Shown here: in pieces, positions 1-64,000 of the stretch
Position numbering within the stretch: position 1 is the first letter of the stretch
Layout of the letters: each line of letters begins with the position of its first letter
Assembly: GCA_002716385.1 (NCBI GenBank)
Contig: PBAX01000003.1
Coordinates: 1-64,000 of the forward strand
Length of the DNA stretch: 64,000 nucleotides
Direction of reading: 5' to 3'
From: Phycisphaerae bacterium
Lineage (GTDB): Bacteria; Planctomycetota; Phycisphaerae; Phycisphaerales; SM1A02
The notes under the pieces: generated by a model
Told to the model about the DNA's origin: nothing
Seen by the model: the letters and a program-made list of their open reading frames with translations, nothing else
Databases searched by the model: none
Translations under genes and position numbers: made by a program

Positions 1-2569
1 CGGGATCGCAGCTGTCGGGTACGCCGTTTCCGTCGCAGTCCGCAGCAGTGCCATCGGCGATGTCGCAGACATCGCCCACGCCGTTGCCGTCACAGTCGAG
101 CTGATCGGGATTGGCGATATCGACGCAGTTGTCGAAGTCATCGAGGACGCCATCGCCATCGGTGTCGTCACCGGTCGCGGCTCCGCAGTCGCTTCCGCCG
201 AATGAGTTGCCATCGATGGTCGTTCCTGGTGAGAACAAGGCACCCGATGAGGCGACTTCACTGTGCTTGGCAAAGCTTGTGCCGTACACGTCCGGGTCAA
301 GAGTGAGCGACTGGTTGTCCCCGCCTTCGCCTCCATAGCTGACGGCTGCCAGTACGGTCCCGTCGGCTGCTGTCAATGTGACGTCATCGCCACCATTGTT
401 CAGGCCGAGTGCGCCTGTCGAGGCGACCTGGATGATCGCGCCCTGGAAGTCACCGGTGAAGGCGGCAGGGTCGCCGCCGCCGAAGACGACTACGGCGCAT
501 CCATCACCAAGAATTGGCGTGTCGTTGGGGAAGGTGTGTCGGACACTGTTGCCATCGGCAAGTGTCGCACCGCCCAGATAGACATCGGCGCCAAGCTTGT
601 TGACGATTTCAACGAACTCGTCCTGCTGGGAATTGCCGGTGCCGTCGCCATTGGCGTCGCCATCGATGCCTCCGTTGGCATTGGATGGATCGGCGTGGAT
701 CTCATTGATTACGAGCACAGGGCTTTCGCATTCATCTGGGACACCGTTTCCATCAGCATCCTGCGAGTTGCCGTCGGTGATGTCGCAGTCGTCCGGAATG
801 GAGTTTCCATTGCAGTCCGGATCGCACTCGTCCGGCACCCCGTTGCTGTTGCAGTCCAGTACGGTGCCATTGGCGATTTCGCATTCATCCGGTACGCCAT
901 TGAGATTGCAGTCAGTCTCGCAGACGTCGGGAATGCCGTTGCTGTTGCAGTCGAGGCCCAGATCGCAGGCATCGCCTTCGCCATCCTCATCACAGTCGGC
1001 CTGATCAGGGTTGGCCAGATCTGGGCAGTTGTCCGCACAGTTGGGCACACCATCGCCATCAGGATCGTCTGCCGGATCGCATGGGTTCGCGAGGCCCGGT
1101 GAGTCCTGGCAACCCAGTTCGAATGGAGCCAGTACCCAATCACCGGTTCCGTCTGGGCAGCGATAGCCACCTGCGGCTACGAACTGGCCATCAGGACCAA
1201 CGGTCGTGTCGCAGTAGACGAATTCGTCGGTGCCGCTGCCGATCAGGGCAAGGCAGTCGACCGTTTCGTCCCAAGGCATCAGATCGAGGACTCGATCGTC
1301 ATTGGTATCCAGATCGAAGGTCGGATTCTCTTCGGTGAGTTCGACCGTGAGTCCCTTCACAAGAACATGGGTGACCGGGTCACTGTTCTCGAAGGCGTTC
1401 TCGAAGGTGGCGCTGTAGAAGCCGTTTGAATCGAGGAACAGGCCATCAAGTGAGATGACATTCTCGATGTGGCCTTCCGGGCTGTCTCCGGTGCCGTCAC
1501 CGATGACGATCCATGAGTAGCCGGTGAGCGAACCGCCTGGTTCGCCGTAGACCTCGATGTATTCATTGGTGTCCACGCCGCTGTGGTTGGCACGGACCTC
1601 GTTCATTGAGATCGACGGGCTGGTAGGGGTGCAGTCCTCGCCGTAGAGCTCGATGATGAGGAGCAGGTCGTCGACCGTTACCTGGCAGTCTCCGTTTGGA
1701 GCAGGTGCCACGTCACAGGTTGGACGATAGGTCCCATCGCCGACCTCGCCGTATTCACCAATGACCTGCAGAAGGTCGTCGACCGTGATGGAGCCATCGG
1801 GCATTCCTTCAGGGCCGGTGATGTCGGTTGCACAGTCCGCCAGAGGCTCGTCGCAAGGGTCGGCGGGGGTGGCGATGGCTACTTCGATTTCCTCGACGTA
1901 GTGGACGTTCGGATAGCCGATGTTGGCGAGATTGGTCCAGGATCCGACTCCACAGGAGCCGTCCTCGGTCCTGATCCAGCTGGGTGAATTCTGTCCGAGG
2001 TCGTTGGCGGCAACGGCGTAGCTGTTCTGGGATGCCGAAGCTGGCATGACCAGTTCGATGAAGATGTAGCTGGCGGGCACGACGATGCCGGCATCGAAGG
2101 TCACGTAGAAATCAGTTCCCGGTTCGACCAGTCCAGTTCTGGATGCAATCGAGGTGAGTCCCGAGGAAGGATCGCCGTCGTCGTCACTGTAGACCTTGAC
2201 GGTCGCCTCGACGGTCTCGCTCGTGAAGTCGAAGCCCCACTTGATGCATTCGAGTGAAATGTCATTCCCGCCGGTTTCAAGTCCTGAAAGATCATGGCTT
2301 CGACCATAGGAGTGGCCTGGCGTTCCAAGGCTTCCGGTGCACAGCAGCGAAGCATCAAGCACGCTTGTATCTGTGGATTCCGTGATGACCGAGTTGCCTG
2401 CATCGCAGGTCGGCATGGTCAGCCCGGCTCGTTGGGTGGTCTTGACCTTTCCGGCATCAAGACTTGCCTGAAGATTTCCAGGCTTGGCCAGAACGATTGA
2501 AGTCGTTGCCAGACCGATAATGGCGGCAGTTGAAGCGATTCCGCGCCCGAGACGAATAGCGGTGGACAT
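1..2569 (-). CDS. Secreted multidomain surface protein (lamin-tail, dockerin, TSP3 repeats), C-terminally truncated by the window edge
   Basis: The frame is open from the ATG at 2569 to position 1 (856 codons) and leaves the window, so the C-terminus is missing. A strong Shine-Dalgarno (GAGGAGAAAGAGG) precedes the ATG. Residues 1 to about 28 form a Sec-type signal peptide. Next come a beta-rich domain (about 30-245), a pair of dockerin/EF-hand-like repeats (about 255-310, first unit DGSITVDDLLQVIGEYGE), and a lamin-tail-like domain opening ISMNEVRANHSG (about 320-480). Thrombospondin type 3 and short DCNSNGIPDxC repeats follow (about 500-610), then a second lamin-tail domain opening VLVINEIHADPSN (about 615-790) and further TSP3-type repeats. 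Asp-rich repeats of this kind bind calcium in known families. The protein is inferred to be exported or surface-attached; its ligand is unknown. Repetitive Asp/Asn/Gly codons create several long antisense open frames here that are not genes. Confidence 0.88.
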   Translation of the reverse strand, partial: MSTAIRLGRGIASTAAIIGLATTSIVLAKPGNLQASLDAGKVKTTQRAGLTMPTCDAGNSVITESTDTSVLDASLLCTGSLGTPGHSYGRSHDLSGLETGGNDISLECIKWGFDFTSETVEATVKVYSDDDGDPSSGLTSIASRTGLVEPGTDFYVTFDAGIVVPASYIFIELVMPASASQNSYAVAANDLGQNSPSWIRTEDGSCGVGSWTNLANIGYPNVHYVEEIEVAIATPADPCDEPLADCATDITGPEGMPDGSITVDDLLQVIGEYGEVGDGTYRPTCDVAPAPNGDCQVTVDDLLLIIELYGEDCTPTSPSISMNEVRANHSGVDTNEYIEVYGEPGGSLTGYSWIVIGDGTGDSPEGHIENVISLDGLFLDSNGFYSATFENAFENSDPVTHVLVKGLTVELTEENPTFDLDTNDDRVLDLMPWDETVDCLALIGSGTDEFVYCDTTVGPDGQFVAAGGYRCPDGTGDWVLAPFELGCQDSPGLANPCDPADDPDGDGVPNCADNCPDLANPDQADCDEDGEGDACDLGLDCNSNGIPDVCETDCNLNGVPDECEIANGTVLDCNSNGVPDECDPDCNGNSIPDDCDITDGNSQDADGNGVPDECESPVLVINEIHADPSNANGGIDGDANGDGTGNSQQDEFVEIVNKLGADVYLGGATLADGNSVRHTFPNDTPILGDGCAVVVFGGGDPAAFTGDFQGAIIQVASTGALGLNNGGDDVTLTAADGTVLAAVSYGGEGGDNQSLTLDPDVYGTSFAKHSEVASSGALFSPGTTIDGNSFGGSDCGAATGDDTDGDGVLDDFDNCVDIANPDQLDCDGNGVGDVCDIADGTAADCDGNGVPDSCDP

Positions 2570-2586
2570 GATCCTCTTTCTCCTCT

Positions 2587-2607
2587 CCCCCTTGCATCCG
2601 ATGGGGG
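2587..2607 (-). promoter_or_regulatory. Hairpin directly upstream of a Shine-Dalgarno
   Basis: On the minus strand CCCCC (2607-2603), an 11-nt loop and GGGGG (2591-2587) form a short stem. It ends immediately before the GAGGAG Shine-Dalgarno of the surface-protein gene starting at 2569. It could insulate or modulate ribosome access; this is an inference from position only. Confidence 0.3.
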
Positions 2608-2624
2608 TGTAGCTACATCACATC

Positions 2625-2669
2625 AACCAGCACCGGGGCCGCACTCATGTGCGACCCCCGATACTGGTT
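2625..2669. terminator. Inverted repeat between ArsR-type gene and surface-protein gene
   Basis: AACCAG (2625-2630) pairs with CTGGTT (2664-2669). Inside them GGGGCCGCAC pairs with GTGCGACCCC around a TCAT loop with one mismatch. It lies between the stop of the regulator (2753) and the next minus-strand start (2569). There is no T-tract on either strand, so it may be a factor-independent terminator of low quality or a leader structure. Confidence 0.3.
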
Positions 2670-2752
2670 CATGAACGTAGATTACCTTGGAGAATGGGTT
2701 TGCCAACCATTGAATTTGTCAGAAAACCATCTCGTATGTGTTCAGGGCTGAT

Positions 2753-3232
2753 TCAGGCCCCTCTGGCAAGCCTGCTGGTCGGCTCCAGATTGCTTCGGCC
2801 AAGGGGGCTCTGAAGCGGATTGGAGGCCTCCGGCTGGATTCGAGTCGGCGGGGTTTCCGGGACAGCGGGCTCCTTGGAGACGGGAGTGGGGATGCTCAGG
2901 GCCAGATTTCCCTCTGCAGCCACATGAACCCGTAGATCCATCATGCCCTGAGCGTAGTTGACGGTCACATTCGGGGCCAGAGAGTAGATCCGCTGGCGGC
3001 TCCTGGGTGTGCAGGCAACCAGGCTGGCTTCTCTGAGCAGCCTCAGATTGTGGCTGACAAGCCCGATGCTCTGACCCGTCTCCTCAGCCAATTGGCCGAC
3101 CGGCCGGGGGCCCAGGGCAAGATTTCTGATGATTTCCATACGGACTGGTCCACCTAGCAAGGACAGAATCCTCGTCAATGTGCCTTCCGTAACGATTCCC
3201 CCCCCGCGGACCTCTTGAGTGGTCGTATTCAT
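2753..3232 (-). CDS. ArsR-family winged-helix transcriptional regulator
   Basis: A 159-residue protein. The ATG at 3232 is chosen because GGGAGG lies 6 nt upstream; an in-frame extension to 3364 has no such site and reads as low-complexity sequence. Residues about 17-90 form an ArsR/SmtB-type winged helix: LSLLGGPVRMEIIRNLAL (dimer helix), then QLAEETGQSIGLVSHNLRLL (recognition helix), then the wing RQRIYSLAPN. The ELCVCD-type metal site of classical sensors is absent, with a lone Cys in VACTPRS, so metal sensing is unlikely. Residues after about 110 are Pro-rich and probably disordered. It is monocistronic. The target is unknown; it could control the adjacent surface protein or itself. Confidence 0.85.
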   Translation of the reverse strand: MNTTTQEVRGGGIVTEGTLTRILSLLGGPVRMEIIRNLALGPRPVGQLAEETGQSIGLVSHNLRLLREASLVACTPRSRQRIYSLAPNVTVNYAQGMMDLRVHVAAEGNLALSIPTPVSKEPAVPETPPTRIQPEASNPLQSPLGRSNLEPTSRLARGA

Positions 3233-3510
3233 TGGTTTCCTCCCAACGCGGCGGCTGGTGCGGGGGCCAGCAGCACTTATATAGATGCAGGGAGCCGGCG
3301 AATGACAGGCTTCCCCTAGTTTATTTCGCGGTGGGGCCGTCAACGGGTGCGGTTCTTTGGTCAAAGGAACCCCATTGCAGCTTTTTTAGATACGTTCGAC
3401 TTTTACGGCTGTGCGCGACAATTGCAGTTTCAATTGATTTTCGCGTTTAGAGGGTCGCTAAAGGGGCATTTTGGCCTCGAATTGTCTCTGCGGAGCCAAA
3501 TGAGCCCCAT

Positions 3511-3612
3511 TCAGAGTAGTTGCAGGAGTCCAATCAGGATCAGGACCCCTCCAAGGGCGACCATTGCCCAGCCGATGCCTCTGGCGATTTGCTTCCCTCT
3601 TGTGATGGGCAT
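3511..3612 (-). CDS. Possible 33-residue single-TM small protein
   Basis: The frame starts at the ATG at 3612 and stops with TGA at 3511-3513. The product has a basic N-terminus (MPITRGKQIARGIGW) followed by a hydrophobic helix (MVALGGVLILIGLLQLL) and ends there. The positive-inside charge pattern and clean amphipathic start look like a genuine small membrane peptide. It lies just downstream of tRNA-Leu on the same strand. No strong Shine-Dalgarno is visible, so translation is uncertain. No function can be assigned. Confidence 0.4.
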   Translation of the reverse strand: MPITRGKQIARGIGWAMVALGGVLILIGLLQLL

Positions 3613-3634
3613 GATCTGATCCGTCGGGTGTATT

Positions 3635-3650
3635 GACCGGAAGTCCGGTC
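3635..3650. terminator. Perfect 6-bp hairpin (GACCGG-AAGT-CCGGTC)
   Basis: This palindromic stem with a 4-nt loop sits 29 nt past the 3' end of the tRNA-Leu gene on the minus strand. It fits a processing or termination hairpin for the tRNA transcript. There is no T-tract. Confidence 0.35.
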
Positions 3651-3679
3651 ACCTTCCAAGTCATGCATGGGATTTGAAA

Positions 3680-3764
3680 TACCGAAGGTGGGACTCGAAC
3701 CCACACTCCCTTAACGGGAAACGGATTTTGAATCCGTCGCGTCTGCCAATTCCGCCACTTCGGC
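3680..3764 (-). tRNA. tRNA-Leu (anticodon CAA)
   Basis: On the minus strand the acceptor GCCGAAG pairs with CTTCGGT, with discriminator A. A D-arm with AATTGGCAGAC, an anticodon loop TTCAAAA (anticodon CAA), a long class II variable arm (CCCGTTAAGGGAG region) and a T-arm GGGTTCGAGTCCC are all visible. The length of 85 nt fits a class II leucine tRNA. CCA is not encoded. Confidence 0.95.
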
Positions 3765-3793
3765 TCCTGGCTGATCTCTTGAGACTGGCCAAT

Positions 3794-3900
3794 GCCGCAT
3801 GATCGTCTGTTGGGTTCATGGGGTCAAGGAGCAGGATTGGGGCCAGATGGACCGGAGCGACAGTCTGTCTTCCCACTCGATGGATCATGCGGCCCATGAA
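3794..3900. repeat. Crossing inverted repeats in the tRNA-Leu to 4043 gap
   Basis: GCCGCATGATC (3794-3804) is the exact reverse complement of GATCATGCGGC (3883-3893), and TTCATGGG (3815-3822) of CCCATGAA (3893-3900). The two pairings cross rather than nest, so they would be alternative or pseudoknotted. The rest of 3765-4042 shows no gene I can support. Confidence 0.3.
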
Positions 3901-4042
3901 CAACAGGCAGCCCAGCAATGACCACTGTGCATGCGATGAGGAAACGATCTGAGCGTCCTTAGAAATGGACTACTGGATACAAATGTCAGGCCGCCCGAGA
4001 TCATCCGAAAGTACCTTGTAATTCCCGAGGTATCCTTGGGCC

Positions 4043-4687
4043 ATGAACAACACTATCCACAACCGTATAAACCCACTCATCATCACCAACGTGCTGCTGG
4101 CTGTCATTGCCGGCTCGATGCTCTGGAACATCGCCGGGCCCTCAGTCGAGCCGATGGCTCAGGCCCAATCGGAGGAATACATGGAGTGGTTGGAAGAGAA
4201 GAGGGAAATAGAGCTCGAGTTGACCGAGTTGCTGGCGATGCTGAAAATGGAGGCGGAGCTGGGCATGAGAAGGGAGATGGAGCTGGAATTGGGACTGGAG
4301 CGGGATATGAGAAGGGAGATGGAGCTGGAAATGAGACTGGAGCGGGAGATGAGAAGGCTACGTGAGCAGTCGCGGCGGCGGTCTGATTCGTCTAGATACG
4401 AAGGTTCGATGAAAAGAACGCATGAGATGAAACAAAGTCTCATAGAGGCTGTCGGAGCCGGCAGGATGAGTCAGGAAGAGGCCGATCGCGAATTCGATGA
4501 TTTCATTGACCAGATGGTCCGCAGGGAAATTGCACATGGGGGAAGAGGAATCATGGAGCGGGATGATGTAGAGGCGCTTTTCATGGAGAGACTCCGAGAG
4601 ACAGAGCGGGAATATCGATTCAGGCTGGCGAATGAGAAAGAGCTGTTGGAATTGCTGTATGACATCGAGAGGAACACCCGGCAGTGA
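4043..4687 (+). CDS. Membrane-anchored charged coiled-coil protein with 14-residue repeats
   Basis: A 214-residue protein of no recognised family. A short cytoplasmic start leads into one membrane segment (about 11-32, IITNVLLAVIAGSMLWNIAG). The remainder is almost entirely Glu/Arg/Met/Leu helix. Residues about 75-105 are two copies of a 14-residue unit (MRREMELELGLERD, then MRREMELEMRLERE) plus a partial third, encoded by a 42-nt DNA tandem repeat. The alternating acidic and basic i/i+4 pattern suggests a stable single alpha-helix or coiled coil projecting from the membrane. The stop overlaps the GTG start of the DUF1573 gene, so the two are probably translationally coupled. Confidence 0.8.
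   Translation: MNNTIHNRINPLIITNVLLAVIAGSMLWNIAGPSVEPMAQAQSEEYMEWLEEKREIELELTELLAMLKMEAELGMRREMELELGLERDMRREMELEMRLEREMRRLREQSRRRSDSSRYEGSMKRTHEMKQSLIEAVGAGRMSQEEADREFDDFIDQMVRREIAHGGRGIMERDDVEALFMERLRETEREYRFRLANEKELLELLYDIERNTRQ
4265..4357 (+). repeat. 42-nt tandem repeat, two full copies and a partial third
   Basis: Copies start at 4265, 4307 and 4349, each opening ATGAGAAGG. The first two differ at only a few bases. The unit length is a multiple of three, so the reading frame is kept and copy number could vary without breaking the protein. Confidence 0.85.
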
Positions 4688-5955
4688 CTCGGGATGATGA
4701 ACCCGGTATCCTCAGTGTCATGATTACCTCGATTCTCCAGCGAAGAGCCGTTGCCTTGAAATCAATCATCATGGTTGTCGTCCTCCTGGGTGTGATGGCC
4801 CTGATCGTCCTGCTCTTTGCAGGGGAGCGCGACGAGGGCGTCAGGCCTTCCAAGGCCGGACAGGCTACGAATTCATTGGCCACATCGTCGCCTCAGCCAG
4901 TCCAGCCGATTCAGCCTGCGGCTCCGGCCGCTGACGAGATTCCCGATGAGGACAAGCCCGAGGCGGAGGCTCATTTCGAGCCGGCAAGCCTGAGGCTCGG
5001 TTACGTGCTTCCGGAAAGCGTCATCACCAGCGAGTTCACGTTGGTCAATGATTCGGATGAACCGCTGCTAGTCAAGGAGGTCAAGCGAGGATGCTCCTGC
5101 ACAGAGGTGACATTTCAGGCTGGCGAAATTCCGCCGGGAGGATCGAGAAAAGGCCTTGCAACCTTCACCGCAGGCATGACGCCGACCACCAAGAACAACA
5201 AGGTCAGGATACTTTTCGAGAAGCATCGTCCAATGACTCTGCCCATGAATGCCATGGTGAGTCGAGCCGTGCATGTCCAGCCGCCCAATTTCAGAATGCA
5301 TGCCAAGAGTTCTTTCGACGGCCCTGTCGCTCGAACAGCCTCCCGAGTGCAACTCAGCTCGACGGACAGCCAGCCGTTTCGAGTTCTCTCCAGTGGAGGG
5401 CGTCCGCCGATTCCCGTCAGTGGCGGAGGAAATCCGAGCGAGCCATCCACCGCCCAGTCGGTGATGATAGACATAGGGGATTACGACAAGGAGACACTCC
5501 TGGATCCACAAGGCAACAAGATGCCTCCATTCTGGATTATCGAAACCGACCATCCAGATGCGCCGGTCATCGAGGTCCGCATTATGCACAGGGAATTCTT
5601 TCCTCATCGTCGTGAAAAGGAACGCGAGTGGGTGTTCGTGGAAAACCGGGTGGTTGTCGATGCGGTTGATCCCGGTGAGGCGGTCCAGTTCGAGCTTCCA
5701 ATCATCTGGAATGCCCTCGAGGGGCAGCGGACCCAGCAGATCATCGCTGCCGAATCGAATTCCCCTCAGTTCGAGGCTTCGCTTGTGGGCATGAAGAAGG
5801 ACGGGAGAAAGTCGAAGGCCGTGATCGAGATTCGTCCAGTGGAGGGTGTGGTCGGTCCCTATCAGGGGCGGATCGAACTGGTCTCCCATGAGCACAGGGC
5901 GCCGCTGCCTGTCATAGGTCATGTGAATCGAACTGGATCGCAGGAAGCCGAATGA
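4684..5955 (+). CDS. DUF1573 domain protein, membrane-anchored
   Basis: A 423-residue protein read from a GTG at 4684 that overlaps the upstream stop (GTGA), with a purine-rich GAGAGGA upstream. An ATG at 4720 is an alternative start. A single membrane helix lies near residues 27-46 (SIIMVVVLLGVMALIVLLFA), followed by a Pro/Ala-rich linker and a DUF1573-type Ig-like domain at about 100-200 (FEPASLRLGYVLP, then VKEVKRGCSCTEVTF). The conserved Cys-Ser-Cys motif of the family is present. A second beta-rich region follows to the C-terminus. DUF1573 proteins are abundant in planctomycetes and Bacteroidetes and are extracytoplasmic; their function is not established. The gene ends inside the ispD start codon (ATGA). 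Confidence 0.82.
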   Translation: MTRDDEPGILSVMITSILQRRAVALKSIIMVVVLLGVMALIVLLFAGERDEGVRPSKAGQATNSLATSSPQPVQPIQPAAPAADEIPDEDKPEAEAHFEPASLRLGYVLPESVITSEFTLVNDSDEPLLVKEVKRGCSCTEVTFQAGEIPPGGSRKGLATFTAGMTPTTKNNKVRILFEKHRPMTLPMNAMVSRAVHVQPPNFRMHAKSSFDGPVARTASRVQLSSTDSQPFRVLSSGGRPPIPVSGGGNPSEPSTAQSVMIDIGDYDKETLLDPQGNKMPPFWIIETDHPDAPVIEVRIMHREFFPHRREKEREWVFVENRVVVDAVDPGEAVQFELPIIWNALEGQRTQQIIAAESNSPQFEASLVGMKKDGRKSKAVIEIRPVEGVVGPYQGRIELVSHEHRAPLPVIGHVNRTGSQEAE

Positions 5956-6743
5956 AGCTATCGGTGATCATTCCGGCCGCAGGGGCCTCGACTCGATTCG
6001 CTTCGGGGGACAAGCTCTCTGCGGATCTGGGTGGCCGTCCGCTTCTCCTGAGAACCGTCGAGATCTTCTCGCGTCGCCCGGAAGTCGATCAGATAATCGT
6101 GGCCGGTCCGCCTGATGACATGGAGGCCTTCAAGGATAGGTTCGGTGCGGGCCTTGGTTTTCACGGAGTTGCACTGGTGCCTGGTGGGCGCGAGGACCGT
6201 TGGGAGACTGTTCGAAACGCCCTTGAAGCGGTCGAGGAATCCTCTACGCATGTTGCGGTTCACGACGCGGCCCGTCCTCTGGTTTCCGATGACATGCTCG
6301 ATCGCATCTTCATGGCTTCGCAGCATCTGGATGCGGTTGTCCCAGTTGTTCCTGTCTCGTCGACGCTCAAGCAGATCGATCCGACGGCAACCATCGACGC
6401 CGGTGAGGGCGGTGATCATCTGGTCGACAGCATCCTCGGCGATGCAGGTCGCCTCGAGGTTCCGGCGACGGAGATCCGTGGGACCGTGGATCGATCCATG
6501 TATGCCATGGCCCAGACGCCTCAGGTCTTCAGCCGCGAGTTGATCGTCAGGGCCTATGCTGGACAGGATCTGCGGGGCGTGACGGATGACGCCCAGGCCG
6601 TTGAGATGCTGGGTGTGGCCCCGCATGCTGTCCAGGGTGATCCGGCCAACATCAAGATCACGACCACGGATGATCTTCGATTGGCTCTTTCGCTGATCAA
6701 ATCGGCTCCGCCAGCCAAGCCGAAGGATCCTCTTCTCGGATAG
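5952..6743 (+). CDS. ispD: 2-C-methyl-D-erythritol 4-phosphate cytidylyltransferase
   Basis: A 263-residue protein of the IspD family. It transfers CMP from CTP to MEP in the non-mevalonate isoprenoid pathway. The N-terminal nucleotide-binding signature PAAGASTRF is at residues 8-16 with the conserved Lys at 21 (SGDK). The metal/substrate segment VAVHDAARPLVSDDM is near residue 105, DDAQAVEMLG is near 210, and the C-terminal ANIKITTTDDL segment is present. The length is slightly above the usual 230. The start overlaps the DUF1573 stop by 4 nt, suggesting coupling. No ispF neighbour is present, although ispD and ispF are often adjacent or fused in other bacteria. Confidence 0.95.
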   Translation: MKLSVIIPAAGASTRFASGDKLSADLGGRPLLLRTVEIFSRRPEVDQIIVAGPPDDMEAFKDRFGAGLGFHGVALVPGGREDRWETVRNALEAVEESSTHVAVHDAARPLVSDDMLDRIFMASQHLDAVVPVVPVSSTLKQIDPTATIDAGEGGDHLVDSILGDAGRLEVPATEIRGTVDRSMYAMAQTPQVFSRELIVRAYAGQDLRGVTDDAQAVEMLGVAPHAVQGDPANIKITTTDDLRLALSLIKSAPPAKPKDPLLG

Positions 6744-6830
6744 ATGACGATTCCGGGGCCTTGGGCAATTACTTTGCCTCGGTTGCACGATCCTGCAATA
6801 CTCCGCCCCCCTGAAAAGCCGACAGTATCG

Positions 6831-6845
6831 TGGGGGCATCCCCCA
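6831..6845 (+). promoter_or_regulatory. Hairpin touching the Shine-Dalgarno of the GT2-GtrA gene
   Basis: TGGGGG-CAT-CCCCCA is a perfect 6-bp stem with a 3-nt loop. Its last base is the first A of the AGGAGA Shine-Dalgarno (6845-6850). It may limit ribosome loading; position is the only evidence. Confidence 0.35.
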
Positions 6846-6859
6846 GGAGAGATTTGCAC

Positions 6860-7996
6860 GTGGCTGATGCCCGGAAAGACAAGATGACGGTGGGCTCACC
6901 TGCTGATGGGGGGACGCGATCGGTTTCGGTGATCGTCCCGACCTATCAGGAGGTCGGGAGTCTGCCGGCGCTCATCGAGCGCCTGGACGGTCTGCGGCAG
7001 GTCGGCTGGGATCTTGAGCTGATCATCGTGGACGATGACTCCCGGGACGGGACCCTCGAGCTGATAGAGGGATTGTCGCACGACTGGATTCAGTTGAAGG
7101 TCCGGACCGAGGATCGCGGCTTGAGCACTGCCGTCATGGCGGGGCTCGACGACGCGTCCCATGAACTGCTGATCGTCATGGACGCCGACTTGAGCCATCC
7201 CCCCGAATCCATACCGGCATTCGTGCAATCCCTCGATGCCGGTGCAGACTTCGTCATTGGTTCTCGATATGTCCCGGGTGGTTCCACCGAGGACGGATGG
7301 GGCGTGTTGAGATGGATCAACTCGAAGGTGGCCACTGTCATGGCTCGCCCATTCACCAAAGTGAAGGATCCCATGAGTGGATTCCTCGGATTGCATCGAA
7401 GCACCTGGCGTGGGGCTTCAGATCTCGATCCGGTCGGCTACAAGATAGGGCTCGAGCTGATCGTCAAGTGTCGTTGCGGCAATGTCATGGAAGTTCCGAT
7501 TCACTTCAGTACTCGTCGAGCAGGTGAAAGCAAGCTCACGCTGAAGGTTCAACGCGACTATCTGGTGCACATACTGCGTCTGGCGAGATGGAAGTATCCC
7601 GAGCGATCCAGCTTCATTCCGTTTGCCATCGTAGGTGCTTCAGGCATCGGTATCTACGCGGGACTGCTGGCGGTGCTGGGCGGCCTGTTCGGGAACCTGC
7701 TTGGAATGGACCTCGTGATCGTCATCTCGATTCTTCTGACGATGTGCTGGAACTTCACCCTAGATCGGAAGCTGGCCTTCTGGTGGGCCAAGGAAGGGCA
7801 GGCGGGTCTGCAGTTGCTGGGCTTCATCGCCATCTGCGCGATACCGGTGCTGGTCAACTTCTGGGTCACCAGAACCTTCGCCGTGGAGGATCAGATGGCC
7901 ACTCCTCTGGCGGGTGTCATCGGCGCCGCCATCGGTTCGGCACTTGGCATTCTCTTCAACTGGGGCGCCAGCCGCTTCTTCGTGTTCAACCGTTGA
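6860..7996 (+). CDS. Dolichol-phosphate-mannose-synthase-like GT2 glycosyltransferase fused to a GtrA membrane domain
   Basis: A 378-residue protein. The GTG at 6860 is chosen because AGGAGA lies 9 nt upstream. Residues about 22-240 are a GT-A fold polyprenyl-phosphate glycosyltransferase: VSVIVPTYQEVGSL, DDDSRDGT, and the metal-binding VMDADLSHPPE. Residues about 250-378 are a four-helix GtrA domain (start FIPFAIVGASGIGIY, end LGILFNWGASRFFVF). Known members use a nucleotide sugar to make a polyprenyl-phosphate sugar on the cytoplasmic face, and the GtrA part is thought to help flip it. Such fusions are common in bacteria. Acceptor and sugar cannot be read from sequence. The 3' end overlaps the convergent lipoprotein gene by 11 nt. 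Confidence 0.9.
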   Translation: MADARKDKMTVGSPADGGTRSVSVIVPTYQEVGSLPALIERLDGLRQVGWDLELIIVDDDSRDGTLELIEGLSHDWIQLKVRTEDRGLSTAVMAGLDDASHELLIVMDADLSHPPESIPAFVQSLDAGADFVIGSRYVPGGSTEDGWGVLRWINSKVATVMARPFTKVKDPMSGFLGLHRSTWRGASDLDPVGYKIGLELIVKCRCGNVMEVPIHFSTRRAGESKLTLKVQRDYLVHILRLARWKYPERSSFIPFAIVGASGIGIYAGLLAVLGGLFGNLLGMDLVIVISILLTMCWNFTLDRKLAFWWAKEGQAGLQLLGFIAICAIPVLVNFWVTRTFAVEDQMATPLAGVIGAAIGSALGILFNWGASRFFVFNR

Positions 7997-8381
7997 CGTC
8001 GAGTGTCTTGATCCGGGCCTTCACCTGATCGATTGAACTGCTCAAGTCGATGATCTTGCCATCCATGTTCTGCCATCGCCATTTCAAGGCCTGTGCCCTC
8101 GAGAGCAGTCTCTCCTGTGAATGGAGATTCGCAAGCTGTGTGTCAAGGAAATACCCATCTTTCGAGATGCCCTTGAAGTCAGCTTGAAGCTGAAGGTACT
8201 GGGCCAAGGCTGACGTGGCGGCATCGACGGTCCGGGGGACGTAGATCGTCTCTCCATCAGGTCCTGTGGAAATGATGATGTCGCTGGACTTGACGGTGGA
8301 TTGTTCGCCGCATCCATTGATGCCAATCGCCATGAAGACGAGCAATGCAGCAGCAAGAATTCCAGTTGCACATCTTTCCAT
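7986..8381 (-). CDS. Putative lipoprotein of unknown function
   Basis: A 131-residue product using the ATG at 8381, which has GAGGAG 9 nt upstream; the ATG at 8390 would place that site directly against the start. The N-terminus MERCATGILAAALLVFMAIG is a signal peptide with lipobox INGC, so the mature protein would start at a lipidated Cys. The rest is a short beta segment (IIISTGPDGETIYVP) followed by a long Gln/Leu-rich helix resembling a coiled coil. No family is recognised. It overlaps the end of the convergent glycosyltransferase gene and lies downstream of uvrA. Confidence 0.75.
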   Translation of the reverse strand: MERCATGILAAALLVFMAIGINGCGEQSTVKSSDIIISTGPDGETIYVPRTVDAATSALAQYLQLQADFKGISKDGYFLDTQLANLHSQERLLSRAQALKWRWQNMDGKIIDLSSSIDQVKARIKTLDVNG

Positions 8382-8446
8382 CGGGGTCATCTCCTCATCG
8401 ATACCCTCAAGCGTACTCGATGCAGGCGGGGCCGTGCCAGATCCTC

Positions 8447-11368
8447 TCAGATGGTTGCGGCAGTTCGTCGCTTGCGTCGAGGGGACTCGGGGGATGTGGA
8501 GGCGAGATAGCGTCCGGTGAAGCTCGTCTTCACCTTGGAGACGGTTTCCGGCGTCCCCTCCGCAATGATGGTTCCTCCGCCGGCGCCGCCTTCCGGGCCG
8601 AGGTCTAGGATCCAGTCCGCATTTCGGATGACATCAAGGTTGTGTTCGATGATGACGAGCGTGTTGTTGAGATCCGCCAGACGATGCAGTACCTCTATGA
8701 GTCTGTCCACATCGGCAAAATGGAGTCCGGTGGTCGGTTCGTCGAGGATGTAGAGAGTATGCCCGACGCTCTTGGTACCGAGTTCTCTTGCCAGTTTGAC
8801 ACGCTGGGCTTCTCCGCCGGAAAGGGTGGTGGATGGTTGTCCCAGTTCCAGATAGCCCAGTCCGACATCGACCAGGCATTGCAGCATCCGATGGATGGGG
8901 GGCTGGGCCTCGAAGAAGCCGACCGCTTCATCGATGGGCATCGAAAGCACGTCGGCGATGGATCGTCCCTTCCAGAGGACTTCAAGGGTCTCCCGGTTGT
9001 ATCTGGAACCCTTGCAGGTGTCGCAGGTGACGAAGACGTCCGGGAGGAAGTGCATCTCTATCTTACGCACGCCCTGACCCTGGCACTCCTCACATCGTCC
9101 ACCCTTGACGTTGAAGCTGAACCTCCCAGGCGCATAGCCCCTGATTTTGGATTCCCTGGTCTGTGTGAACAGTTTCCGGATGCCGTCGAAAACGCCCGTG
9201 TAGGTCGCCGGATTGGATCGGGGCGTTCGTCCGATGGGAGATTGATCGACTTCGATGAGTTTGTCGATCTTGCCCAATCCAGTGACACGTGTGTGCTTAC
9301 CGGGTCTGGCGCCACTGCCGGTGAGGTGTCGCTGCACTGATTTGCAGAGGATGTTGCTGATCAGGGTCGACTTGCCCGATCCGGACACGCCTGTGACGCA
9401 GACCAGCCCGCCGAGAGGTATCGATGCATCGATCTTCTTCAGATTGTGGGCGGCGGCACCTTTGATCGTTATGGCGTTGCGAGGCTTCATGGGCCTTCGT
9501 GAATCAGGGGTGCCGATGGATTTTCGTCCGGAAAGGTAGTCTCCGGTAAGGGAGGCCTTGCACTTCTGGATGTCTGCGATGGAACCCTGCGCTACCACCT
9601 GGCCACCATGTCTACCCGGTCCGGGTCCGATATCGACTACGTGATCCGCTTCTCGGATCATCCCCTCGTCATGTTCCACCACGACAACGGTATTCCCGAT
9701 TCCAGAGAGCCTTTGAAGGGTCTCTATCAGTCGATCGTTGTCACGTTGGTGCAGTCCGATGGTGGGTTCGTCGAGGACATAGCAGACACCGACGAGGCCC
9801 GAGCCGACCTGTGTGGCGAGCCGAATCCGCTGGGCTTCGCCTCCCGAGAGCGTCGTGCTGCTGCGATCCAATGTGAGGTATCCCAGGCCTACGCTGTGCA
9901 GGAAGCCCAGTCTTGATTGGATTTCCTTGAGGATCGGTTCCGCGATCTTGGAATGCTCGCCCGGGAGCTTCAGCTTCTGAAGCGTCGACTCGGCGTCCTC
10001 GATGGTCATCGACGCGATGTCCGCGATGCTCACCATGCGATCCTGTGCGGAGAGCAGTACGTGCAGCGCTTCGTCGCGAAGTCGTTGACCTTGGCAGCTG
10101 GTGCATGGTCTGGAGCTTTGGTACCCGGCGAGTCGTTCTCGCACACGATCACTGTCGGTTTCGAGATATCGGCGACGCAGATTGGGCAGTACGCCTTCGA
10201 ACTTGAACTTGCCCTTGCTTCCCTCCAGAAGGGTGTCCTTTTGTGACCGCGTGAGTTCCTCGAATGGGGTGGAGCGATCGAGACCGGTCGCTTCGCTGAA
10301 GCGTCGCAGCTGTCGGCTGTACCAGGTGTTGAGTCTTCTTCCATTCTTCGTCCAGGGGGCCAGTGCGCCTTCCCCGAAACCCTTGGATGGTTCGGGTACG
10401 ACGAGTCCCTCGTCGAAGGCCATGATCGTTCCCAGACCATCGCAGTCATGGCACGCGCCGTGCGGTGAATTGAAGGAGAATAGCCGCGGCGCCATCTCGG
10501 AAAGACTGCATTCGGGGTGGTCGGGGCAGGCGAGGTGTTCGCTGAATCGATGTTCCTTCCACTTGCCCTTGCTGGTTTCCTCCATAACGGTCACGAGTCC
10601 GGAGCCGGCCTTGAGTGCGGTTTCGATGGATTCGCTGATTCTGTTCCTTGCCGAGTCCTTGATGGCGACTCGATCGACCACTGCGTCGAGATCATGTGTC
10701 TCGTAGCGACCCAGATCAAGTGGGTTCTCGCCTCCACGCGAAAGCGTCTCGCGTATGTCGACGATCTCCCCATTGACTCTCGCTCTCACGAAGCCGGCCT
10801 GTTGCAGGGATTCGAGGACCTCGCGGTGGTATCCCTTTCGTCCTCTGATGACCGGGGCGCAGAGAATCAGCCTGGTTCCCGGCTTGAAGGCCATGAGCGT
10901 CTCGACGATCTGGCTGGCGCTGGATCCGGAGATGGGCAGGCCGCAGGTGCCCTTGGGAGTCTTCTTCCAACAAGTCGGCGTGCCGCATCGAGCGTAGAGG
11001 AGTCTGAGGTAGTCCCATATCTCGGTGGTCGTCGCCACGGTCGACCTGGGATTATGGCCGCCGCCTCTCTGCTGGATGGCGATGGTGGGGGGCAGACCGG
11101 TGATCGCCTCTATGTCGGGCTTCCGCATCTGCTGAAGGAATTGCCTCGCGTAGGCGCTCAGCGATTCCATGTACTTGCGTTGGCCTTCGGCGAATATCGT
11201 GTCGAAGGCCAGCGAACTCTTCCCCGATCCCGACACGCCCGTCACGACAACGAGCTGGTCTCTTGGGATGACGAGATCAACATCGCGGAGGTTGTGCTCC
11301 CTCGCTCCGGTGATCGAGATGTTTCTGGATGCCGGCATCTTCAACAGCATAGACGCCTCGTGGTCCAT
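8447..11368 (-). CDS. uvrA: Excinuclease ABC subunit A
   Basis: A 973-residue UvrA, the ATPase that finds DNA lesions and loads UvrB in nucleotide excision repair. The first Walker A GVSGSGKSS is at 44-52, the UvrB-interaction and signature segments follow, and the first zinc module is visible (CPDHPEC, later GACHDCDGLG). Two ABC signatures occur (LSGGEAQRIRLAT and LSGGEAQRVKLAREL), with VLDEPTIGLH and ILDEPTTGLHF Walker B/D-loop segments, a second Walker A GVSGSGKST, and a second zinc finger (GGRCEECQGQG, then CDTCKGSRY). Length is normal. The start is uncertain: the Shine-Dalgarno at 11368 is weak and ATGs lie 6 and 10 codons further in. It sits 21 nt downstream of the ABC-2 permease gene on the same strand. 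No LexA box was recognised. Confidence 0.97.
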   Translation of the reverse strand: MDHEASMLLKMPASRNISITGAREHNLRDVDLVIPRDQLVVVTGVSGSGKSSLAFDTIFAEGQRKYMESLSAYARQFLQQMRKPDIEAITGLPPTIAIQQRGGGHNPRSTVATTTEIWDYLRLLYARCGTPTCWKKTPKGTCGLPISGSSASQIVETLMAFKPGTRLILCAPVIRGRKGYHREVLESLQQAGFVRARVNGEIVDIRETLSRGGENPLDLGRYETHDLDAVVDRVAIKDSARNRISESIETALKAGSGLVTVMEETSKGKWKEHRFSEHLACPDHPECSLSEMAPRLFSFNSPHGACHDCDGLGTIMAFDEGLVVPEPSKGFGEGALAPWTKNGRRLNTWYSRQLRRFSEATGLDRSTPFEELTRSQKDTLLEGSKGKFKFEGVLPNLRRRYLETDSDRVRERLAGYQSSRPCTSCQGQRLRDEALHVLLSAQDRMVSIADIASMTIEDAESTLQKLKLPGEHSKIAEPILKEIQSRLGFLHSVGLGYLTLDRSSTTLSGGEAQRIRLATQVGSGLVGVCYVLDEPTIGLHQRDNDRLIETLQRLSGIGNTVVVVEHDEGMIREADHVVDIGPGPGRHGGQVVAQGSIADIQKCKASLTGDYLSGRKSIGTPDSRRPMKPRNAITIKGAAAHNLKKIDASIPLGGLVCVTGVSGSGKSTLISNILCKSVQRHLTGSGARPGKHTRVTGLGKIDKLIEVDQSPIGRTPRSNPATYTGVFDGIRKLFTQTRESKIRGYAPGRFSFNVKGGRCEECQGQGVRKIEMHFLPDVFVTCDTCKGSRYNRETLEVLWKGRSIADVLSMPIDEAVGFFEAQPPIHRMLQCLVDVGLGYLELGQPSTTLSGGEAQRVKLARELGTKSVGHTLYILDEPTTGLHFADVDRLIEVLHRLADLNNTLVIIEHNLDVIRNADWILDLGPEGGAGGGTIIAEGTPETVSKVKTSFTGRYLASTSPESPRRKRRTAATI

Positions 11369-11389
11369 ACGGCGTTTGATGTCGGGCTT

Positions 11390-12559
11390 CTAGCCTACTT
11401 CGCGTCGCTGGAACAGGATCACGCCGACGGCGATGGCAGAGAGGGAATACGCCAGTCCGTACAGGATCGCCTCGACCACGTAGCTGGCCGGAATGGTGTG
11501 ATTCTGAGTGATGGCGTCGGTAAGCCACATGACCTGGAAATTAGGAAGGACGTCATAGCCGGCTACATACAGCCAGTATGTGATCTTTTCCTGAGTCGTG
11601 GCGAGGTCCATCAAGGGGACCGTGGGCACATCGATTATCTCGGTGTACTCCCCGGATTCCCCGGAGATGAAGTTGATGGTCTTCGATGCCTCCTCCTGGA
11701 GTGTCAATCCCTGCTCCTTGGCCTTGGCCAGCCAAAGGGCCTCCATGTCCTTGATGCGTGACAGGAAGATCGAGTCGGAGAGTAGGCCGAGCAGGAAGAG
11801 CCCGACCGTCACGAGTATCGTCATGAGCTGGCCCGCACGCGTGCTCACGGCCACGGCAATGGCGCACATCATGAGGATAGCCATCATCATCGCGACGATC
11901 GCCAGCCAGAGATCGGGCTTGAGCCCGAGTCCCATCGGGCGTGAGGAGAAATCGGGGCCGAAGTTGATCGAGAGGACCCACGCAAGCAGCAGGAGTGGTG
12001 TCGTGAAGAAGATCACCGAACTCGTGAACACCATGTTGTAGAAGTAGTTGCACCAGGCGGCGACGCCCCAGCCCAGTAGAAAGGCGGTGGATCCGAAGAT
12101 CACGACCGGAAGGTGGATCGGATCCTGAACGGTTTCAAGGACGGCATGTGTTTCGACCAGCATGAAAATCATGAAGAGGAACAGTGTCGACAGCATCATC
12201 GCCAATGCAACACCCACGAATTTCCCTAAGACGAACAGCGGTCGTCCAACCGGTTTCGATATGACCGTCAAGGCGGTCTTGTTGCTGATTTCACGTCCCA
12301 GAACACTTGTCGCGATGAAGCCAGAGAGCAGGGCGGCTGACATGAAGATTGTCGCCAGTCCGATGTCGATGAGCATCCTCTGGTTCTCATCCATCGTGAA
12401 CGCCGAGAGCGGGTTGCTCAGGACGATCAGCAGCGAGGCCCCGACGAGAACCACCAGGACGACAGGCTGGCGGACGCTCTCGAAGAAGGTATTCCTGATG
12501 ATGGCGAGTATCTGTTGGAACATTCGGCTTTGGGGTCCGCTGAGGGGGTCGGGACCCAT
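11390..12559 (-). CDS. ABC-2 type transporter permease
   Basis: A 389-residue polytopic protein, with an alternative start at the ATG at 12523 (MFQQILAIIRNTFFES). About six hydrophobic segments are visible, including VVLVVLVGASLLIVLS near the N-terminus and a C-terminal LAYSLSAIAVGVILF. After the second segment comes GREISNKTALTVISKPVG then GKFVG, a motif shared with the larger permease at 18641-20713. There is no ATPase on this strand. The divergent ABC ATPase at 17454 is a plausible partner, which is inference. A 100-nt inverted-repeat-bounded segment lies in its upstream region. Confidence 0.85.
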   Translation of the reverse strand: MGPDPLSGPQSRMFQQILAIIRNTFFESVRQPVVLVVLVGASLLIVLSNPLSAFTMDENQRMLIDIGLATIFMSAALLSGFIATSVLGREISNKTALTVISKPVGRPLFVLGKFVGVALAMMLSTLFLFMIFMLVETHAVLETVQDPIHLPVVIFGSTAFLLGWGVAAWCNYFYNMVFTSSVIFFTTPLLLLAWVLSINFGPDFSSRPMGLGLKPDLWLAIVAMMMAILMMCAIAVAVSTRAGQLMTILVTVGLFLLGLLSDSIFLSRIKDMEALWLAKAKEQGLTLQEEASKTINFISGESGEYTEIIDVPTVPLMDLATTQEKITYWLYVAGYDVLPNFQVMWLTDAITQNHTIPASYVVEAILYGLAYSLSAIAVGVILFQRREVG

Positions 12560-12590
12560 GGTACCGAGGTGGGCCTCATCGCATCCGTAC

Positions 12591-12698
12591 AGGGGTCAGA
12601 TTAGGCAGGGTTCGAAGGAAAATGATATTTTGATGGCCGTCTGAGAACCCCGTCCACAGGATGCTGCGTACCAGTGTCACATGCCGATTCTGACCCCT
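12591..12698. repeat. 108-bp segment bounded by perfect 10-bp inverted repeats, between divergent genes
   Basis: AGGGGTCAGA (12591-12600) and its exact reverse complement TCTGACCCCT (12689-12698) bound 88 nt. Read toward each gene, TCTGACCCCT lies 25 nt before the SPFH start (12724) and 31 nt before the permease ATG (12559). A third copy of AGGGGTCAGA occurs at 40995-41004, just before another start codon. It could be a pair of operator half-sites or a small non-autonomous mobile-element remnant with terminal inverted repeats. No target-site duplication is evident. Confidence 0.5.
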
Positions 12699-12723
12699 CC
12701 TCGATATACCGGTTCATTTTCCC

Positions 12724-14946
12724 ATGAGAGTTGATCATCTGGCCTACCAGCGGGCCACGAAAATATCTGTATTTGGTTTTTTCCTCCAGCTGGTAGTGTC
12801 GCTGACATTCCTCATCTACGGTCTGGCTGTTGGCGACAGTCCATCCGTCATGGCGTCGCTTTGGGCATTCCCATCGCTCCTGATCTGGATCGGATTGATC
12901 CTCGTCTTCAACCAGCACAAGATGGAGCGGTTGGAATCACTCGAGGAGGATGAGCTATCCGCTGGAGGGGTGGCGGGCGAGTCGATCTTCGATCGAGCCG
13001 GTGACGAGGTACGCGTAGCGGCCCGCAGGCTCAAGCTGATCTATCGTTGGATTCTCCCCATCCTCAGCTCCGTGTATGTCCTCGCCTTGGCATTTCTTGC
13101 CTGGAGAATGTTTGCCTGGCTGTCGCTGTATGGAGAGCCAGGTTCGATGAAGAACCTGCCGATGGCTCAGGGCAAGGGATGGCTCATCGCCATCTGTCTG
13201 GGCTTCACTGCGGCCTGTTTCATCTGCTCCCGATTCCTTAGCGGCATGGCGGAGCTCAAGGCCTGGCAGAATCTTCGTGCCGGCTCGGGTGCGATGGTCG
13301 GCAACTCGCTCGTGCTGCTGTTTGTGGCGATCGGTGTCATCTGTCGATTCTTCGACGTCGATTATTTCCTGCAGATCGTCATATGGGCCATCCCAATCTT
13401 CATGGCATTCGTGGCGGCAGAGGTAGTTCTCAATCTGATACTTAACATCTACAGACCAAGGACGCAGGGCGACTACGCTCGACCAGCCTTTGACTCGCGG
13501 TCCCTGAGCCTCCTTGCTCAACCTGACTCGCTTGTCCGGTCTGCCAACGAGGCCGTCAACTACCAGTTTGGATTCGATATCTCCAGTTCCTGGGGCTATC
13601 AGCTCGTACTCAGAAGTGCTGGCTGGCTTGTCGTTCTGGGCGTGGTTTCGCTCATCGGATTGAGCACCATGGTCGTGGTTGACGGGCGTCAGGAAGGTCT
13701 GAGAATCCGCCAGGGAGCCATTGTTGGCCAGGATGGGACAGAGGTTCACGATTCGGGTCTGTTCTGGAAGCTTCCATGGCCTCTGGAGACATCCGAGCTG
13801 CATGAGGTCACGACCGAGCGTGTGCTGGCCATCAATGGTCAGGAGCGCGAGACGCCTACAAGTTCCATTTGGGGCAAGGACGATTTGAAGCTGGTTGTTG
13901 GCGACACGATGGAGCCCTTCATCGTCGCCGGATCAAGAATGGGCGACGGCAACATGGGCCTCGTGAAGGGGCTGATCGAGGCCACCGGGTCCTCGGACGA
14001 TCAGATCGAGTCGGATCTGAAGGAAGCCCAGCGGGACATCGTCAACGCGCTTGTCGACATGCAGATCTATCTCACCTACCGAATTCGTCCGACCAACGAT
14101 GAACGCGGTGGTGGATTGCTCGACTATCTGTCGTTCGGTTCTGATCGTCGGGCCTCGAGACAGAGTCTGTTGACAGAACGTCAGACGGCCTTGAAGCTTC
14201 TGGCGCTGTCAGAAGTCACCCAATATCTGAGCACGCTCGGTCTGGACGATGTGCTGTCCCTCGACCGTTCCAAGCTCGCGGCGGAACTGTTTCCACTGAT
14301 ACGTGCCGCATTCGAGAAGATGGACACCGGAGTCGAGCTGATCGGCGTCGATGTGCCGGTCGTACGACCGATCGGATCGATGGCGAATGCCTTTGAGGAT
14401 CTCGATATTGCCATCCAGCAGAGCGACAGCCTGATAGCGGAAGCGGAGCGCAATCGAGTGGTCATGCTTACATCCATGGTCGGCAACCCGGACCTCGTTG
14501 ATACGGTTCTCGATGCCATTGAGAAGTTCGACGAGGCACAGGTCCAATACGATCAGGCCATAAAAGCCTATGGCGAGGATTCGGCGCAGGCACGTCAGGC
14601 TTCCGAAAAGGTCGATCAGCTGTCAATGGAAGCATCCAAGCTCGTACGTCGTGGTGGCGGGCAGGCCGCTCGTCTCATCTCGACGGCGGAACGTGACAAG
14701 TGGGTCAGCCTGATGGAGCAGCGGACACAGGCGAGTCGAATTCGCGGACAAGGGGCGGCTTATCGAGCCGCACCTGAGCTCTATCGTCAATGGCACACGA
14801 TGCAGTCGTATCGAAATTTCCCCGACTTCCGGAAGTACATCATCGGAATCGACCCTGACAGGATGAAGGTCAATGTGGGCCTCAACGAATATGCCTCGCC
14901 GGGCACCATCTACAGCGACACGATCCTGACCGAGGAAGAAGAATAG
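12724..14946 (+). CDS. HflK-like SPFH protein with a six-helix N-terminal membrane domain
   Basis: A 740-residue protein. Residues 1 to about 250 hold some six hydrophobic helices (for example VFGFFLQLVVSLTFLIYGLA and WAFPSLLIWIGLILVF), with two more around TM5-6. A further helix (GWLVVLGVVSLIGLSTMVVV, about 300-320) leads into an SPFH/band-7 domain beginning GLRIRQGAIVGQDGTEVHDSG and FWKLPWPLETSELHEV, which resembles HflK. A long helical segment (about 550-690) follows. HflK and HflC normally have one TM helix, so the extra six are unusual. The known role of HflKC is to form a large membrane cage that restrains the protease FtsH. It is the first gene of a plus-strand run with 2-nt spacing to the next. 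Confidence 0.82.
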   Translation: MRVDHLAYQRATKISVFGFFLQLVVSLTFLIYGLAVGDSPSVMASLWAFPSLLIWIGLILVFNQHKMERLESLEEDELSAGGVAGESIFDRAGDEVRVAARRLKLIYRWILPILSSVYVLALAFLAWRMFAWLSLYGEPGSMKNLPMAQGKGWLIAICLGFTAACFICSRFLSGMAELKAWQNLRAGSGAMVGNSLVLLFVAIGVICRFFDVDYFLQIVIWAIPIFMAFVAAEVVLNLILNIYRPRTQGDYARPAFDSRSLSLLAQPDSLVRSANEAVNYQFGFDISSSWGYQLVLRSAGWLVVLGVVSLIGLSTMVVVDGRQEGLRIRQGAIVGQDGTEVHDSGLFWKLPWPLETSELHEVTTERVLAINGQERETPTSSIWGKDDLKLVVGDTMEPFIVAGSRMGDGNMGLVKGLIEATGSSDDQIESDLKEAQRDIVNALVDMQIYLTYRIRPTNDERGGGLLDYLSFGSDRRASRQSLLTERQTALKLLALSEVTQYLSTLGLDDVLSLDRSKLAAELFPLIRAAFEKMDTGVELIGVDVPVVRPIGSMANAFEDLDIAIQQSDSLIAEAERNRVVMLTSMVGNPDLVDTVLDAIEKFDEAQVQYDQAIKAYGEDSAQARQASEKVDQLSMEASKLVRRGGGQAARLISTAERDKWVSLMEQRTQASRIRGQGAAYRAAPELYRQWHTMQSYRNFPDFRKYIIGIDPDRMKVNVGLNEYASPGTIYSDTILTEEEE

Positions 14947-14948
14947 TC

Positions 14949-15926
14949 ATGAAGAAAATCGCCGCCATCGTAATTGGATTGATCATCCTGTCCGTGCTGC
15001 TGTTGTTCAGCATGACCTATTCGGTGGGATTCAATCAGGTTGCCTTGAAGAGCCACTTCGGCAAGGTGGATTCCTCCAGCATCATTCGTGAGCCGGGTCT
15101 CCATTTCCGATGGCCCTTCTTCGCAGACAGCGTCACCACGTATGACACGCGTGTCCAGCTTCTCAAGACCGGTCAGGAGAACCTGCAGACCGCTGATGGC
15201 TTGCAGGTGGTCATTCAGGCCTTCCTGCTCTGGAGGTTGGACGCCGAAGGTGAGGGCCCCCTGAAGTTCTATCAGTCGTATCCGGAGATGTCGGATGCCA
15301 GCGGCGCCTTGATTACCCAGTTCCGTGACGCGGTCTCGGTCGTCAGCGAGTATGAATTCAATGATCTGTTGGGCGAAGGGAACAAACTCAATGAGATCGA
15401 GTCGAAGATTCTTGCCAGGATGGGGACAGCCGTATCGGAAGGCGTGAAGCCCGTTTCGGCCGGAATCAGCCGGATCCTTCTCAGAGAGAAGGTGTCCCAG
15501 GAAGTCATCAAGGGGATGCAGGCTCGACGTAACACTTTGGCTGAGAACGAGCGAGCTCGTGGCGAGGCGGAGGCCGAGAGGATCCGGTCCGAAGCCACGA
15601 CCATCACCGACAAGATCTATGCCTTTGCAGAGCAGCGGGCTCAGGAAATCCGTACACGTGCAGACGAGCGAAGCGCCCGTTATCTCGAGGAGATGAGTCA
15701 GGACGAGGAGCTGGCCGTGTTCCTGATCTGGCTGGACACGTTGCAGAAGGCCTTGAGCAAGAACACCACGGTCATCATAGATACGGACTTCGCTCCTTGG
15801 CATCTCATGAAGCCCGAATCGCCGGATGGAAGCCTCCGCATTCCGAAGCCAAGGGCTGGCGAAGGCGGCTCCGGCAAGGTCAAGACAAGTGATGCTTCCG
15901 ATTCGAACAAAAGTCAGGGGTCCTGA
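14949..15926 (+). CDS. HflC-like SPFH protein
   Basis: A 325-residue protein with one N-terminal membrane helix (IAAIVIGLIILSVLLLFSM) followed by an SPFH domain (VGFNQVALKSHFGKVDSS, REPGLHFRWPFFADSV, YDTRVQLL). A long charged helix (ERARGEAEAERIRSEATT) is typical of HflC/stomatin families. The C-terminal 40 residues are Ser/Gly/Lys-rich and probably disordered. HflC partners HflK in a membrane complex. Here it lies between two HflK-like genes with 2-nt gaps on both sides, so equal co-expression is likely. No ftsH is seen in the window. Confidence 0.87.
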   Translation: MKKIAAIVIGLIILSVLLLFSMTYSVGFNQVALKSHFGKVDSSSIIREPGLHFRWPFFADSVTTYDTRVQLLKTGQENLQTADGLQVVIQAFLLWRLDAEGEGPLKFYQSYPEMSDASGALITQFRDAVSVVSEYEFNDLLGEGNKLNEIESKILARMGTAVSEGVKPVSAGISRILLREKVSQEVIKGMQARRNTLAENERARGEAEAERIRSEATTITDKIYAFAEQRAQEIRTRADERSARYLEEMSQDEELAVFLIWLDTLQKALSKNTTVIIDTDFAPWHLMKPESPDGSLRIPKPRAGEGGSGKVKTSDASDSNKSQGS

Positions 15927-15928
15927 GC

Positions 15929-17425
15929 ATGGCCAAGTCATGGAAAGATGGAGACATGAACGAGTCCGATCCATCGGCTCGTGACTATTCCGTTGAGGAG
16001 ACCCCGCTTGAGGTCGAGCCCGCTCGCAGAGCGGCTTCCGCGGAGTTCGTGGTCGATTCCGATGTTGGATCGGTAGCTGCGCTCAGGGAGGCGATGGATC
16101 CTGCAAATCGTTCCCTCACAGATGCGTTGCAGATGACGTTCCGTGTTCTGCAGACGGGCATCGTGGTTCTGCTGGTTCTGTTCCTCTTCTCTGGATTCAA
16201 GACAGTGGGCACGTCCCAGTCAGGTGTCGCCACCGTCTGGGGGCGTATTGTCGATCGTGACGGGCTGCAGCCTGGCCTTCAGATGAACTGGCCACCTCCA
16301 ATAGGTGAATTCGTTCTTTTCGAGTCCGAAGGTCGTGAAGTCGATGACGGTGGGGCGTTCCTCTCCCAGAACATGAGAACCCTAGGAATGGAGAACGCGC
16401 TCGAGGCTTCCGGTAGTCGTGATCAGTTGACTCCGTCCAAAGACGGATCATTCCTCACCGAGGGTGGTGAGCTGGCCCATATCGGCATCGACGCGAAGTA
16501 TCGGATAACAAGTCCGGCAACCTTCCTGACCAACATTGCGGATGCCGATGCAAATAGCATCGTGAAAGTGGCCTTGGAACGAGCGGTCGTGCATGTCGGT
16601 GGTTCCATGAAGCTGAAGGTGCTTCAGGATGAGCTCTCCAATGCCGAAATCGAGGAGATGATCGCCGACTCCGCACAGTCGGTCCTCGAAGAGATTGGCA
16701 GTGGCATGAAGATCAGTCAGGTCATTGTCCGGAACGAGGTCATGCCGCCGACCAGAATCCTCAAGAAGCAAGAGGAATTCAGTCAGTCTCGTCAGCGTGC
16801 TACCGAAAAGATCGAGCGTGCCAACAAGGCCGCTCAGGAAGCGCTCATCGGTGTCGCCGGCAAGTCCTATCCCGAGCTGGCCAGGCTCGTCATGGCCTAC
16901 GAGGAGGCATGGACGCTCGATTCAGATGATGTTGAAAAACGGTTGGCCGACATCAGCGCGTTCTTCGAAGGGGACGAGATCGCCGGTCTGGCCGCTCGTG
17001 CAATCAGTACCGCGAAACGATTCCAGTCCAGAGTCGATCAGGGCCTTGGCCGTGAGGCCAGGCGTTTCGCGGGTCTTTTGCCTTCATATCGAGAGCATCC
17101 TGATCTCGTGATCGCGGAAAAGTGGCTTGAGGCCTATGCGGCCGTCATGGGACGGCCGGACGTGGAGATCATGTATGTCCCTGAAGGGCTTGGTTCCATG
17201 GGGCTGGACATCACGGGCCTGGAATCCGTCCGGGACATCAGAAGGCGTGCTGACATCGAGGCTCGAGAGCGAGCTGTCGGGATGCTCGGGGGGACATCCT
17301 CCGATTACATGATGCGTGCCAGTGAGATCAACATCGGCAAGGCAGGCCGTCAGCTGAACATCGATGAATCGACTGGAACCGTCACAGGCATGCGGCAGGA
17401 GCTGCTCAACAAGGACCAGAAGTAG
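15929..17425 (+). CDS. Second HflK-like SPFH protein
   Basis: A 498-residue protein. An acidic cytoplasmic N-terminus of about 70 residues precedes one membrane helix (LQTGIVVLLVLFLFSGF) and an SPFH domain (VGTSQSGVATVWGRIVD, GLQPGLQMNWPPPIGEF, IDAKYRITSPATFL). This is the HflK pattern of a Pro-rich turn after PGL. A helical region and an Ala/Arg/Glu-rich tail follow. It differs from the 740-residue protein in lacking the extra membrane helices. Together the three genes could form a hetero-oligomeric SPFH assembly with two HflK-type subunits and one HflC-type subunit. The next gene starts 28 nt downstream. Confidence 0.85.
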   Translation: MAKSWKDGDMNESDPSARDYSVEETPLEVEPARRAASAEFVVDSDVGSVAALREAMDPANRSLTDALQMTFRVLQTGIVVLLVLFLFSGFKTVGTSQSGVATVWGRIVDRDGLQPGLQMNWPPPIGEFVLFESEGREVDDGGAFLSQNMRTLGMENALEASGSRDQLTPSKDGSFLTEGGELAHIGIDAKYRITSPATFLTNIADADANSIVKVALERAVVHVGGSMKLKVLQDELSNAEIEEMIADSAQSVLEEIGSGMKISQVIVRNEVMPPTRILKKQEEFSQSRQRATEKIERANKAAQEALIGVAGKSYPELARLVMAYEEAWTLDSDDVEKRLADISAFFEGDEIAGLAARAISTAKRFQSRVDQGLGREARRFAGLLPSYREHPDLVIAEKWLEAYAAVMGRPDVEIMYVPEGLGSMGLDITGLESVRDIRRRADIEARERAVGMLGGTSSDYMMRASEINIGKAGRQLNIDESTGTVTGMRQELLNKDQK

Positions 17426-17453
17426 CGGTCTGCCGCGGAAGGGTCATGTTTTC

Positions 17454-18644
17454 ATGGTTAGCTCGGGCACAAGCGAAATGGTTGTCGAGGCAGTCGGACT
17501 CACCAAGGTCTTTCGGGACTTCTGGATGCGGACCAAGGCCCGAGCCGTCGATCACATCGATTTCCACATAGAGCCCGGCGAGATCTTCGGATTGCTCGGT
17601 CCCAATGGTTCGGGCAAGAGCACCACGATCAAGATGATCCTCGGTCTCTTGAACAAGACATCGGGCCGGCTCGTCGTGTTCGGGCGAGATCCGTCGGATG
17701 TCCTCATAAAGAAGCGAATCGGATTTCTTCCCGAGGAGTCCTATCTCTATCGTTTTCTCAATGCTCGGGAGACGCTTGACTACTACGGGCGCCTTTTTAA
17801 TCTAGACCGGAGTGTCCGCAAGCGGCGAACGGAAGAGCTGCTTGAAATGGTCGGATTGTCGAAGGTCGCTCATCGACCAATCGGAGAATTCTCAAAAGGC
17901 ATGACTCGTCGCATCGGGATCGCCCAGGCTCTGGTCAATGATCCCGACTTTCTCATCCTCGATGAACCCACTTCAGGCCTGGACCCAATTGGAACAAAGC
18001 AGGTCAAGGATCTTCTCCTCGAACTCAAGTCCCGCAAGAAGACCATTCTTCTGAGCTCCCATCTTCTCTCCGACGTCCAAGACGTCTGTGATCGAATGGT
18101 GATGCTCTATGGGGGAACTATTCAGGCATCCGGAACGGTGGATGAGATGCTCAAGGATTCCGATCACACCGTCATCGAGACGCCGCGACTGAAGGCGGAG
18201 ACAATTGCAAAGCTGGAAGCGGTCATTCAGGACATGGAGGGGGTCGCCATCGACCGCATCAGGGAGCCGCGGCAGCGTCTCGAGGATGTGTTCATGAAGA
18301 TGGTCCAGCAAGCCCAGGAGAAGAAGATTGCCACATCCGGCGCAGCCGAGACGGGCGAGACGGCTTCCTTCCTCAGGCAGGAGTCCGAAGGTGGATCGCT
18401 CATCGATTCATTGGTGGCTCAGAAGGACTCTGTTCCACCTGCGATTGTCGAAGAGGCGACTGGCAAGACGGCTGATGATGGGGAGGTCCGTCAGCAGGTT
18501 CTGGACACGCTTTCATCCGAAGCTGAAAAGCCTGCAGTGGCCAAGGTCAAGGGGCCAGCGCCAGAGGCGCCCAAGGATGTGGACAGCAGTCTCATAGAAG
18601 GCCTGATGTCCAGCGATGCCGACAAGGAGCCGCGTGACTCATGA
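17454..18644 (+). CDS. ABC transporter ATP-binding protein with long C-terminal tail
   Basis: A 396-residue protein. The ATG at 17454 has GGAAGGG about 10 nt upstream; an ATG at 17478 is possible. Residues about 10-235 are an ABC-2-type nucleotide-binding domain: Walker A GPNGSGKST at 49-57, Q-loop region FLPEESYLYRFLNA, signature FSKGMTRRIGIAQAL, Walker B FLILDEPTSGLDP and H-loop LLSSHLLSDV. FSKGM in place of LSGGQ is common in this exporter class. After about residue 285 there is a roughly 110-residue Ala/Glu/Ser/Lys-rich low-complexity tail with no domain match. The stop overlaps the ATG of the permease gene, so it is its expected ATPase. Confidence 0.93.
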   Translation: MVSSGTSEMVVEAVGLTKVFRDFWMRTKARAVDHIDFHIEPGEIFGLLGPNGSGKSTTIKMILGLLNKTSGRLVVFGRDPSDVLIKKRIGFLPEESYLYRFLNARETLDYYGRLFNLDRSVRKRRTEELLEMVGLSKVAHRPIGEFSKGMTRRIGIAQALVNDPDFLILDEPTSGLDPIGTKQVKDLLLELKSRKKTILLSSHLLSDVQDVCDRMVMLYGGTIQASGTVDEMLKDSDHTVIETPRLKAETIAKLEAVIQDMEGVAIDRIREPRQRLEDVFMKMVQQAQEKKIATSGAAETGETASFLRQESEGGSLIDSLVAQKDSVPPAIVEEATGKTADDGEVRQQVLDTLSSEAEKPAVAKVKGPAPEAPKDVDSSLIEGLMSSDADKEPRDS

Positions 18645-20713
18645 CGAGACTCGTTGCTTTTTACAGGAAACTCCAGGAGATCCAAGAACGCACCTGGGTT
18701 CGAGTTGCATTGACTTTGGTATGCACGGGTCTATGTATTGGCTATCTGGCTCCAATCATCAGCTTCAGCTACACGGCGGATGCGAACCAGAGGGCGGTCT
18801 TCGAGGCCTTGTCGGCGGATGATGCAGAGACCACTCATCAGACCCTTCTGCTGACCGGTGAGATCCGGGCGAATGGCCGTGTTTTCACGGTTGATGAATC
18901 CTATTTTCCTGAAATATTCGATGAGAATCAGGTGCTCGTGAATCCGCAGCTGGTGGTCTATCTGGCGATTCGTCCGGATGTGGACTCGATGCTGGAGTGG
19001 GCGCCCCGATGGCTGCTCATGCAGCCGTCCACCACATGGACCGTGGGCATTGTCGCGATCGCCTGGATCTGGTTGATCATATGGATCGGACTGTTCGTCC
19101 CGTTCATGCTCACCTTGATACTCACCATGGTGCCGTCGTTCATATCCGGTCTTCTGGGCTATGAGGAGCTCCAGTTCGCCATTGCCGGTATCGGTCTGCT
19201 CACCTTCACCTTCCTGCTGCTGATTCGCCTGATGCTCCTGATTCTTTCCTGGCCGAATGCCATCTTCTCGGTGGCTACAACGCTCATTCGAGAGGCCTCG
19301 AGGACTCGGCTCACACTGTTGTTCATCGTGATCATTCTGGCCATGCTGCCGTTTTTGCCCATGACGCTCGATTCGGATTCGATGCTTCGATATCAGCTCC
19401 AGAACTTCATGAGCAGGAGTCTGGAATACACGTTTGCCTTGGCCGCCTGCATGACGCTTCTGCTGGCCTGCGGCACCGTCGCCTTCGAGATACGCGATCG
19501 CCACATATGGCACGTCATGAGCAAACCGGTGGGCCATTTTCAGTATCTGATCGGCAAGTGGCTCGGAATAGTCGTGCTCAACATGTGCCTGCTCGCGGTC
19601 GCGGGCGTGTCGGTCTTCTTCTATATCCAATATCTGCGGACAACCAGCACCGCCACAGGTCTGGCTGCGGAGGAGGATCGATACATCATTGCAGAGGAAT
19701 TGCTTGCGGCAAGGGCATACAAGCGGCCCGACCTCGAGCTTCCCGATGGGCTTGATCTGGACATGCAGGTTGAGAGAATCATCGAGAACGATTCCGCGTT
19801 CAGTACATGGCAGGATCGTGGCGTCCTTCCAGAAATGAGACAGAAGATCCGACGGGATCTGGTCTCGGCATATGAGCTCAAGCAGAGGTCGGTGCCGTAC
19901 TTCAGGAATGGTCAGCCAGGTGCGACGACCTTCCGTTTCACCGGACTCGAGTCGGCTCGAAACAGCCCGACGCCGCTTTCGTTGTCATACCAATTCATAA
20001 TCGGCCGTCTCGATGAACATGAGAGGTATGTCGCAGGGTTCATGTTCAATGACGACATCGAGTCGATCCTTCTACGCGAGTACATCCCCACCGTCATACA
20101 GATAGTCCGGATTCCATCGTCCTTCATCCAGCCCGACGGCTCCCTCGAGATAACGGTTCTCAACTACTTCGAGCCGCCCGAGGGGCGTGCCTATGGGCAG
20201 CTCTTCTTCGAAAAGGGGAGGTTCGAGATCCTGTACAGGGTCGGCGGATTCGATCTGAACTTCTTGAGGGTCATGATCATATTGCTGGTGAAGCTCGGTG
20301 TTCTTGCAGCGCTTGGTGTCTTCTTCGCGACGTTCCTCAATTTCCCCGTTGCCTGCCTCAGTGCCTTCACCGTGTTTGTGGGTGGTCAGATGGCCCCATT
20401 TCTGGCGGATTCCTTGACGATGTATTTCCCGGAGGATGTGGATGAAGTCGACTGGCAGAATCTAGGTCAGGTCATCAAGTGGGGATTTGAATCCACGGTC
20501 AGGGGATTGGCGAAGGCCATGGTCTTCATGTTGGGTGCATTCGGTGAATATCATCCAGTTGCGGATCTCGTGGAGGGCCGATTCGTGAGCTGGCGATCGG
20601 TTTTGAGTAGTTTCATCAGACTTGAGCTGATCTGGGGAGGCCTTTCGCTCGTACTGGGATGGTTGGTGCTTCGTTCACGCCAGTTGGCGATATACAGCGG
20701 GGGGCAGGGCTGA
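18641..20713 (+). CDS. Large ABC-2 type permease
   Basis: A 690-residue polytopic membrane protein that starts within the stop of the ATPase gene (ATGA). An N-terminal helix (VRVALTLVCTGLCIGYLAP) is followed by an extracytoplasmic segment of about 90 residues, then four or five helices. A motif EIRDRHIWHVMSKPVG then LIGKWLG resembles the smaller divergent permease. A second large soluble segment (about 340-540) precedes the last helices (MIILLVKLGVLAALGVFFA). The two soluble insertions are larger than in usual ABC-2 exporters. The substrate is unknown. It should pair with the ATPase just upstream. Confidence 0.87.
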   Translation: MTRLVAFYRKLQEIQERTWVRVALTLVCTGLCIGYLAPIISFSYTADANQRAVFEALSADDAETTHQTLLLTGEIRANGRVFTVDESYFPEIFDENQVLVNPQLVVYLAIRPDVDSMLEWAPRWLLMQPSTTWTVGIVAIAWIWLIIWIGLFVPFMLTLILTMVPSFISGLLGYEELQFAIAGIGLLTFTFLLLIRLMLLILSWPNAIFSVATTLIREASRTRLTLLFIVIILAMLPFLPMTLDSDSMLRYQLQNFMSRSLEYTFALAACMTLLLACGTVAFEIRDRHIWHVMSKPVGHFQYLIGKWLGIVVLNMCLLAVAGVSVFFYIQYLRTTSTATGLAAEEDRYIIAEELLAARAYKRPDLELPDGLDLDMQVERIIENDSAFSTWQDRGVLPEMRQKIRRDLVSAYELKQRSVPYFRNGQPGATTFRFTGLESARNSPTPLSLSYQFIIGRLDEHERYVAGFMFNDDIESILLREYIPTVIQIVRIPSSFIQPDGSLEITVLNYFEPPEGRAYGQLFFEKGRFEILYRVGGFDLNFLRVMIILLVKLGVLAALGVFFATFLNFPVACLSAFTVFVGGQMAPFLADSLTMYFPEDVDEVDWQNLGQVIKWGFESTVRGLAKAMVFMLGAFGEYHPVADLVEGRFVSWRSVLSSFIRLELIWGGLSLVLGWLVLRSRQLAIYSGGQG

Positions 20714-20733
20714 TTCACAGCAGGTACAGGACC

Positions 20734-22719
20734 ATGGGACGCGATCGAATCATTCAAATCGTCATGTGCGGGATCGTCATTCTCGGGCTTTCCATCGGGG
20801 GAGGCCTCCTTGGGAACCTCATCGAGAAGTCCGAGGCCAATGGTCTCAGATACACCGACAATGCCGATGAGAACATGCCTCCATTCGTGGCTCTGGGTAC
20901 CGCGATCGGCGCTGTCCGTGGTCTGATCGTCGACTATCTCTGGATCAAGGCCAACATGATGGTCGATCGGGGGCAGTACTACCAGGTCATGGAAGACACG
21001 GATCTGATCACGAAGCTCCAGCCTCGTTTCGCGCCGGTCTGGGTGTTCCATGGTCACAACATGGCCTACAACATCTCGGTCGCCACCAACACCCCCGAGG
21101 AACGATGGGAATGGGTCAAGGCCGGTATTGATCTCGTTAGAAACAGGGGGCTCCGCTACAACCCCAACGATCTTGAACTGCACAAGGAGCTCGCCTTCTG
21201 GTTGTCTCACAAGGTCGGTGGCTACACGGATGATGCCCATCTCTTCTACAAGAAGGAATGGGCTCGTGAATGGCACGATCTGCTCGGCGAGCCCCCGGTC
21301 GATCTCGATGCCCGTATCGCCTGGATTCAGGAGATAGCGGATGCGCCCGCCACCTACGAAGCCGCTATAGAGCGTACGCCCGAGGTGGCGGAGCTTGTCC
21401 AGCGACTTCGTGATGGTGTCAGTGACATCGACGAGACCTTTGAATTCGAGATAGATCAGCGTTTTCTCGAACTCTACTCCCTTTGGGACGCCATCAATCA
21501 GCAGTCCTACATAGCGGAGAAGCTGGGTTTCCAGGAGGAGCTCGATCGCAAGGGCTCGAGGATGTTCTCGCTGTTCAATGATCTCAGTCAGGAACCCTAT
21601 TTCGCGGAAGCCTGGAAGACGCTGATCGCGCATGCTCGAAAACGAGTCCTTCTCGACGAGTACAACATGGATCCCGCCTTGATGGCCCAGTACACGGAGG
21701 AAGTGGGACCTCTGGATTGGCGCAATCCCCACACCCACTCCTACTACTGGTCCCGAAGGGGGTCCGATCTTGCGGAGTTCCGCTCAGTCAGCGAGAAGGA
21801 CGAGACACTGAGAATCAACAACGATCGGCAGCAGGCGCATGCGTTGCAGGCATTGGCTCGAACCGGTCGCATCTACTACGACCCGTTCTCGCCGGGTTTC
21901 CCGGGCCAGTCTCCCGAGCCACGTTTCATTGACACCATCGACGACCACTTTGAGCGTTTCTACGTCAAGTACTTCGATGCCAAGGGGGCGGGAGGCGAGA
22001 CCTTCATCGTCTTCATCAAGAACTTCCTGTCCGGTGCCATCAGGGAGCTCTACAGGTTCGGTGAGATCGAGCGGGCACAGAATCTGCTTGATCTGCTCGA
22101 CAGCCGCTTTGGAAGGGGCGGATTCCCGCCGAACAACCAGTATGCCATCGATCTCGACGTGTTCGTCGCCAAGGAGACTCAGGGGGAATACGAACGGCAG
22201 CCCCACATGGCGCCGGCTGATGTCGTCGGCGCACTTCGCTACGGCTACCGCGTCGGTGTAGGCGAGAACAGACCCGAGGTCTATCGGGAATCAGCGGCGT
22301 TCGCCAAATGGGTGACCGATTACTTCAGGAATACCGAGAATCAGAACTTCACGACCAAGATGAACGGTGTTGGAAGGCTTCGCGACATACTCGCCACCTT
22401 GGACAAGAGTGCCCAGATCGCCTTTCTCCAGCTCATGCTTGATCCTGTCGTCCCCTTCGAGGAACGAATGACCATCTGGGCCCAGATAGATGATCTCGAG
22501 CCACAGCTTCGCCTGCGTGTCTACGACCAGATGATCAGGCCGTTGTCCATGGAGTATGCCCGTAGTCCCTTGTCGCAGGCCATCCCGCTCGATGAGGCGT
22601 TTCCGGAGCCACCGGGTCTTGAGGCGTTTCGGGCGCAGGTTGCCTTGGAGCTCGCCGCGGAACGCGAGGCGATGGAGAGTCTGGAAGTCGGTGCCAAGCA
22701 GAAGAGTCTCGGGGAATAG
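20734..22719 (+). CDS. Membrane-anchored helical-repeat protein, last gene of the SPFH/ABC run
   Basis: A 661-residue protein using the ATG at 20734; the frame is open further up but overlaps the permease. One N-terminal helix (IIQIVMCGIVILGLSIGGGLLG) anchors a large domain. Residues about 60-220 contain helical, TPR-like segments rich in aromatic residues (YLWIKANMMVDRGQYYQV, QPRFAPVWVFHGHNMAYN, RGLRYNPNDLELHKELAFW). No enzyme motif is recognised. The spacing of 20 nt after the permease places it in the same transcription unit. It may be an extracytoplasmic partner or scaffold of the ABC/SPFH complex, which is inference from position. Confidence 0.8.
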   Translation: MGRDRIIQIVMCGIVILGLSIGGGLLGNLIEKSEANGLRYTDNADENMPPFVALGTAIGAVRGLIVDYLWIKANMMVDRGQYYQVMEDTDLITKLQPRFAPVWVFHGHNMAYNISVATNTPEERWEWVKAGIDLVRNRGLRYNPNDLELHKELAFWLSHKVGGYTDDAHLFYKKEWAREWHDLLGEPPVDLDARIAWIQEIADAPATYEAAIERTPEVAELVQRLRDGVSDIDETFEFEIDQRFLELYSLWDAINQQSYIAEKLGFQEELDRKGSRMFSLFNDLSQEPYFAEAWKTLIAHARKRVLLDEYNMDPALMAQYTEEVGPLDWRNPHTHSYYWSRRGSDLAEFRSVSEKDETLRINNDRQQAHALQALARTGRIYYDPFSPGFPGQSPEPRFIDTIDDHFERFYVKYFDAKGAGGETFIVFIKNFLSGAIRELYRFGEIERAQNLLDLLDSRFGRGGFPPNNQYAIDLDVFVAKETQGEYERQPHMAPADVVGALRYGYRVGVGENRPEVYRESAAFAKWVTDYFRNTENQNFTTKMNGVGRLRDILATLDKSAQIAFLQLMLDPVVPFEERMTIWAQIDDLEPQLRLRVYDQMIRPLSMEYARSPLSQAIPLDEAFPEPPGLEAFRAQVALELAAEREAMESLEVGAKQKSLGE

Positions 22720-22727
22720 CGAGCGGC

Positions 22728-23387
22728 TCAGTCTCTCCTGACCACGTTTCGTATCTGGCCTATTCCATCAATTGATACTTCGACGACATCCTCGTCCGTC
22801 AGGAATCGAGGAGGTGTCCTTCCTGCGCCGACTCCGGCCGGCGTCCCAGTCATGAGTACGGTCCCCTTCAGCAGCGTCATGCCCCTGCTGAGCTCGACCA
22901 GCAGTTCCCTCACGCCGAAGATCATGCTCGACGTCGACGATTCCTGTACCAATTCACCGTTGACCCTCGTCCTGAGCAGGAGTGACTGGGGGCAGCCGAT
23001 TGTTGCGGCATCGACGACATTTCCAATAGGGCAGAATGTATTGAAGCTTTTTCCTCGGATCCACTGGCCGCCCGATCCCTTCTTCTGCCACCATCTTGCG
23101 GTGACATCGTTGGCCACGGCATAACCCTCGATGGCATCCATGGCGATCTCGGGCGTCGCATCGGTCAGATCATGGCCGAGAATGACGGCCAGTTCACCCT
23201 CGTAGTCGATCTCGGGACCATGAGGCTCGCATATGGACGGGATGATGATCGGATCGCCATCATCGATTACCGATGCGGGGTTCTTCATGAACACGGTTGG
23301 CGAATCAGGGATGTCCCCGCCCATTTCATGGGCGTGATCGGCATAGTTTCGACCGATGCAGATGATGGCAGGGGGCGGCGTCTTCAT
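22728..23387 (-). CDS. Fumarylacetoacetate hydrolase family protein
   Basis: A 219-residue protein from the ATG at 23387, with GGAGAAG about 8 nt upstream; it overlaps the yidD stop (ATGA). The FAH fold is recognisable by [14 protein letters not shown] at the N-terminus, the metal-binding [14 protein letters not shown] segment, [13 protein letters not shown] and the C-terminal [19 protein letters not shown]. Members hydrolyse or isomerise acylpyruvates, oxaloacetate or homoprotocatechuate intermediates in a Mg/Mn-dependent way. The exact substrate cannot be read. It is the last gene of the clc-rnpA-yidD-FAH series on the minus strand. Confidence 0.92.
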
Positions 23388-23665
23388 GATGGTTCTTCTC
23401 CGGTGCATTTGTCCTTGGCATCGGGTACGGGGTCATAGCCGCGGCCTCCGAGCGGATGACATCTGCCGAGACGGCGCATGGCGAGCCAGCAACCCTTGAT
23501 GGCGCCGTGGACCTGAATGGCCTCGACGGCATATCGTGAGCAGGTTGGATGGAATCGGCAATGCATGCCGATCAGCGGGCTGAGTGTCGCCTGATAGATG
23601 CGAATGAGCCCGATGCAGAGCATGGCTGCGGGTGAATTCTTGCCAGGCTTCAGGTTGCTCATCAT
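23384..23665 (-). CDS. yidD: Membrane protein insertion efficiency factor YidD
   Basis: A 93-residue protein. The signature of the family is visible: [35 protein letters not shown], then [17 protein letters not shown]. YidD assists YidC-dependent insertion of inner-membrane proteins. It follows rnpA by 6 nt, the conserved order rnpA-yidD, but yidC is not next. The stop overlaps the start of the FAH gene. The Cys-containing PTCSRY motif and C-terminal GGxDPVP are intact. Confidence 0.95.
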
Positions 23666-23671
23666 GTCAGC

Positions 23672-24016
23672 TTACCGACAGGTCTTGGCGAGTGCTTCCG
23701 TGAGCAGCGACTGATAGTGTTCTGTCGAGAAGGGTGCATGTTGTCTGACGGTGACCACCAGGTCGTATCCTTGCACAGGCGGGTCTGGGATCAATCGAAA
23801 TGCCTCTCTCAGCAGCCTCTTGATCCTGTTTCTCCTGACGGCGTTCCCGGCCCTTCTGGGGACCGAGAGGCCCAGTCGATTGTGTTCAAGCATGTTCTCG
23901 ACCATGTGTATCCGTATCGGGCCACGATGGAATGTCGCTCCATTGGTGTACACGTGCTCGAACTGATTTCTGCTCAGGAGTCTCGATGATTTTGTGAATC
24001 CGAACATGCCCATCAT
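23672..24016 (-). CDS. rnpA: Ribonuclease P protein component
   Basis: A 114-residue protein that helps the RNase P RNA cut the 5' leader of tRNA precursors. FTKSSRLLSRNQFEHVYTNG, RLGLSVPRRAGNAVRRNRIK (the RNR motif) and RLLREAFRL are family hallmarks. The start at 24016 overlaps the clc stop (ATGA). In most bacteria rnpA follows rpmH; here rpmH is absent and the upstream neighbour is a chloride channel gene. The RNase P RNA gene is not in the window. Confidence 0.96.
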   Translation of the reverse strand: MMGMFGFTKSSRLLSRNQFEHVYTNGATFHRGPIRIHMVENMLEHNRLGLSVPRRAGNAVRRNRIKRLLREAFRLIPDPPVQGYDLVVTVRQHAPFSTEHYQSLLTEALAKTCR

Positions 24017-25830
24017 TCATCCCGATCCAGAGCAGATTGGTAGCGTCGCATGAGCTGGGATCTTGTGACGAGACCCATGATCTTCCTGTGGTCATCGATG
24101 TCCAGTACGACAAGCGCATCCGAGTCGCAACGGGAGAACTTCTCGAGCACGAGATCAAGGGGCTCATCCGGTGTCAGCGTCGGCAGATTCGATCTCTGCA
24201 ATTCGTTCACCTGAAGGAGGGGGATGGCTTCCCTGTAGACCAGTGCGGCCTTTAGATCTTCGGATGTCACAAGCCCGGCATAGTGACCTTCGTCGTCAGT
24301 CACAGCGAAATCACTCACGCCATGGAGCTCGGATAATCGAAGCATTGATGCGGCCGAATCGTTGGTCGGTACGCTCATGGCCTCTTTGATCGTCAGGTCG
24401 GAAACCGTGAGCTTGCGGAGTATCGTCAGATCTCCCATGGACCCAGTGTGAAGTCCGATGGCTCTGAGCTTCGCGCTGTAGATGCTGTCCCGGCAGAGCC
24501 ATCTTGAAATCAGCGTGCTCACAACGGCCGCAAACATGAGCGGCATGATGACTTCGTAGGATCTGGTGAGCTCATAGACGATGAGGATGGCGGTGAGTGG
24601 CGCATGGGTAGTGGCGGCCACTACGGCGGCCATGCCTACCAAGGCGAATTGCGCGGGTGTTCCATTCGGCAGCCAGCCCATGGCATCGATTCCGATTCCA
24701 ACCGCGCCGCCGACAGAGGCGCCCATCAGGAGAGAGGGGGCAAACATGCCGCCGGCTCCACCAGATCCCAGAGTGAGGCACGTGCCTACCAGCTTGAGCC
24801 CGAATGTCCCCAGCAGAAAAACAGCCAGCCATCCCGTGCCATCGAGAAGTTGCCCGGTCTCCAGATTGGCATACCTTTCCGGCTGAAGCATGTCGGTGAT
24901 GATCGGATAGCCATTCCCATAGAAGTCCGGAATGGCGTCTATTCCTGTGAGCAGCATCCATGACAAACCAAGGCCGCCCAGCAGCAGGCCGCCGATGGCG
25001 GGCTTGAGGACGGCGGGGGCATTTAGGCGGTCGAAGAATCGAGTGCTCAGCTCAAGTCCTCGAATGAACCCTATCGAGGCTATGCCGCAGAGAATACCGA
25101 GCAGCAGATAGAGGGGTAGAAGTGATATGTGGAACTGGCCCTCGTTCTTCGCGAAGCTCAGTCCGATGTCGAAGATGGCCTGATCGTGAAGAATGCCCTG
25201 AGTGGCGGCGGCGGCGACCACTGATGAAATCACGATGGGGGTGAAGGTCCGAAGAGAAAAGTCACGCAGCAGGATTTCCATCACGAAGAAGATTCCCGCA
25301 ATGGGTGCATTGAAGACGGCGGAGATGCCCGCGGCAGCCCCGCATCCGAGTAATGTGGTCGTCGCCTGACTGTTGCCATGAAGGATTCGGCTGCTCGTTG
25401 ATCCGATGGCGCCGCCAATGGTGGCGATCGGACCTTCAGCGCCCGCCGATCCGCCGGTGAGAATCGTCAGGGATGAGTTGATCCATTGCTGCACACCAAC
25501 CTTCAGGGGGAGCCAGCCACGCTTGCGTCGCACGCTGTAGATCACAGTGGTGATTCCGGGGCCGATGGCGGGGGCATTGATCAGAAGCCTGACCATCCCC
25601 ACAAGTAGTCCGCCGATGGCAGGTACCAGCAACAGCATCAGCCAGAAGAGCGAGCTTCCAGCCATTTTCTCACCAAGCTCGTCTGCCCATCTCAGGGGGG
25701 CGATGAAGGCTGTGGCAACCAGAGCCATCAACAGGCCGATGATCACCGATAGCACGACCAGATACCAGTCACGACGAAAACCCAGCCTGTGGCTGAGTGT
25801 TCGGGAGAGTCTTGTGGCACTGAGTTTCAT
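24013..25830 (-). CDS. ClC-family chloride channel/transporter with C-terminal CBS pair
   Basis: A 605-residue protein from the ATG at 25830; upstream in-frame codons to 26022 overlap the divergent promoter and rpoZ. About 12 hydrophobic segments are visible. The three ClC anion-binding motifs are recognisable: GPGITTV (GSGIP-like), GGSAGAEGP with the gating glutamate, and GGAGGMFAPSLLMGASVGG. Residues about 470-600 form two CBS domains (VSDFAVTDDEGHYAGLVTS, DALVVLDIDDHRKIMGLVTR), which in this family bind adenine nucleotides. Retention of the gating Glu is compatible with either channel or proton-antiport activity. It overlaps rnpA by 4 nt. Confidence 0.93.
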   Translation of the reverse strand: MKLSATRLSRTLSHRLGFRRDWYLVVLSVIIGLLMALVATAFIAPLRWADELGEKMAGSSLFWLMLLLVPAIGGLLVGMVRLLINAPAIGPGITTVIYSVRRKRGWLPLKVGVQQWINSSLTILTGGSAGAEGPIATIGGAIGSTSSRILHGNSQATTTLLGCGAAAGISAVFNAPIAGIFFVMEILLRDFSLRTFTPIVISSVVAAAATQGILHDQAIFDIGLSFAKNEGQFHISLLPLYLLLGILCGIASIGFIRGLELSTRFFDRLNAPAVLKPAIGGLLLGGLGLSWMLLTGIDAIPDFYGNGYPIITDMLQPERYANLETGQLLDGTGWLAVFLLGTFGLKLVGTCLTLGSGGAGGMFAPSLLMGASVGGAVGIGIDAMGWLPNGTPAQFALVGMAAVVAATTHAPLTAILIVYELTRSYEVIMPLMFAAVVSTLISRWLCRDSIYSAKLRAIGLHTGSMGDLTILRKLTVSDLTIKEAMSVPTNDSAASMLRLSELHGVSDFAVTDDEGHYAGLVTSEDLKAALVYREAIPLLQVNELQRSNLPTLTPDEPLDLVLEKFSRCDSDALVVLDIDDHRKIMGLVTRSQLMRRYQSALDRDE

Positions 25831-26009
25831 GGTCTGGATCTGGCTCCGGGTCAGGTATCGGCCAAAAGGGCGGCAGGATACCACCTCAGAAGCCCGTTGG
25901 AGCCTCTGGCATCGACAAAGGGCTCTGATTGGGCTAGAATCCTCGACTTGGCCTTTCTGGCGATACCTCAGGGCTCCTGACGGAGCTTGCAGAACTTGGA
26001 GCATGAGAC

Positions 26010-26261
26010 ATGATCGAGGCACTGCGAAGCGACGAAGTGATTCACCGCATGGGCGGGCGTTTCAAACTATGCGCACTCATTCAGCGAAGGCTCAAGGAGC
26101 TGGTCGTTGATGGTGCACGTCCGCTCATCGAGCGTGACGGTCGAACCGACCTGGAGCTTGTGATCGAGGAGATCGTTCAGGGCAAGATTGTTCCTGAGTG
26201 GGTGGATGCCACCACCGAATCGAATTCCGAAGGAGCCGGCTGGCCTCTCGAGAAGGCCTGA
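26010..26261 (+). CDS. rpoZ: DNA-directed RNA polymerase omega subunit
   Basis: An 83-residue RpoZ-like protein. The conserved core RFKLCALIQRRLKELVVDGA and the downstream acidic helix LELVIEEIVQGKI match omega, which binds and stabilises the beta-prime subunit of RNA polymerase. TTGGAGC lies upstream of the ATG. The last 20 residues are poorly conserved, as usual. The next gene, coaC, starts 29 nt downstream; rpoZ-coaBC is a common neighbourhood. The usual gmk partner is not adjacent. Confidence 0.85.
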   Translation: MIEALRSDEVIHRMGGRFKLCALIQRRLKELVVDGARPLIERDGRTDLELVIEEIVQGKIVPEWVDATTESNSEGAGWPLEKA

Positions 26262-26290
26262 CTCGGCGTCGTCTGGTTCCCCGAGTGCAG

Positions 26291-26863
26291 ATGGATTCGA
26301 TAACCGATTCAAATGAGCATGGCACGATCCTGATCGGGATCTGTGGAGGAATAGCCGCGTACAAGATGGCCGAGGTGGTCAGCACGCTCGTCAAGCGTGG
26401 TGATCGGGTGACGGTCGCCATGACTCGTGGTGCTCGGCGATTCGTCGGACCTGTGACGTTCGAGTCTCTTTCAGGTCGCCCGGTCTTTCGAAATCCATGG
26501 AAGCATGCGGAGTCCCATGAGTCTCCTCATATCGCATTGGCTAGACAGGCCAGTTTGATGCTGATCGCACCATGCACCATGGACATGCTATCGAGCCTCT
26601 CCACAGGCCGAGCGGATGATCCCGTGAGCCTTCTGGCTGCCTCCATCGATCGTTCGTGCTGTCCTGTCCTGCTCGCCCCGTCCATGAATGAGACCATGCT
26701 GAATCAGCCCTCGACCCGTCGAAACCTGTCTGTTCTCGAGGATGATGGCTTCCAGATTCTGGCCCCGGAATCAGGCTGGCAGGCGTGTCGTACAGAGGGG
26801 GCGGGTCGACTGCCGGAGCCGGCCCAGCTTGTTCAAGCCATCGATTCAGCCTTAAGTCGATAG
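26291..26863 (+). CDS. coaC: Phosphopantothenoylcysteine decarboxylase (CoaC-like flavoprotein)
   Basis: A 190-residue HFCD-family flavoprotein using the ATG at 26291. ICGGIAAYKMAEVVSTLVKR is the FMN-binding loop, HIALARQASLMLIAPCTMD holds the catalytic His and PxT region, and LLAPSMNETML is the PxMNxxMW substrate loop. The last W is replaced by L, which is tolerated. CoaC decarboxylates 4'-phosphopantothenoylcysteine to 4'-phosphopantetheine in CoA synthesis. The usual C-terminal CoaB ligase domain is absent, so CoaB must be encoded elsewhere. Members of the same fold include UbiX and epidermin decarboxylases, but the PSMN loop favours CoaC. Confidence 0.87.
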   Translation: MDSITDSNEHGTILIGICGGIAAYKMAEVVSTLVKRGDRVTVAMTRGARRFVGPVTFESLSGRPVFRNPWKHAESHESPHIALARQASLMLIAPCTMDMLSSLSTGRADDPVSLLAASIDRSCCPVLLAPSMNETMLNQPSTRRNLSVLEDDGFQILAPESGWQACRTEGAGRLPEPAQLVQAIDSALSR

Positions 26864-26899
26864 GCCATCAGACGATCATCTCGCATCCGATCAGCAAAT

Positions 26900-26934
26900 C
26901 ACGACCCCGTAAGCATGGAGCTTTCGGGGTCGTG
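26900..26934. terminator. Strong bidirectional hairpin between coaC and rpoD
   Basis: CACGACCCCG (26900-26909) pairs perfectly with CGGGGTCGTG (26925-26934). Inside, AAGC pairs with GCTT around ATGGA. It lies between convergent genes, so it probably ends both transcripts. There is no clear T-tract on either side. Confidence 0.75.
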
Positions 26935-26962
26935 CATGTGCGTCTTCACTGACCGACGCTTT

Positions 26963-28777
26963 CTATTCCTGCTCGGTCTGTTGTTCGTCAATGAAGCTTG
27001 AGAGTCGACGTCGGCGAACAGGATGCTGGAGCTTTCGGATAGCCTTTGATTCAACCTGTCGCACACGCTCTCGAGTGACCTTGAAGATGCGTCCAACCTC
27101 TTCAAGCGTGTATGTGTAGCCATCGCCGATTCCATACCTGAGCTTGAGGATCTCGCGCTCGCGATAGGTCAACGTCTTGAGGACATCGTTGATTCGGCCT
27201 CTGAGCATCTCGCTTGTGGCGGTTTCGGAAGGCGTCTCCTGTCGCTCGTCTTCGATGAAGTCGCCGAACTGCGAATCCTCGGATTCCCCGACGGGTCGGT
27301 CAAGGCTGATCGGATGTCGCGAGATCTTCATGACGCGACGAGTCTCCTCGACACTCATGTTCGCCTGTTCAGCCAGTTCCTCGATGGTCGGCTCTCGGCC
27401 GATGGCCTGGAGCAGACGTTTTTGAATGGTACGCAGCTTCGACATGGTCTCGATCATGTGGACCGGAACACGGATGGTCCGGGCATGATCAGCAATGGCG
27501 CGAGTGATGGCCTGACGGATCCACCATGTGGCGTATGTCGAGAACTTGTAGCCACGCATGTATTCATACTTGTCGACTGCCCGCATCAGGCCGGTGTTGC
27601 CTTCCTGAATGATGTCGAGGAAGGGGAGCCCTCGATTGCGGTACTTCTTGGCGATCGAGACGACCAGTCGAAGGTTGCCTCCACTGAGGTCCCGCTTGGC
27701 CTGCTCGTATTCCTCGAACACTTCCTCGATGTGACGAAGTCTCTGCTTGAGATGGTCGGGGGCTTCCTGAACGAGGCCTCGGAGACCGGTGAATTCCTCT
27801 CGCATCGCCTGGACGTCTTCCGGATGATGTCGTTCGGGGTTCTTCTCGGCTCTCTCGAGTTCCACCGTGAGTTCGTTGATCTTTCTGGAAATCGACTGGA
27901 TCTTTCTGAGCAGCGGCTGGATCCGGGCCGTTCGAAGGCAGCACTCCTCGAGGAGCGTCGCGATCTTGCGACGTCGCTGGTTCATGCGATCGAGGATTCG
28001 TTCACTCGGTTCGCTCTCGTCCTCGATGCGGGTCCAGTCCTCCTCGTTCTTGGCGAGCAGAGCTCGAATGGTGACGAGATTGACCGGGATCCTCTCGGCC
28101 ACCTTCTCCTTGGCATTCGTCTCGGCGGTCGAGATCCTCATGGTTCGGTCGAAAGGAAGGTCGCCCTGATGGACCTGCTGAAGAACTTCAATGGCCTGTG
28201 AGGCCGCGTAGTCGCACTCGAGGACCTTTCGACGGAAGATCATCCTGGTGGTTTCGATCTTCTTTGCAAGTCGGATTTCCTCTTCGCGAGTCAGCAGTGG
28301 GATGGTGCCCATCTGTGTCAGGTACATGCGGATCGGATCGTCGATTCTCTTCGAACCGGCCGCTTCCATGTTCTCCGTGATTTCAGCGGCTTCGGACTCG
28401 TCGAGAAGCTCGTCATTGGCATCGACGACGCCGTTCTCATCGCCCTCGTTGGTGGCTTCACCATCGGTGGCCGGTTCTTCCTCAACCTCTACGTTCTCTA
28501 GTCCGAAGGTTCGGAACGGGCTGTCTCGCTTGAACTTCAGATTGGTCTGAAGCGGTGCATAGAACGGAAGGCCGCGACGTTGCCGTGGATCCTCGTAGTT
28601 GATTCGCTCGATGCCGAGCTCGTCCAGTATCTGAAGGAGCACATCGATCTTGTCGGGGCGCACCATTTCATCTGGCAGGGAGGTGTTGATTTCCTCGTAG
28701 CTGACCCAGGATCGCTTGATGCCATGCTGGATCAGATCTCTGATACTCGGGTGCATTGGAGGTAGAGGGCTGTTCAC
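26963..28777 (-). CDS. rpoD: RNA polymerase primary sigma factor
   Basis: A 604-residue sigma-70 read from a GTG at 28777 with GGAAGGA upstream. Region 1.1-like N-terminus, then [21 protein letters not shown] (region 1.2), [15 protein letters not shown] and a large non-conserved acidic region. Region 2 is complete: [20 protein letters not shown], then [20 protein letters not shown]. Region 3 starts [14 protein letters not shown]. Region 4 ends with [20 protein letters not shown]. All promoter-contact motifs are intact, so this is the housekeeping sigma. It follows dnaG as in the classical macromolecular synthesis operon, with 70 nt between them containing a UUCG hairpin. Confidence 0.97.
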
Positions 28778-28795
28778 GTTTCATCCTTCCGCTTC

Positions 28796-28811
28796 GAGCC
28801 CCGAAGGGCTC
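28796..28811 (-). promoter_or_regulatory. UUCG-tetraloop hairpin between dnaG and rpoD
   Basis: On the minus strand GAGCCC-TTCG-GGGCTC forms a 6-bp stem closed by the very stable C(UUCG)G tetraloop, just ahead of the rpoD Shine-Dalgarno. It could be an RNA-processing or stabilising element that separates dnaG and rpoD expression, or a weak intra-operon terminator; no T-tract follows. Confidence 0.55.
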
Positions 28812-28847
28812 ATGTGTCAAACGCCGAGGGGTTCGGCTGGTTAGGGT

Positions 28848-30704
28848 CTATTCGTCTCTGCCGGTTCTCAGGATGGCACTGGGCCGCCTCTTGCGACTAC
28901 CAAAGGTCCTGATGACGTCGGCAGGTGTTCTTTCGTCGGTGTGATCTCTGTTTCGCCAATCTGCGACATCCTGTCGCAGATCTTCTTCCTGAATCTGCTG
29001 CTCGAGCGACTCGTTAGCCCGCTCGAGTGGGTTCGTCTGTTCATGTATCAAGGCATCCTTCACCAGACGTTCGCCGACGAAGTACAGCCTCGATGCCAGT
29101 TCTCGAAGGGGCTCCTCATCGAGATTCCCAAGTATGGCCTGCATCGTAGGGGGGTTCTCTTTGAGCAGTTCCCGCATGGTTTCAGCGAGCGCCATGTGTG
29201 AAGGGTCCTGGAATCGGTCCCCGGAGAGCACGGCTTCCGGAGACCGGTCGATCTCGACGAAGAGCTCGCTCTGGTAGAGCACGATGGCAATCAGGTCCCG
29301 CTCGGCTACGTGCCGGGCGCCTGTCGGCTGCAAAGACGGGGGGGTGGTGTCGGCCTGTTCCGGTCCGCGGCTCCTGGTTGGTCGACTTCTTTGCAGCAGG
29401 CCTTCGATGTCTCTTGCGGGAACACCCATGAGGTCTGCAATCTGGTTGACGAGCATGGATCTTCGAAGGCCGTCCGCTTCGTTGAGCCCAAGCCCACGCA
29501 GCGACTCGATGAACTGTTCAAGGACACGCTGCCTTGCGGACAGGCCATCGCTGGAATCGAGTCGATCACTGAAGCGTGAAAGAAGGAACTCGATGGCATC
29601 GACCGCTGTGTCGACGGCATCGCTGAATTGCTGGTGTCCATCTGGTCTGGAGAGCAGGTCATCGGGATCCAGTCCCTCGGGAAGTACGCAAATGGCGACA
29701 TCCACCGGATGACGGAAGACATTTCTCACTGCCCGTTCGGCGGCGTTCTGTCCAGCTTCATCGCCGTCGAAGATCAGGACGATTCTGTCGCCGAGTCTGG
29801 CAAGCTTTCGAGCGTGATCGTCCGTGAGCGCCGTCCCAAGAGTGCCGACCACATTGTTGAAGCCCGCGGCGTGGCACGCAATGACGTCCGTATAGCCTTC
29901 TGTCACGATCGCCTGCTTCTTCTTGACGATGGCAGGTCTGGCCAGATGCATCCCGTACAGGGTCTTGCCCTTGTAGAAGAGGTCGTGTTCAGCCGAGTTG
30001 AGATACTTGGGCTGGTCTTCGGGGCTGAGGGATCTGGCACCGAAGGCAATCGGATGCCCGCTTTCATCATGGATGGGGAAGATCAACCGGTCTCGGAAGG
30101 CGTCGTATGTGCCTTCGCTTTCCTGTCTCTTCTTGAGCAGTCCTGCTGCCACGAGCACCTTCTCGGGCATCTCCTCGGAGACGATCGCGGTACGAAGAGC
30201 GTCCCAGCTGGCGGGTGCGGCACCAAGTTCGAAACGTTCGACCATCTCCTGCTGGATTCCACGCCGGGTGATGGCCTCCATGGCTCGACGCCCGGAGTCC
30301 TGCTTGAGGTTGGCTCTGAAGAACTCATTGGCACAGAGGGCGGCCTTGCGTAGCCATGCCTTGCGATCGGATCGCTGTTTGCCCGAATGGTCATTCCCGT
30401 CGGCCTTTCGTTCCAGCTGGATACCCGAGCGATCGGCGAGGTATTCAACGGCTTCGGAAAAGCTTTGCTGCAGATACTCCTGAAGGAAGGTAAAACAATC
30501 GCCGCTGGCTCCGCAGGAATGACACTTGTAGAAGTGGTTCCCCTTGTGGGTGACAACGGCGAAGGAGGGGTTCTTGTCATCATGGAACGGACAGAGCCCG
30601 ACGTGCTCCCGACCCTTGGTCTTCAGCACGACATGCTCGCCTATGAGTGCTGCAAGATCAGTCTGATCGCGCACTCGGTCTATGTCCATCTGGTCAAAAA
30701 ACAT
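28848..30704 (-). CDS. dnaG: DNA primase
   Basis: A 618-residue DnaG, which makes RNA primers at replication forks. The CHC2 zinc finger is intact (GLCPFHDDKNPSF, then YKCHSCGASGD). The RNA polymerase/TOPRIM core shows IVTEGYTDVIACHAAGF and IFDGDEAGQNAA. A C-terminal helicase-binding-type domain follows. It starts at the ATG at 30704 (MFFDQMDIDRVRD). Length is normal. The upstream neighbour is not rpsU but an approximately 400-nt gap; rpoD follows on the same strand. Confidence 0.96.
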   Translation of the reverse strand: MFFDQMDIDRVRDQTDLAALIGEHVVLKTKGREHVGLCPFHDDKNPSFAVVTHKGNHFYKCHSCGASGDCFTFLQEYLQQSFSEAVEYLADRSGIQLERKADGNDHSGKQRSDRKAWLRKAALCANEFFRANLKQDSGRRAMEAITRRGIQQEMVERFELGAAPASWDALRTAIVSEEMPEKVLVAAGLLKKRQESEGTYDAFRDRLIFPIHDESGHPIAFGARSLSPEDQPKYLNSAEHDLFYKGKTLYGMHLARPAIVKKKQAIVTEGYTDVIACHAAGFNNVVGTLGTALTDDHARKLARLGDRIVLIFDGDEAGQNAAERAVRNVFRHPVDVAICVLPEGLDPDDLLSRPDGHQQFSDAVDTAVDAIEFLLSRFSDRLDSSDGLSARQRVLEQFIESLRGLGLNEADGLRRSMLVNQIADLMGVPARDIEGLLQRSRPTRSRGPEQADTTPPSLQPTGARHVAERDLIAIVLYQSELFVEIDRSPEAVLSGDRFQDPSHMALAETMRELLKENPPTMQAILGNLDEEPLRELASRLYFVGERLVKDALIHEQTNPLERANESLEQQIQEEDLRQDVADWRNRDHTDERTPADVIRTFGSRKRRPSAILRTGRDE

Positions 30705-30995
30705 GATGTTTCACGGCCCGCCCCTGTGCTTGCGATACATCTCCAATGGGGTCAGGTTGTCCTCGAATCCTCTCTCAAATCTCTGCCGCACGAAGGATGG
30801 GCGCGATCGACGCCCAACAATGAGCCGGATACTTAAATACGTCGATTCATATGAGAACGACGCAAGGGGGGCACCCGGACAGGTTCAAATTCAGATTGGT
30901 GCGGACCGGGGAGAAGGAATCTTGGCGGGAGTCCGCGGAAGTCCATATGGTCTTCACTTGGCGGATGCACCCCAGGGGTATTCCGGTCGGCTACA

Positions 30996-31001
30996 ATTAT
31001 A
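30996..31001 (-). promoter_or_regulatory. Candidate -10 box about 290 nt upstream of dnaG
   Basis: TATAAT is present on the minus strand, preceded by AT-rich sequence. No good -35 at 16-18 nt spacing is visible, so this is tentative. The rest of 30705-31060 holds no gene I can support; a short open stretch ending at 30711 lacks a start codon. Confidence 0.3.
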
Positions 31002-31060
31002 CAATATTCAGACTGTAGGCCGGGGCAAACTGGAACAGTCAATACAGTCCGAGAAAATGC

Positions 31061-31095
31061 AAAAAATTGAATCTCAGGCCTCTACGGAGGCTCTG
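31061..31095 (-). terminator. Terminator after rpmB
   Basis: On the minus strand a CAG-A-GCCTC / GAGGC-CTG stem with loop CGTA is followed about 8 nt later by TTTTTT. It begins 6 nt after the rpmB stop. Confidence 0.6.
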
Positions 31096-31101
31096 AAGAC
31101 C

Positions 31102-31383
31102 TCAGGAGCCGGTGGCCATTTCCTTGAGTTTGCGTGTGTAGCCGTATTTTCTCTTGAGAGGCTTCACGACCAGCCCATTTCGAATGGCACGTGTGGAGGC
31201 CTTGATACGCGTTGGCTTGCCATCAACAACAGCCGTTACACGCTGTATGTTTGGTTTGAACTTGCGGCGACTCAAGCCTGAAATCTTCAGGCCGATACCG
31301 CCTTGGTACTTGGGGCGACCGCGATAGCGGATCTTGCGACCAGTTGAAGTTCGGGCACCGGTAAAGTGGCATACGCGAGGCAT
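31102..31383 (-). CDS. rpmB: 50S ribosomal protein L28
   Basis: A 93-residue bL28. MPRVCHFTGARTSTGRKI, then GLKISGLSRRKFKPNIQRV, then RIKASTRAIRNGLVVKPLK are diagnostic of the family. It is strongly basic. Only the first Cys of the zinc-type variants is present, so this is the zinc-independent form. CAGGAGC lies upstream of the ATG. It is monocistronic, with its own promoter-like sequence and terminator. Confidence 0.95.
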   Translation of the reverse strand: MPRVCHFTGARTSTGRKIRYRGRPKYQGGIGLKISGLSRRKFKPNIQRVTAVVDGKPTRIKASTRAIRNGLVVKPLKRKYGYTRKLKEMATGS

Positions 31384-31396
31384 GGGACAAGCTCCT

Positions 31397-31413
31397 GGGC
31401 CTTATGGCGGCCC
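31397..31413 (-). promoter_or_regulatory. Hairpin abutting the rpmB Shine-Dalgarno
   Basis: On the minus strand GGGCC-GCCATAA-GGCCC ends directly at AGGAGC. It could modulate rpmB translation; ribosomal protein leaders often do, but no known leader family is recognised here. Confidence 0.35.
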
Positions 31414-31429
31414 TTTTCGATGACCAAGG

Positions 31430-31435
31430 ATTCTA
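31430..31435 (-). promoter_or_regulatory. Candidate extended -10 of the rpmB promoter
   Basis: TAGAAT preceded by TGC gives TGCTAGAAT on the minus strand, an extended -10 pattern, placed about 46 nt before the rpmB start. A -35 element is not clear. Confidence 0.45.
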
Positions 31436-31527
31436 GCAGGAACGGGACCTTGCGTCGAGAACGAAAAAGGACAGTGGCAAACGCGTCTCCAGAAGGCAGA
31501 ATGCGACTTTTTCGGACCCTGGGGGCT

Positions 31528-32973
31528 TCAGGCGGATTCCTTGGCGGTCCGTCGAGGGAGTTCCTCGATGGCCAGACTCCGCTCGATGGCGTCGGCATCG
31601 AGAACGTAAGTCACTCCCGCATTGTCCAGATCCGGGAGGTCGTACATCAGGTTGAGCATGTACTCATCGAGAACGGCCCGCAAGGCACGAGCGCCTGTGC
31701 CGCGTGCCATGGCTCGTTCAGCCAGAAGCTTCAGGGCATCGTCGGTGAATTCAAGGCCTGCGCCCTCAAGACGGAAAAGATGCTGGTACTGCTTGACGAT
31801 GGCATTTCGGGGCTCGGTGAGAATACGAACCATGTGTTCATTGGACAGGGGCATAAGGGGGGTCATGACAGGCAGTCGGCCGACGAGTTCCGGAATCAGA
31901 CCGAACTGGAGGATGTCCTGAGCCGTGACCTGCTCAAGCAGGGCATGCTTGTCGAGCTGAGCCGATGAAGTGCTCTGTTCACTGTCGGATTCAGTGGAGA
32001 AGCCGATTCTCTGCCGACCAAGTCTCTTCTGGATCAACTCGTCTATACCGACAAAGGATCCTCCGCAGATGAAGAGTATGTGGGTCGTATCCATCTGGAT
32101 GTATTGTTGTTCGGGGTGCTTTCGGCCACCCTGCGGGGGTACGTTGGCGACCACGCCCTCAAGCATCTTCAGCAATGACTGCTGCACGCCCTCGCCTGAT
32201 ACGTCACGGGTTATCGAGACGTTGTTCGATGTCTTCCCGATCTTGTCGATCTCATCGATGTAGATGATGCCGCGTTGGGCCGCATCCAGATCGTAGTCCG
32301 CGGCCTGTAGAAGCTTGAGCAGAAGGTTTTCGACGTCTTCCCCCACATAGCCCGCTTCGGTGAGCGTGGTGGCATCGCCGATGGCGAAGGGGACGTTCAG
32401 GATCTTGGCGAGCGTCCTGGCAATGAGGGTCTTGCCCGTTCCGGTCGGCCCAACCATGAGTACATTCGACTTGTCGAGTTCTACCTGGGAATCCTCGTCC
32501 TCCAGATGGCTCAGTCTCTTGTAGTGATTGTGGACTGCCACCGACAGCGTTCGCTTGGCTTCTTTCTGCCCGATGATGTACTGGTCGAGAAACTCGTTTA
32601 TCTGTCTGGGTGCAGGTATGGAAGTGAAGAGCGGTCGCGAGCTGCTCATTCGCCTCTTTTCCTGCCGGAAGATGTTCTGGCAGAGGTCGGTGCAATTCGA
32701 GCAGATGTAGATGTCGTTCGGGCCCTCGACCATGGGGCCGACCTCGCGTGAGGTCTTGCCACAGAACGAGCAGGTGGTCACCCGGCGTCCACGGAAGCCG
32801 CCATCATCACCTCCGCCTCCTCCGCCGTCGCCTGTGTGGCCGCCATCATCACCGGATCCTCCTGATCCTCCGCCGAAACCGCTGGGGCCGTCAGGCGAAT
32901 AGTTCCCGCCATCAGATGCGCTGAGGTAGGCTTCATTCAGTTCCATGTGTTCTGGATCGCGTTCTCGAGGCAT
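31528..32973 (-). CDS. clpX: ATP-dependent Clp protease ATP-binding subunit ClpX
   Basis: A 481-residue AAA+ unfoldase. The zinc-binding domain ([12 protein letters not shown], then [11 protein letters not shown]) is followed by the pore loop GYVGED, Walker A GPTGTGKT, Walker [12 protein letters not shown] and sensor 2 [15 protein letters not shown]. ClpX feeds tagged proteins to ClpP. It is longer than the usual 420-430 residues because of a Gly/Asp-rich, probably disordered stretch at residues about 20-62, ahead of the zinc finger. clpP does not lie between tig and clpX here; it must be elsewhere. Confidence 0.96.
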
Positions 32974-33118
32974 TGTGTTCGACTTTCTTCCCTTCAGGTG
33001 TCACGACAGTGTACCGCCAGATGCCGAGTCCATCTTCAGATTCGACTTGGGAAACCTCGCGGTCTATCCCACTGTGGCACCAATCGACATGGACGCGAAG
33101 TTTGAATCGAAATGTCAC
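32933..33118 (-). CDS. Possible 61-residue protein overlapping the clpX start
   Basis: The frame runs from a GTG at 33118 to a TGA at 32933 and overlaps the first 41 nt of clpX. The middle ([19 protein letters not shown]) looks protein-like, but there is no Shine-Dalgarno and no family is recognised. It may be a coincidental open frame. Confidence 0.25.
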
Positions 33119-33190
33119 GTAAAACGACCAGCTGAAAAAAGCAAAAAATAGCTTGCATGTGCGTTTTTCTGGGATCGGAAGGGATGAAAA

Positions 33191-33541
33191 TCAGCTGCTC
33201 TGATCACTCTGATGGGATGTCGTGGCGGTCTCGTCAGGCAGGACATCTCGGTGCAGATGATCGCATGCTTTCCTGAACTCCTCTTCGGTGAGCTCTCCAC
33301 GTTCCTTCATCTTTCGAAGCGTTTCGAGATTGAACACCGATGGCAGGGCCTCGTCATCCAATGAACGGTATCGCTTCCGAATGGCCAACGCGACAAATCC
33401 CCCGAAAAGGACCATGACCAGAAGTACGACGAGCCACATGATGGCGGCGGCGCTCTCCTCCACAGCCACGGCGCCTTCACCATGGATCTTCTCCGCGGAA
33501 GAGGCCATGTTGAGGAATGGGATGAAGATGGTCAGCGACAT
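33191..33541 (-). CDS. Small single-TM protein with SHOCT-like C-terminal helix
   Basis: A 116-residue protein. After a short hydrophobic N-terminus and an acidic linker comes one clear membrane helix (AIMWLVVLLVMVLFGGFVAL, about 33-52), then a basic IRKRYRS turn. A helix NLETLRKMKERGELTEEEF, of the short C-terminal SHOCT type, follows at about 71-90. SHOCT segments are thought to mediate oligomerisation. It lies 7 nt downstream of tig on the same strand and upstream of clpX, so it replaces clpP in the usual tig-clpP-clpX order. Its function is unknown; the start could also be the ATG at 33508. Confidence 0.78.
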   Translation of the reverse strand: MSLTIFIPFLNMASSAEKIHGEGAVAVEESAAAIMWLVVLLVMVLFGGFVALAIRKRYRSLDDEALPSVFNLETLRKMKERGELTEEEFRKACDHLHRDVLPDETATTSHQSDQSS

Positions 33542-33548
33542 CAGGGGG

Positions 33549-35105
33549 CTATGAGGTCTTCTTCTTGGATGCCGTCTTCTTCGAGGCGGCTTTCTTGGAG
33601 CTGGCCTTCTTGGTCGAAGCCTTCTTTGACGGTGCCTTCTTTGACGAGGACTTCTTGGCAGGAGCCTTCTTGCTGGCGGCCTTCTTGGAAGCGGTCTTCT
33701 TCGAGGACGTCTTCTTCTTCGTGCCGCCTTCGCCTGTCTTGATCATGTCTCCCCATTCTTCTGCTGGGATGTCCTTGATCTTCATCTGGGCGACCATTGC
33801 ATCTGCGGCCTTGTCATCACGCACCTGTGAGCCGATGACGGGAAGTTGCCCTGCCTTGGCGAGTTCGCTTCTGACATGGTCTGGCCTCAGGCCACGCTGC
33901 ATCGCCATGGCGGCGATTCTGGCATTGATCTCGCTCTCGTGGACCTGGGTCTCCATGTGCATCGCGAGTCGTTGAAGGATGAAGTAGGACTTCATCCTCT
34001 GCTGAATGCCGGCCTCGGTGTCCTCGCGGGCTTCGGCGAGCTTGACTTCGATTTCATCGGATGTCAGTTCGCCGCTCGAGGTCAATTCGTGCCGCATGCG
34101 GTCCAGCTCTCGCTGCATCTGGATGCCGGATGCTCGCTCGGGCAGTTCGAAATCGACTGCTTCGGTGATCTTCTCGAGCCCCTGGCGACGCAGGATCGAT
34201 GCCTGTTCCTCATCCCGACGTTGTTCGAGTGCCATGATGATCTGCTCACGAAGGACTTCCTCTGTACCCAGACTGAACTGCTCGATGAGCTCCTCGGTGC
34301 TGGCAGGAGTGATTCTTTCGCAGAGGTGGATTGTGAACTGAATGGTCAGATCCTTGCCTCGGAAATTCTCCTGCTCATGGGCGTCGGGGCCGGTCGCCTT
34401 GATCGTCACATCGTCACCGACCTTGGTTCCCTTGAAGCAGTCGTTCATGTCATCAATGAGAAGGCCCAGTATCTGCCCCTTGTCGCCGGCTTCCGGAAGC
34501 ACAACCAGTGCCTGGTCATGGCTGAAGAGGGCGTCCTCCTCACCATCCGCGGTGACGACGATGCTTCCGAGCATTCGATCCAGCGGCTGGAAATCGCCTT
34601 CGATTCGATCGGCCTTGCCGGCTCGCATGCATTGCCTCTCTATCTCGGCGTCGATGAGTTCATCCCCGACTTCCAGTTGTGGTCGGAGAATCTCGATCTT
34701 TCCGAAATCAGGGAATTCGAATTCGGGAACGATCTCGACTTCCAACTCGAACGAGAAGGGGTTGCCTTCGTCGATCTTGAGGCTCTCTTCACCACCGATG
34801 ATCTCGGGCTCACCGAGGACAGCAAGTTTGTTGTCCGTGACAGCCTTCTCGTAGGACTCTCGAACGAGCTTCTGTACGGTCTCCTCCTGCATGGCGGATC
34901 CAAACCGTCTCTGAAGCAGATGGCGAGGCGCCTTGCCCTTTCTGAAGCCGGGCAGTTGTGCCTGGGCCTGAAGTGTGCCCATGGATGCGTTCATCTGCTG
35001 ATCGATGGCGTCACTGGGGACATTGACGGAAATTCGCTTGCGAGCCGGGCCCGCGTCCTCGACCTTGATGTCGAAGTCGATGCTGGTTTCTGCAGTGTCT
35101 GTCAT
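33549..35105 (-). CDS. tig: Trigger factor with histone-H1-like lysine-rich tail
   Basis: A 518-residue protein using the ATG at 35105; a TTG two codons upstream is less likely. The N-terminal ribosome-binding domain carries LPGFRKGKAPRHLL, the family signature. A PPIase-type region (GDDVTIKATGPDAHEQENF) and the long helical C-terminal domain follow. Trigger factor binds nascent chains at the ribosome exit. Residues 463-518 are eleven short KKxxS-type units (24 Lys in 56 residues) that no ordinary trigger factor has. Such AKP-rich tails are known in bacterial H1-like proteins and bind DNA or RNA. The tail is encoded by a degenerate 15-nt repeat. Confidence 0.94.
   Translation of the reverse strand: MTDTAETSIDFDIKVEDAGPARKRISVNVPSDAIDQQMNASMGTLQAQAQLPGFRKGKAPRHLLQRRFGSAMQEETVQKLVRESYEKAVTDNKLAVLGEPEIIGGEESLKIDEGNPFSFELEVEIVPEFEFPDFGKIEILRPQLEVGDELIDAEIERQCMRAGKADRIEGDFQPLDRMLGSIVVTADGEEDALFSHDQALVVLPEAGDKGQILGLLIDDMNDCFKGTKVGDDVTIKATGPDAHEQENFRGKDLTIQFTIHLCERITPASTEELIEQFSLGTEEVLREQIIMALEQRRDEEQASILRRQGLEKITEAVDFELPERASGIQMQRELDRMRHELTSSGELTSDEIEVKLAEAREDTEAGIQQRMKSYFILQRLAMHMETQVHESEINARIAAMAMQRGLRPDHVRSELAKAGQLPVIGSQVRDDKAADAMVAQMKIKDIPAEEWGDMIKTGEGGTKKKTSSKKTASKKAASKKAPAKKSSSKKAPSKKASTKKASSKKAASKKTASKKKTS
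33552..33719 (-). repeat. Degenerate 15-nt repeat encoding the lysine-rich tail of tig
   Basis: Eleven units of about five codons (Lys-Lys-Ala/Thr/Ser-x-Ser) run to the stop codon. Lys codons are almost all AAG, giving a repetitive AAGAAGG pattern; copy number could vary in frame. Confidence 0.85.
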
Positions 35106-35219
35106 GGTCAAGCTCCGCCTTCTGCTGGCTGAAAGACGCGTTGGGTACGCGATGTGATGAACGGGGCAGCCTACCAGAATGCCCTGACGCTATCTATAGA
35201 TAGGTCGTCTTGCTGGCCC

Positions 35220-36008
35220 TCAGGAGGCCGTCTTGCCGCATGCGAGGGTCTTCGTGAACTCCAAGGCAGTCTTGATGGGGTCATCAGACTCCGCCATGCG
35301 TCTCACGAGGGCCGAGCCCACGATGGCCGCTTCGGCGTGTTCGGTCACCAATTGGACGTGTTCCGCCGTCGAGATGCCGAAACCTGCGGCTACAGGGAGG
35401 TCGCTCCTGGACCTGATCATCTCCACCTGCTTATCGATTTCGGGTGCTTGATCGCTTTCGCCGGTGATGCCCGCTCTGGCCAGTAGATAGACGAAGCCTC
35501 GGCAGGCCTCGAGTATCTGATCAGCTCGCTCGCTCGAGGTGGTGGGGGCGATGAGAAAGGTCAGGCCAAGGTCATGATCATCGGCGAGATGACGCAGTCT
35601 TTCGGTATGACTGATATCCATGTCCGGAACAATGAGTCCATCGAAGCCCGAGTCCGCGGCCTGCTGGACGAAGGCCTCGTCGCCCATTCGTTCGATGATC
35701 GATTCGCTCACCATGGCGACGATTCCAATCGACACCCTGTCCCTGACTGATCGAACGACTTCAAAGAGGGATTCGATTCGCAGTCCGTTCTCAAGTGTCC
35801 GATGCATCGACGAGGCGATCACCGGTCCATCGGCGATCGGATCCGAGAATGGGAATCCGATCTCGACGATGTCCGCGCCGGAGTCACCCATGCCGAGTAG
35901 TGTCTGCTCGGTGACTTCCAGGCTCGGGAAGCCGCCGGTGAGAAACGGCATGAGGCCACCGGTATCCGAGTCCTTCAGCTGTTTGAAGATGGCATCTAGG
36001 CGTGACAT
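35220..36008 (-). CDS. trpA: Tryptophan synthase alpha chain
   Basis: A 262-residue TIM-barrel enzyme that cleaves indole-3-glycerol phosphate. PFLTGGFPSLEVTEQTLLG, then ADIVEIGFPFSDPIADGP with the catalytic Glu and the Asp, VYLLARAGITGE, and the phosphate-binding AAGFGISTAEHV with IVGSALVRRM are all present. It needs TrpB as its partner, but trpB is not adjacent; the gene stands with a MazG-like gene instead of in a trp operon. Length is normal. Confidence 0.96.
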   Translation of the reverse strand: MSRLDAIFKQLKDSDTGGLMPFLTGGFPSLEVTEQTLLGMGDSGADIVEIGFPFSDPIADGPVIASSMHRTLENGLRIESLFEVVRSVRDRVSIGIVAMVSESIIERMGDEAFVQQAADSGFDGLIVPDMDISHTERLRHLADDHDLGLTFLIAPTTSSERADQILEACRGFVYLLARAGITGESDQAPEIDKQVEMIRSRSDLPVAAGFGISTAEHVQLVTEHAEAAIVGSALVRRMAESDDPIKTALEFTKTLACGKTAS

Positions 36009-36029
36009 GTCAGGATCCTGTTCACGGTA

Positions 36030-36326
36030 CTACTTGGTTCCTTCAGGGCCGCCATCGGTGAGGTATTTCTCGTGGATGGCCTCGGTGAGGTTCACATCGG
36101 TGATGTTGGCCAGCGTGGCCAGCCAGGCCATGACGTCCGCGAACTCCTCCCGGAGATTCTCGTCGTCTCCATCGCCACGTTCACGCTTGGCGAATGCTTC
36201 CGCCAGTTCGCCGACTTCCTCCATGAACCAGAGAAAGGTCGATGAGACCCCGCGTTTCGAATCGGTCTCGTGGTAGCGAGTCCGAATCATGTCTTGGAAT
36301 TCGCTTATAGTGGTTTCAGTTGTCAT
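36030..36326 (-). CDS. MazG-like nucleotide pyrophosphohydrolase
   Basis: A 98-residue all-alpha NTP-pyrophosphatase of the MazG/HisE-like superfamily. EEVGELAEAFAKRE and REEFADVMAWLATLAN carry the ExxE...ExxD metal-binding pattern. Single-domain members remove pyrophosphate from dNTPs or modified nucleotides. It lies 21 nt upstream of trpA on the same strand and may be co-transcribed. The substrate is unknown. Confidence 0.88.
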   Translation of the reverse strand: MTTETTISEFQDMIRTRYHETDSKRGVSSTFLWFMEEVGELAEAFAKRERGDGDDENLREEFADVMAWLATLANITDVNLTEAIHEKYLTDGGPEGTK

Positions 36327-36450
36327 CGTCCGAACAGAATACTTGTTCTTCGGTGTCAGGGCATATTGCTTGGTCTCTGGACCGATTTCTCATTAATTCT
36401 GGAGTCTCATCATCATTGTTGTAGGCATCATCCTGTGGCTGATACTGAGT

Positions 36451-36759
36451 GTGGTGTTTGCATTTTTGCTCTCGGTTTCTGCTCGCTTCGTTGATCGTGA
36501 CACCGCTGAGTTCGGCGCCTGTTTTAAAGCCAGCCTCCTGGCTGTGGGAGTCAAGACACTCTTGGATTTCTGGGGCATGGAATCGTATGGATGGGCAGTC
36601 GACATGGGTATTAGCCTGCTCATCTGGGGTGTCTCCATCAGCATATTTCTGGGTCTTTCCCTTGTCCGATCATTGCTGATTGCACTGATCTTGGCGATCC
36701 TGCAGTTCGTCATCGGCTTCCTCGTTTTATTTATTCTGGTCGCAGTCGCCCCATCTTGA
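36451..36759 (+). CDS. Small polytopic membrane protein of unknown function, start uncertain
   Basis: Read from the GTG at 36451 it gives 102 residues with three or four membrane helices (SLLIWGVSISIFLGLSL, LLIALILAILQFVIGF). The frame is open back to 36397 and those extra codons encode a first hydrophobic helix (IIIVVGIILWLILS), but contain no ATG, GTG or TTG. A CTGGAG at 36399-36404 would place a Shine-Dalgarno before ATC/ATT codons at 36409-36415. Either the GTG is used and the upstream part is untranslated, or a rare ATT/ATC start is used. No family is recognised. Confidence 0.6.
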   Translation: MVFAFLLSVSARFVDRDTAEFGACFKASLLAVGVKTLLDFWGMESYGWAVDMGISLLIWGVSISIFLGLSLVRSLLIALILAILQFVIGFLVLFILVAVAPS

Positions 36760-36865
36760 GGATCTGTTCAGGGCCTTTTTCCATCCATTCACCGGATGGC
36801 TTTTCCTGTCGCGTCGTGGCGGGTACACTCTTGGGCCGGAACTGGTTCCAGTTCCGGAGATCTGG

Positions 36866-36939
36866 GGCCATTGGCGCAGTTGGCTAGCGCGCTTGTATGA
36901 CACACAAGAGGTCACTGGTTCAAGTCCAGTATGGCCCAC
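36866..36939 (+). tRNA. tRNA-Val (anticodon GAC)
   Basis: Acceptor GGGCCAT pairs with ATGGCCC, with discriminator A. A D-arm with AGTTGGCTAGC, an anticodon stem CTTGT/ACAAG with loop ATGACAC (anticodon GAC) and a T-arm CTGGTTCAAGTCCAG are visible. Length is 74 nt. CCA is not encoded. Confidence 0.94.
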
Positions 36940-36954
36940 TTCTTGAAGACAACG

Positions 36955-36986
36955 AACCCCGCTTCACAGCGGGGTTCCGTCTTTTA
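36955..36986 (+). terminator. Rho-independent terminator after tRNA-Val
   Basis: GAACCCCGC pairs with GCGGGGTTC around a 6-nt loop and is followed by CGTCTTTT, 15 nt past the tRNA end. It lies ahead of the convergent end of the FG-GAP gene. Confidence 0.8.
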
Positions 36987-37010
36987 CTGGGCTGTATTGT
37001 CTGGCAGTCG

Positions 37011-38402
37011 CTAGAGGCAGCTGCCCCAGGCGTCGATGACGCGAAGTAGGTCTTCGATGTCGACCCTGTCGTCGCCACTTATGTCGGATGAGCAGTTCAA
37101 CGAGCAGCCCCAGTCGTTCAGCACGGTCAGGAGATCGTCGATGCTGACGATCATGTTGCCATCGAGGTCTTCAGGGCAATTCACCACGGGTGGTTCCGGA
37201 AGCTGGAACAGATAAGCGGCCCCGGTGTCGGCTCCCGCGGCCGTGTCATTTCGAAACGATCCAAGGATGGCCTGGTTTCCTGAGACGGATAGTCTGCGAC
37301 TGAGGAAATCGCCTGGCGCGGGGTCGGAAGCGATCAACGTGTTTTCATAGGCCCATGAACCATCGGCTCCTCGGCGATATGTGAATGCAGCGCCGCCATT
37401 GGGCTTCTGTAGATCGCTCTCCTCGGCGGCAACGATTACGAGATCGCCCGAGATCCCGACGCAGCGACCGAATCGATCACCAGGCATGCCGCCAACGGCA
37501 GTGAGCTTGGCCACTTCATTCCAATTGCCATCTGGGTCCTCCTCGAAGATGTAGGCGCTACCCGATGATTCGCCTAGATCGTCATCCTCCGAGGCGCCGA
37601 TGATGAGTCGGCCAGCATCCAGCGCCACGTAGGAGCCGAATCGGTCGTCAAGGGCCGCGTCGGAAGCGGTCAGTGTCGAGTGGAGATTCCAGATGCCCGC
37701 GGCGTCCCGCTTGTAGACGAATGTCTTGCCGGTGTACTCCTCAAGGCCGACAGCACCGACGACGCCAATGTCCCCTTGGAGGCTGACGCTGTATCCGTAG
37801 AACAGACTTTCCTGTTCCGCAGGAATATCGAGTCTCTGGATCTCCGGCCAGGCTCCGTCCTCCTGTCGCCGGAAGACACGAACGCTTCCTCGATAATCAT
37901 CGTCTCTGGGGACGGCTACCCAGATGGTGTCTCCATCAAGCGAGACCTCTGCACCGAAGTGGTCCGGGGCCTCGGCATCCCAGGCGGAGATACGAGTCTG
38001 TTGTACCCATTCGCCAGCCGCCGAGCGATCGTAGATGTAGGCGCACCCTGAACGAGACCCCATGTTCCAGCCGTATTCCGCACTGACGATCAGCCGATCG
38101 CCATCGAGGCTGACGCTCGATCCGAACCGATCGTTCGTCGTCATGTCATCGGGGACAAGTTTGGCAACTTCGGTCCAGATCCCGTTCTGCTTCTCGAAGA
38201 TGTAGGCGCTGCCGGTGTCATTCCCGTAGTCATCGCTCTTTGGGGCGGTGATTGCGGCTCGGTCGCCATCAATCGTGACTCTGGAGGCGAAGCGATCCGA
38301 GGGTTCCGCATCGGAATGGACGACCATGGCAGTTTCCTGCAGATCACTCGCGAGCGACATGGATGTCAGAAAGGCCGTGATCGCTAGTATCAAGCATCGC
38401 AT
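37011..38402 (-). CDS. Secreted FG-GAP-like beta-propeller protein with dockerin pair
   Basis: A 463-residue protein from the ATG at 38402 (MRCLILAITAFLTSMSLAS, a signal peptide), with TGGAGA upstream. The body is about seven repeats of the form DRFGSSVSLDGDRLIVSA spaced about 50 residues apart, which fold as integrin-alpha-like FG-GAP blades and bind calcium in known cases. The C-terminus is a dockerin pair (DLDGNMIVSIDDLLTVLNDW, then DISGDDRVDIEDLLRVIDAW). It is exported; function and partner are unknown. The same repeats with DRFG and SVSL are found across planctomycete surface proteins. Confidence 0.86.
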   Translation of the reverse strand: MRCLILAITAFLTSMSLASDLQETAMVVHSDAEPSDRFASRVTIDGDRAAITAPKSDDYGNDTGSAYIFEKQNGIWTEVAKLVPDDMTTNDRFGSSVSLDGDRLIVSAEYGWNMGSRSGCAYIYDRSAAGEWVQQTRISAWDAEAPDHFGAEVSLDGDTIWVAVPRDDDYRGSVRVFRRQEDGAWPEIQRLDIPAEQESLFYGYSVSLQGDIGVVGAVGLEEYTGKTFVYKRDAAGIWNLHSTLTASDAALDDRFGSYVALDAGRLIIGASEDDDLGESSGSAYIFEEDPDGNWNEVAKLTAVGGMPGDRFGRCVGISGDLVIVAAEESDLQKPNGGAAFTYRRGADGSWAYENTLIASDPAPGDFLSRRLSVSGNQAILGSFRNDTAAGADTGAAYLFQLPEPPVVNCPEDLDGNMIVSIDDLLTVLNDWGCSLNCSSDISGDDRVDIEDLLRVIDAWGSCL

Positions 38403-38526
38403 CGGAATAGATCTCCACTTGTCGAGGATTGGCTTCTGCACCCCGACCTCTGCGATAAAAGGTTAGTACCAAATGGATGCAACTGGCAGGATCTTGTGGA
38501 GGAAGTTGGTAATTTTGATCCTTCAA

Positions 38527-38544
38527 GCCTTCTGCTGTGAAGGC
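38527..38544 (+). promoter_or_regulatory. Hairpin just upstream of the DUF1080 gene Shine-Dalgarno
   Basis: GCCTTC-TGCTGT-GAAGGC is a perfect 6-bp stem ending 6 nt before GGAGGT at 38551. Confidence 0.35.
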
Positions 38545-38561
38545 GAGTTTGGAGGTTCGGC

Positions 38562-39677
38562 ATGAATATGCTCTTTGGAATGCACCTTTTGGCAGTCCTG
38601 CTGCCTGCACAGCCTTTGCCCCTGATTGATCCTGAATTCACTGATGGACTGGGTTCGTGGGTGGCATCCGGATCGCAGGACGCCTCATCGATGGTCGTGA
38701 AGGATGGAGGAGGGTCGCCCGATACGAGTGCCGGTGAGTGCGTGCATCTGGCATCCGGTGCAACGATTGAAACACGCGCCCCGATTCTCCGAAGCATGAC
38801 GGTGGGAAAATCGATTCATTTCACGGCATCCCTGGCGGCCAGATCGGGCGAGGGGTCGTCCGTACGCTTCGATCTCGTTGATTCCTCGGGTGCTATCCAC
38901 TGCTCTGATTCGATTGTGCCATCGAAAGAATGGAGTCGCTACAAGGGAGTGCTCATCTCCAAGGCGGATGCACCCGGGCCACTCAGACTGCGGATCACCT
39001 GTGTAGCGGATTCGGGCAGCATTCTGCTGGACAACCTCTCGCTCGAGCTAGTCGATTCAGATGGAGACGGGTTTCATCCTCTGGTCATTGGAGATTCACT
39101 GGAAGGGTGGATTGGTGATATGGACGGCTACATCGTCGAGGACGGCGTCATTAGAGTGAAGTCCGGCACCGGAGGCGATCTGAGGACGAAATCGCAATTT
39201 GACGATTTTCAACTGAGGTTTGAATTTCTGCTTGCACCAGGTTCCAACAACGGGATCGCCGTACGTTCGCCGCTTGAAGGCAATGCCGCATATGAAGGGA
39301 TCGAGATACAGGTCCTGGACAATTTCTCCGAATCGTATTCCACCTTGAAGACGTGGCAGTATCACGGCTCGGCCTACGGACTCATGCCTGCCAAGCGTGG
39401 CTGGATGCTCCCGCCAGGTCAGTGGAATCGTGAAGAGATACGATTGGTTGGTCGGCGTCTGACCGTCACCCTGAATGGTCACGTGATATTGGATGGGGAC
39501 ATCGATCAGGCATTGAAGGAAGGGGCGATGTCCGGCGCTTCGCATCCTGGAGCCGCTCGTTCATCGGGCCATCTCGGGTTCTGTGGGCATGGAACCGAAG
39601 CCTCATTCAGAAACATGAGAATTCGTCCGGTGATCCAAAGGGCCAAGGGCGCTCGGGGCGGTGCTGCGCCTCGTTAA
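38562..39677 (+). CDS. Secreted DUF1080 (3-keto-disaccharide hydrolase-like) protein
   Basis: A 371-residue protein with a signal-like N-terminus (MNMLFGMHLLAVLLPAQPL) and GGAGGT 6 nt before the ATG. Residues about 30-165 form a beta-sandwich resembling a carbohydrate-binding module (SMTVGKSIHFTASLAA). Residues about 170-360 are a DUF1080 concanavalin-like domain: FHPLVIGDSLEGWIGDMDGY, LAPGSNNGIAVRSP, EGIEIQVLD and SGHLGFCGHGTEASFRNMRI. DUF1080 proteins are very common in planctomycetes; some cleave 3-keto-disaccharides. Substrate specificity here cannot be told. Confidence 0.88.
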   Translation: MNMLFGMHLLAVLLPAQPLPLIDPEFTDGLGSWVASGSQDASSMVVKDGGGSPDTSAGECVHLASGATIETRAPILRSMTVGKSIHFTASLAARSGEGSSVRFDLVDSSGAIHCSDSIVPSKEWSRYKGVLISKADAPGPLRLRITCVADSGSILLDNLSLELVDSDGDGFHPLVIGDSLEGWIGDMDGYIVEDGVIRVKSGTGGDLRTKSQFDDFQLRFEFLLAPGSNNGIAVRSPLEGNAAYEGIEIQVLDNFSESYSTLKTWQYHGSAYGLMPAKRGWMLPPGQWNREEIRLVGRRLTVTLNGHVILDGDIDQALKEGAMSGASHPGAARSSGHLGFCGHGTEASFRNMRIRPVIQRAKGARGGAAPR

Positions 39678-39781
39678 AAGGGAGTTGCGCAGTCAAATCC
39701 TCGATAGTCCGCGATTCCACCTTGACACCCCGCAGAGCCAGATCCAGCATTGTGTATCCAAGAAGTCAGGAATGTCGTTCC

Positions 39782-40405
39782 ATGAGTCTGATTCGTCGTA
39801 CAGCAACACTCGTGCTTGCAGCCATTCTCGCGTCTCCTGCGATGGCGGGAATCGAGGCGGTAGTCCGTTGGGGTGACATTTCCTGGGATGAGACAACCGG
39901 GAAGGGCACCATGTCGGTGAAGTGGCAATCCGCCTTTGAGCAGCTCGCCGGCTTCCAGTTCAACATTCCCTGTCAGATCGATTCCATCGCCGCGTTGGAG
40001 TGCAATGAGAACTGGTCGCTGAATCTCATCTCCGATGTCATCATTTGCTACTGCGACACACCGAGTTCATACATACAACCCGGGCCGAATGAGGTCGGGT
40101 TGATCGTGCTCGAATTCACTGCCGAGTTCGGGGATGAGATCGTCTTCGATCAGCCGATCTTTGCCAATGACGACGCTGATTCGATAGATCTCGAATACTC
40201 GGATTCCTTTCGTGTGGGATATCCTCCATGTCCGGCGGATGTATTTCCGCTTGAAGGAGGGGACGGGATAGTCGACATTCAGGAGATGCTCGGCGTGCTG
40301 GCTGATTGGGGTATGTCCGGAAGCGTCTATGACGTCAACTATGACGACATCGTGGACGTATCAGATGTGCTGGAAGTTCTTCAGTCGTGGGGTGAATGCG
40401 GCTGA
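39782..40405 (+). CDS. Secreted protein with cohesin-like domain and dockerin pair
   Basis: A 207-residue protein from the ATG at 39782. MSLIRRTATLVLAAILASPAMAG is a signal peptide. Residues about 24-145 look like a cohesin/CBM-type beta-sandwich: LAGFQFNIPCQIDSI, then a long strand region and LIVLEFTAEFGDEIVFDQP. The last 60 residues are a dockerin pair (DGIVDIQEMLGVLADWGMSG, then YDDIVDVSDVLEVLQSWG). Having both a cohesin-like fold and a dockerin in one small protein is suggestive of homo-association. The cohesin assignment is tentative. Confidence 0.8.
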   Translation: MSLIRRTATLVLAAILASPAMAGIEAVVRWGDISWDETTGKGTMSVKWQSAFEQLAGFQFNIPCQIDSIAALECNENWSLNLISDVIICYCDTPSSYIQPGPNEVGLIVLEFTAEFGDEIVFDQPIFANDDADSIDLEYSDSFRVGYPPCPADVFPLEGGDGIVDIQEMLGVLADWGMSGSVYDVNYDDIVDVSDVLEVLQSWGECG

Positions 40406-40412
40406 ATCCGTT

Positions 40413-40757
40413 CTACTGCACCCGTTCCATCTGAATCTTCTCGTTCAAGGCGGAGTCGGTGAACACGATCTTGTTCGTTCCCTTGAATGCATACTCGTAG
40501 CGGCGTTTTCCCTCATCGAGTGACAGGACGCCACCGCGGGCGGTCCAGTGCCCGGTCAACGCTCTTTCTGTGTCGGCGTATCTGGCGACAGCCGTGTATG
40601 TGCCATCTGGTGCCAAGGTCATCGAGCTGAATTCGAACGGTCGTTCGGCCACCGTTCCCTGGCCCGTCCATGAGCCAACCAGCGTGTCTTTCACTGAGCA
40701 GCCAGTTGTCATCAGCAGTGCGAGGATGCTCAGGGTTCCGAGTCTTGGTGAGGTCAT
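40413..40757 (-). CDS. Small lipoprotein of unknown function
   Basis: A 114-residue protein from the ATG at 40757 with AAGGAAC about 10 nt upstream. MTSPRLGTLSILALLMTTGC is a lipoprotein signal with lipobox MTTGC. The mature part is a small beta-barrel-like fold of the lipocalin/META type: GSWTGQGTVAERPFEFSS, LAPDGTYTAVARYAD, GHWTARGGVLSLDEG. Such proteins usually bind small ligands or sit at the outer membrane. It is convergent with the cohesin-like gene, 7 nt away. Confidence 0.75.
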   Translation of the reverse strand: MTSPRLGTLSILALLMTTGCSVKDTLVGSWTGQGTVAERPFEFSSMTLAPDGTYTAVARYADTERALTGHWTARGGVLSLDEGKRRYEYAFKGTNKIVFTDSALNEKIQMERVQ

Positions 40758-40945
40758 GGGTGGCTGTTCCTTCGTGGTTTCTGGGGACAAGCTGTTGCCA
40801 GCTAGTATCGGCGAGGCGTGTGTTTCTTGATGGGAAACCGCCTTCTTTTCGACTGCTTTCTCATGAACATTTGCCAATAAAGGATTTACGTCCTTATCCC
40901 GAAATGTGCACGATTTGTCCACGCTCGGATTGCGTCTGTTCGTGG

Positions 40946-40954
40946 TGCTATAAC
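40946..40954 (+). promoter_or_regulatory. Candidate extended -10 promoter for the HTH-receiver gene
   Basis: TGCTATAAC at 40946-40954 fits TGnTATAAT, about 50 nt before the GTG start at 41005. No matching -35 at normal spacing was found, as extended -10 promoters may lack one. Confidence 0.4.
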
Positions 40955-41004
40955 GGGAGTCGAGAGTCCGATATTTACAGCCGGGCTCGGTTCAAGGGGT
41001 CAGA

Positions 41005-41613
41005 GTGGGAACGATCGCATTCGATGTCGATGTGAAGCCGATTGAGCAGGCGAAGAAGGTCTACACGACCGGGGAAGTGGCTGCATTGACAGGCTTGTCC
41101 CAGCAGACCGTCATTCGATGCTTCGACTCCGGAAGGATCGGAGGCTTTCGGGTTCCAGGCTCCACCTCTCGACGAATACCACATCACGAGCTTGAGACAT
41201 TCATGCGTGATCATCAGATTCCGATGCAGGACGATCAATCGGATGCATCTCGGTATCGGGTTCTCTTGATCGATGATGAGCAACAAACAGTCGACGTCAT
41301 CTCCCAGGTACTGGAGGCAATGCAGGGCATTGGCCTGGAGGTGGCATCGACAGCGTGGGAGGCAGGCTTGCTTGCCGCAACCACGAATCCGGACATGGTG
41401 ATCGTCAATGCCAGATTGCAGGATCTCAACATGGAACAGGTCTGTCGAAGCCTGCAGGAATTGTCGAAGCCGGTTCAAGTGACCGTTCTGGCCCGGCGTT
41501 TCCGGGGAGAAGAAAAGGATCTTCTTCGGCAACTTGGCGTTGATTCATTCCTCAGGCCTCCACTGGTAGAGGAACAGGTCATCGACTTGCTGCCCAGCAG
41601 TCTGATCATGTGA
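41005..41613 (+). CDS. Excisionase-type HTH protein fused to a degenerate receiver domain
   Basis: A 202-residue protein from a GTG at 41005 with AAGGGG 6 nt upstream. Residues about 18-70 are a MerR/excisionase-type helix-turn-helix (YTTGEVAALTGLSQQTVIRC, then FRVPGSTSRRIPHHELETF). Residues about 85-200 match a CheY-like receiver: VLLIDDEQQTVDVIS with the acidic pair D90-D91, but the phosphoacceptor position in DMVIVNARLQ is Asn135, and the conserved Lys-Pro is Arg184-Pro185. It is therefore probably phosphorylation-independent. HTH-receiver fusions of this kind are frequent in planctomycetes; their targets are unknown. Confidence 0.85.
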   Translation: MGTIAFDVDVKPIEQAKKVYTTGEVAALTGLSQQTVIRCFDSGRIGGFRVPGSTSRRIPHHELETFMRDHQIPMQDDQSDASRYRVLLIDDEQQTVDVISQVLEAMQGIGLEVASTAWEAGLLAATTNPDMVIVNARLQDLNMEQVCRSLQELSKPVQVTVLARRFRGEEKDLLRQLGVDSFLRPPLVEEQVIDLLPSSLIM

Positions 41614-41633
41614 CGAGAGTCATGCTTCGGAAT

Positions 41634-41670
41634 CAGAAAGGCCTCGTCAGGAAACTGTCGAGGCCTTCTG
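41634..41670. terminator. Bidirectional terminator hairpin between HTH-receiver and ABC exporter genes
   Basis: AAGGCCTCG (41638-41646) pairs with CGAGGCCTT (41659-41667), with further pairing outward and a CAG-GAAA-CTG inner stem. It lies between convergent genes. The T-run is short. Confidence 0.75.
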
Positions 41671-41677
41671 TCTTGAG

Positions 41678-43483
41678 TCAGGAGTATTCATGTGTTCGGC
41701 CTGTCTGGACATTCCAGAGTCTGGCATAGTGGCCGTTTCGGGCAATGAGCCCGTCATGAGTTCCTGATTCGACGATGGCGCCCTCGCTCAGGACATGGAT
41801 GGTGTGGGCGTTGCGGACGGTCGAAAGTCGGTGGGCGATCACAATCGTCGTCCTGTTCCGGCACAGGACTTGAAGTGATCTCTGTATCGCCGCTTCCGTC
41901 TCGTTGTCGACACTCGCGGTTGCTTCGTCCAGCATAAGTATCGGCGAATCCTTGAGTACGGCTCTGGCCATGGCGATTCGCTGTCTTTGTCCACCGGAGA
42001 GCTTCTGTCCTCTTTCGCCCACGATTGTTTCGTATCCATCGGGCAGCATGCTGATGAAGTCGTGTGCTTCGGCCCGGCGGGCGGCTTCGACGACCTGTTC
42101 ATAGTCCGGCTCACTCCAGTGCGCAGGATCACTGTCGAGTCCCTGCCATCCATAGGCGATGTTCTCTCGCACGGTGCCATCGAAGAGATAGACGTCCTGG
42201 CTGACAAGCGCCATTGATCGCCGGAGATCCCGCAGTCTCAGATCCCGAACATCAATTCCGTCGATCTCGATCATTCCCGACTGGATGTCGTAGAACCTGA
42301 GAAGAAGCTTGACGAGAGTGCTTTTGCCGGACCCTGTCGATCCGACGATTGCCGTCGTTCTTCCAGCGGCGCATTCGAGATTGAAGTCATGCAGAATGGG
42401 GGTTCTAGATTCATAGGCGAAGCAGACCCCTTTGAACTCCACCGATCCCTCCATGTCACGCGTGGCGAGCGTCTTCTCGCCGTCAATGATGGTGGGGGAG
42501 ATCTCAAGCAGATCAAGGACTCGGCGAGTGGAGGCCATGGCTCGCTGGTACAGGTCGAGAATGCTGCCTACCCGCGTCAATGGCCAGAGGAGTCTTTGAA
42601 TGAGAAACACCAGAGTTGCATAGGCGCCTGCCTCCAGATGCCCTTCGAGCGTGAGCCATCCTCCGTACAGCAGTGTTGTGAGGAAGCCGATCATCACGAC
42701 GATCCGGATGAGCGGACTGAACGCTGCACTGAGCATGATGGCTCTTCTGTTCCGATCGGCGTATTCCAGGCTCTCCGCATGCAGTCGCTGTATCTCGGTC
42801 ATTTCGGCGGTGAAGCTCTTGACGGTTCCGATGCCCGAGAGCGCGTTGGCCAGTCGGGCATTCAGTGTTCCGACCGTTTCGCGAACCCGTGAGTAGTGGG
42901 GCTGGAGCCTTTTCTGGAACCAGAGCGATCCGATGATCACCAGTGGTACTGGAATCATCGAGAGCCAGGCGATCTCGGGCGAGATGAGGAAGAACATCGT
43001 GGTGACAACGGCGCTTGTGACGAATAGTTGGATGATCTCGTTGGCACCGCCATCCAGAAATCGCTCGAGCTGGTTGACGTCGTCCGAGAGAATCGCGAGG
43101 AGTCCGCCCGTCGATTGGTCCTCGAACCATCGCATCTCCAGATCCTGGACATGGGAATAGACGTCCATTCTCGTTTCATGCTGGATGCCCTGTGCGAGAT
43201 TCCTCCAGGCGATGCCCAGCAGCCATTCGAACAGGGACTCGAGGCTCCATATGACGACGGTCGCGATCGCGAGGGCGATCAGTTGATTGAATGGGTCGAT
43301 GATCCCGAACTCGGCAAGCAGGGATTGCTTGCCCTTCACGACCACATCCAGCGCGACGCCGATGATCAGTGGTGGCGCCAGATCAAAGACCTTGTTCAGT
43401 ATCGAGCAAGTCGTGGCCCATGCGATCTGCTTGCGGAATGGTCTTGCATACCGCAGCAGTCTCGGCAGTGGTGCGCCTGTCAT
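41678..43483 (-). CDS. ABC exporter, fused membrane and ATPase domains (MsbA/lipid-exporter type)
   Basis: A 601-residue protein from the ATG at 43483; the frame is open to a TTG at 43525, whose Shine-Dalgarno is no better. Residues about 10-310 hold six membrane helices. Residues about 340-590 hold the nucleotide-binding domain: Walker A GSTGSGKST, Q-loop VSQDVYLFDG, signature LSGGQRQRIAMARAV, Walker B ILMLDEATASVD and H-loop VIAHRLSTVRNA. All catalytic residues are canonical, so a homodimer is likely. The substrate could be a lipid, peptide or drug. It lies just downstream of the superoxide dismutase terminator. Confidence 0.93.
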   Translation of the reverse strand: MTGAPLPRLLRYARPFRKQIAWATTCSILNKVFDLAPPLIIGVALDVVVKGKQSLLAEFGIIDPFNQLIALAIATVVIWSLESLFEWLLGIAWRNLAQGIQHETRMDVYSHVQDLEMRWFEDQSTGGLLAILSDDVNQLERFLDGGANEIIQLFVTSAVVTTMFFLISPEIAWLSMIPVPLVIIGSLWFQKRLQPHYSRVRETVGTLNARLANALSGIGTVKSFTAEMTEIQRLHAESLEYADRNRRAIMLSAAFSPLIRIVVMIGFLTTLLYGGWLTLEGHLEAGAYATLVFLIQRLLWPLTRVGSILDLYQRAMASTRRVLDLLEISPTIIDGEKTLATRDMEGSVEFKGVCFAYESRTPILHDFNLECAAGRTTAIVGSTGSGKSTLVKLLLRFYDIQSGMIEIDGIDVRDLRLRDLRRSMALVSQDVYLFDGTVRENIAYGWQGLDSDPAHWSEPDYEQVVEAARRAEAHDFISMLPDGYETIVGERGQKLSGGQRQRIAMARAVLKDSPILMLDEATASVDNETEAAIQRSLQVLCRNRTTIVIAHRLSTVRNAHTIHVLSEGAIVESGTHDGLIARNGHYARLWNVQTGRTHEYS

Positions 43484-43534
43484 CTTCCTGGGAAGGTCTG
43501 TCTCGGCCGTATTCACTGGAGCCAAAAGTGTAGC

Positions 43535-43561
43535 CGCCCGCGATGAGGTCCATCGCGGGCG
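43535..43561 (-). terminator. Terminator after the superoxide dismutase gene
   Basis: A perfect 11-bp stem (CGCCCGCGATG with CATCGCGGGCG) around a 5-nt loop lies 22 nt past the superoxide dismutase stop on the minus strand, with CTTTT soon after. Confidence 0.8.
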
Positions 43562-43583
43562 ACATTGATTTCTTGAAATGGTG

Positions 43584-44231
43584 TCAGGCGCTGGCGATGG
43601 CTGTCTGGGCGGCTGCGTAGTTCTCCGCCACGGTGTCCCAGTTCACGACGTTCCAGAAGGCCGAAACGTAATCGGGTCGGCGATTCTGGTAGTTGAGGTA
43701 GTACGCGTGTTCCCAGACATCGATGCCCATGATCGGAAGGCACAGGCAATCGCAGTTGCACACGTCGGCCATCAGTGGATTGTCCTGATTGGCGGTCGAG
43801 CTCACACAGAGGCCGTCCCCGCAGACGCACAGCCAGGCCCATCCGGAACCGAATCTGGTGGCAGCGGCGTCTGCGAACTTGCTCTTGAAATCCTCGAAGG
43901 AGCCAAAGGCGGCGTTGATTGCCTCGGCGAGTTCGCCGCTCGGGGTGCCGCCACCGGCAGGACACATCACCTTCCAGAAGAGACTGTGGTTGGCGTGCCC
44001 GCCGCCGTTGTTGCGTACGGCATTGCGGATCGAATCTGGGACGGAATCAAGGTTGGAGATGAGCTCCTCGATGGATTTGCCGGCGAGATCCGCGTGGCCT
44101 TCGATCGCGGCATTGAGCTTGGCGACATAGCCTGCGTGGTGCTTGTCGTGATGGATCTCCATCGTGCGCGCATCGATATGCGGCTCGAGGGCGTCGAAAG
44201 AATACGGAAGATCTGGCAGAGTGAATGACAT
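43584..44231 (-). CDS. Superoxide dismutase (Mn/Fe family) with a cysteine-rich insertion
   Basis: A 215-residue protein of the Fe/Mn superoxide dismutase family, which converts superoxide to H2O2 and O2. Metal ligands are visible at H27, H82, D171 and H175 ([11 protein letters not shown]). [11 protein letters not shown] and Gln149 in TANQDNPL favour the Mn type. Eight cysteines are present, seven of them between residues 135 and 164 ([12 protein letters not shown], then [11 protein letters not shown]), where ordinary family members have no such cluster. AAGAGGAGACG precedes the ATG. It has its own terminator. The cysteines could bind a second metal or form disulfides; there is no signal peptide. 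Confidence 0.93.
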
Positions 44232-44390
44232 GGTCGTCTCCTCTTGATTTCGGGACTTTCAGAGATAGTGGTCCGTGATTATAGGCCAACTGCGGCTGAG
44301 ATCAGCATTGACGTGGAGCTCCATCTTCGGGATCATCCAGTGCGACGCTGAAGCCAGGGCACCTGGATGCCTATGGATGGAGATTTCGCA

Positions 44391-44519
44391 ATGTCTACCG
44401 ACGTACCATCGCCACAAGGCAGTCAGGAAGATTCCACGGAGTTTGGCTGCTGGAAGTGGATTTTTCTTGGGCTCATCATCGTGGGCGCCATCGCCATCGG
44501 CTACCTGATGCTGGTCTGA
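44391..44519 (+). CDS. 42-residue single-TM small protein
   Basis: ATG at 44391, TGA at 44517-44519, with TGGAGAT about 8 nt upstream. The first 20 residues are polar and acidic (MSTDVPSPQGSQEDSTEF). Then Trp-Lys-Trp leads into one membrane helix (IFLGLIIVGAIAIGYLMLV) that reaches the C-terminus. The layout (soluble N-terminus, C-terminal tail anchor) is coherent for a small membrane protein. No family is recognised. It is 3 nt from the convergent end of the esterase gene. Confidence 0.6.
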   Translation: MSTDVPSPQGSQEDSTEFGCWKWIFLGLIIVGAIAIGYLMLV

Positions 44520-44522
44520 TTC

Positions 44523-45209
44523 TCAGCCGAGAATCCGATCAACGGCGGATCTCGACCAGTTCGAGAGCGCTTCGGCTGAACGAGGTCCTATGCCGTGGCC
44601 GATCGGCTCCTCCACCCATGTCAGCTGGGCGGGGGTCGATGCATAGAAATCCCTGAGCGCATGCCCATTCTGGATGGGGATCAGTGGATCAAGGCTTCCA
44701 TGTGTCAGCAGGATGGGCATGTTTTCCGGCACGCATTCGCTATTGCCCATGCCATCCCGGAACATCTCCTCCACAAGCCTTCCGCTGCAGGCCGCGATGC
44801 CATCAAGCTTCGCCTTCTGCTGCAGGAGGAGCGCATGTGCGATCATGGCGCCCTGACTGAAGCCCATTGCCAGTACGCCAGGTGCGGCCGACTCGGAATC
44901 TCCAGAGTGCTGATCGATGAATTCAGCGGCGATATCGATGCACTGGAAGGCGGTCTCCTGGTCGTACCTGATCTCGCCACGTTCATCCTGATGGAGATGG
45001 AACCAGGCACGTCCTCCCGGCATCCCATGCGGACCCAGATCTATCGGCGCCTGCGCGGCAATGATCTTGAGGCGTGGATCCATGATGTCAGAGAGCCCGA
45101 TCAAATCATGCATGTTTGCGCCATACCCATGGAACAGCACGAGAATCGGCGGCGTTGCCGTGGATTCTTGGATTGGCGGCTTTGAAATGAATTCGAGATT
45201 CGATGTCAT
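44523..45209 (-). CDS. Phospholipase/carboxylesterase-family alpha/beta hydrolase
   Basis: A 228-residue alpha/beta hydrolase using the ATG at 45209; upstream starts at 45251 and 45260 are possible. PPILVLFHGYGANMHDLIGL supplies the oxyanion region, LAMGFSQGAMIAHAL the nucleophile Ser, THGSLDPLIPI the Asp, and EEPIGHGIGP the His. It belongs to the phospholipase/carboxylesterase family of cytoplasmic esterases or thioesterases. A perfect CAGGGT-GTT-ACCCTG hairpin (minus strand, 45218-45232) lies 8 nt upstream of the ATG in place of a Shine-Dalgarno. It is divergent from the DUF4870 gene. Confidence 0.9.
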   Translation of the reverse strand: MTSNLEFISKPPIQESTATPPILVLFHGYGANMHDLIGLSDIMDPRLKIIAAQAPIDLGPHGMPGGRAWFHLHQDERGEIRYDQETAFQCIDIAAEFIDQHSGDSESAAPGVLAMGFSQGAMIAHALLLQQKAKLDGIAACSGRLVEEMFRDGMGNSECVPENMPILLTHGSLDPLIPIQNGHALRDFYASTPAQLTWVEEPIGHGIGPRSAEALSNWSRSAVDRILG

Positions 45210-45278
45210 CAGGCCGACAGGGTAACACCCTGATAGTCTATTGGCAGGCATCGAGACCACGGCAACGGGAGATCACTC

Positions 45279-45695
45279 TTGAACCACCAGCATTCTGATT
45301 CACCGGAATACCATTCAGTTCCAGATTTGAAGCCGACTTCTCGGCGATCTTCCACGGATGGCGTGCAGCTGAGCGGCGATAGCCGAACGTATGCCGTGCT
45401 GGCTCATCTGCTCGGGATCATCAGTGGTCCGCTTGGCCCATTCGTCATCTGGATTGCCATGAAGCGGAACTCATTGGTCGAGCACGAGGCTCGAGAGGCA
45501 TTGAACTTCCAGATCACGGTGTGGCTCGTCTCATTTGTCGGGGCGATTCTGACCCTTGTCTACATTGGCTATCTCATCATCGTTCTCGCCATGGTGCTGA
45601 ATGTCGTTTTCTGCGTGATTGCGGCTTCATACGCGCACTCGGGAGCTCCATACCGATATCCGTTCAGCCTGAGATTGATCGATTCCAGCCAATGA
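45279..45695 (+). CDS. DUF4870-type small membrane protein
   Basis: A 138-residue protein read from a TTG at 45279 with GGGAGA upstream. After a 35-residue polar N-terminus come three hydrophobic segments with the family pattern YAVLAHLLGIISGPLGPFVI, HEAREALNFQITVWL, then YIGYLIIVLAMVLNVVFCVIA. The N-H-E-A-R-E-A-L-N-F-Q loop is characteristic. Function of the family is not established. The next gene starts 19 nt downstream on the same strand. Confidence 0.88.
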   Translation: MNHQHSDSPEYHSVPDLKPTSRRSSTDGVQLSGDSRTYAVLAHLLGIISGPLGPFVIWIAMKRNSLVEHEAREALNFQITVWLVSFVGAILTLVYIGYLIIVLAMVLNVVFCVIAASYAHSGAPYRYPFSLRLIDSSQ

Positions 45696-45714
45696 TGCGT
45701 ATCGGATACGGGAC

Positions 45715-46812
45715 ATGAACAGGGTCTATGCCGCGGTAAACCGTTATGTGCAGGGAGCGGCTGCAACAGATTCTCTTGCTGATGAACTTGGATATCTGGG
45801 CCTTCAGGGGCCGGTGCTCATTCTCAGTGGCCCGACCGTCAAACGGCTTCTCAGTGAAAAATGGAAAGCGGTGCTTGGCGATCGCGGCATCTCGCATGAA
45901 GTGCTCACGTTCGGCGGTGAATGCACACGAAAAGCCATTCAGTCGACGGTTGATGCGGCTCTGGCACTCAAGGCGGGCGTCATCATGGGCGCTGGAGGTG
46001 GGAAATCACTCGATACGGCGCGGGCGGCTGCGGCCCAGCTGCGGTTGCCGTTCGTGTCGAACCCTACGGTCGCTTCCACCGATTCACCGTGCAGTGCCTT
46101 GTCCATCATCTATTCGGAAGACGGGGTGTACGAGGGTTTCGATTCTTTCGGCCGTAATCCTGATCTCGTTCTGGTCGACACAGACGTGATTCTCCGCAGC
46201 CCCGAACGTTTCTTCGTCGCCGGTATGGGGGACGCCTTGTCCACCATGTTCGAGGCCGACGCCTGTCGGAGGGCGGGGAGGCCCAATCTCCGTGGAGGGC
46301 TGTCGACGATCGCTGCTGCTCGACTGGGGGAGTCCTGTTATCGAGTGGTCATGGAAGACGGCAGAGAGGCGTTGGCTTCGATGCGAGCCGGTCATCCGAG
46401 TCCAGCCTTCGAGCGAGTGGTCGAGGCCAACACGCTGCTCTCGGGCATAGGTTTCGAGTCAGGGGGACTTGCTGCTGCCCACGGTCTCTACAACGCGATG
46501 ACCATCGCAGAATCCACTCGTCCCTATCTTCACGGCGAGAAGGTGGCGTTCAGTGTGCTCGTGCTGCTCGTCCTCGAGCAGGCCTCCGAAGAGATCTTCG
46601 AGGAGGTCCGATCATTCTGCCTGGATGTGGGCCTTCCAGTGCGGCTTTCCGGCATCGGCCTGGATGTCGAGGATGTCGAGTTGCTTCGTGCCATCGCCGA
46701 GCATGCCATGCTGCCGGGTGGCTTGATCCACAACGAGCCACTCGACTTGACGGTCAATGGGGTGCTGAAGGCGATGATCGAGGCGGACCGGCGTGGCATG
46801 GGCGGGCGCTGA
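45715..46812 (+). CDS. gldA: Glycerol dehydrogenase-like iron-containing alcohol dehydrogenase
   Basis: A 365-residue GldA-family enzyme (NAD-dependent oxidation of glycerol to dihydroxyacetone or related polyols). The nucleotide loop GAGGGKSLDTARAAA, the segment NPTVASTDSPCSALS, the metal Asp in GMGDALSTMFEAD, and the two His ligands in GGLAAAHGLYNAMT and PYLHGEKVAFSVLV are present. Length is normal. The exact alcohol cannot be fixed from sequence. It may be co-transcribed with the DUF4870 gene. Confidence 0.93.
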   Translation: MNRVYAAVNRYVQGAAATDSLADELGYLGLQGPVLILSGPTVKRLLSEKWKAVLGDRGISHEVLTFGGECTRKAIQSTVDAALALKAGVIMGAGGGKSLDTARAAAAQLRLPFVSNPTVASTDSPCSALSIIYSEDGVYEGFDSFGRNPDLVLVDTDVILRSPERFFVAGMGDALSTMFEADACRRAGRPNLRGGLSTIAAARLGESCYRVVMEDGREALASMRAGHPSPAFERVVEANTLLSGIGFESGGLAAAHGLYNAMTIAESTRPYLHGEKVAFSVLVLLVLEQASEEIFEEVRSFCLDVGLPVRLSGIGLDVEDVELLRAIAEHAMLPGGLIHNEPLDLTVNGVLKAMIEADRRGMGGR

Positions 46813-46817
46813 AATAT

Positions 46818-47732
46818 CTATTCAAGTGTTCCGAGCCGGGCCAGGGCGATACCGACGAGCACGATCACGCCGGCGAGGATCTGCATCGGGTTGAGCGCTT
46901 CATCGAGAATCAGCCATCCCCAGCATGCGGCGCCGACAGGCTGCAGAAGCAGTGTCACGGCTGCGAGGCTCGCCGGCAGTGCTGCGAGAGAGAAGACGAT
47001 GAGCCCCTGTCCAAGGCAATGTGGAATGAGTGCAAGCAGGATCAGATAGATCCACGCTTCGGGATCATCCGGAAGAAAAGATTCCCCGGCAATGGCCGTG
47101 CTCGCAAGCAGAAAGACGGCGCCGAGAATTGTCGTCATGAGTATGACGGTCAATGCAGGCCATCGTCTTCTGACTCGCTTGATGCTCAGGAGATAGCTGG
47201 CGTACCAGACCGCCGTCAGCAGCGCAAGGAGATCTCCCATCATCGGGTTGCGGCCTTCCTCGGCCTCCGGCCCGGCGCTCAGCAGAAGCGCGACACCCGC
47301 CAGCGCCAGAAGTCCACCAACACCGAATTGCCATCCAAGTTTTTCCTTGAGTATGAGCCAGCCGACAATTCCGACGAGAACGACCTCAAGATTCGCCAGT
47401 AGCGTGGCATTGGCCGCCGTTGTCAGTGGAAAGGACAGGTGCCATGTCAGAAGATCCAGTCCGAAGAGGATCCCCGGCAGGAGCAGCCATGGCATGCTCA
47501 CCGGCTTCGCATCAGCGACCGGTCGCTCTTTTTTCGACAGGCCGGCGATCATCCATGCCAAGAAGAGGACCGGAGTGGAGAGCGTGAGCCTCCAGAAGGC
47601 GGTTGCGATAGGTCCGATGGCGGATGCGTCCATGGCCATCTTCGGAAAGATGGGGGCAAAGGCGACCGCCAGAGCGCCGCCAACAAGTGCCAGCAATGGA
47701 AGTCTGAGTGGATGTCGATTTGTTTGGGGCAT
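46818..47732 (-). CDS. DMT-family (EamA) transporter
   Basis: A 304-residue protein with about ten membrane helices arranged as two EamA repeats (FAPIFPKMAMDASAIGP to LLLSAGPEAEE, then NPMMGDLLALLTAVWYASYL to the end). Members export amino acids or other metabolites. ANATLLANLEVVLVGIVGWL and LAAVTLLLQPVGAACWGWL are the repeat signatures. It is convergent with gldA. The substrate is unknown. Confidence 0.92.
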   Translation of the reverse strand: MPQTNRHPLRLPLLALVGGALAVAFAPIFPKMAMDASAIGPIATAFWRLTLSTPVLFLAWMIAGLSKKERPVADAKPVSMPWLLLPGILFGLDLLTWHLSFPLTTAANATLLANLEVVLVGIVGWLILKEKLGWQFGVGGLLALAGVALLLSAGPEAEEGRNPMMGDLLALLTAVWYASYLLSIKRVRRRWPALTVILMTTILGAVFLLASTAIAGESFLPDDPEAWIYLILLALIPHCLGQGLIVFSLAALPASLAAVTLLLQPVGAACWGWLILDEALNPMQILAGVIVLVGIALARLGTLE

Positions 47733-47816
47733 TCTTCGCTCTGTGAACCGGTTGGCAGCACCATTTTCCCGTTGATTGCTAGACTGATGCCTGTCACTAC
47801 GATGGAGAATACCGTG

Positions 47817-48095
47817 ATGAAATACATCCTTGCACTTGGTTCCGTGCTGATTCTGACTGCTGGTTGCAACAATGCACAGATCGGCGCCGGTGCGGGCGCT
47901 GGAATCGGCGCTCTGGCAGGGCAGGCCATTGGGCGAAATACGAGTTCAACCCTGATTGGTGCCGGTGCCGGTGCGGCGGCGGGCTACATGGTTGGAAACG
48001 AGATGGACAAGCAGAAGGCTGAGCAGGATCGGCAGCGAATGCAGCGTGAAATCGATCAGAATCGCCGTAATTCGTACGACTCCTACGACGACTGA
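47817..48095 (+). CDS. Glycine-zipper lipoprotein
   Basis: A 92-residue lipoprotein from the ATG at 47817, with GGAG 9 nt upstream. MKYILALGSVLILTAGC is a signal with lipobox LTAGC. Residues about 22-58 are two glycine-zipper helices (IGAGAGAGIGALAGQAIG, then LIGAGAGAAAGYMVGNEM), a fold shared with SlyB-type outer-membrane lipoproteins. The C-terminus is a charged Gln/Arg/Asp helix. It probably inserts in the outer membrane. It is upstream of the paired ABC exporter genes with a 55-nt gap. Confidence 0.88.
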   Translation: MKYILALGSVLILTAGCNNAQIGAGAGAGIGALAGQAIGRNTSSTLIGAGAGAAAGYMVGNEMDKQKAEQDRQRMQREIDQNRRNSYDSYDD

Positions 48096-48150
48096 TCTTG
48101 TCGCATCGTCCATTCGACTCTGGCATTGAACACAGGTCCGGAGACTCAGG

Positions 48151-49980
48151 GTGAAAACGCAGCCAACTCGCATCAGTCGTCTGATGATGCGGGAGCCTCG
48201 CCTGTACGGCATGGCTATCGCGGCGATGGTGGTCTCCAGTCTGCTGCTGTACCTGGCGCCGCTGATACCAACGATCGTGATAGATGGCGTGCTTTTCACG
48301 TCGGGCGATGGGCCATCCTCATTCGAGCGTCTCGTGCTGCGTCTCATGGGTGGCGAGGAATTCGTCGCCTCGAACCTGTGGTGGACGGCGGTCGTGATAC
48401 TTCTTCTGACGGCCGCGGCAGGCTTCTTTGCCTACCTGCGAGGGGTGTGGTCGGCGGAGGCGACCGAGCGGATCATTCAGAGGATGCGCGACGATCTCTA
48501 TCGCCGTTTGCAGCGGGCGCCTCTGGGCTTCATCGATCGGTCCGAAACAGGCGATCTGATCCAAAGATGCACGTCCGATGTGGATACGCTTCGCCTGTAC
48601 CTGTCCGTGCATGTCGTCGAGATCGCGAGAGCCTTGGCCATGCTGATCGTCCCCTTGCCGATCATGTTGCTTGTGAGTCCGCTTATGACACTGGTGTCGG
48701 TGATTCTCCTTCCGATCATCGTGCTCTTCGCCGTGGTCTATTTTCGTCGGATCCGAACGGCCTTTCTTCATGTCGACGAGGCTGAGTCGGCATTAACCAG
48801 CAGGGTCCAGGAGAACATCACTGGAATACGAGTCGTTCGAGCCTTCGCTCAGCAGGAGCAGGAGTGCCGCCGCTTCGGGGAACGCAACGCCCGCCATAGG
48901 GATCTCGACAACTATCTGTACAGGGTTCTGGCCTGGTTCTGGTCCTTGTCGGATCTGATGTGCATGACCCAGAAGATACTCGTGGTCGGAACAGGATTGA
49001 TCCTCTTGTCGACAGGCCGATTGGAAGTCGGCGCCTTCTTCTTCTTCCTGACGGTCGTCGGCATGTTCGTATGGCCAATCAGGCAGATGGGGAGGATCCT
49101 CGCGGATCTCGGCAAGGCGCAGGTGGCATTCGGTCGAATTGAGCACATCCTCGGACAGTCTGAGGAGTCCGAAGGAGAGGATGGCGTCCATCTTCCCTCC
49201 GAGTCAGTGTCGGGCGCCATCACCTTCAGGAACGTCTCCTTCGCCCATGAAGAGTCGTCGCCGGTTCTTGAAGACATCTCCATGGAGATCAAGGCCGGCT
49301 CGACAGTCGCCTTGGTGGGGCCGAGCGGATGCGGCAAGTCGACCATCATCAATCTCCTGATGCGTTTCTATGAACCGGACAAGGGCGACATCGAGCTCGA
49401 CGAGATCCCGCTGTCTACCATCGATCGCGGCTCGCTCCGTTCCAATCTGAGTGTCGTGATGCAGGAGCCGTTCCTCTTCTCTCGCAGCCTCCAGGAAAAC
49501 ATCAAGATGGGGCGGATCGATGCCGAGGAGAGGGATATCGTCGAGGCGGCAACCGTTGCGGCCATTCATGATTCAATCATGGAGTTCGACGAGGGGTATT
49601 CGACCGTCGTCGGTGAACGGGGGGTGACCCTCTCTGGCGGCCAGAGGCAGCGACTCTCAATCGCACGGGCGCTTCTACGAGATCCAGCTGTGCTTATTCT
49701 CGATGATGCGCTCAGTGCCGTGGATACCCGGACCGAGCGGGCGATTCTCGCCGCACTTCGGGAACGGCATCATCGTCACACAACGATCATCGTGGCGCAT
49801 CGCCTGACTACGGTCATGCAGGCGGATGAGGTGTTCGTCATGGACAAGGGGCGGATCATCGATCGAGGAACGCATGCGGTGCTCCTCGAGCGAGCGGGGC
49901 TCTATCGGGATTTCTGGGATATCCAGCAGTCTGGAGCCGGTTCGATGCAAGGCCGCGATCAAGGAGGTGTCCATGAGTAG
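48151..49980 (+). CDS. Heterodimeric ABC exporter, half with degenerate catalytic site
   Basis: A 609-residue half-exporter from a GTG at 48151 (GGAG upstream). Six membrane helices are followed by a nucleotide-binding domain with Walker A GPSGCGKST, signature LSGGQRQRLSIARALL and H-loop VAHRLTTV. In Walker B the residue after the Asp is Asp rather than Glu (LILDDALSAVD), which in TM287/288, LmrCD and BmrCD marks the non-hydrolysing site. It partners with the next gene, whose start lies inside its last codons. The substrate is unknown; many such pairs export drugs or peptides. Confidence 0.93.
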   Translation: MKTQPTRISRLMMREPRLYGMAIAAMVVSSLLLYLAPLIPTIVIDGVLFTSGDGPSSFERLVLRLMGGEEFVASNLWWTAVVILLLTAAAGFFAYLRGVWSAEATERIIQRMRDDLYRRLQRAPLGFIDRSETGDLIQRCTSDVDTLRLYLSVHVVEIARALAMLIVPLPIMLLVSPLMTLVSVILLPIIVLFAVVYFRRIRTAFLHVDEAESALTSRVQENITGIRVVRAFAQQEQECRRFGERNARHRDLDNYLYRVLAWFWSLSDLMCMTQKILVVGTGLILLSTGRLEVGAFFFFLTVVGMFVWPIRQMGRILADLGKAQVAFGRIEHILGQSEESEGEDGVHLPSESVSGAITFRNVSFAHEESSPVLEDISMEIKAGSTVALVGPSGCGKSTIINLLMRFYEPDKGDIELDEIPLSTIDRGSLRSNLSVVMQEPFLFSRSLQENIKMGRIDAEERDIVEAATVAAIHDSIMEFDEGYSTVVGERGVTLSGGQRQRLSIARALLRDPAVLILDDALSAVDTRTERAILAALRERHHRHTTIIVAHRLTTVMQADEVFVMDKGRIIDRGTHAVLLERAGLYRDFWDIQQSGAGSMQGRDQGGVHE

Positions 49981-51802
49981 TGTGACACCGCATCTCGAGG
50001 ATGTTCTTGGCACCGTGGATCGCGGCCTCTGGAGACGTATAGCCAGGCACGCGTACGCCTACAAGGGTGCAGCCTGGGGCATGATCGCGGGTGGTGTTCT
50101 CATCGCTATCGTCGAGGCGCTGCTGCCGTTCCTCATCGGTGTTCTTGTAGATGCCGTGGTGGATGGAGCCGACACCTCGAGGATTGTCTGGTTATCCATC
50201 GCGTATGTGGGATGCTGCGTGGCCTTCTGCATACTTGTGTGGTGCTTCATCGTGGCCGCCGGACGCTTGGCCACTGGGATGGCGCACGATCTTCGCCGTG
50301 CTTCCTTCGAGCGTCTTCAGGAGTTGGAGTCCGCGTACTTCGATCTTCAGCCTGCGGGCTGGCTTGTTTCCAGGCTTACCTCGGATTGCCGCAAGGTCTC
50401 TTCGCTCATGCCCTGGTTCCTCCTGGACATCTGCTGGGGGATCACCTTCCTTGGTCTTGTCGGAGTGGGCATGCTGCTCATCGACTTCGTCCTTGGTCTC
50501 TGTGTGATGATCGTTGTTCCTTTTCTTGTTCTCGTCACGGTCTATTTCCAGTCCAGGTTGCTTCGGAGCTCACGTCTCATGCGTAAGACGAATTCTGAGC
50601 TGACGGCGGTCTACAACGAGGGCATCACCGGCATTCGAACAACCAAGTCCCTGAGCAGGGAGCATGCCAACGCTTCCGAGTTCATGAACGTATCGCGATC
50701 AATGCGTGATTACTCGATGCTGAACGCGATCGAGACATCGATATTTCTTCCGATAGTGACGACGCTCGGAGGTCTTGGCGTGGGCATAGCGCTCTGGGTC
50801 GGTGGCGTGCAGATCCAGGAAGGCTCCGAGCTTTCCATCGGGATGCTCATCGCCTTCATGCAGTACGCGGTGTTGTTCTCGATGCCGGTTCGCGAACTGG
50901 CTGCGAGGATTTCCGACCTGAAGGGCGCGGAGGCCGCGGCCGAGAGGATTCAGGGGCTTCTTGAACGGGACCCCGCCATACGCGATTCGGATGAGGTCAA
51001 GGCGATGATCGAGGGTGCCTCTGGCAACATCGGTGGTGATCTGGCGGAAGATGGCGGTGTTTCCCGTATCGAGACCATCGAGTTCAGTGGCGTGTCCTTC
51101 TGGTACAAGGAGGAGGAGCCCATTCTTCAGGACTTCAATCTTCTCATACGTCCTGGTGAAACCATTGCATTGGTCGGTCCCACCGGTGGAGGCAAGACGA
51201 CGATCGCATCCCTTCTCTGTCGTTTCTACGAGCCTTGTAAGGGGGGGATCCTCTTCAATGGTGTCGAGTATCGCAATCGAAGTCTGCATTGGCTTCAGTC
51301 AAGTCTTGGCATAGTTCTCCAGGATCCCCATCTCTTCTCAGGTTCGGTTGCCAGCAACATCAGCTACGGGTGTCCCGGTGCAAGCATGGATGAGATCCAG
51401 GCCGCGGCCAGACTCGTGGAAGCCGATGGGTTCATCGATCGTCTGCCCGAGGGCTACGAGACGGAGGTGGGCGAAGGTGGCAGCAGGCTTTCGGTGGGGC
51501 AGAGACAGTTGGTGGCGTTGGCCAGAGCGATTCTGAAGAATCCACAGGTGTTCGTCATGGATGAGGCGACATCATCGGTAGACACCCATACTGAACATCA
51601 GATCCAGAAGGGGATCGAGGCGACCCTTGACGGGAGAATCGCCATCGTGATTGCCCATCGGCTCTCCACCATCCGCACAGCGGATCGCATCCTCGTCATC
51701 GAGGCTGGCCGTATTGTCGAGCAGGGCAGCCATGAGGAGCTTCTGGAGGCGGGTGGGGCCTACAGAGACCTCTATAAACGCCATTTTGCCGACCCCGCTT
51801 GA
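49973..51802 (+). CDS. Heterodimeric ABC exporter, half with catalytic Glu
   Basis: A 609-residue half-exporter from the ATG at 49973, supported by AAGGAGGTGTCC just upstream; the upstream gene stops at 49980. Six membrane helices precede a nucleotide-binding domain with Walker A GPTGGGKTT, Walker B VFVMDEATSSVD carrying the catalytic Glu, and H-loop VIAHRLSTI. Its signature is LSVGQRQ rather than LSGGQ. This combination, degenerate Walker B in one subunit and degenerate signature in the other, builds one degenerate and one consensus ATP site, as in known heterodimers. A noticeable overlap of 8 nt with the first gene suggests tight coupling. Confidence 0.94.
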   Translation: MSSVTPHLEDVLGTVDRGLWRRIARHAYAYKGAAWGMIAGGVLIAIVEALLPFLIGVLVDAVVDGADTSRIVWLSIAYVGCCVAFCILVWCFIVAAGRLATGMAHDLRRASFERLQELESAYFDLQPAGWLVSRLTSDCRKVSSLMPWFLLDICWGITFLGLVGVGMLLIDFVLGLCVMIVVPFLVLVTVYFQSRLLRSSRLMRKTNSELTAVYNEGITGIRTTKSLSREHANASEFMNVSRSMRDYSMLNAIETSIFLPIVTTLGGLGVGIALWVGGVQIQEGSELSIGMLIAFMQYAVLFSMPVRELAARISDLKGAEAAAERIQGLLERDPAIRDSDEVKAMIEGASGNIGGDLAEDGGVSRIETIEFSGVSFWYKEEEPILQDFNLLIRPGETIALVGPTGGGKTTIASLLCRFYEPCKGGILFNGVEYRNRSLHWLQSSLGIVLQDPHLFSGSVASNISYGCPGASMDEIQAAARLVEADGFIDRLPEGYETEVGEGGSRLSVGQRQLVALARAILKNPQVFVMDEATSSVDTHTEHQIQKGIEATLDGRIAIVIAHRLSTIRTADRILVIEAGRIVEQGSHEELLEAGGAYRDLYKRHFADPA

Positions 51803-51934
51803 TGCCGCTGTCCACATAGAACGGTAAAGAATGTGATCCGGTGCAGTGTTTGAGCCATCGTGGGGTATGTTGTTACTGGGGATATGGTCCCCTGACGAGG
51901 CACGAGCGTGCTCCGCTGCCCTTGATTACCACCA

Positions 51935-51957
51935 TTCACCCGAGATGAACGGGTGAA
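51935..51957 (+). promoter_or_regulatory. 8-bp hairpin just upstream of the subtilase Shine-Dalgarno
   Basis: TTCACCCG (51935-51942) pairs perfectly with CGGGTGAA (51950-51957) around a 7-nt loop, ending 4 nt before GAGGAG. It is the longest of the hairpins seen next to ribosome-binding sites in this window. Confidence 0.5.
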
Positions 51958-51974
51958 AAATGAGGAGTGTTTCA

Positions 51975-54470
51975 ATGCGATTCAATCATCTACTGCTGGC
52001 CTTGCCAATGGCATTCGTCGCCACCATGGCTTCTGCAGATGTAATCGACGCCAATCTTCAGGACCGAATGGATCAGGTTGGTCCGGATGGGACCGTCAAG
52101 GCATTGGTGTTTCTGAATCAACAGGTTGACATCCAGTCACTCTCGTCAGCTATCAGCGAGCAGCGACTTGGGCGAACGCTTCGTCATCAGATGGTCGTGG
52201 AAAGCCTGCAGGACATGGCTCGATTGACCCAGCCTGCGTTGCTTGGTGAGATCGACTCGATGAAGGAGTCCGGACTCGTCGATTCCTCCAGACCATTTTG
52301 GCTTGCCAATCTCGTCAGCATTCAAGCTCGTCCTGCAGCCATCAAGTCGCTCAGTGAGCGACAGGATGTCGGCCACATCTATCTGGACTATCAGATCGAG
52401 TTGATCAAGCCGGAGAAGGTTGGTCCAGTCGAGCAGCCGCGCGGCAATGTCCGAGGCGCCAATCCAACAAGCGGCCTTCTGGCCATCAGAGCCGATGAGG
52501 CCTGGGCGATGGGCTATGACGGCGATGGCATTCTGGTAGCAACGCTTGATACCGGTGTCGATGGATCTCATCCAGCCTTGGCGAGTCGCTGGGCGGGTAA
52601 TCATCCAAGCTATTCAGGGCATCCTGAATGGGCCTATCACGATCCGTACGGAGGCAATCACGGCAACCCCGTCGATTCGGGCTATCACGGCACTCATGTC
52701 ACGGGAACCGTGTGTGGTGGATTGCCCGGTGAGGTGATCGGTGTTGCGCCAGGCGCCATGTGGATGGCATCGAGAGGCATTGATGAGGGGGGGATCGACC
52801 AGACCGTGTCCAACGCCCTTGATGCATTCGAGTGGATGGCCGATCCGGACGGATTCACCTTCACCTCATGGGATGTTCCCTATGTCTGTTCGAACTCATG
52901 GGGCCTTGTGACAGCACATGGATACCCGGAATGCGACGAGACTTTCTGGTCTCCGATCGATTCGCTCGAGGCCGCCGGTTGTCTCGTGATGTTCTCTGCA
53001 GGCAATGAGGGTTCCTCCGGTCTTCGCAGACCCGGCGATCGGGCCCTCAGCGACTACCAGACCATGTCGGTTGCGGCGATTGATCCCGATACACCGGGTT
53101 GGGATGTGGCGAGCTTCTCCTCGAGAGGTCCGACCTATTGCACATCCGATGGCACGGTCGCCGTGAAGCCGGACATTGCCGCCCCAGGCGTCGACACATA
53201 CTCGGCCTATCCAGGCGGCAGTTACTCGAATCTAAGCGGCACCTCGATGGCGTCCCCGCATGTCAACGGCGCCGTAGCGCTGGCCTTCCAGGCCAACCCC
53301 GACCTTGAAGTCGAAGCCATGAAGGCGATCGTCTACTCGACCGCAACGGATCTGGGAACAAGCGGAAAAGACAACGATTACGGCCATGGCATGATCGATT
53401 GCGTGAGCATCGTCGAATCGGCTCTCGAGACGGTCAGTCTGAGCTGGAATTTTCCGGATGGTCGCCCCGAGTGGCTCGAGCCTTCAGGTGGCGAGGAGAT
53501 CATGATCACCATCTCCGGCAATGATGTCACCCCGGATCCGGCAACCGCCATGCTGCACATCGTGGCTGCAGGCGGGACACTCGAGCTTCCGATGAATCAT
53601 GAGGGGGGGGATACCTACAAGGCCATCTTCCCGGAACTCGAATGCGGATTGATGGTGGACTACTACTTCTCCGTAGAGTCGACTGAAGGCGATGTGTCCT
53701 ATAGCCCGTTCAGCGCTCCTCTAGTGACGTGGTCTGGAGAAGCATGGTCCGGAAGTGTCGTCAGCTTCACTGACGACTTCGGATCCGATCAGGGATGGAC
53801 CGTTGAATCCGATGCGCTGACAGGCGCCTGGGCTCGCGCGGTTCCATCCGGCGGCGGTGCTCGATGCGATGCCCCTTCGGGTTCCGATGACTCGGCCATC
53901 TGCTATGTGACCGGCAATGGTGTGGATGAGGATGTCGATGACGGCTCCACGATCCTGACCTCGCCAGCCATGGACGCCAGTGATGAACGTTCGGTCATCG
54001 AATACGACTTCTGGTACAGCAACGGCGCAAATTGCAACGGGGCGGATCCCTCCAACGACATCATGATCGTCGAGGTCTCGGATGACGATGGCCTGACCTG
54101 GTACGAGCTCGACACGGTCGGTCCTGCCGGCAGCGAGGTCAACGGCGGCTGGATCAGTCGTGAATATCCCATCAGCGATCTTGCCGACATACAGCCGACG
54201 ACCGCATTGCGACTTCGCTTCAACGTGGGCGACCTCGGAGAGGGCTCGATCGTCGAAGCAGGAATCGATGCGGTGCGCATCGGGTACAAGTACTGCAACG
54301 AGGCCAACCCGTGTCCGACCGATCTCGACGGAAGCGGTTCGACCGGTGTCAATGATGTCCTGCTCCTCATCGGTGCATGGGGCACACCAGCCGGCGATGT
54401 GAATGATGACGGCACGACGGATGTCTCGGATGTCCTGCTGATCCTCGACGCCTATGGCCAGGACTGCTGA
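51975..54470 (+). CDS. Secreted S8 (subtilisin-like) serine protease with dockerin pair
   Basis: An 831-residue protein from the ATG at 51975 (GAGGAG 8 nt upstream). MRFNHLLLALPMAFVATMAS is a signal peptide. An N-terminal prodomain-like part runs to about 165. The catalytic domain (about 175-480) has the Asp in ATLDTGVDG (D192), the His in YHGTHVTGTVC (H238) and the Ser in SGTSMASPHV (S424). Beta-rich C-terminal domains follow, then a dockerin pair (DLDGSGSTGVNDVLLLIGAW, then DVNDDGTTDVSDVLLILDAY). The dockerin is of the same type as in the other exported proteins of this window. It is predicted to be a secreted or surface-held protease. Confidence 0.95.
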   Translation: MRFNHLLLALPMAFVATMASADVIDANLQDRMDQVGPDGTVKALVFLNQQVDIQSLSSAISEQRLGRTLRHQMVVESLQDMARLTQPALLGEIDSMKESGLVDSSRPFWLANLVSIQARPAAIKSLSERQDVGHIYLDYQIELIKPEKVGPVEQPRGNVRGANPTSGLLAIRADEAWAMGYDGDGILVATLDTGVDGSHPALASRWAGNHPSYSGHPEWAYHDPYGGNHGNPVDSGYHGTHVTGTVCGGLPGEVIGVAPGAMWMASRGIDEGGIDQTVSNALDAFEWMADPDGFTFTSWDVPYVCSNSWGLVTAHGYPECDETFWSPIDSLEAAGCLVMFSAGNEGSSGLRRPGDRALSDYQTMSVAAIDPDTPGWDVASFSSRGPTYCTSDGTVAVKPDIAAPGVDTYSAYPGGSYSNLSGTSMASPHVNGAVALAFQANPDLEVEAMKAIVYSTATDLGTSGKDNDYGHGMIDCVSIVESALETVSLSWNFPDGRPEWLEPSGGEEIMITISGNDVTPDPATAMLHIVAAGGTLELPMNHEGGDTYKAIFPELECGLMVDYYFSVESTEGDVSYSPFSAPLVTWSGEAWSGSVVSFTDDFGSDQGWTVESDALTGAWARAVPSGGGARCDAPSGSDDSAICYVTGNGVDEDVDDGSTILTSPAMDASDERSVIEYDFWYSNGANCNGADPSNDIMIVEVSDDDGLTWYELDTVGPAGSEVNGGWISREYPISDLADIQPTTALRLRFNVGDLGEGSIVEAGIDAVRIGYKYCNEANPCPTDLDGSGSTGVNDVLLLIGAWGTPAGDVNDDGTTDVSDVLLILDAYGQDC

Positions 54471-54504
54471 TAGTCGAGCCCGATTGTTTGTTCCTGATTT
54501 TTAG

Positions 54505-54533
54505 GCCGGAGCCCTCGGGGCTCCGGCTTTTTT
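54505..54533 (+). terminator. Rho-independent terminator after the subtilase gene
   Basis: GCCGGAGCCC-TCG-GGGCTCCGGC is a perfect 10-bp stem followed by TTTTTT, 34 nt after the stop. The next gene starts 20 nt later. Confidence 0.93.
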
Positions 54534-54552
54534 CTGCTGGTACAGTCTGTGC

Positions 54553-55929
54553 ATGGGAGCCACGCTAGTCCTGCTTTGTCTGCTGCATGTCCTTCAGTCG
54601 CCGACGGTGCATTCTGTCTGCGACGTCTCGCAGAAGTTCTCCTTCTACATGGATGGTCGTTTCTATCGCCAGTACCTCAAGCAGCATGATGTGCGCGATG
54701 TTCGCAACTGGGGCTCGCTTTCCGAGCTCGATCTGTCAAATGTGAATCTGCTTGTTCTCACTGGTGGAGATCGTCGAATTCCATATGACAAGGAGGCGGT
54801 TGCCAGAATCGATGCCTTCATGGAATCAGGAGGTGTCGTTCTCGTGATGGCGGATGGCTTGAAAGGTCCGGTTCCGGTGTCATCGCTACTCGATCGGCAT
54901 GGGGCAGTGTTGACGGATAAGCGAGCCGTTTCTCCGCCGACTGGAGTCGGAGAATTGCAAGGTCGTGACATCGCTTTCAGAGGAGGCAGCGCTCTTGAGT
55001 TGAAGGAAGGCTGGGCGCCATTGATCCTTGACGCGAAGGGGGCCGTCGTTCTGGCTGAGCGTGTCGTGGGGAATGGTGTGCTGGTCGTCGGAAGCAGAGG
55101 GCTCTTCGGCCACAAGCCGGATGCGTCGGATCCGATCAATGACCACTGGGTTGGATCGCTTCTTGTGGAGCGGGCGAGTCGGCTGCAGATCGACCCCAAG
55201 CTGCCGCACCGAAGAACCTGGGCCGAGGACAGTCGAATGGCCGGGCCGTTGAAGTTGGAGTTCCATGATGGCACGGAGAAGTTCGCTGATGGAATCCTCG
55301 AGGTATACGAGGACGTTCGTCCGCATCTGCTGGCCATTACCGGTGTCGAGCCGGCGCCTGGCATGATTCAGCGGATGCTGATTCTGCCGACTGGAGGCGG
55401 AGGGTTCTCGAGCGGTGTCTGCATCGCCATCGGTGCCTGGTGGGGTGGATTTCCGGAAAAGCGATATCCAATGGTCGAACTCGTCTCGCATGAAGCGGGG
55501 CATTCATGGGTGCTGCCTCATCCCGAGCCTGTGTGGAACGAGCCGATCGCGACATGGTTTGGAATCGAAGTTGGGCGTCGAATGAATATGCCGGAGGCTC
55601 AGGCAGCACTTGAACGACAGCTTCGCAAGGCCAGAAGGCATGATCCTGATCTCGACGGGATCGATCCGATGGATCCGGAGGCGCATCGGGATCTGGTGTG
55701 GGGGAAGTCGTACTTCGTCTTCGAGGAGTTGGAGCGACTGCACGGTCCGGGGGCCATGGCGAAGTATTTCCAGGCGAAGCGGAAAAACGTCAGTCCAGAC
55801 AGGCCCGACTACACAATGGACGATTGCGTGGCCGTATGGAGCCTCGCGGTAGGTGAGAACCTCTTTCCCTGGTTCCGGTCGCTTGCATTCGATGTCGATC
55901 GTTCCAGGACCGATTTGCCGAGCCCCTGA
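54553..55929 (+). CDS. Secreted HExxH metallopeptidase-like protein with GATase-like N-terminal domain
   Basis: A 458-residue protein with a signal-like start (MGATLVLLCLLHVLQSPTV). Residues about 40-220 form a DUF4159/GATase-1-like fold (LNLLVLTGGDRRIPYDKEAV is the core-type strand-helix region). Residues about 290-450 contain HEAGH (H313-H317) and then Glu330 in NEPIATWFG, 12 residues on, matching the HExGH-x(8-28)-E pattern of gluzincin and M60-like peptidases. Hydrolytic function is therefore likely but unproven. It follows the subtilase terminator, so it has its own promoter. Confidence 0.8.
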   Translation: MGATLVLLCLLHVLQSPTVHSVCDVSQKFSFYMDGRFYRQYLKQHDVRDVRNWGSLSELDLSNVNLLVLTGGDRRIPYDKEAVARIDAFMESGGVVLVMADGLKGPVPVSSLLDRHGAVLTDKRAVSPPTGVGELQGRDIAFRGGSALELKEGWAPLILDAKGAVVLAERVVGNGVLVVGSRGLFGHKPDASDPINDHWVGSLLVERASRLQIDPKLPHRRTWAEDSRMAGPLKLEFHDGTEKFADGILEVYEDVRPHLLAITGVEPAPGMIQRMLILPTGGGGFSSGVCIAIGAWWGGFPEKRYPMVELVSHEAGHSWVLPHPEPVWNEPIATWFGIEVGRRMNMPEAQAALERQLRKARRHDPDLDGIDPMDPEAHRDLVWGKSYFVFEELERLHGPGAMAKYFQAKRKNVSPDRPDYTMDDCVAVWSLAVGENLFPWFRSLAFDVDRSRTDLPSP

Positions 55930-55982
55930 CCAACAGGGGAGCCGTCTTGTGGTATCGTTCCGGCCCCCAAGGGCGATTATCA

Positions 55983-57845
55983 ATGCTTCATACAGCTGAT
56001 CCGAATCTCAGAAACGTAGCCATCATTGCGCATGTCGACCATGGCAAGACGACATTGGTGGATTCGCTGCTTGCGCACTGTGGCTCCATGGAGCTGGATC
56101 GTTCAGAGGCCGATTGCGTGCTGGATTCGGATCCGCTTGAGAAGGAGCGGGGAATCACGATCACCTCCAAGAATTGTGCGGTGACCTACAGGCCTCGAAC
56201 TGGAGATCATGCCGACAAGACCTGCCGTATCAACATCATCGATACGCCCGGTCACGCGGACTTCGGTGGGGAGGTCGAGCGTGTCCTCAAGATGGCCGAT
56301 GGTGTCCTGCTGTTGGTCGATGCCTTCGAGGGGCCGATGCCGCAGACACGATTCGTGATGGGCAAGGCGTTGGAGCTTGATCATCCGATCGTGGTCGTCG
56401 TCAACAAGTGCGATCGTCCCAATGCCAGACCCGATGGTGTCATCAACGAGGTGTTTGATCTTCTGGTTGCCTTGGGTGCCAGTGACGAGCGTCTTGATTT
56501 TCCGGTGATCTACGCTTCCGGACGCGATGGTTGGACTTCGGCCGAGGAAGGGGTCCATGAAGGCGACATGCAGCCCTTGCTGGATGCGATAATGAGCAAC
56601 CTTCCATCTCCGGTCGGCTATGCGGATGTGCCGTTGCAGATGCTGATCGCTAGTCAGGATTATTCTCCATACGCCGGCCAGATCGCCATCGGTCGCATCT
56701 ATGCCGGTGCGCTGTCCGCGGGGCAGGCCGTGATGATTTGCCATGAAAATGAAAATCGAATGTCACGGGCCCAGAAGATCTATCGTTTCAAGGATCTCGG
56801 GAAGGTTCCCGCTGAGCTTGTCTCTGTCGGGGATCTGTGTGCCGTCGAGGGGATCGGCGACTTCGAGATCGGCGACACGATCGCCTGCCCCGAGCAGCCG
56901 AATCCCATCGCCAGAATCGCCGTCGACGAGCCCACGCTGCACATGTTGTTTCGAATAAACGACTCTCCCAATGCCGGACGTTCAGGGCAGTTCGTGACGT
57001 CACGGCAGATATCCGATCGACTGGATCGCGAGCTCAGAAGCAATCTCGCGCTTCGTGTCGAGCCAGGCGATTCCGCGGATGAATTCAAGGTGGCCGGACG
57101 CGGGCTTCTCCATCTGGGCATTCTGCTGGAGAACATGCGACGAGAGGGCTACGAGCTGACCGTTGGTCGGCCACAGGTCATCGAGAAGGAGATCGATGGC
57201 GTGAAGTGCGAGCCCATAGAGCTTCTCACGCTTGATGTCGATCAGGACCATGTGGGTGCCGCGATGGAGCTGCTGGGCACTCGTGGCGGGGAAGTCCAGT
57301 CGCTCGAGCAGCGAGGGGATCGGATGCACGTTGAATGCGAGATTCCGGCCAGAGGCCTCATCGGGCTCAGGAGCCATATGCTCACGGCAACTGGTGGCGA
57401 AGCCGTGATGTACCACTGTTTCCAGAAATATGCGCCGGTCCGTACCACGACGTATCGAAGGAGCAATGGTGTGATGGTCGCTACTGCGGATGGGCAGGCC
57501 GCAACATACTCGATGCTCAATCTTTCACAGCGCGGCATTCTCTTCGTCGAGCCTCAGGATGTGATCTATGCGGGCCAGATCGTTGGCGAGAATTCGCGTG
57601 ACAACGATCTTGGTGTGAACATCGTGAAGGGCAAGGCCTTCTCCAACGTCCGGGAGTCGAACAAGGAAGCGACGGTCGTCCTGAAGGCTTCCCGAGAGAT
57701 CACGCTTGAATCTGCACTTGAGTACATCCAGGACGATGAGTTGGTGGAGATCACGCCTGATGACATCAGGCTTCGAAAGAAAATCCTCGATGAAGGCAAG
57801 CGAAAGCAGATCTCCCGTCAGCAGAAGGCTGCCGCTCAGGATTGA
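55983..57845 (+). CDS. typA: Translational GTPase TypA/BipA
   Basis: A 620-residue GTPase from the ATG at 55983. G1 [15 protein letters not shown]2 [11 protein letters not shown]3 [16 protein letters not shown] and G4 VVNKCD are intact. The EF-G-like domains II, III and V and the TypA-specific C-terminal domain ([30 protein letters not shown]) follow. BipA helps 50S assembly at low temperature and stress. Length is normal (600-620). The gene ends 36 nt before mog. Confidence 0.97.
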
Positions 57846-57881
57846 GTTCCGTACATGGGGCCTACTCGGTAGCATGCGGGT

Positions 57882-58421
57882 ATGGAAGTGAAGATCGGCA
57901 TTCTTACTGTCTCCGACAGGGCTCACGAGGGGACCTACGAGGACAAGGGCGGTCCGGCCATCGAGTCCTGGCTGCAGGATGTGCTGACCAGTCCATGGTC
58001 GGCTTTGAAGCGTCTTGTTCCCGATGAACAGCCCTTGATCGAGCGGGCGATCGTCGAGTTGAGCGATCAGTATGGATGTCACCTCATCGTCACGACTGGC
58101 GGTACAGGGCCGTCTCCACGCGATGTGACACCGGAGGCGACGGAAGCCGTCTGTGATCGAATGCTCCCTGGATTCGGGGAGTTGATGCGTCAGGAGTCGT
58201 TGAAGGTCGTCCCAACGGCCATACTTTCCCGCCAGACGGCGGGCACGCGTGGTCATTCGCTGGTCATCAATCTTCCAGGCAAGCCTTCGGCCATATCGGA
58301 TTGCCTGAGTGCCGTGTTCGCGGCGGTTCCCTACTGCGTCGATCTCATTGGCGGGGGGCGACTGGAAACGAATCCAGATCGAGTGAAGAGCTTTCGTCCC
58401 GGCTCTACAATGTCATCGTGA
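57882..58421 (+). CDS. mog: Molybdopterin adenylyltransferase-like protein (MoaB/Mog)
   Basis: A 179-residue MogA/MoaB-family protein. KIGILTVSDRAHEGTYEDKG begins the fold, IVTTGGTGPSPRDVTPEAT is the nucleotide-binding loop, and LVINLPGKPSAISDCL is the C-terminal motif. The enzyme adenylylates molybdopterin before metal insertion. No other moa genes lie nearby. The stop overlaps a GTG of the sufE frame by 4 nt. Confidence 0.93.
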   Translation: MEVKIGILTVSDRAHEGTYEDKGGPAIESWLQDVLTSPWSALKRLVPDEQPLIERAIVELSDQYGCHLIVTTGGTGPSPRDVTPEATEAVCDRMLPGFGELMRQESLKVVPTAILSRQTAGTRGHSLVINLPGKPSAISDCLSAVFAAVPYCVDLIGGGRLETNPDRVKSFRPGSTMSS

Positions 58422-58435
58422 CTGATTCAGGACCA

Positions 58436-58852
58436 ATGACCGTATCTCAGCTGACCGAGGCCTTCGATTTCCTGGAGGACTGGGAGGATCGATATCGATT
58501 CATCATGGATCTGGGCAAAAAGCTCGATCCCATGCCCGAGGCGGAGCGTGTCGAGGCCAATCTCGTCCACGGATGCCAGAGCACCGTGTGGGTTTCCGTT
58601 CTATCTGATGGCGGTCCTGATTCAATCGTGACGCTTCATGCGGACAGTGATTCCGATCTGGTGAAGGGCTTGGCTGCGATCGTGGTCATCATGCTCTGGG
58701 GCAAGACGGCGGCGGAGATCGCGACGATGGATCTTGAATCGCAATTTGACCAACTCGGCCTGCATGCTCATCTGAGTCCCACTCGAAGCAATGGTCTTCA
58801 TGGAATGGTCAGGCAGGTGAAGTCTCGGGCGGCCGCACTCGCCTCAGTCTGA
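58436..58852 (+). CDS. sufE: SufE-family cysteine desulfurase acceptor
   Basis: A 138-residue protein from the ATG at 58436 (CAGGACC upstream); the frame extends upstream into mog but those starts lack ribosome sites. LTEAFDFLEDWEDRYRFIMD is the N-terminal helix pair, and LVHGCQSTVWVS holds the active-site Cys that accepts persulfide from SufS. LVKGLAAIVVIMLWGKTAAE is the conserved core. No sufS or sufBCD is adjacent. It might alternatively be CsdE, which is closely related. Confidence 0.9.
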   Translation: MTVSQLTEAFDFLEDWEDRYRFIMDLGKKLDPMPEAERVEANLVHGCQSTVWVSVLSDGGPDSIVTLHADSDSDLVKGLAAIVVIMLWGKTAAEIATMDLESQFDQLGLHAHLSPTRSNGLHGMVRQVKSRAAALASV

Positions 58853-58868
58853 TCGGACTTCGATGTGA

Positions 58869-59444
58869 TCAGATATGCATGCGTCTGGTCGTCTCGACCA
58901 GCTGTACAGCCTGATGGCGAACCATGTCGTGGATGGTCTCGGGTTCGATCCGGTCGTTGTTCCCAATCGCCTGGTGCGCATTGGGGACGGCCACTTGATG
59001 TGGGATCACGATCGTCTTGATGTGAGTCAGTATTGCTCGCAGGTGGGAGAGTCCCATCAGGCCGCCCCTGCCTCCAGGCGATGTGGCCAGGATCGCGGCG
59101 ATCTTTCCGCTGAAGCAATCAAGCGGCGGAAACCCTTCCTGAGGTCTGGTCAGCCAGTCGATGGTGTTCTTGAGCACGGCGGTCAAGGAGCCGTTGTACT
59201 CAGGGGACGCGATCAGAAGGCCTTGATGATCCCTGAAGACATCCTTGAGCTGCAGGACGGCATCCGGGAGTCCGCCCTCATCCTCCAGATCCTGATTGAA
59301 TACAGGCATCTGGTAGTCCTTCAGATTGATGACGGTGATCTCGCCCCCGGCTTCTCGGACGTCCTCCGAAGCGATTTCAATCAGTTTCTGGTTCAGGGAA
59401 TCGCGGCGGATGCTGCCGCTGAAGGCAAGTATGCGTGGTGTCAT
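58869..59444 (-). CDS. NADPH-dependent FMN reductase (flavodoxin-like)
   Basis: A 191-residue protein using the ATG at 59444. RILAFSGSIRRDSLNQKLIE is the FMN phosphate-binding loop, LIASPEYNGSLTAVLKNTID the signature, and LATSPGGRGGLMGLSHLRAI the second flavin loop. Members reduce FMN, quinones or metal ions with NAD(P)H. It is convergent with sufE and divergent from the APC transporter. Confidence 0.93.
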   Translation of the reverse strand: MTPRILAFSGSIRRDSLNQKLIEIASEDVREAGGEITVINLKDYQMPVFNQDLEDEGGLPDAVLQLKDVFRDHQGLLIASPEYNGSLTAVLKNTIDWLTRPQEGFPPLDCFSGKIAAILATSPGGRGGLMGLSHLRAILTHIKTIVIPHQVAVPNAHQAIGNNDRIEPETIHDMVRHQAVQLVETTRRMHI

Positions 59445-59519
59445 GGTGTCGGCTCTGCTTTGAACCCGAGGGGGTCCGGGGTGTGATTTGGATACCAGTG
59501 TAGGCATCAGAGGCTTGGA

Positions 59520-61058
59520 TTGCGTGAATCGGTTAGTGTTCAACCCGTGCACGGTTCAGATACAGCTTCCGGCAACGATGGAAAGCCAGCCAAGCGGCTT
59601 TCGCTGTTCGTTCTGGCGATGATGAATGTCGCGGTGGTCGTCGGCCTTGAGGGCTTGCCGACCATGAGCAATTATGGCCTGAGCCTGATCGTCATCTACG
59701 CTTTCTTTGCGTTGATCTTCTTTCTTCCTGTTGGTCTCACGGCCGCCGAACTCGGTGGAGGATGGCCGGCGGAGGGGGGTGTCTACAACTGGATCAAGGA
59801 GGCCGTTGGCGAGCGATTCGCGTTCGTTGGCATCTGGTGCCAGTGGATGCAGATCGTCGTGTGGTATCCGACCGTGCTGGCGCTCTGTGCGACTTCGATC
59901 GCTTACATGTTCAATCCCGAATACGAGAACTATGCCTGGTTCGCTGTTCCGATCATGCTGATCGTCTTCTGGTTCTCGACCGTCATCAATTTCCGCGGGC
60001 TCAATTTCAGTGGGCTGTTGACCACGGTCTGTCTGTATGCAGGCACCTTCATACCGGTGGTGCTGGCAATTGGCTTCGCGGTATGGTGGCTTGCCAGCGG
60101 GCATGAGAGCTACATTCCACTGACCTTCGATGCTCTGTTCGACTTCACGCCGGACAGGCCCGGCCAGAAGGCTGCGTCCTCGGAGTCGGTGCTCGGCTCG
60201 CTCGTGGCCGTGGTGGTCGTGTTTTCGTTTCTCTCCGGGCTCGAAGTCAATGCCGTTCACTTCAGGCGAGTTCGGAACATGCAGCGGTCGATTCCCGTGT
60301 CATTGCTCATTTCAGGCGTTCTAGTGCTGGTGATCTCGATCCTGGGATCGTTGAGTGTCGCTGTTCTGGTGCCGTTGGCGGAGCTCGACCTCACGGCCGG
60401 GACCCTTCAGGTGTTCCAGAAGGTGTTCGCGACGCTCGAGATTCAGTGGCTTCTTCCGGTCATCGCATTCCTCGCGCTCTTTGGAATGATCGGCCACATC
60501 ATGGTCTGGGTCATCGGACCGACGGAATCACTTCGTGTCGCGGCCGATGACGGGGTCATTCCACCCATTTTCCAGAAGACCACTCGTGGCGGCGCTCCCC
60601 GAAACGTGATGCTGATCCAGGCAGTTGTCGTTTCGCTTCTATGTCTGCTGAATCTGGCACTCGACATGAACAGGGTCTTCTATGTCCTGACGATCATTTC
60701 GGCCCAGATCTACCTGGTCATGTACGCCCTGATGTTCATATCCCTGATTCGCCTGCGCGTCATACAGCCGAACGTGGAGCGGCCATTCAGAATCCCCGGC
60801 GGCATTTTCGGCGTATGGCTGGTCGGTGGCGTCGGTTTGCTTGGATGCATCGCGGGCATCGTCTTCGGTTTCTTCCCGCCCTCGCAGACTGAGATCGAGA
60901 TGCCGGCTTCCACGCTGATTCCACTGGTGTCGATCGGATTCGTCGTCTCCGTATCGCTTCCATTCATATTCTTCCAGTGCCGCAATCCCGAATGGGGCAA
61001 GAACAGCCAGCTGCCCAGGGCTGAGGACACGAGGAAGCGTTGGATGAGAGGCGACTGA
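59520..61058 (+). CDS. APC-superfamily amino acid transporter
   Basis: A 512-residue protein read from a TTG at 59520 with AGAGG upstream; GTG codons at 59535 and 59550 are possible but have no ribosome site. About 12 membrane helices are visible, with the APC helix-1 unwound segment (VVVGLEGLPTMSNYGLSLI) and GLTAAELGGGWPAEGGVYNW. The pattern resembles glutamate:GABA antiporter-type carriers. The stop overlaps the next start (TGATG), so it is probably co-expressed with the sulfotransferase-like and aminotransferase-like genes. The substrate is probably an amino acid or amine. Confidence 0.92.
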   Translation: MRESVSVQPVHGSDTASGNDGKPAKRLSLFVLAMMNVAVVVGLEGLPTMSNYGLSLIVIYAFFALIFFLPVGLTAAELGGGWPAEGGVYNWIKEAVGERFAFVGIWCQWMQIVVWYPTVLALCATSIAYMFNPEYENYAWFAVPIMLIVFWFSTVINFRGLNFSGLLTTVCLYAGTFIPVVLAIGFAVWWLASGHESYIPLTFDALFDFTPDRPGQKAASSESVLGSLVAVVVVFSFLSGLEVNAVHFRRVRNMQRSIPVSLLISGVLVLVISILGSLSVAVLVPLAELDLTAGTLQVFQKVFATLEIQWLLPVIAFLALFGMIGHIMVWVIGPTESLRVAADDGVIPPIFQKTTRGGAPRNVMLIQAVVVSLLCLLNLALDMNRVFYVLTIISAQIYLVMYALMFISLIRLRVIQPNVERPFRIPGGIFGVWLVGGVGLLGCIAGIVFGFFPPSQTEIEMPASTLIPLVSIGFVVSVSLPFIFFQCRNPEWGKNSQLPRAEDTRKRWMRGD

Positions 61059-61792
61059 TGTCCCGGATCATCGCGATGTGGTCGGGGCCTCGCAACATCT
61101 CAACGGCGATGATGAGGTCGTGGGAGAACAGGCCTGACACGATTGTCTGGGATGAGCCACTCTATGCCGCCTTTCTGCACAGAACGGGTGTCGATCATCC
61201 AGGCCGGGACGTGATTCTGAAGTCCCATTCGAATGAGATCGACTATGAGGCGGTCGCTTCGCGTCTGGTCGATGCACAGGGAAGCGAGATCTTCTATCAG
61301 AAGCACATAGCCCATCATCTTCTGGAGGACATGGATCGATCATGGATGGACCATCCGGATGTGGTTCATTGCTTTCTCATCAGGGATCCGAGAGAAGTCA
61401 TCCTCTCGCTCCATCATCGTTTTCCCGAGATGACCCTTCGCGATACCGGGCTGCCTCAGCAGTTGGAGATCTTTCTTCGTCGGCGGGACCGGTCCACAGA
61501 AATCCCGCCAGTCGTGGATGCACGCGATGTTCTGGAGAATCCTCGTGGTACGTTGGAGGCGTTGTGCGGCAGGCTGGACATACCATTCCATGATGCGATG
61601 ACCTCATGGCCCTCGGGGCCCAGGGAGTCGGACGGAGCCTGGGCGGATTGGTGGTACGACTCCGTTCGAGCGTCGACGGGTTTCGCGGCCTGGGTTCCAA
61701 GAGAGGGCGAGGTTCCGGACCATCTTCTTCCAGTCCTGGAGACCTGCCAGTCGATCTATGAAAACCTGAAGCAACATCGGATCAGGAGTTGA
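61058..61792 (+). CDS. Sulfotransferase-like P-loop protein
   Basis: A 244-residue protein from the ATG at 61058 (GAGAGG upstream; the codon shares a base with the previous stop). MWSGPRNISTAMMRSWENRP is the 5'-phosphosulfate-binding loop, and VVHCFLIRDPREVILSLHHR the 3'-phosphate-binding segment, both typical of PAPS-dependent sulfotransferases. The catalytic base is not obvious. Plants carry a fusion of this type of domain with a class IV aminotransferase; here the two genes are adjacent, 3 nt apart. The acceptor is unknown. Confidence 0.85.
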   Translation: MSRIIAMWSGPRNISTAMMRSWENRPDTIVWDEPLYAAFLHRTGVDHPGRDVILKSHSNEIDYEAVASRLVDAQGSEIFYQKHIAHHLLEDMDRSWMDHPDVVHCFLIRDPREVILSLHHRFPEMTLRDTGLPQQLEIFLRRRDRSTEIPPVVDARDVLENPRGTLEALCGRLDIPFHDAMTSWPSGPRESDGAWADWWYDSVRASTGFAAWVPREGEVPDHLLPVLETCQSIYENLKQHRIRS

Positions 61793-61795
61793 GGG

Positions 61796-62695
61796 ATGCT
61801 GCAGACATTTGACGAGCGAAATCGTGACCTGATGGTGAACATCAACGGCAAGCTTTCCCATCGCGATGAGGCCGGAGTCAGTCCGTTCGATTCGACCGTC
61901 CAGGGGGGGGATGCGGTATGGGAAGGGCTACGGGTCTACGACGGGAAGATCTTCCGCCTAGAGCGGCATCTCGATCGTCTTCGCAATTCAGCGGAAGCGG
62001 TTGCCTTCGTGGACATACCGTCACACGAGGAGATCATTTCCGAGATACGCCGCACACTTGAGGCCAATGGCATGACGGATGGTGTGCATATCCGACTGAC
62101 GTTGAGCAGGGGGCTCAAGCTGACCAGTGGCATGGATCCCAGATTGAACACCTCTGGATCCACGTTGATCGTTCTGGCTGAACACAAGCCGCCGGTCTAT
62201 GACAAGAGCGGACTCAAGCTCAAGACGAGTTCGATACGACGCTTTTCGCCGGATCAGCTCGATCAACAGATCCACTCGTGCAATCTCCTTCAGTCGATCA
62301 TGGCCAAGATCGAGGCCAACGCGGCCGGTGCGGACGATGCCTTGATGCTCGATGCAAGGGGATTCATTGCCGAAACCAACGCCACTCATCTGTTCTTCGT
62401 GCATGGCGAGGTCGTCACCACATCACAAGTGATCGCATGTCCGGAGGGCGTTACGAGATCCGTCGTGCTCGAACTATGCGAACGGAACGGGATAGCATCC
62501 AGAGAAGGCGATTTCGAGCTTGATCATGCCTATTCCGCGGACGAGGTCTTCTGTACGGGGACAATGGGAGAGCTTGCGCCGGTGACCGAGATAGACGGTC
62601 GGATGATCGGTGAGGGCGACATTGGGCCCATGACTATGAGGCTTTCCGGTTTGTTCGAGGAGTGCGTTCGGTCAGAGGCGGAACCGGTTCTCTGA
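61796..62695 (+). CDS. Class IV aminotransferase homologue with His in place of the PLP lysine
   Basis: A 299-residue fold type IV PLP-enzyme homologue. SPFDSTVQGGDAVWEGLRVY and FRLERHLDRLRNSAEAV are the N-terminal signature; ALMLDARGFIAETNATHLFF and EVFCTGTMGELAPVTEIDG follow. The expected catalytic Lys lies in the segment IxSxNLL: D-amino acid aminotransferase has DIKSLNLL, but here it is QIHSCNLL with His160 (codon 62273-62275). The enzyme may be non-catalytic, or use another residue. It is preceded by the sulfotransferase-like gene. It is not safe to call it IlvE. Confidence 0.87.
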   Translation: MLQTFDERNRDLMVNINGKLSHRDEAGVSPFDSTVQGGDAVWEGLRVYDGKIFRLERHLDRLRNSAEAVAFVDIPSHEEIISEIRRTLEANGMTDGVHIRLTLSRGLKLTSGMDPRLNTSGSTLIVLAEHKPPVYDKSGLKLKTSSIRRFSPDQLDQQIHSCNLLQSIMAKIEANAAGADDALMLDARGFIAETNATHLFFVHGEVVTTSQVIACPEGVTRSVVLELCERNGIASREGDFELDHAYSADEVFCTGTMGELAPVTEIDGRMIGEGDIGPMTMRLSGLFEECVRSEAEPVL

Positions 62696-62704
62696 CACCT
62701 CTGG

Positions 62705-64000
62705 TCAGCCGGTGTAGGTCGGCTCCAGAATTCCGTAGAGCGACTGCCATTCTTCGTGGATGGTTGCGTATTGTTCCGCGGCACTGGTTGGGTGAAGTGT
62801 GTCCAAGGTTCCTACGAACGACGTCATGGCTTCGGCGACATCCCTGAATCGGCCGCTGCCTGTCATGGCCAGCAAGGCGGCGCCGTAGGCGGATCCGTCC
62901 GCCACGTTGACCGTGGCGACCGGAGTATTGAAGATGTCCGCGGCCATCTGTCTCCACGCCTTGTTGCGGGAGCCGCCTCCGGTGAATCGAACATGCTCGA
63001 TGTCCGGTTGTCCGGCTCGTATTAGCTCGAGGTTGTCCTTGAGTCCGAAGAGGACGCCTTCAAGAACAGATCTTGCGAACTGCGATCGATCGTGATCACT
63101 TGATATGCCAGTGAATGAGCCTCTTGCATTCGGCGCGGCATGCGGTGTTCGCTCTCCCGACAGGTAGGGGAGAAAACGGAGTCCGCCGCAGCCGGGTCGG
63201 GCGTCGCTTGCATTGGCGATGATCTCGTCAAATGTTCGATCCGGCTCGAATGTGTCGCGATACCACTTGAGGCTGCCGCCGGCGCTGAGCATGACGCCCA
63301 TCACGTGCCATGTCTCGTGTACGGCATGGCAGTATCCATGCAGTGCACCGCTTGGATCATGGGGCGGCGTTCGTCTTCCGGAAAAAACGACTCCAGAGGT
63401 GCCGAGGTTGATCGATACGATCGAATCATCGGCGATGCCGCAGCCAACACCCCCGGCGGCCTGATCTCCGGCTCCCGCGACAATCGGGGTACCTGTCCGT
63501 AGTCCCGTCTCATGTGATGCCATCGAACTGATGGCCGCAACGATCTCCTGTGATTCCGAGACCGTCGGTAGGACTTCAATGGGTATCTCCAACGATTGCA
63601 GCAGCTCCTCGGACCAGTCTCTTCTCTGTAGGTCGAGCAGCGATGTTCCAGAGGCGTCGGATGCATCGGTCGAATAGGTTCCGCTCAGGCGGAGCAGCAG
63701 GTAATCCTTCGGGAGCAGTGCGTGCCTCATACTTCGGTAGAGCGGTTCTTCATGCTGTTGCATCCACAGGATCTTAGGTGCCGTGAAGCTCGTCATGACC
63801 GGCTTGCCTGTGATCGCGATGATCCGATCAGTTCCCAGACGTCGATGGATTTCATCGCACTGCTCGGACGTTCTCTGATCGTTCCAGAGAATGGCGGGCC
63901 GGAGGACCATGTCCTGATCATCAAGTGCGACCAGGCCATGCATCTGGCCGCTGATTCCGATGGCGTGGATCTGCTCCGCCTTCAAGTCGGGACGATCGTC
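62705..64000 (-). CDS. xylB: Xylulokinase (FGGY family), N-terminally truncated by the window edge
   Basis: The frame is open from the stop near 62705 to position 64000, so the first part (the GIDVGT phosphate loop) lies outside. The visible part begins IGISGQMHGLVALDD, then ILWNDQRTSEQCDEI, a loop PIVAGAGDQAAGGVG, INLGTSGVVFSG, and the FGGY C-terminal signature HVRFTGGGSRNKAWRQMAAD followed by SAYGAALLAMTG. It phosphorylates D-xylulose to xylulose 5-phosphate in known members, and the GQMHGLV segment with WNDQR favours XylB over other FGGY kinases. The neighbouring xylose isomerase is not visible. Confidence 0.93.
   Translation of the reverse strand, partial: DDRPDLKAEQIHAIGISGQMHGLVALDDQDMVLRPAILWNDQRTSEQCDEIHRRLGTDRIIAITGKPVMTSFTAPKILWMQQHEEPLYRSMRHALLPKDYLLLRLSGTYSTDASDASGTSLLDLQRRDWSEELLQSLEIPIEVLPTVSESQEIVAAISSMASHETGLRTGTPIVAGAGDQAAGGVGCGIADDSIVSINLGTSGVVFSGRRTPPHDPSGALHGYCHAVHETWHVMGVMLSAGGSLKWYRDTFEPDRTFDEIIANASDARPGCGGLRFLPYLSGERTPHAAPNARGSFTGISSDHDRSQFARSVLEGVLFGLKDNLELIRAGQPDIEHVRFTGGGSRNKAWRQMAADIFNTPVATVNVADGSAYGAALLAMTGSGRFRDVAEAMTSFVGTLDTLHPTSAAEQYATIHEEWQSLYGILEPTYTG

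What the first reader, a model, noticed from the sequence alone, without database searches (positions are those of the whole stretch)
11390..22719. Compact SPFH-ABC membrane cluster: three HflK/HflC-like proteins, an ABC ATPase, two ABC-2 permeases and a helical-repeat membrane protein
Six plus-strand genes with gaps of 2, 2, 28, -4 and 20 nt follow each other, and a divergent minus-strand gene is a second ABC-2 permease. HflK/HflC proteins form membrane cages around FtsH in known systems, but no ftsH is here; an ABC exporter takes its place. I know of no described system with three SPFH proteins, one of them with six extra membrane helices, tied to an ABC-2 exporter. Inference: a membrane-domain scaffold that organises or gates an exporter, perhaps for envelope assembly.
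Basis: partly seen in the sequence, partly recalled or inferred. Interest (0 to 1): 0.7.

Follow-up and report, generated by a model that had tools for sequence, protein, structure and literature searches.

The report
SPFH scaffold coupled to metal transporters
A row of membrane-protein genes shared by many Planctomycetota and Verrucomicrobiota appears to pair a cage-forming scaffold, one part of which is fused to a worn-down zinc-transporter domain, with a metal pump and an ABC transporter; its core resembles a zinc-starvation gene cluster known from Pseudomonas.

Summary
The seven genes are as described. They belong to a conserved block: PERM2-S1-S2-S3-P1B-ATP-PERM-TPR recurs in Planctomycetota and Verrucomicrobiota. 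The core S1-S2-S3-P1B also occurs in Proteobacteria, and the P. aeruginosa hmtA cluster, induced by zinc depletion, looks like the same core in print. The six extra helices of S1 have the CDF zinc-transporter fold (YiiP Z 18.1, first non-CDF Z 7.6; hhalign 96%) without its ligands. Sister trios carry a true CDF (one genome) or an SO_0444 Cu/Zn permease on HflK. The trio is most likely a scaffold for a zinc/copper-handling P1B pump, joined in these phyla to a NosY-like ABC unit with a TPR protein. New here: the ligand-less CDF domain and the ABC/TPR coupling. Function and direction of transport are inferred.

The parts
12724..14946 (+). S1, 740 aa: CDF-fold six-helix domain without CDF metal ligands (residues about 1-245), seventh helix (290-313), then HflK-type SPFH domain
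14949..15926 (+). S2, 325 aa: HflC-like SPFH protein
   Evidence: PDB 7vhp_G 1.9e-18
15929..17425 (+). S3, 498 aa: HflK-like SPFH protein with an N-terminal extension (His-rich in 13 of 72 S3 proteins of the genome contigs set, not in the window)
17454..18644 (+). ATP: ABC ATPase with a long C-terminal tail (ORF open from 17364)
18641..20713 (+). PERM, 690 aa: NosY-like ABC permease with a large insert
20734..22719 (+). TPR: N-terminal membrane helix plus TPR-like helical repeats (ORF open from 20659)
11390..12559 (-). PERM2, 389 aa: second, more divergent NosY/ABC-2-like permease
12560..12723 (.). 164-nt divergent intergenic region between PERM2 and S1

Best explanation
The block encodes a membrane supercomplex in which three HflK/HflC-type proteins build a periplasmic cage, as HflK/C does around FtsH in E. 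coli, but whose client is a metal-handling transporter set. S1 anchors the cage through a CDF-fold six-helix domain that has lost the metal ligands, probably a structural or docking remnant of a once active transporter. The active pump is a P1B ATPase, encoded beside the trio in most relatives and elsewhere in this genome; the P. aeruginosa parallel (HmtA, described as a zinc and copper importer induced by zinc depletion) suggests zinc or copper, and import as much as export. In these phyla a NosY-like ABC unit (ATP, PERM, PERM2) with the TPR protein is joined to it and would move or remodel something at the same site, by analogy with NosDFY (role in copper-site assembly recalled). Shown: gene order and its conservation, folds and families, the trio-P1B association, the missing ligands in S1. 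Inferred: cage assembly, P1B as client, ion, direction, role of the ABC unit. In the window's lineage the P1B motif is eroded too (CPGG; VPAA in three f2 genomes), so its substrate may have changed.
For: Synteny: in the 80 best genome-contig loci, of those with enough contig, S2 74/74, S3 69/70, P1B 60/61, PERM2 67/70, ATP 44/54, PERM 44/52, TPR 39/50 (sums of the two rows). In 20 loci picked from 19 genomes of the phylum of G150: S2 and S3 18/20, P1B 17/20, ATP 13/20, PERM and TPR 12/20, PERM2 2/20. Proteobacterial plasmids: HflK-HflC-SPFH-P1B in Paraburkholderia sprentiae, beside a zinc ABC importer and a copper chaperone, and in Rhizobium tumorigenes; the S1 profile aligns across the membrane domain of both, and both P1Bs have His-rich N-termini and CPCA. 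In print: PA2437, PA2438, PA2439 (HflC/HflC/HflK family) rise 14.4, 10.6 and 9.0 fold and hmtA 5.6 fold in a zinc-starved znuA deletion strain (PMC4542158, passages). Co-occurrence in 149 genomes: 39 with S1, 39 with a P1B of 400 bits or more, 38 shared. P1B tree: trio-linked P1Bs and the unlinked ones of G000, G002, G034, G095 in one clade at 0.997, apart from other P1Bs. S1 domain: CDF fold and profile; controls with a smaller S1 alignment against PERM2 and PERM 0.8% and 3.1%. HflK fused to a CDF (L138) or SO_0444 permease. His-rich stretches in 21 of 66 P1B and 13 of 72 S3, in none of the S2, ATP, PERM, PERM2, TPR counted.
Against: No experiment and no complex model. The window has no linked P1B and no His-rich tails, and its P1B has CPGG instead of CPC. 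S1 lacks the CDF ligands, so it is not argued to transport by itself. Trio and ABC/TPR modules occur separately. In the first sample of 40 loci P1B was within 10 kb in 24 of 29 testable loci (misses L039, L041, L042, L058, WIN), PERM2 in 25 of 37, TPR in 19 of 28. S1 stands without S2, S3, P1B in L312 and L328. The true CDF-HflK fusion was the only full-length match in 149 genomes. hflK/hflC cut-offs are not met. With no other SPFH gene found in this genome the trio could also serve FtsH; the P. aeruginosa authors themselves point to HflB/FtsH. The identity of PA2437-PA2439 with this trio rests on their annotation; their sequences were not at hand.
Confidence: 0.52

Rival explanations
1. A scaffolded ABC-2 exporter for envelope components: the SPFH trio organises the ABC exporter, and the P1B gene is a bystander.
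For: Tight operon in the window; ATP, PERM and TPR next to the trio in most loci of both phyla; f2 and window clusters lack a nearby P1B but keep the ABC genes.
Against: Trio+P1B without ABC genes in L066, L068, L070 and on two proteobacterial plasmids; ABC+TPR without trio in 10 loci; S1 carries a CDF fold; metal-permease fusions in sister trios; the five genomes behind the P1B misses each have a P1B of 478 to 709 bits elsewhere.
Confidence: 0.17
2. Ordinary HflK/C paralogues that regulate FtsH or membrane protein quality control and happen to sit in a transporter operon.
For: SPFH, HflK and HflC similarity; ftsH is in the genome and no other SPFH gene was found there; PMC11761036 reads PA2438/PA2439 as partners of HflB.
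Against: Hardly any ftsH linkage; other SPFH genes, some in pairs, coexist with the trio in the six genomes examined; conserved transporter partners in several phyla; transporter-domain fusions.
Confidence: 0.15
3. In the window's lineage the system has been re-purposed: with a ligand-less S1 and a P1B with a broken CPx motif it works as a sensor, regulator or transporter of a non-metal substrate.
For: CPGG in G000 and VPAA in G002, G034, G095; P1B is outside the cluster in the same genomes.
Against: The CPx motif alone does not fix substrate; G077 of the same order keeps a linked P1B (L035).
Confidence: 0.12

Closest known systems
P. aeruginosa hmtA cluster PA2434-PA2439 (PMC4542158 and PMC11761036, passages; PaFlo5-6-7 of PMC13086221 may be the same operon in PA14, an inference)
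   Same: A P1B ATPase (HmtA) with three HflC/HflC/HflK-family genes in one zinc-depletion-induced cluster
   Different: No ABC or TPR genes named there; no CDF-type domain reported; sequences not compared here
E. coli HflK/HflC-FtsH complex (PMC12048511, abstract and outline)
   Same: HflK- and HflC-type SPFH proteins encoded together; predicted periplasmic SPFH domains after one helix
   Different: Three subunits instead of two; one fused to a six-helix CDF-fold domain; neighbours are transporters, not ftsH
CDF zinc transporters (YiiP, ZnT)
   Same: Fold of the S1 membrane domain and weak profile similarity over all six helices
   Different: No Pfam Cation_efflux hit, no paired HxxxD/DxxxD ligands, SPFH domain instead of the cytosolic C-terminal domain
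P1B heavy-metal ATPases (ZntA, CopA, CoaT; TIGR01525/TIGR01512)
   Same: Cut-offs met for the four cluster copies tested; DKTGT in 86 of 86
   Different: A subfamily tied to the SPFH trio; in the window's genome unlinked and with CPGG
NosDFY ABC unit (PDB 7o0y, NosY)
   Same: PERM profile matches NosY; ABC ATPase plus NosY-like permease
   Different: Two different permeases and a TPR protein; no PF05048 (NosD) match inside the block
S. aureus FloA with heme permease IsdF (PMC10147376, passages) and Shewanella SO1377 (PMC1468410, passages)
   Same: SPFH proteins linked to metal or heme transport or homeostasis
   Different: Flotillin-type SPFH proteins; no HflK/C trio, CDF domain or P1B partner in what I saw

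Membership tests
HflK/HflC (TIGR01933/TIGR01932) | SPFH/Band_7 domain | tested here: met
   PF01145 above cut-off in S1, S2, S3
HflK/HflC (TIGR01933/TIGR01932) | Equivalog score cut-off | tested here: not met
   S1 43.6 and S3 61.5 against 159.4; S2 99 against 134.4 bits
HflK/HflC (TIGR01933/TIGR01932) | Works on FtsH | not testable with these tools
   ftsH is in the genome but not linked
CDF (cation diffusion facilitator) | Six-helix CDF fold | tested here: met
   VIA-align: the 28 best entries are all CDF, Z 18.1 to 8.2, next entry 7.6; predicted model
CDF (cation diffusion facilitator) | Pfam Cation_efflux sequence match | tested here: not met
   only Band_7 found in S1; profile-profile match E 2.6e-9
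CDF (cation diffusion facilitator) | HxxxD/DxxxD ligands in TM2 and TM5 | tested here: not met
   0 of 128 S1 rows have both motifs (1 in TM2, 0 in TM5); kept in the L138 fusion
P1B ATPase (partner, not in the window) | Heavy-metal P-type ATPase cut-off and DKTGT | tested here: met
   TIGR01525 over cut-off in four cluster copies; DKTGT in 86 of 86 cluster copies. The window genome's copy was placed by search, HMM and tree only
P1B ATPase (partner, not in the window) | CPx motif in the membrane | tested here: inconclusive
   CPCA in 68 of 86 cluster copies; CPGG in the window's genome
NosY-type ABC permease | Sequence similarity to NosY | tested here: met
   PERM 1.7e-7; PERM2 only 0.024
NosDFY system | nosD beside the ABC genes | tested here: not met
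   none of the PF05048 matches in the genome lies in the block
hmtA-type cluster | Three SPFH genes plus P1B in one cluster | tested here: not met
   three SPFH genes are there, but the P1B is on another contig in the window's genome; met in most relatives
hmtA-type cluster | Zur / zinc-depletion control | not tested
   no expression data; no Zur-site search was made

The most novel reading that the evidence does not exclude
A class of bacterial membrane machine not described as such: SPFH domes whose founding subunit grew out of a fusion between HflK and a metal transporter, and which enclose an HmtA-like P1B pump, and in Planctomycetota and Verrucomicrobiota also a NosY-like ABC unit, to create a closed periplasmic metal-handling chamber.
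Probability: 0.3. Interest if true: 0.87.

Novelty: new variant of a known kind. Interest (0 to 1): 0.66.

Why it matters
[quoted passage not shown] Here gene order, domain fusions and co-occurrence name specific clients, metal transporters, and give an explanation for the three SPFH genes in the P. aeruginosa zinc regulon. This makes the question 'what does an SPFH cage hold besides FtsH' directly testable.

Tried and rejected
Chance adjacency: rejected by conservation in several phyla, while other neighbours are shared only in smaller groups (largest unlabelled cluster 19 loci; some of these ORFs look antisense, and the script did not print how many loci went in).

Trio as an FtsH module: not excluded, little linkage. 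PF05048 NosD search for a true nos system: dispersed matches, none in the block. TPR fold search gave generic helical repeats with E above 0.01. A sequence profile of the S1 domain found no CDF in the PDB; fold and profile-profile comparison did. Promoter scan: 2 found against 4.0 in shuffles; terminator scan: 11 against 7.4, sd 3.0. My first idea that cluster P1Bs generally lack the CPC motif was wrong: CPCA in 68 of 86. The first P1B tree used some wrongly extracted ORFs and was redone (rooted by my choice on the C15 copy of G000; 17 unlinked P1Bs used, loci L283, L284, L289, L291, L292 left out). There the window genome's copy sits inside nodes of 0.997 and 0.983; other nodes are weak.

Literature: searches showed in their listings no paper that ties SPFH proteins to a CDF-type domain or to an ABC-2/NosY partner; two were for background. 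Only open-licence PMC is held. Seen: passages of PMC2636767, PMC10147376, PMC1468410, PMC11761036, PMC4542158, PMC13086221; abstract and outline of PMC12048511; all others from listings only.
Full report
Observation. The seven genes, their strands and the gaps of 2, 2, 28, -4 and 20 nt are correct. S1, S2 and S3 each carry a Band_7 domain above the Pfam cut-off. By NCBIfam S1 and S3 lean to HflK and S2 to HflC, but all stay below the curated cut-offs. S2 matches E. coli HflC of the solved complex at 1.9e-18. PERM is recognised only by profile as NosY-like (1.7e-7); PERM2 is weaker (0.024). In the window's genome (2.79 Mb, 92.2% complete, 8.1% contamination) these are the only three Band_7 matches, and ftsH lies on another contig.

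Conservation. A search with S1 in 149 genomes of the phylum gave 38 with a match, and neighbourhoods of up to 20 kb were read. The order PERM2-S1-S2-S3-ATP-PERM-TPR recurs, and in many loci a further gene sits between S3 and ATP. Pfam (seven copies) and NCBIfam (four copies) call it a heavy-metal P1B ATPase. In L035-L038, L040, L043 and L073 it stands on the PERM2 side instead, in L049 upstream of S1, and it is absent nearby in the f2 genomes (L039, L041, L042) and the window. One scan of named genomes with an S1 alignment found 441 relatives, of which the best 80 were kept: by record title 28 Verrucomicrobiota, one Ca. Auribacter, one unassigned (L240) and otherwise Planctomycetota. Among loci with enough contig (two rows summed): S2 74/74, S3 69/70, P1B 60/61, PERM2 67/70, ATP 44/54, PERM 44/52, TPR 39/50. 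In the first sample of 40 loci with a recognised S1 (window included) the figures are lower: S2 36/38, S3 35/37, PERM2 25/37, P1B downstream 20/34, P1B within 10 kb on either side 24/29, ATP 23/30, PERM 22/29, TPR 19/28. A profile search of 145 genomes of the phylum of G150 (the genome of L198, titled as a member of Verrucomicrobiota) gave 80 genomes with any match, 55 of them with near-full-length S1 by my count of the rows (query start at 100 or less, end at 590 or more). Twenty loci that I picked from 19 of those genomes show S2 and S3 in 18, P1B in 17, ATP in 13, PERM and TPR in 12, and PERM2 in 2 of 20 (one contig, L320, ends within P1B). So PERM2 is not part of the core there, and S1 stands without its partners in L312 and L328.

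Two modules. The trio occurs with P1B and without ABC genes (L066, L068, L070; also L134, L135, L144, L146 with a more divergent S1), and the ABC/TPR genes occur without the trio nearby (L156, L157, L159, L160, L164-L169; the genome of L167 has its trio elsewhere, L068). The TPR profile finds 113 of 149 genomes, many only over its N-terminal part. The association of the trio with P1B is tighter. In the same 149 genomes, 39 have an S1 match that reaches into the membrane domain at 200 bits or more (G106 dropped as SPFH only; G009 kept although its N-terminus escaped the S1 domain model) and 39 have a P1B of 400 bits or more against the cluster copy of G142; 38 are shared. The exceptions are G119, whose linked P1B scores 373 bits, and G123, 59% complete, whose P1B stands next to an SPFH match. 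G097, G113 and G129 also have a trio with a linked P1B but fall below both thresholds. The thresholds were set after seeing the lists, and the Fisher value 3.6e-33 ignores shared descent and physical linkage. The informative cases are the genomes behind the P1B misses: G000 487, G002 481, G034 480, G095 478 and G032 709 bits for a P1B elsewhere. In the tree those of G000, G002, G034 and G095 fall within the trio-linked clade (0.997) and not with the other P1Bs of the same genomes; G032 was not in the tree, and an extra unlinked copy of G077 also falls inside.

Beyond these phyla. tblastn of S1 (L044) against plasmids gave 11 records, none with 80% coverage. Two annotated stretches were read: Paraburkholderia sprentiae plasmid pl1WSM5005 has HflK-HflC-SPFH-P-type ATPase in a row, beside a zinc ABC transporter and a PCu(A)C copper chaperone; a Rhizobium tumorigenes plasmid has HflK-SPFH-SPFH-heavy metal P-type ATPase. 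My S1 profile aligns with both HflK proteins from its N-terminal part on (positions 23-574 and 604-686, and 20-47 and 107-618, of 688), with eight hydrophobic stretches in each; both P1Bs score above 600 bits, have His-rich N-termini and CPCA. A third, Persicobacter, has an HflK-like and an HflC-like gene without the membrane domain. A follow-up search with the Rhizobium HflK listed 12 plasmids, Rhizobium, Burkholderia, Klebsiella and others (listing only). In print, P. aeruginosa PA2434-PA2439 holds the P-type ATPase HmtA, described as a zinc and copper importer, and three HflC/HflC/HflK-family genes; in a znuA deletion strain hmtA rises 5.6 fold and PA2437, PA2438, PA2439 14.4, 10.6 and 9.0 fold, with a weak Zur site (PMC4542158, passages), and proteomics agrees in direction (PMC11761036, passages). 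PMC13086221 reports an operon of three SPFH genes, PaFlo5-6-7, in strain PA14 with only slight phenotypes (passages); that it is the same operon is my inference. So the four-gene core is partly known.

The S1 membrane domain. AlphaFold2 on a 27-row alignment gave mean pLDDT 86.8 and pTM 0.81, with six long helices plus the HflK helix. Foldseek ranked zinc transporters first with high probabilities but E-values above 0.1. VIA-align put 28 CDF entries on top (YiiP 8f6k_B Z 18.1, 3.1 A over 205 residues, 8% identity), the first other entry at Z 7.6. Independently, hhalign of the same alignment with a planctomycete CDF alignment that includes the L138 fusion gave 96.2% and E 2.6e-9 over all six helices. 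A smaller S1 alignment gave 93.6% against CDFs and, as controls, 0.8% and 3.1% against PERM2 and PERM. A plain profile search of the PDB did not find CDFs. At the ligand positions of TM2 and TM5 most S1 rows hold apolar or small residues; an H, D or C lies within one position of the first TM2 ligand in 22 of 128 rows, but 0 of 128 have both motifs (rows of 550-800 aa only, the window's protein counted twice). A TM6 acidic residue, E233 in the window, is E or D in all 128 rows. A CDF domain with both ends in the cytosol followed by one more helix would put the SPFH domain in the periplasm, as stated for HflK/C in PMC2636767 (passages); this is inference.

Metal theme. In other planctomycete trios the HflK subunit is fused to an SO_0444 Cu/Zn permease (L071 and L136 by NCBIfam, L136 and L139 by Pfam ArsP_1, L137, L140, L142, L143 and L147 by my own profile) and in one genome to a true CDF that keeps both HxxxD motifs (L138); the latter was the only full-length match in 149 genomes. 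At least six His in 20 residues occur in 21 of 66 P1B (20 of them within the first 45 residues, 15 of them in Verrucomicrobiota), 13 of 72 S3 (all near the N-terminus) and 2 of 81 S1 proteins, and in none of 78 S2, 52 ATP, 45 PERM, 73 PERM2 and 40 TPR proteins. Cluster P1Bs have CPCA at the CPx site in 68 of 86; the window genome's copy has CPGG and the f2 copies VPAA, so in this lineage the pump may have changed substrate or function.

Mechanism. HflK/C surrounds FtsH as a cage or an open nautilus (PMC12048511, abstract). By analogy the trio would form such an assembly with S1 contributing an inert CDF-fold belt, the P1B pump as client and the NosY-like ABC unit with TPR acting at the same site. 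That NosDFY serves copper-site assembly is recalled knowledge. None of the assembly steps is shown here, and HmtA being called an importer leaves the direction open. The six trio-bearing genomes examined have 5 to 12 Band_7 matches each, some in pairs apart from the trio, which argues that the trio is an extra system there; in the window's genome it is the only SPFH set found, so a second role on FtsH cannot be excluded.

Novelty. The 2009 survey of prokaryotic SPFH proteins lists 12 subfamilies and its main text does not contain the word 'transporter'. SPFH proteins have been tied to metal or heme transport before: FloA with the heme permease IsdF (PMC10147376, passages), SO1377 with iron metabolism (PMC1468410, passages), and the P. 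aeruginosa zinc regulon above. What I did not find described, in searches of an open-licence library, is the CDF-type domain on HflK, its loss of ligands, the trio-P1B pairing as a unit across phyla, and its joining to a NosY-like ABC unit with a TPR protein. I therefore call it a new variant of a known kind, with a chance of being a new class of machine.

Noticed in passing
L138:3971-5731: A true CDF transporter fused to HflK (586 aa), both HxxxD motifs kept, in an SPFH trio without P1B or ABC genes in its 15-kb stretch; the only full-length match in 149 genomes.
   Followed up: partly
L071:1545-3719, L136:8097-10238, L139:7599-9815 and five others: SO_0444/ArsP_1 Cu/Zn permease fused to HflK in SPFH trios of other planctomycetes.
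   Followed up: partly
window genome C16:26955-28805 (L172:9315-11375): Unlinked P1B ATPase of the trio-associated subfamily with CPGG in place of CPC.
   Followed up: yes
L329:6368-12420 and L330:6287-12333: HflK-HflC-SPFH-P1B rows on plasmids of Paraburkholderia sprentiae and Rhizobium tumorigenes, the first beside a zinc ABC transporter and a copper chaperone; a Klebsiella aerogenes plasmid shows a similar HflK in a listing.
   Followed up: partly
window:12592-12605 and 12684-12697: Inverted pair of GGGGTCAGA-type sites in the divergent intergenic region between PERM2 and S1; five matches with up to two mismatches in the window, reached by 11 of 100 shuffles.
   Followed up: partly
S1 residue E233 (window 13420-13422): Acidic residue in the sixth membrane helix, E or D in 128 of 128 S1 rows, role unknown.
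   Followed up: no
L156, L157, L159, L160, L164-L169: ABC ATPase, NosY-like permease and TPR genes standing without SPFH genes nearby; the TPR family is found in 113 of 149 planctomycete genomes.
   Followed up: partly
L063/L180 (Candidatus Uabimicrobium amorphum): This planctomycete, known for engulfing prey (recalled), carries the trio and P1B; an ftsH lies about 7 kb from S3 on the other strand.
   Followed up: no

Follow-up and report, generated by a model that had tools for sequence, protein, structure and literature searches.

Bacteria of about ten phyla carry a class IV aminotransferase homologue in which histidine stands at the position of the PLP-binding lysine, together with a sulfotransferase that is its almost obligate partner, and the occurrence of this pair points to an unstudied two-part enzyme. 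We describe the pair from the window, by which we mean the whole 64,000-nucleotide stretch of Phycisphaerae DNA that was analysed, where three co-directional genes lie together:

59520-61058, + strand: GadC-like APC amino-acid antiporter (PF13520; the match to TIGR03813 is below that model's cut-off)
61058-61792, + strand: Sulfotransfer_5 (PF19798) sulfotransferase (175.5 bits against a cut-off of 23.2)
61796-62695, + strand: class IV aminotransferase homologue of the His type, 299 aa (PF01063), belonging to a conserved clade

The sulfotransferase and the aminotransferase homologue are separate genes here, on the same strand and 3 nt apart, and the end of the APC gene overlaps the start of the sulfotransferase by one base (TGATG).

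The product of the 61796-62695 gene matches the Aminotran_4 profile (PF01063) with 158 bits and 3.6e-46 in a profile search, and it has the domain and the fold of fold type IV with the Schiff-base lysine absent. The first-pass annotation of this DNA had read the residue in that column as a histidine, and both the codon and the alignment bear it out:

62273-62275, + strand: CAC, the codon of His160, at the Schiff-base lysine column (codon read and alignment)

His160 sits in the context QIHSCNLL and aligns with the lysine that ordinary relatives in this phylum carry in the motif IKSLNYL. Another lysine in the catalytic column, the outcome that the annotation had set against its own claim, was looked for by alignment and none is there. 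Identity to Lys-type enzymes is 38-42%, and the best relatives in the PDB are 7z79 and 9j32 from Variovorax paradoxus (phmmer, 216 bits). The curated models nearest to the His-type proteins are those of branched-chain aminotransferases, with every match below the model cut-off, so that for hundreds of genomes the reconstructed pathways may be mistaken. Elsewhere in the window's genome (2.8 Mb, in 29 contigs) lies a second class IV gene, which bears the lysine.

A protein search found His-type relatives in 41 of 294 Planctomycetota genomes, at 54-82% identity, and in the full-length planctomycete relatives that were checked the site always reads I-H-[SH]-x-N or V-H-H-x-N. We then scanned GTDB species genomes with patterns drawn from two further segments of the protein, neither of which covers the histidine column, and recovered at least 584 relatives across bacterial phyla. 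The best 80 of these carry histidine at the lysine column without exception (80/80), which is more than chance, since that column had played no part in finding them; they come from Planctomycetota, Poribacteria, Latescibacterota, Gemmatimonadota, Chloroflexota, Bacteroidota, Acidobacteriota, Verrucomicrobiota, Calditrichota and Gammaproteobacteria. Viral contigs yielded no relative of the His-type protein. An alignment of 135 proteins has histidine at the Schiff-base column in 117 (a few genomes being counted twice), asparagine in 8 and lysine in 10. In a maximum-likelihood tree each of the three types lies beyond one well-supported branch, with the His and Asn types grouped together as separate clades (support 99/98); the Lys-type sample is small (n=10) and the root is a midpoint root, so that the direction of change is inferred. 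By sequence comparison, then, the His type and the Asn type have one origin each, and the homologues with histidine are a conserved family rather than a product of decay. This agrees with the earlier remark that the gene is not decaying, the histidine being kept across phyla, and the broad class IV alignment that had been proposed as a check, here run on bacterial proteins, gives histidine in 117/117 family members.

Lys-less class IV proteins are already known, as structures. The Variovorax paradoxus aminotransferase-like protein (7z79; its N174K mutant is 9j32) likewise lacks the Schiff-base lysine and is the best match to the window protein in both sequence and fold. The Asn type, to which it belongs, and the His type both have H98, K108 and an N-terminal D-x-R-N extension. 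The Variovorax protein differs in having asparagine at the lysine column and serine in place of the pyridine-nitrogen glutamate, where the window protein has His160 and Glu193. The setting differs too: the Variovorax-type proteobacterial relatives mostly belong to amino-acid transporter operons that lack a sulfotransferase, whereas the His type is paired. Branched-chain and D-amino-acid aminotransferases (5mqz, IlvE 1i1l, D-AAT 1daa) have the fold and most cofactor residues in common with the window family, which departs from them in its histidine for lysine, its altered substrate tyrosine positions and its new K-x-T-S and E-x-K motifs.

To read the pocket we used as guides the E. coli branched-chain aminotransferase (BCAT) residues R60, which is the PLP-phosphate arginine, E194, T222, K160, Y96 and R98 (PMC9309667). 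Four features of the His-type protein are placed by alignment:

61976-61978, + strand: Arg61, aligned with the PLP-phosphate arginine (R60 of E. coli BCAT); arginine in 116/117 His-type members
62117-62128, + strand: Lys108-x-Thr110-Ser111 motif, its Lys108 particular to the Lys-less relatives
62372-62374, + strand: Glu193, aligned with the pyridine-nitrogen glutamate (E194 of E. coli BCAT); 117/117
62453-62455, + strand: Thr220 of a G-x-T-R motif, aligned with the PLP-phosphate threonine; 117/117

The second phosphate position, T256, is threonine in 114/117 His-type members and serine in the rest, and the substrate residue Arg100 is kept in all 117. By contrast with the His type, Glu193 is replaced by serine or threonine in 8/8 Asn-type members. 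The substrate tyrosines of BCAT are altered throughout the His type: glycine stands for tyrosine at 37, His98 for Tyr96 and leucine for tyrosine at 164, and across the family the first and last of these positions hold glycine or asparagine at one and leucine or glutamine at the other. The invariant or near-invariant residues gained are K108-x-T-S111, E129-x-K131 and R148. K108 is present in 116/117 His-type, 8/8 Asn-type and 0/10 Lys-type proteins, K131 in 116/117, 6/8 and 0/10, and S111, at 116/117, is confined to the His type. Judged from these residues, the His-type site looks like a B6 site with another catalytic residue, and its substrate side is probably more polar and anion-binding. Because the residues for the PLP phosphate and pyridine nitrogen are kept in practically every member, we infer that non-covalent PLP or PMP is favoured over loss of the cofactor, and the first-pass suggestion of a possibly PLP-independent enzyme is on the same grounds not established.

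The neighbouring gene had been described as coding for a PAPS-binding, sulfotransferase-like protein 3 nt upstream, and its PF19798 match, motifs and predicted fold all agree with that description. The motifs are as follows:

61088-61105, + strand: P11-R12-N-I-S15-T16, the 5'-phosphosulfate loop; P11, R12 and S15 invariant in 47 sequences
61382-61408, + strand: R109-D-P111...S117, the 3'-phosphate binding motif; R109 and P111 invariant and S117 at least 90% in the 47 sequences

An AlphaFold2 model of the window sulfotransferase (pLDDT 96.5) matches 5wrj (Z 14.4), 4gox (14.3) and 4gbm (14.2), that is, human tyrosylprotein sulfotransferase (TPST) and the CurM and olefin-synthase sulfotransferases, with an rmsd of about 4 A over 209-217 residues. 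Compared with the PDB by sequence profile, the family finds only the CurM and olefin-synthase (OLS) domains (4gbm, 4gox; 4e-8 and 6e-7). Those domains, which are embedded in polyketide synthases and sulfonate a substrate to activate it, differ from the window protein in having no aminotransferase homologue as partner. By its model and its motifs, then, the 61058-61792 product has the predicted fold of a PAPS sulfotransferase. APS kinase, which is needed for making PAPS, occurs in 40/41 planctomycete pair genomes versus 146/253 others (p 4e-8), the window's own genome included among its carriers. This co-occurrence, taken with the conserved phosphosulfate and 3'-phosphate motifs and the fold, makes it likely that the sulfotransferase is PAPS-dependent. 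A relative of the sulfotransferase on a cyanobacterial plasmid has cysC as the next annotated gene after it.

The two genes go together far beyond the window. PF19798 is present in 41/41 His-type genomes of Planctomycetota and in 1/253 of the others (294 genomes), and in 16/17 His-type genomes of Acidobacteriota as against 1/230 of the others; the corresponding Fisher values, 1.6e-49 and 5e-23, ignore shared ancestry and are descriptive only. Among the 247 acidobacterial genomes, 17 have the His type and 17 the sulfotransferase, with 16 in common. The one planctomycete exception (G052) and the extra acidobacterial sulfotransferase (G514) both adjoin an Asn-type protein, with the gene order reversed alike in the two, and in one acidobacterial His-type genome (G468) no sulfotransferase was found. 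None of 14 control genomes has PF19798. Some genomes keep the two genes apart, those of Poribacteria and several planctomycetes among them, and nearly all such cases that were tested have the sulfotransferase at another place in the genome, with genome G302 as the exception. A very divergent protein with histidine in the column (L088, genome G220) has no partner sulfotransferase and was left out of the 41 pair genomes.

Natural fusions of the two domains, which the first-pass annotation had asserted for plants, are found in planctomycetes: four true one-frame fusions (L039, L085, L101 and L102) are present among the loci examined. Many more were suggested by long open frames and were rejected, the rest being high-GC open frames. 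A structure prediction of a fusion, made from an alignment of 17 sequences, has a mean pLDDT of 85 and a pTM of 0.55, for which reason we draw nothing from it on how the two domains are arranged; its aminotransferase-like domain matches 7z79, 5mqz and 5e25 by structure comparison. Because the genes may be adjacent, fused or unlinked and are nearly always found together all the same, they offer strong evidence for one pathway, and the earlier proposal of a functional pair is supported by the 41/41 and 16/17 genomes and by the fusions.

The wider neighbourhood adds little to this. Clustering of open reading frames at about 140 related loci (41 from planctomycetes, 80 from a range of phyla and 18 around an unlinked sulfotransferase) yields no conserved third gene beside the sulfotransferase. 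It yields lineage-specific synteny, namely gshA in genomes of the Woeseiaceae type, hisF in Poribacteria, and topoisomerase with cytidine deaminase in a single family of planctomycetes, as well as conserved antisense shadow ORFs; neighbour genes were accordingly dropped as a clue to the pathway. The link to the APC transporter that had been drawn earlier stands for the window's genome, where the gene adjoins the pair. As a part of the system the transporter was dropped, since it was looked for at related loci and lies near none of those searched, and only the sulfotransferase is conserved; the antiporter is a local operon member only.

How might the two proteins work together? We propose that the sulfotransferase would take sulfate from PAPS and place it on a small compound with a hydroxy or amino group, whereby either a leaving group or a sulfonated product would arise. 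Its partner would hold PLP or PMP non-covalently and form the external aldimine directly with the substrate, with His160 as general acid/base in the manner of ColD and E1, which are of fold type I, and would take the sulfated compound through an elimination, a replacement or an isomerisation. Kinship, conservation, pairing, fold and pocket residues are shown; cofactor, substrate and reaction are proposals. That the pair combines a sulfotransferase step with a Lys-less B6 step in which His160 is the acid/base, the two genes being two halves of one enzyme system, is a tentative reading, which we place somewhat short of probable. There are precedents for its parts. CurM and olefin-synthase sulfotransferases sulfonate their substrates and thereby activate them (PMC10946740). 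In ColD, E1 and SpnQ, sugar 3-dehydratases related to aminotransferases, lysine is likewise replaced by histidine, PMP is kept and the histidine is the acid/base (PMC8987622). These enzymes are unlike the window protein, which is of fold type IV, in having fold type I, nucleotide-sugar substrates and no sulfotransferase, so that the likeness would be one of working principle and not of kinship.

As to what such a pair would be for, we favour a route, dependent on PAPS, by which an amino acid is sulfonated or modified with sulfur in some other way. A diatom metabolic model lists a 2-aminoacrylate sulfotransferase that forms cysteate from PAPS (PMC7990286), and by analogy a B6 enzyme holding aminoacrylate beside a sulfotransferase would suit that reaction. 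That the two proteins jointly make such an amino acid, for example by C-sulfonation of B6-bound 2-aminoacrylate to cysteate, in many phyla and possibly in green plants, is conceivable and on present evidence doubtful.

Several points weigh against the proposed Lys-less B6 step. The partner might lack catalytic activity or not be a B6 protein, the parallel with ColD crosses from one fold to another, and there is no third gene, conserved with the pair, to hint at a pathway. Moreover, the Asn-type sisters lack Glu193, so that the scaffold can drift from PLP chemistry. One alternative is an aminotransferase-like half that has lost B6 chemistry, all the catalysis being left to the sulfotransferase; that half would now either bind a different ligand, small and anionic, or serve the sulfotransferase as a subunit for binding or regulation. 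The loss of the lysine from the whole clade and of the pyridine-nitrogen glutamate from the Asn-type sisters fits this, as do the changed substrate tyrosines (37 Gly, 98 His, 164 Leu), and an almost obligate sulfotransferase suits a subunit role. Yet Glu193, Arg61, Thr220 and Thr256 are nearly always kept, although without PLP the pyridine-nitrogen glutamate would be free to drift, and the genes are often unlinked, which shows that tight co-expression is not required of them; we regard the loss of B6 chemistry as possible while leaning clearly against it. A sulfotransferase that makes an O- or N-sulfated end product, such as a sulfated amino acid or an osmolyte, with the partner supplying or isomerising the acceptor by a Lys-free B6 reaction, would accord with a fold of the TPST and CurM O-sulfotransferase kind and with a lack of further shared genes, for its product could be final. 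Lys-less B6 isomerases, however, are to our knowledge no established class, and we think this reading unlikely.

The remaining alternatives keep a covalent or an ordinary enzyme. The catalytic lysine could have moved, with Lys108 or Lys131 forming the Schiff base, and the near-invariance of both in the His type and their absence from 10 Lys-type proteins would be explained thereby. But neither lies in the catalytic column, alignment with E. coli BCAT would put both near the substrate side, where they would suit an anionic substrate group, and an invariant His160 would then be needless; we consider a moved lysine very unlikely. From the overall fold and the identity to Lys-type enzymes one might imagine a normal transaminase whose substitution does no harm, or a gene copy in decay, and the lysine-bearing second class IV gene could make the window's copy redundant. 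This is contradicted by conservation, in that the histidine is invariant across phyla in one clade under strong constraint with a dedicated partner, and transamination is not expected of PLP enzymes that lack the lysine; we give this explanation hardly any credence.

No description of the His type paired with a sulfotransferase turned up in the databases and open-access literature searched. Among open-access papers we found none on the Lys-less family, on the Variovorax structures 7z79 and 9j32 or on the plant genes, and none that names Arabidopsis At3g05190 or At5g27410. If the proposed reading is true, a B6 family of fold type IV works without its class-defining lysine and with a dedicated sulfotransferase, and is spread over planctomycetes, acidobacteria, poribacteria, latescibacteria, bacteroidetes, gammaproteobacteria and others. 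Joint synthesis, if true, would amount to an unrecognised sulfur route in many bacterial phyla and possibly in green plants. The pair is small and open to direct testing, and one carrier, Fulvivirga kasyanovii JCM 16186 (locus L140), is in culture. Plant branched-chain aminotransferase-like proteins, compared by description only, have the same domain order as the planctomycete fusions, and should they belong to the same family, the bacterial pair would help towards the function of little-studied plant genes. As a lead in this direction, the plant sulfotransferase-like/aminotransferase-like proteins presumably carry an SKIHHNN motif, as the planctomycete fusions do.

The APC antiporter gene of the window runs into the sulfotransferase gene that follows it.

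59520-61058, APC antiporter, overlapping the sulfotransferase start codon

The models that best match this antiporter are those of glutamate/GABA antiporters, at scores far under their cut-offs, and its coupling to the sulfotransferase is, among the loci examined, peculiar to the window's genome. In Woeseiaceae-type loci (L163, L165, L167 and others), the sulfotransferase and His-type pair has a gshA-like gene for glutamate-cysteine ligase as its tail-to-tail neighbour, an association that may be synteny alone.

Across 294 Planctomycetota and 247 Acidobacteriota genomes, sulfotransferases without a His-type protein in the genome occur only at L089 (G052) and L237 (G514). At these two loci, which belong to different phyla, an Asn-type protein gene precedes the sulfotransferase gene, reversing the usual order. 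On a Dolichospermum plasmid (L098:5986-7914), a Sulfotransfer_5 relative is followed by an adenylyl-sulfate kinase gene (cysC), with no aminotransferase among its neighbours.

A strongly divergent relative (L088:1222-2145, genome G220) has His at the Lys column (SHDNNQ) and substitutions at several pocket residues; G220 has no sulfotransferase, and this relative is possibly a derived copy or one in decay.

Asn-type homologues lacking the Lys also occur on plasmids (records L093-L100; for example, L095:8959-9873) of Ruegeria, Paracoccus, Agrobacterium, Pseudomonas savastanoi and Pantoea, where they are annotated simply as 'aminotransferase class IV'. Most sit in amino-acid ABC transporter operons, and some are accompanied by a chloride channel protein and proC.
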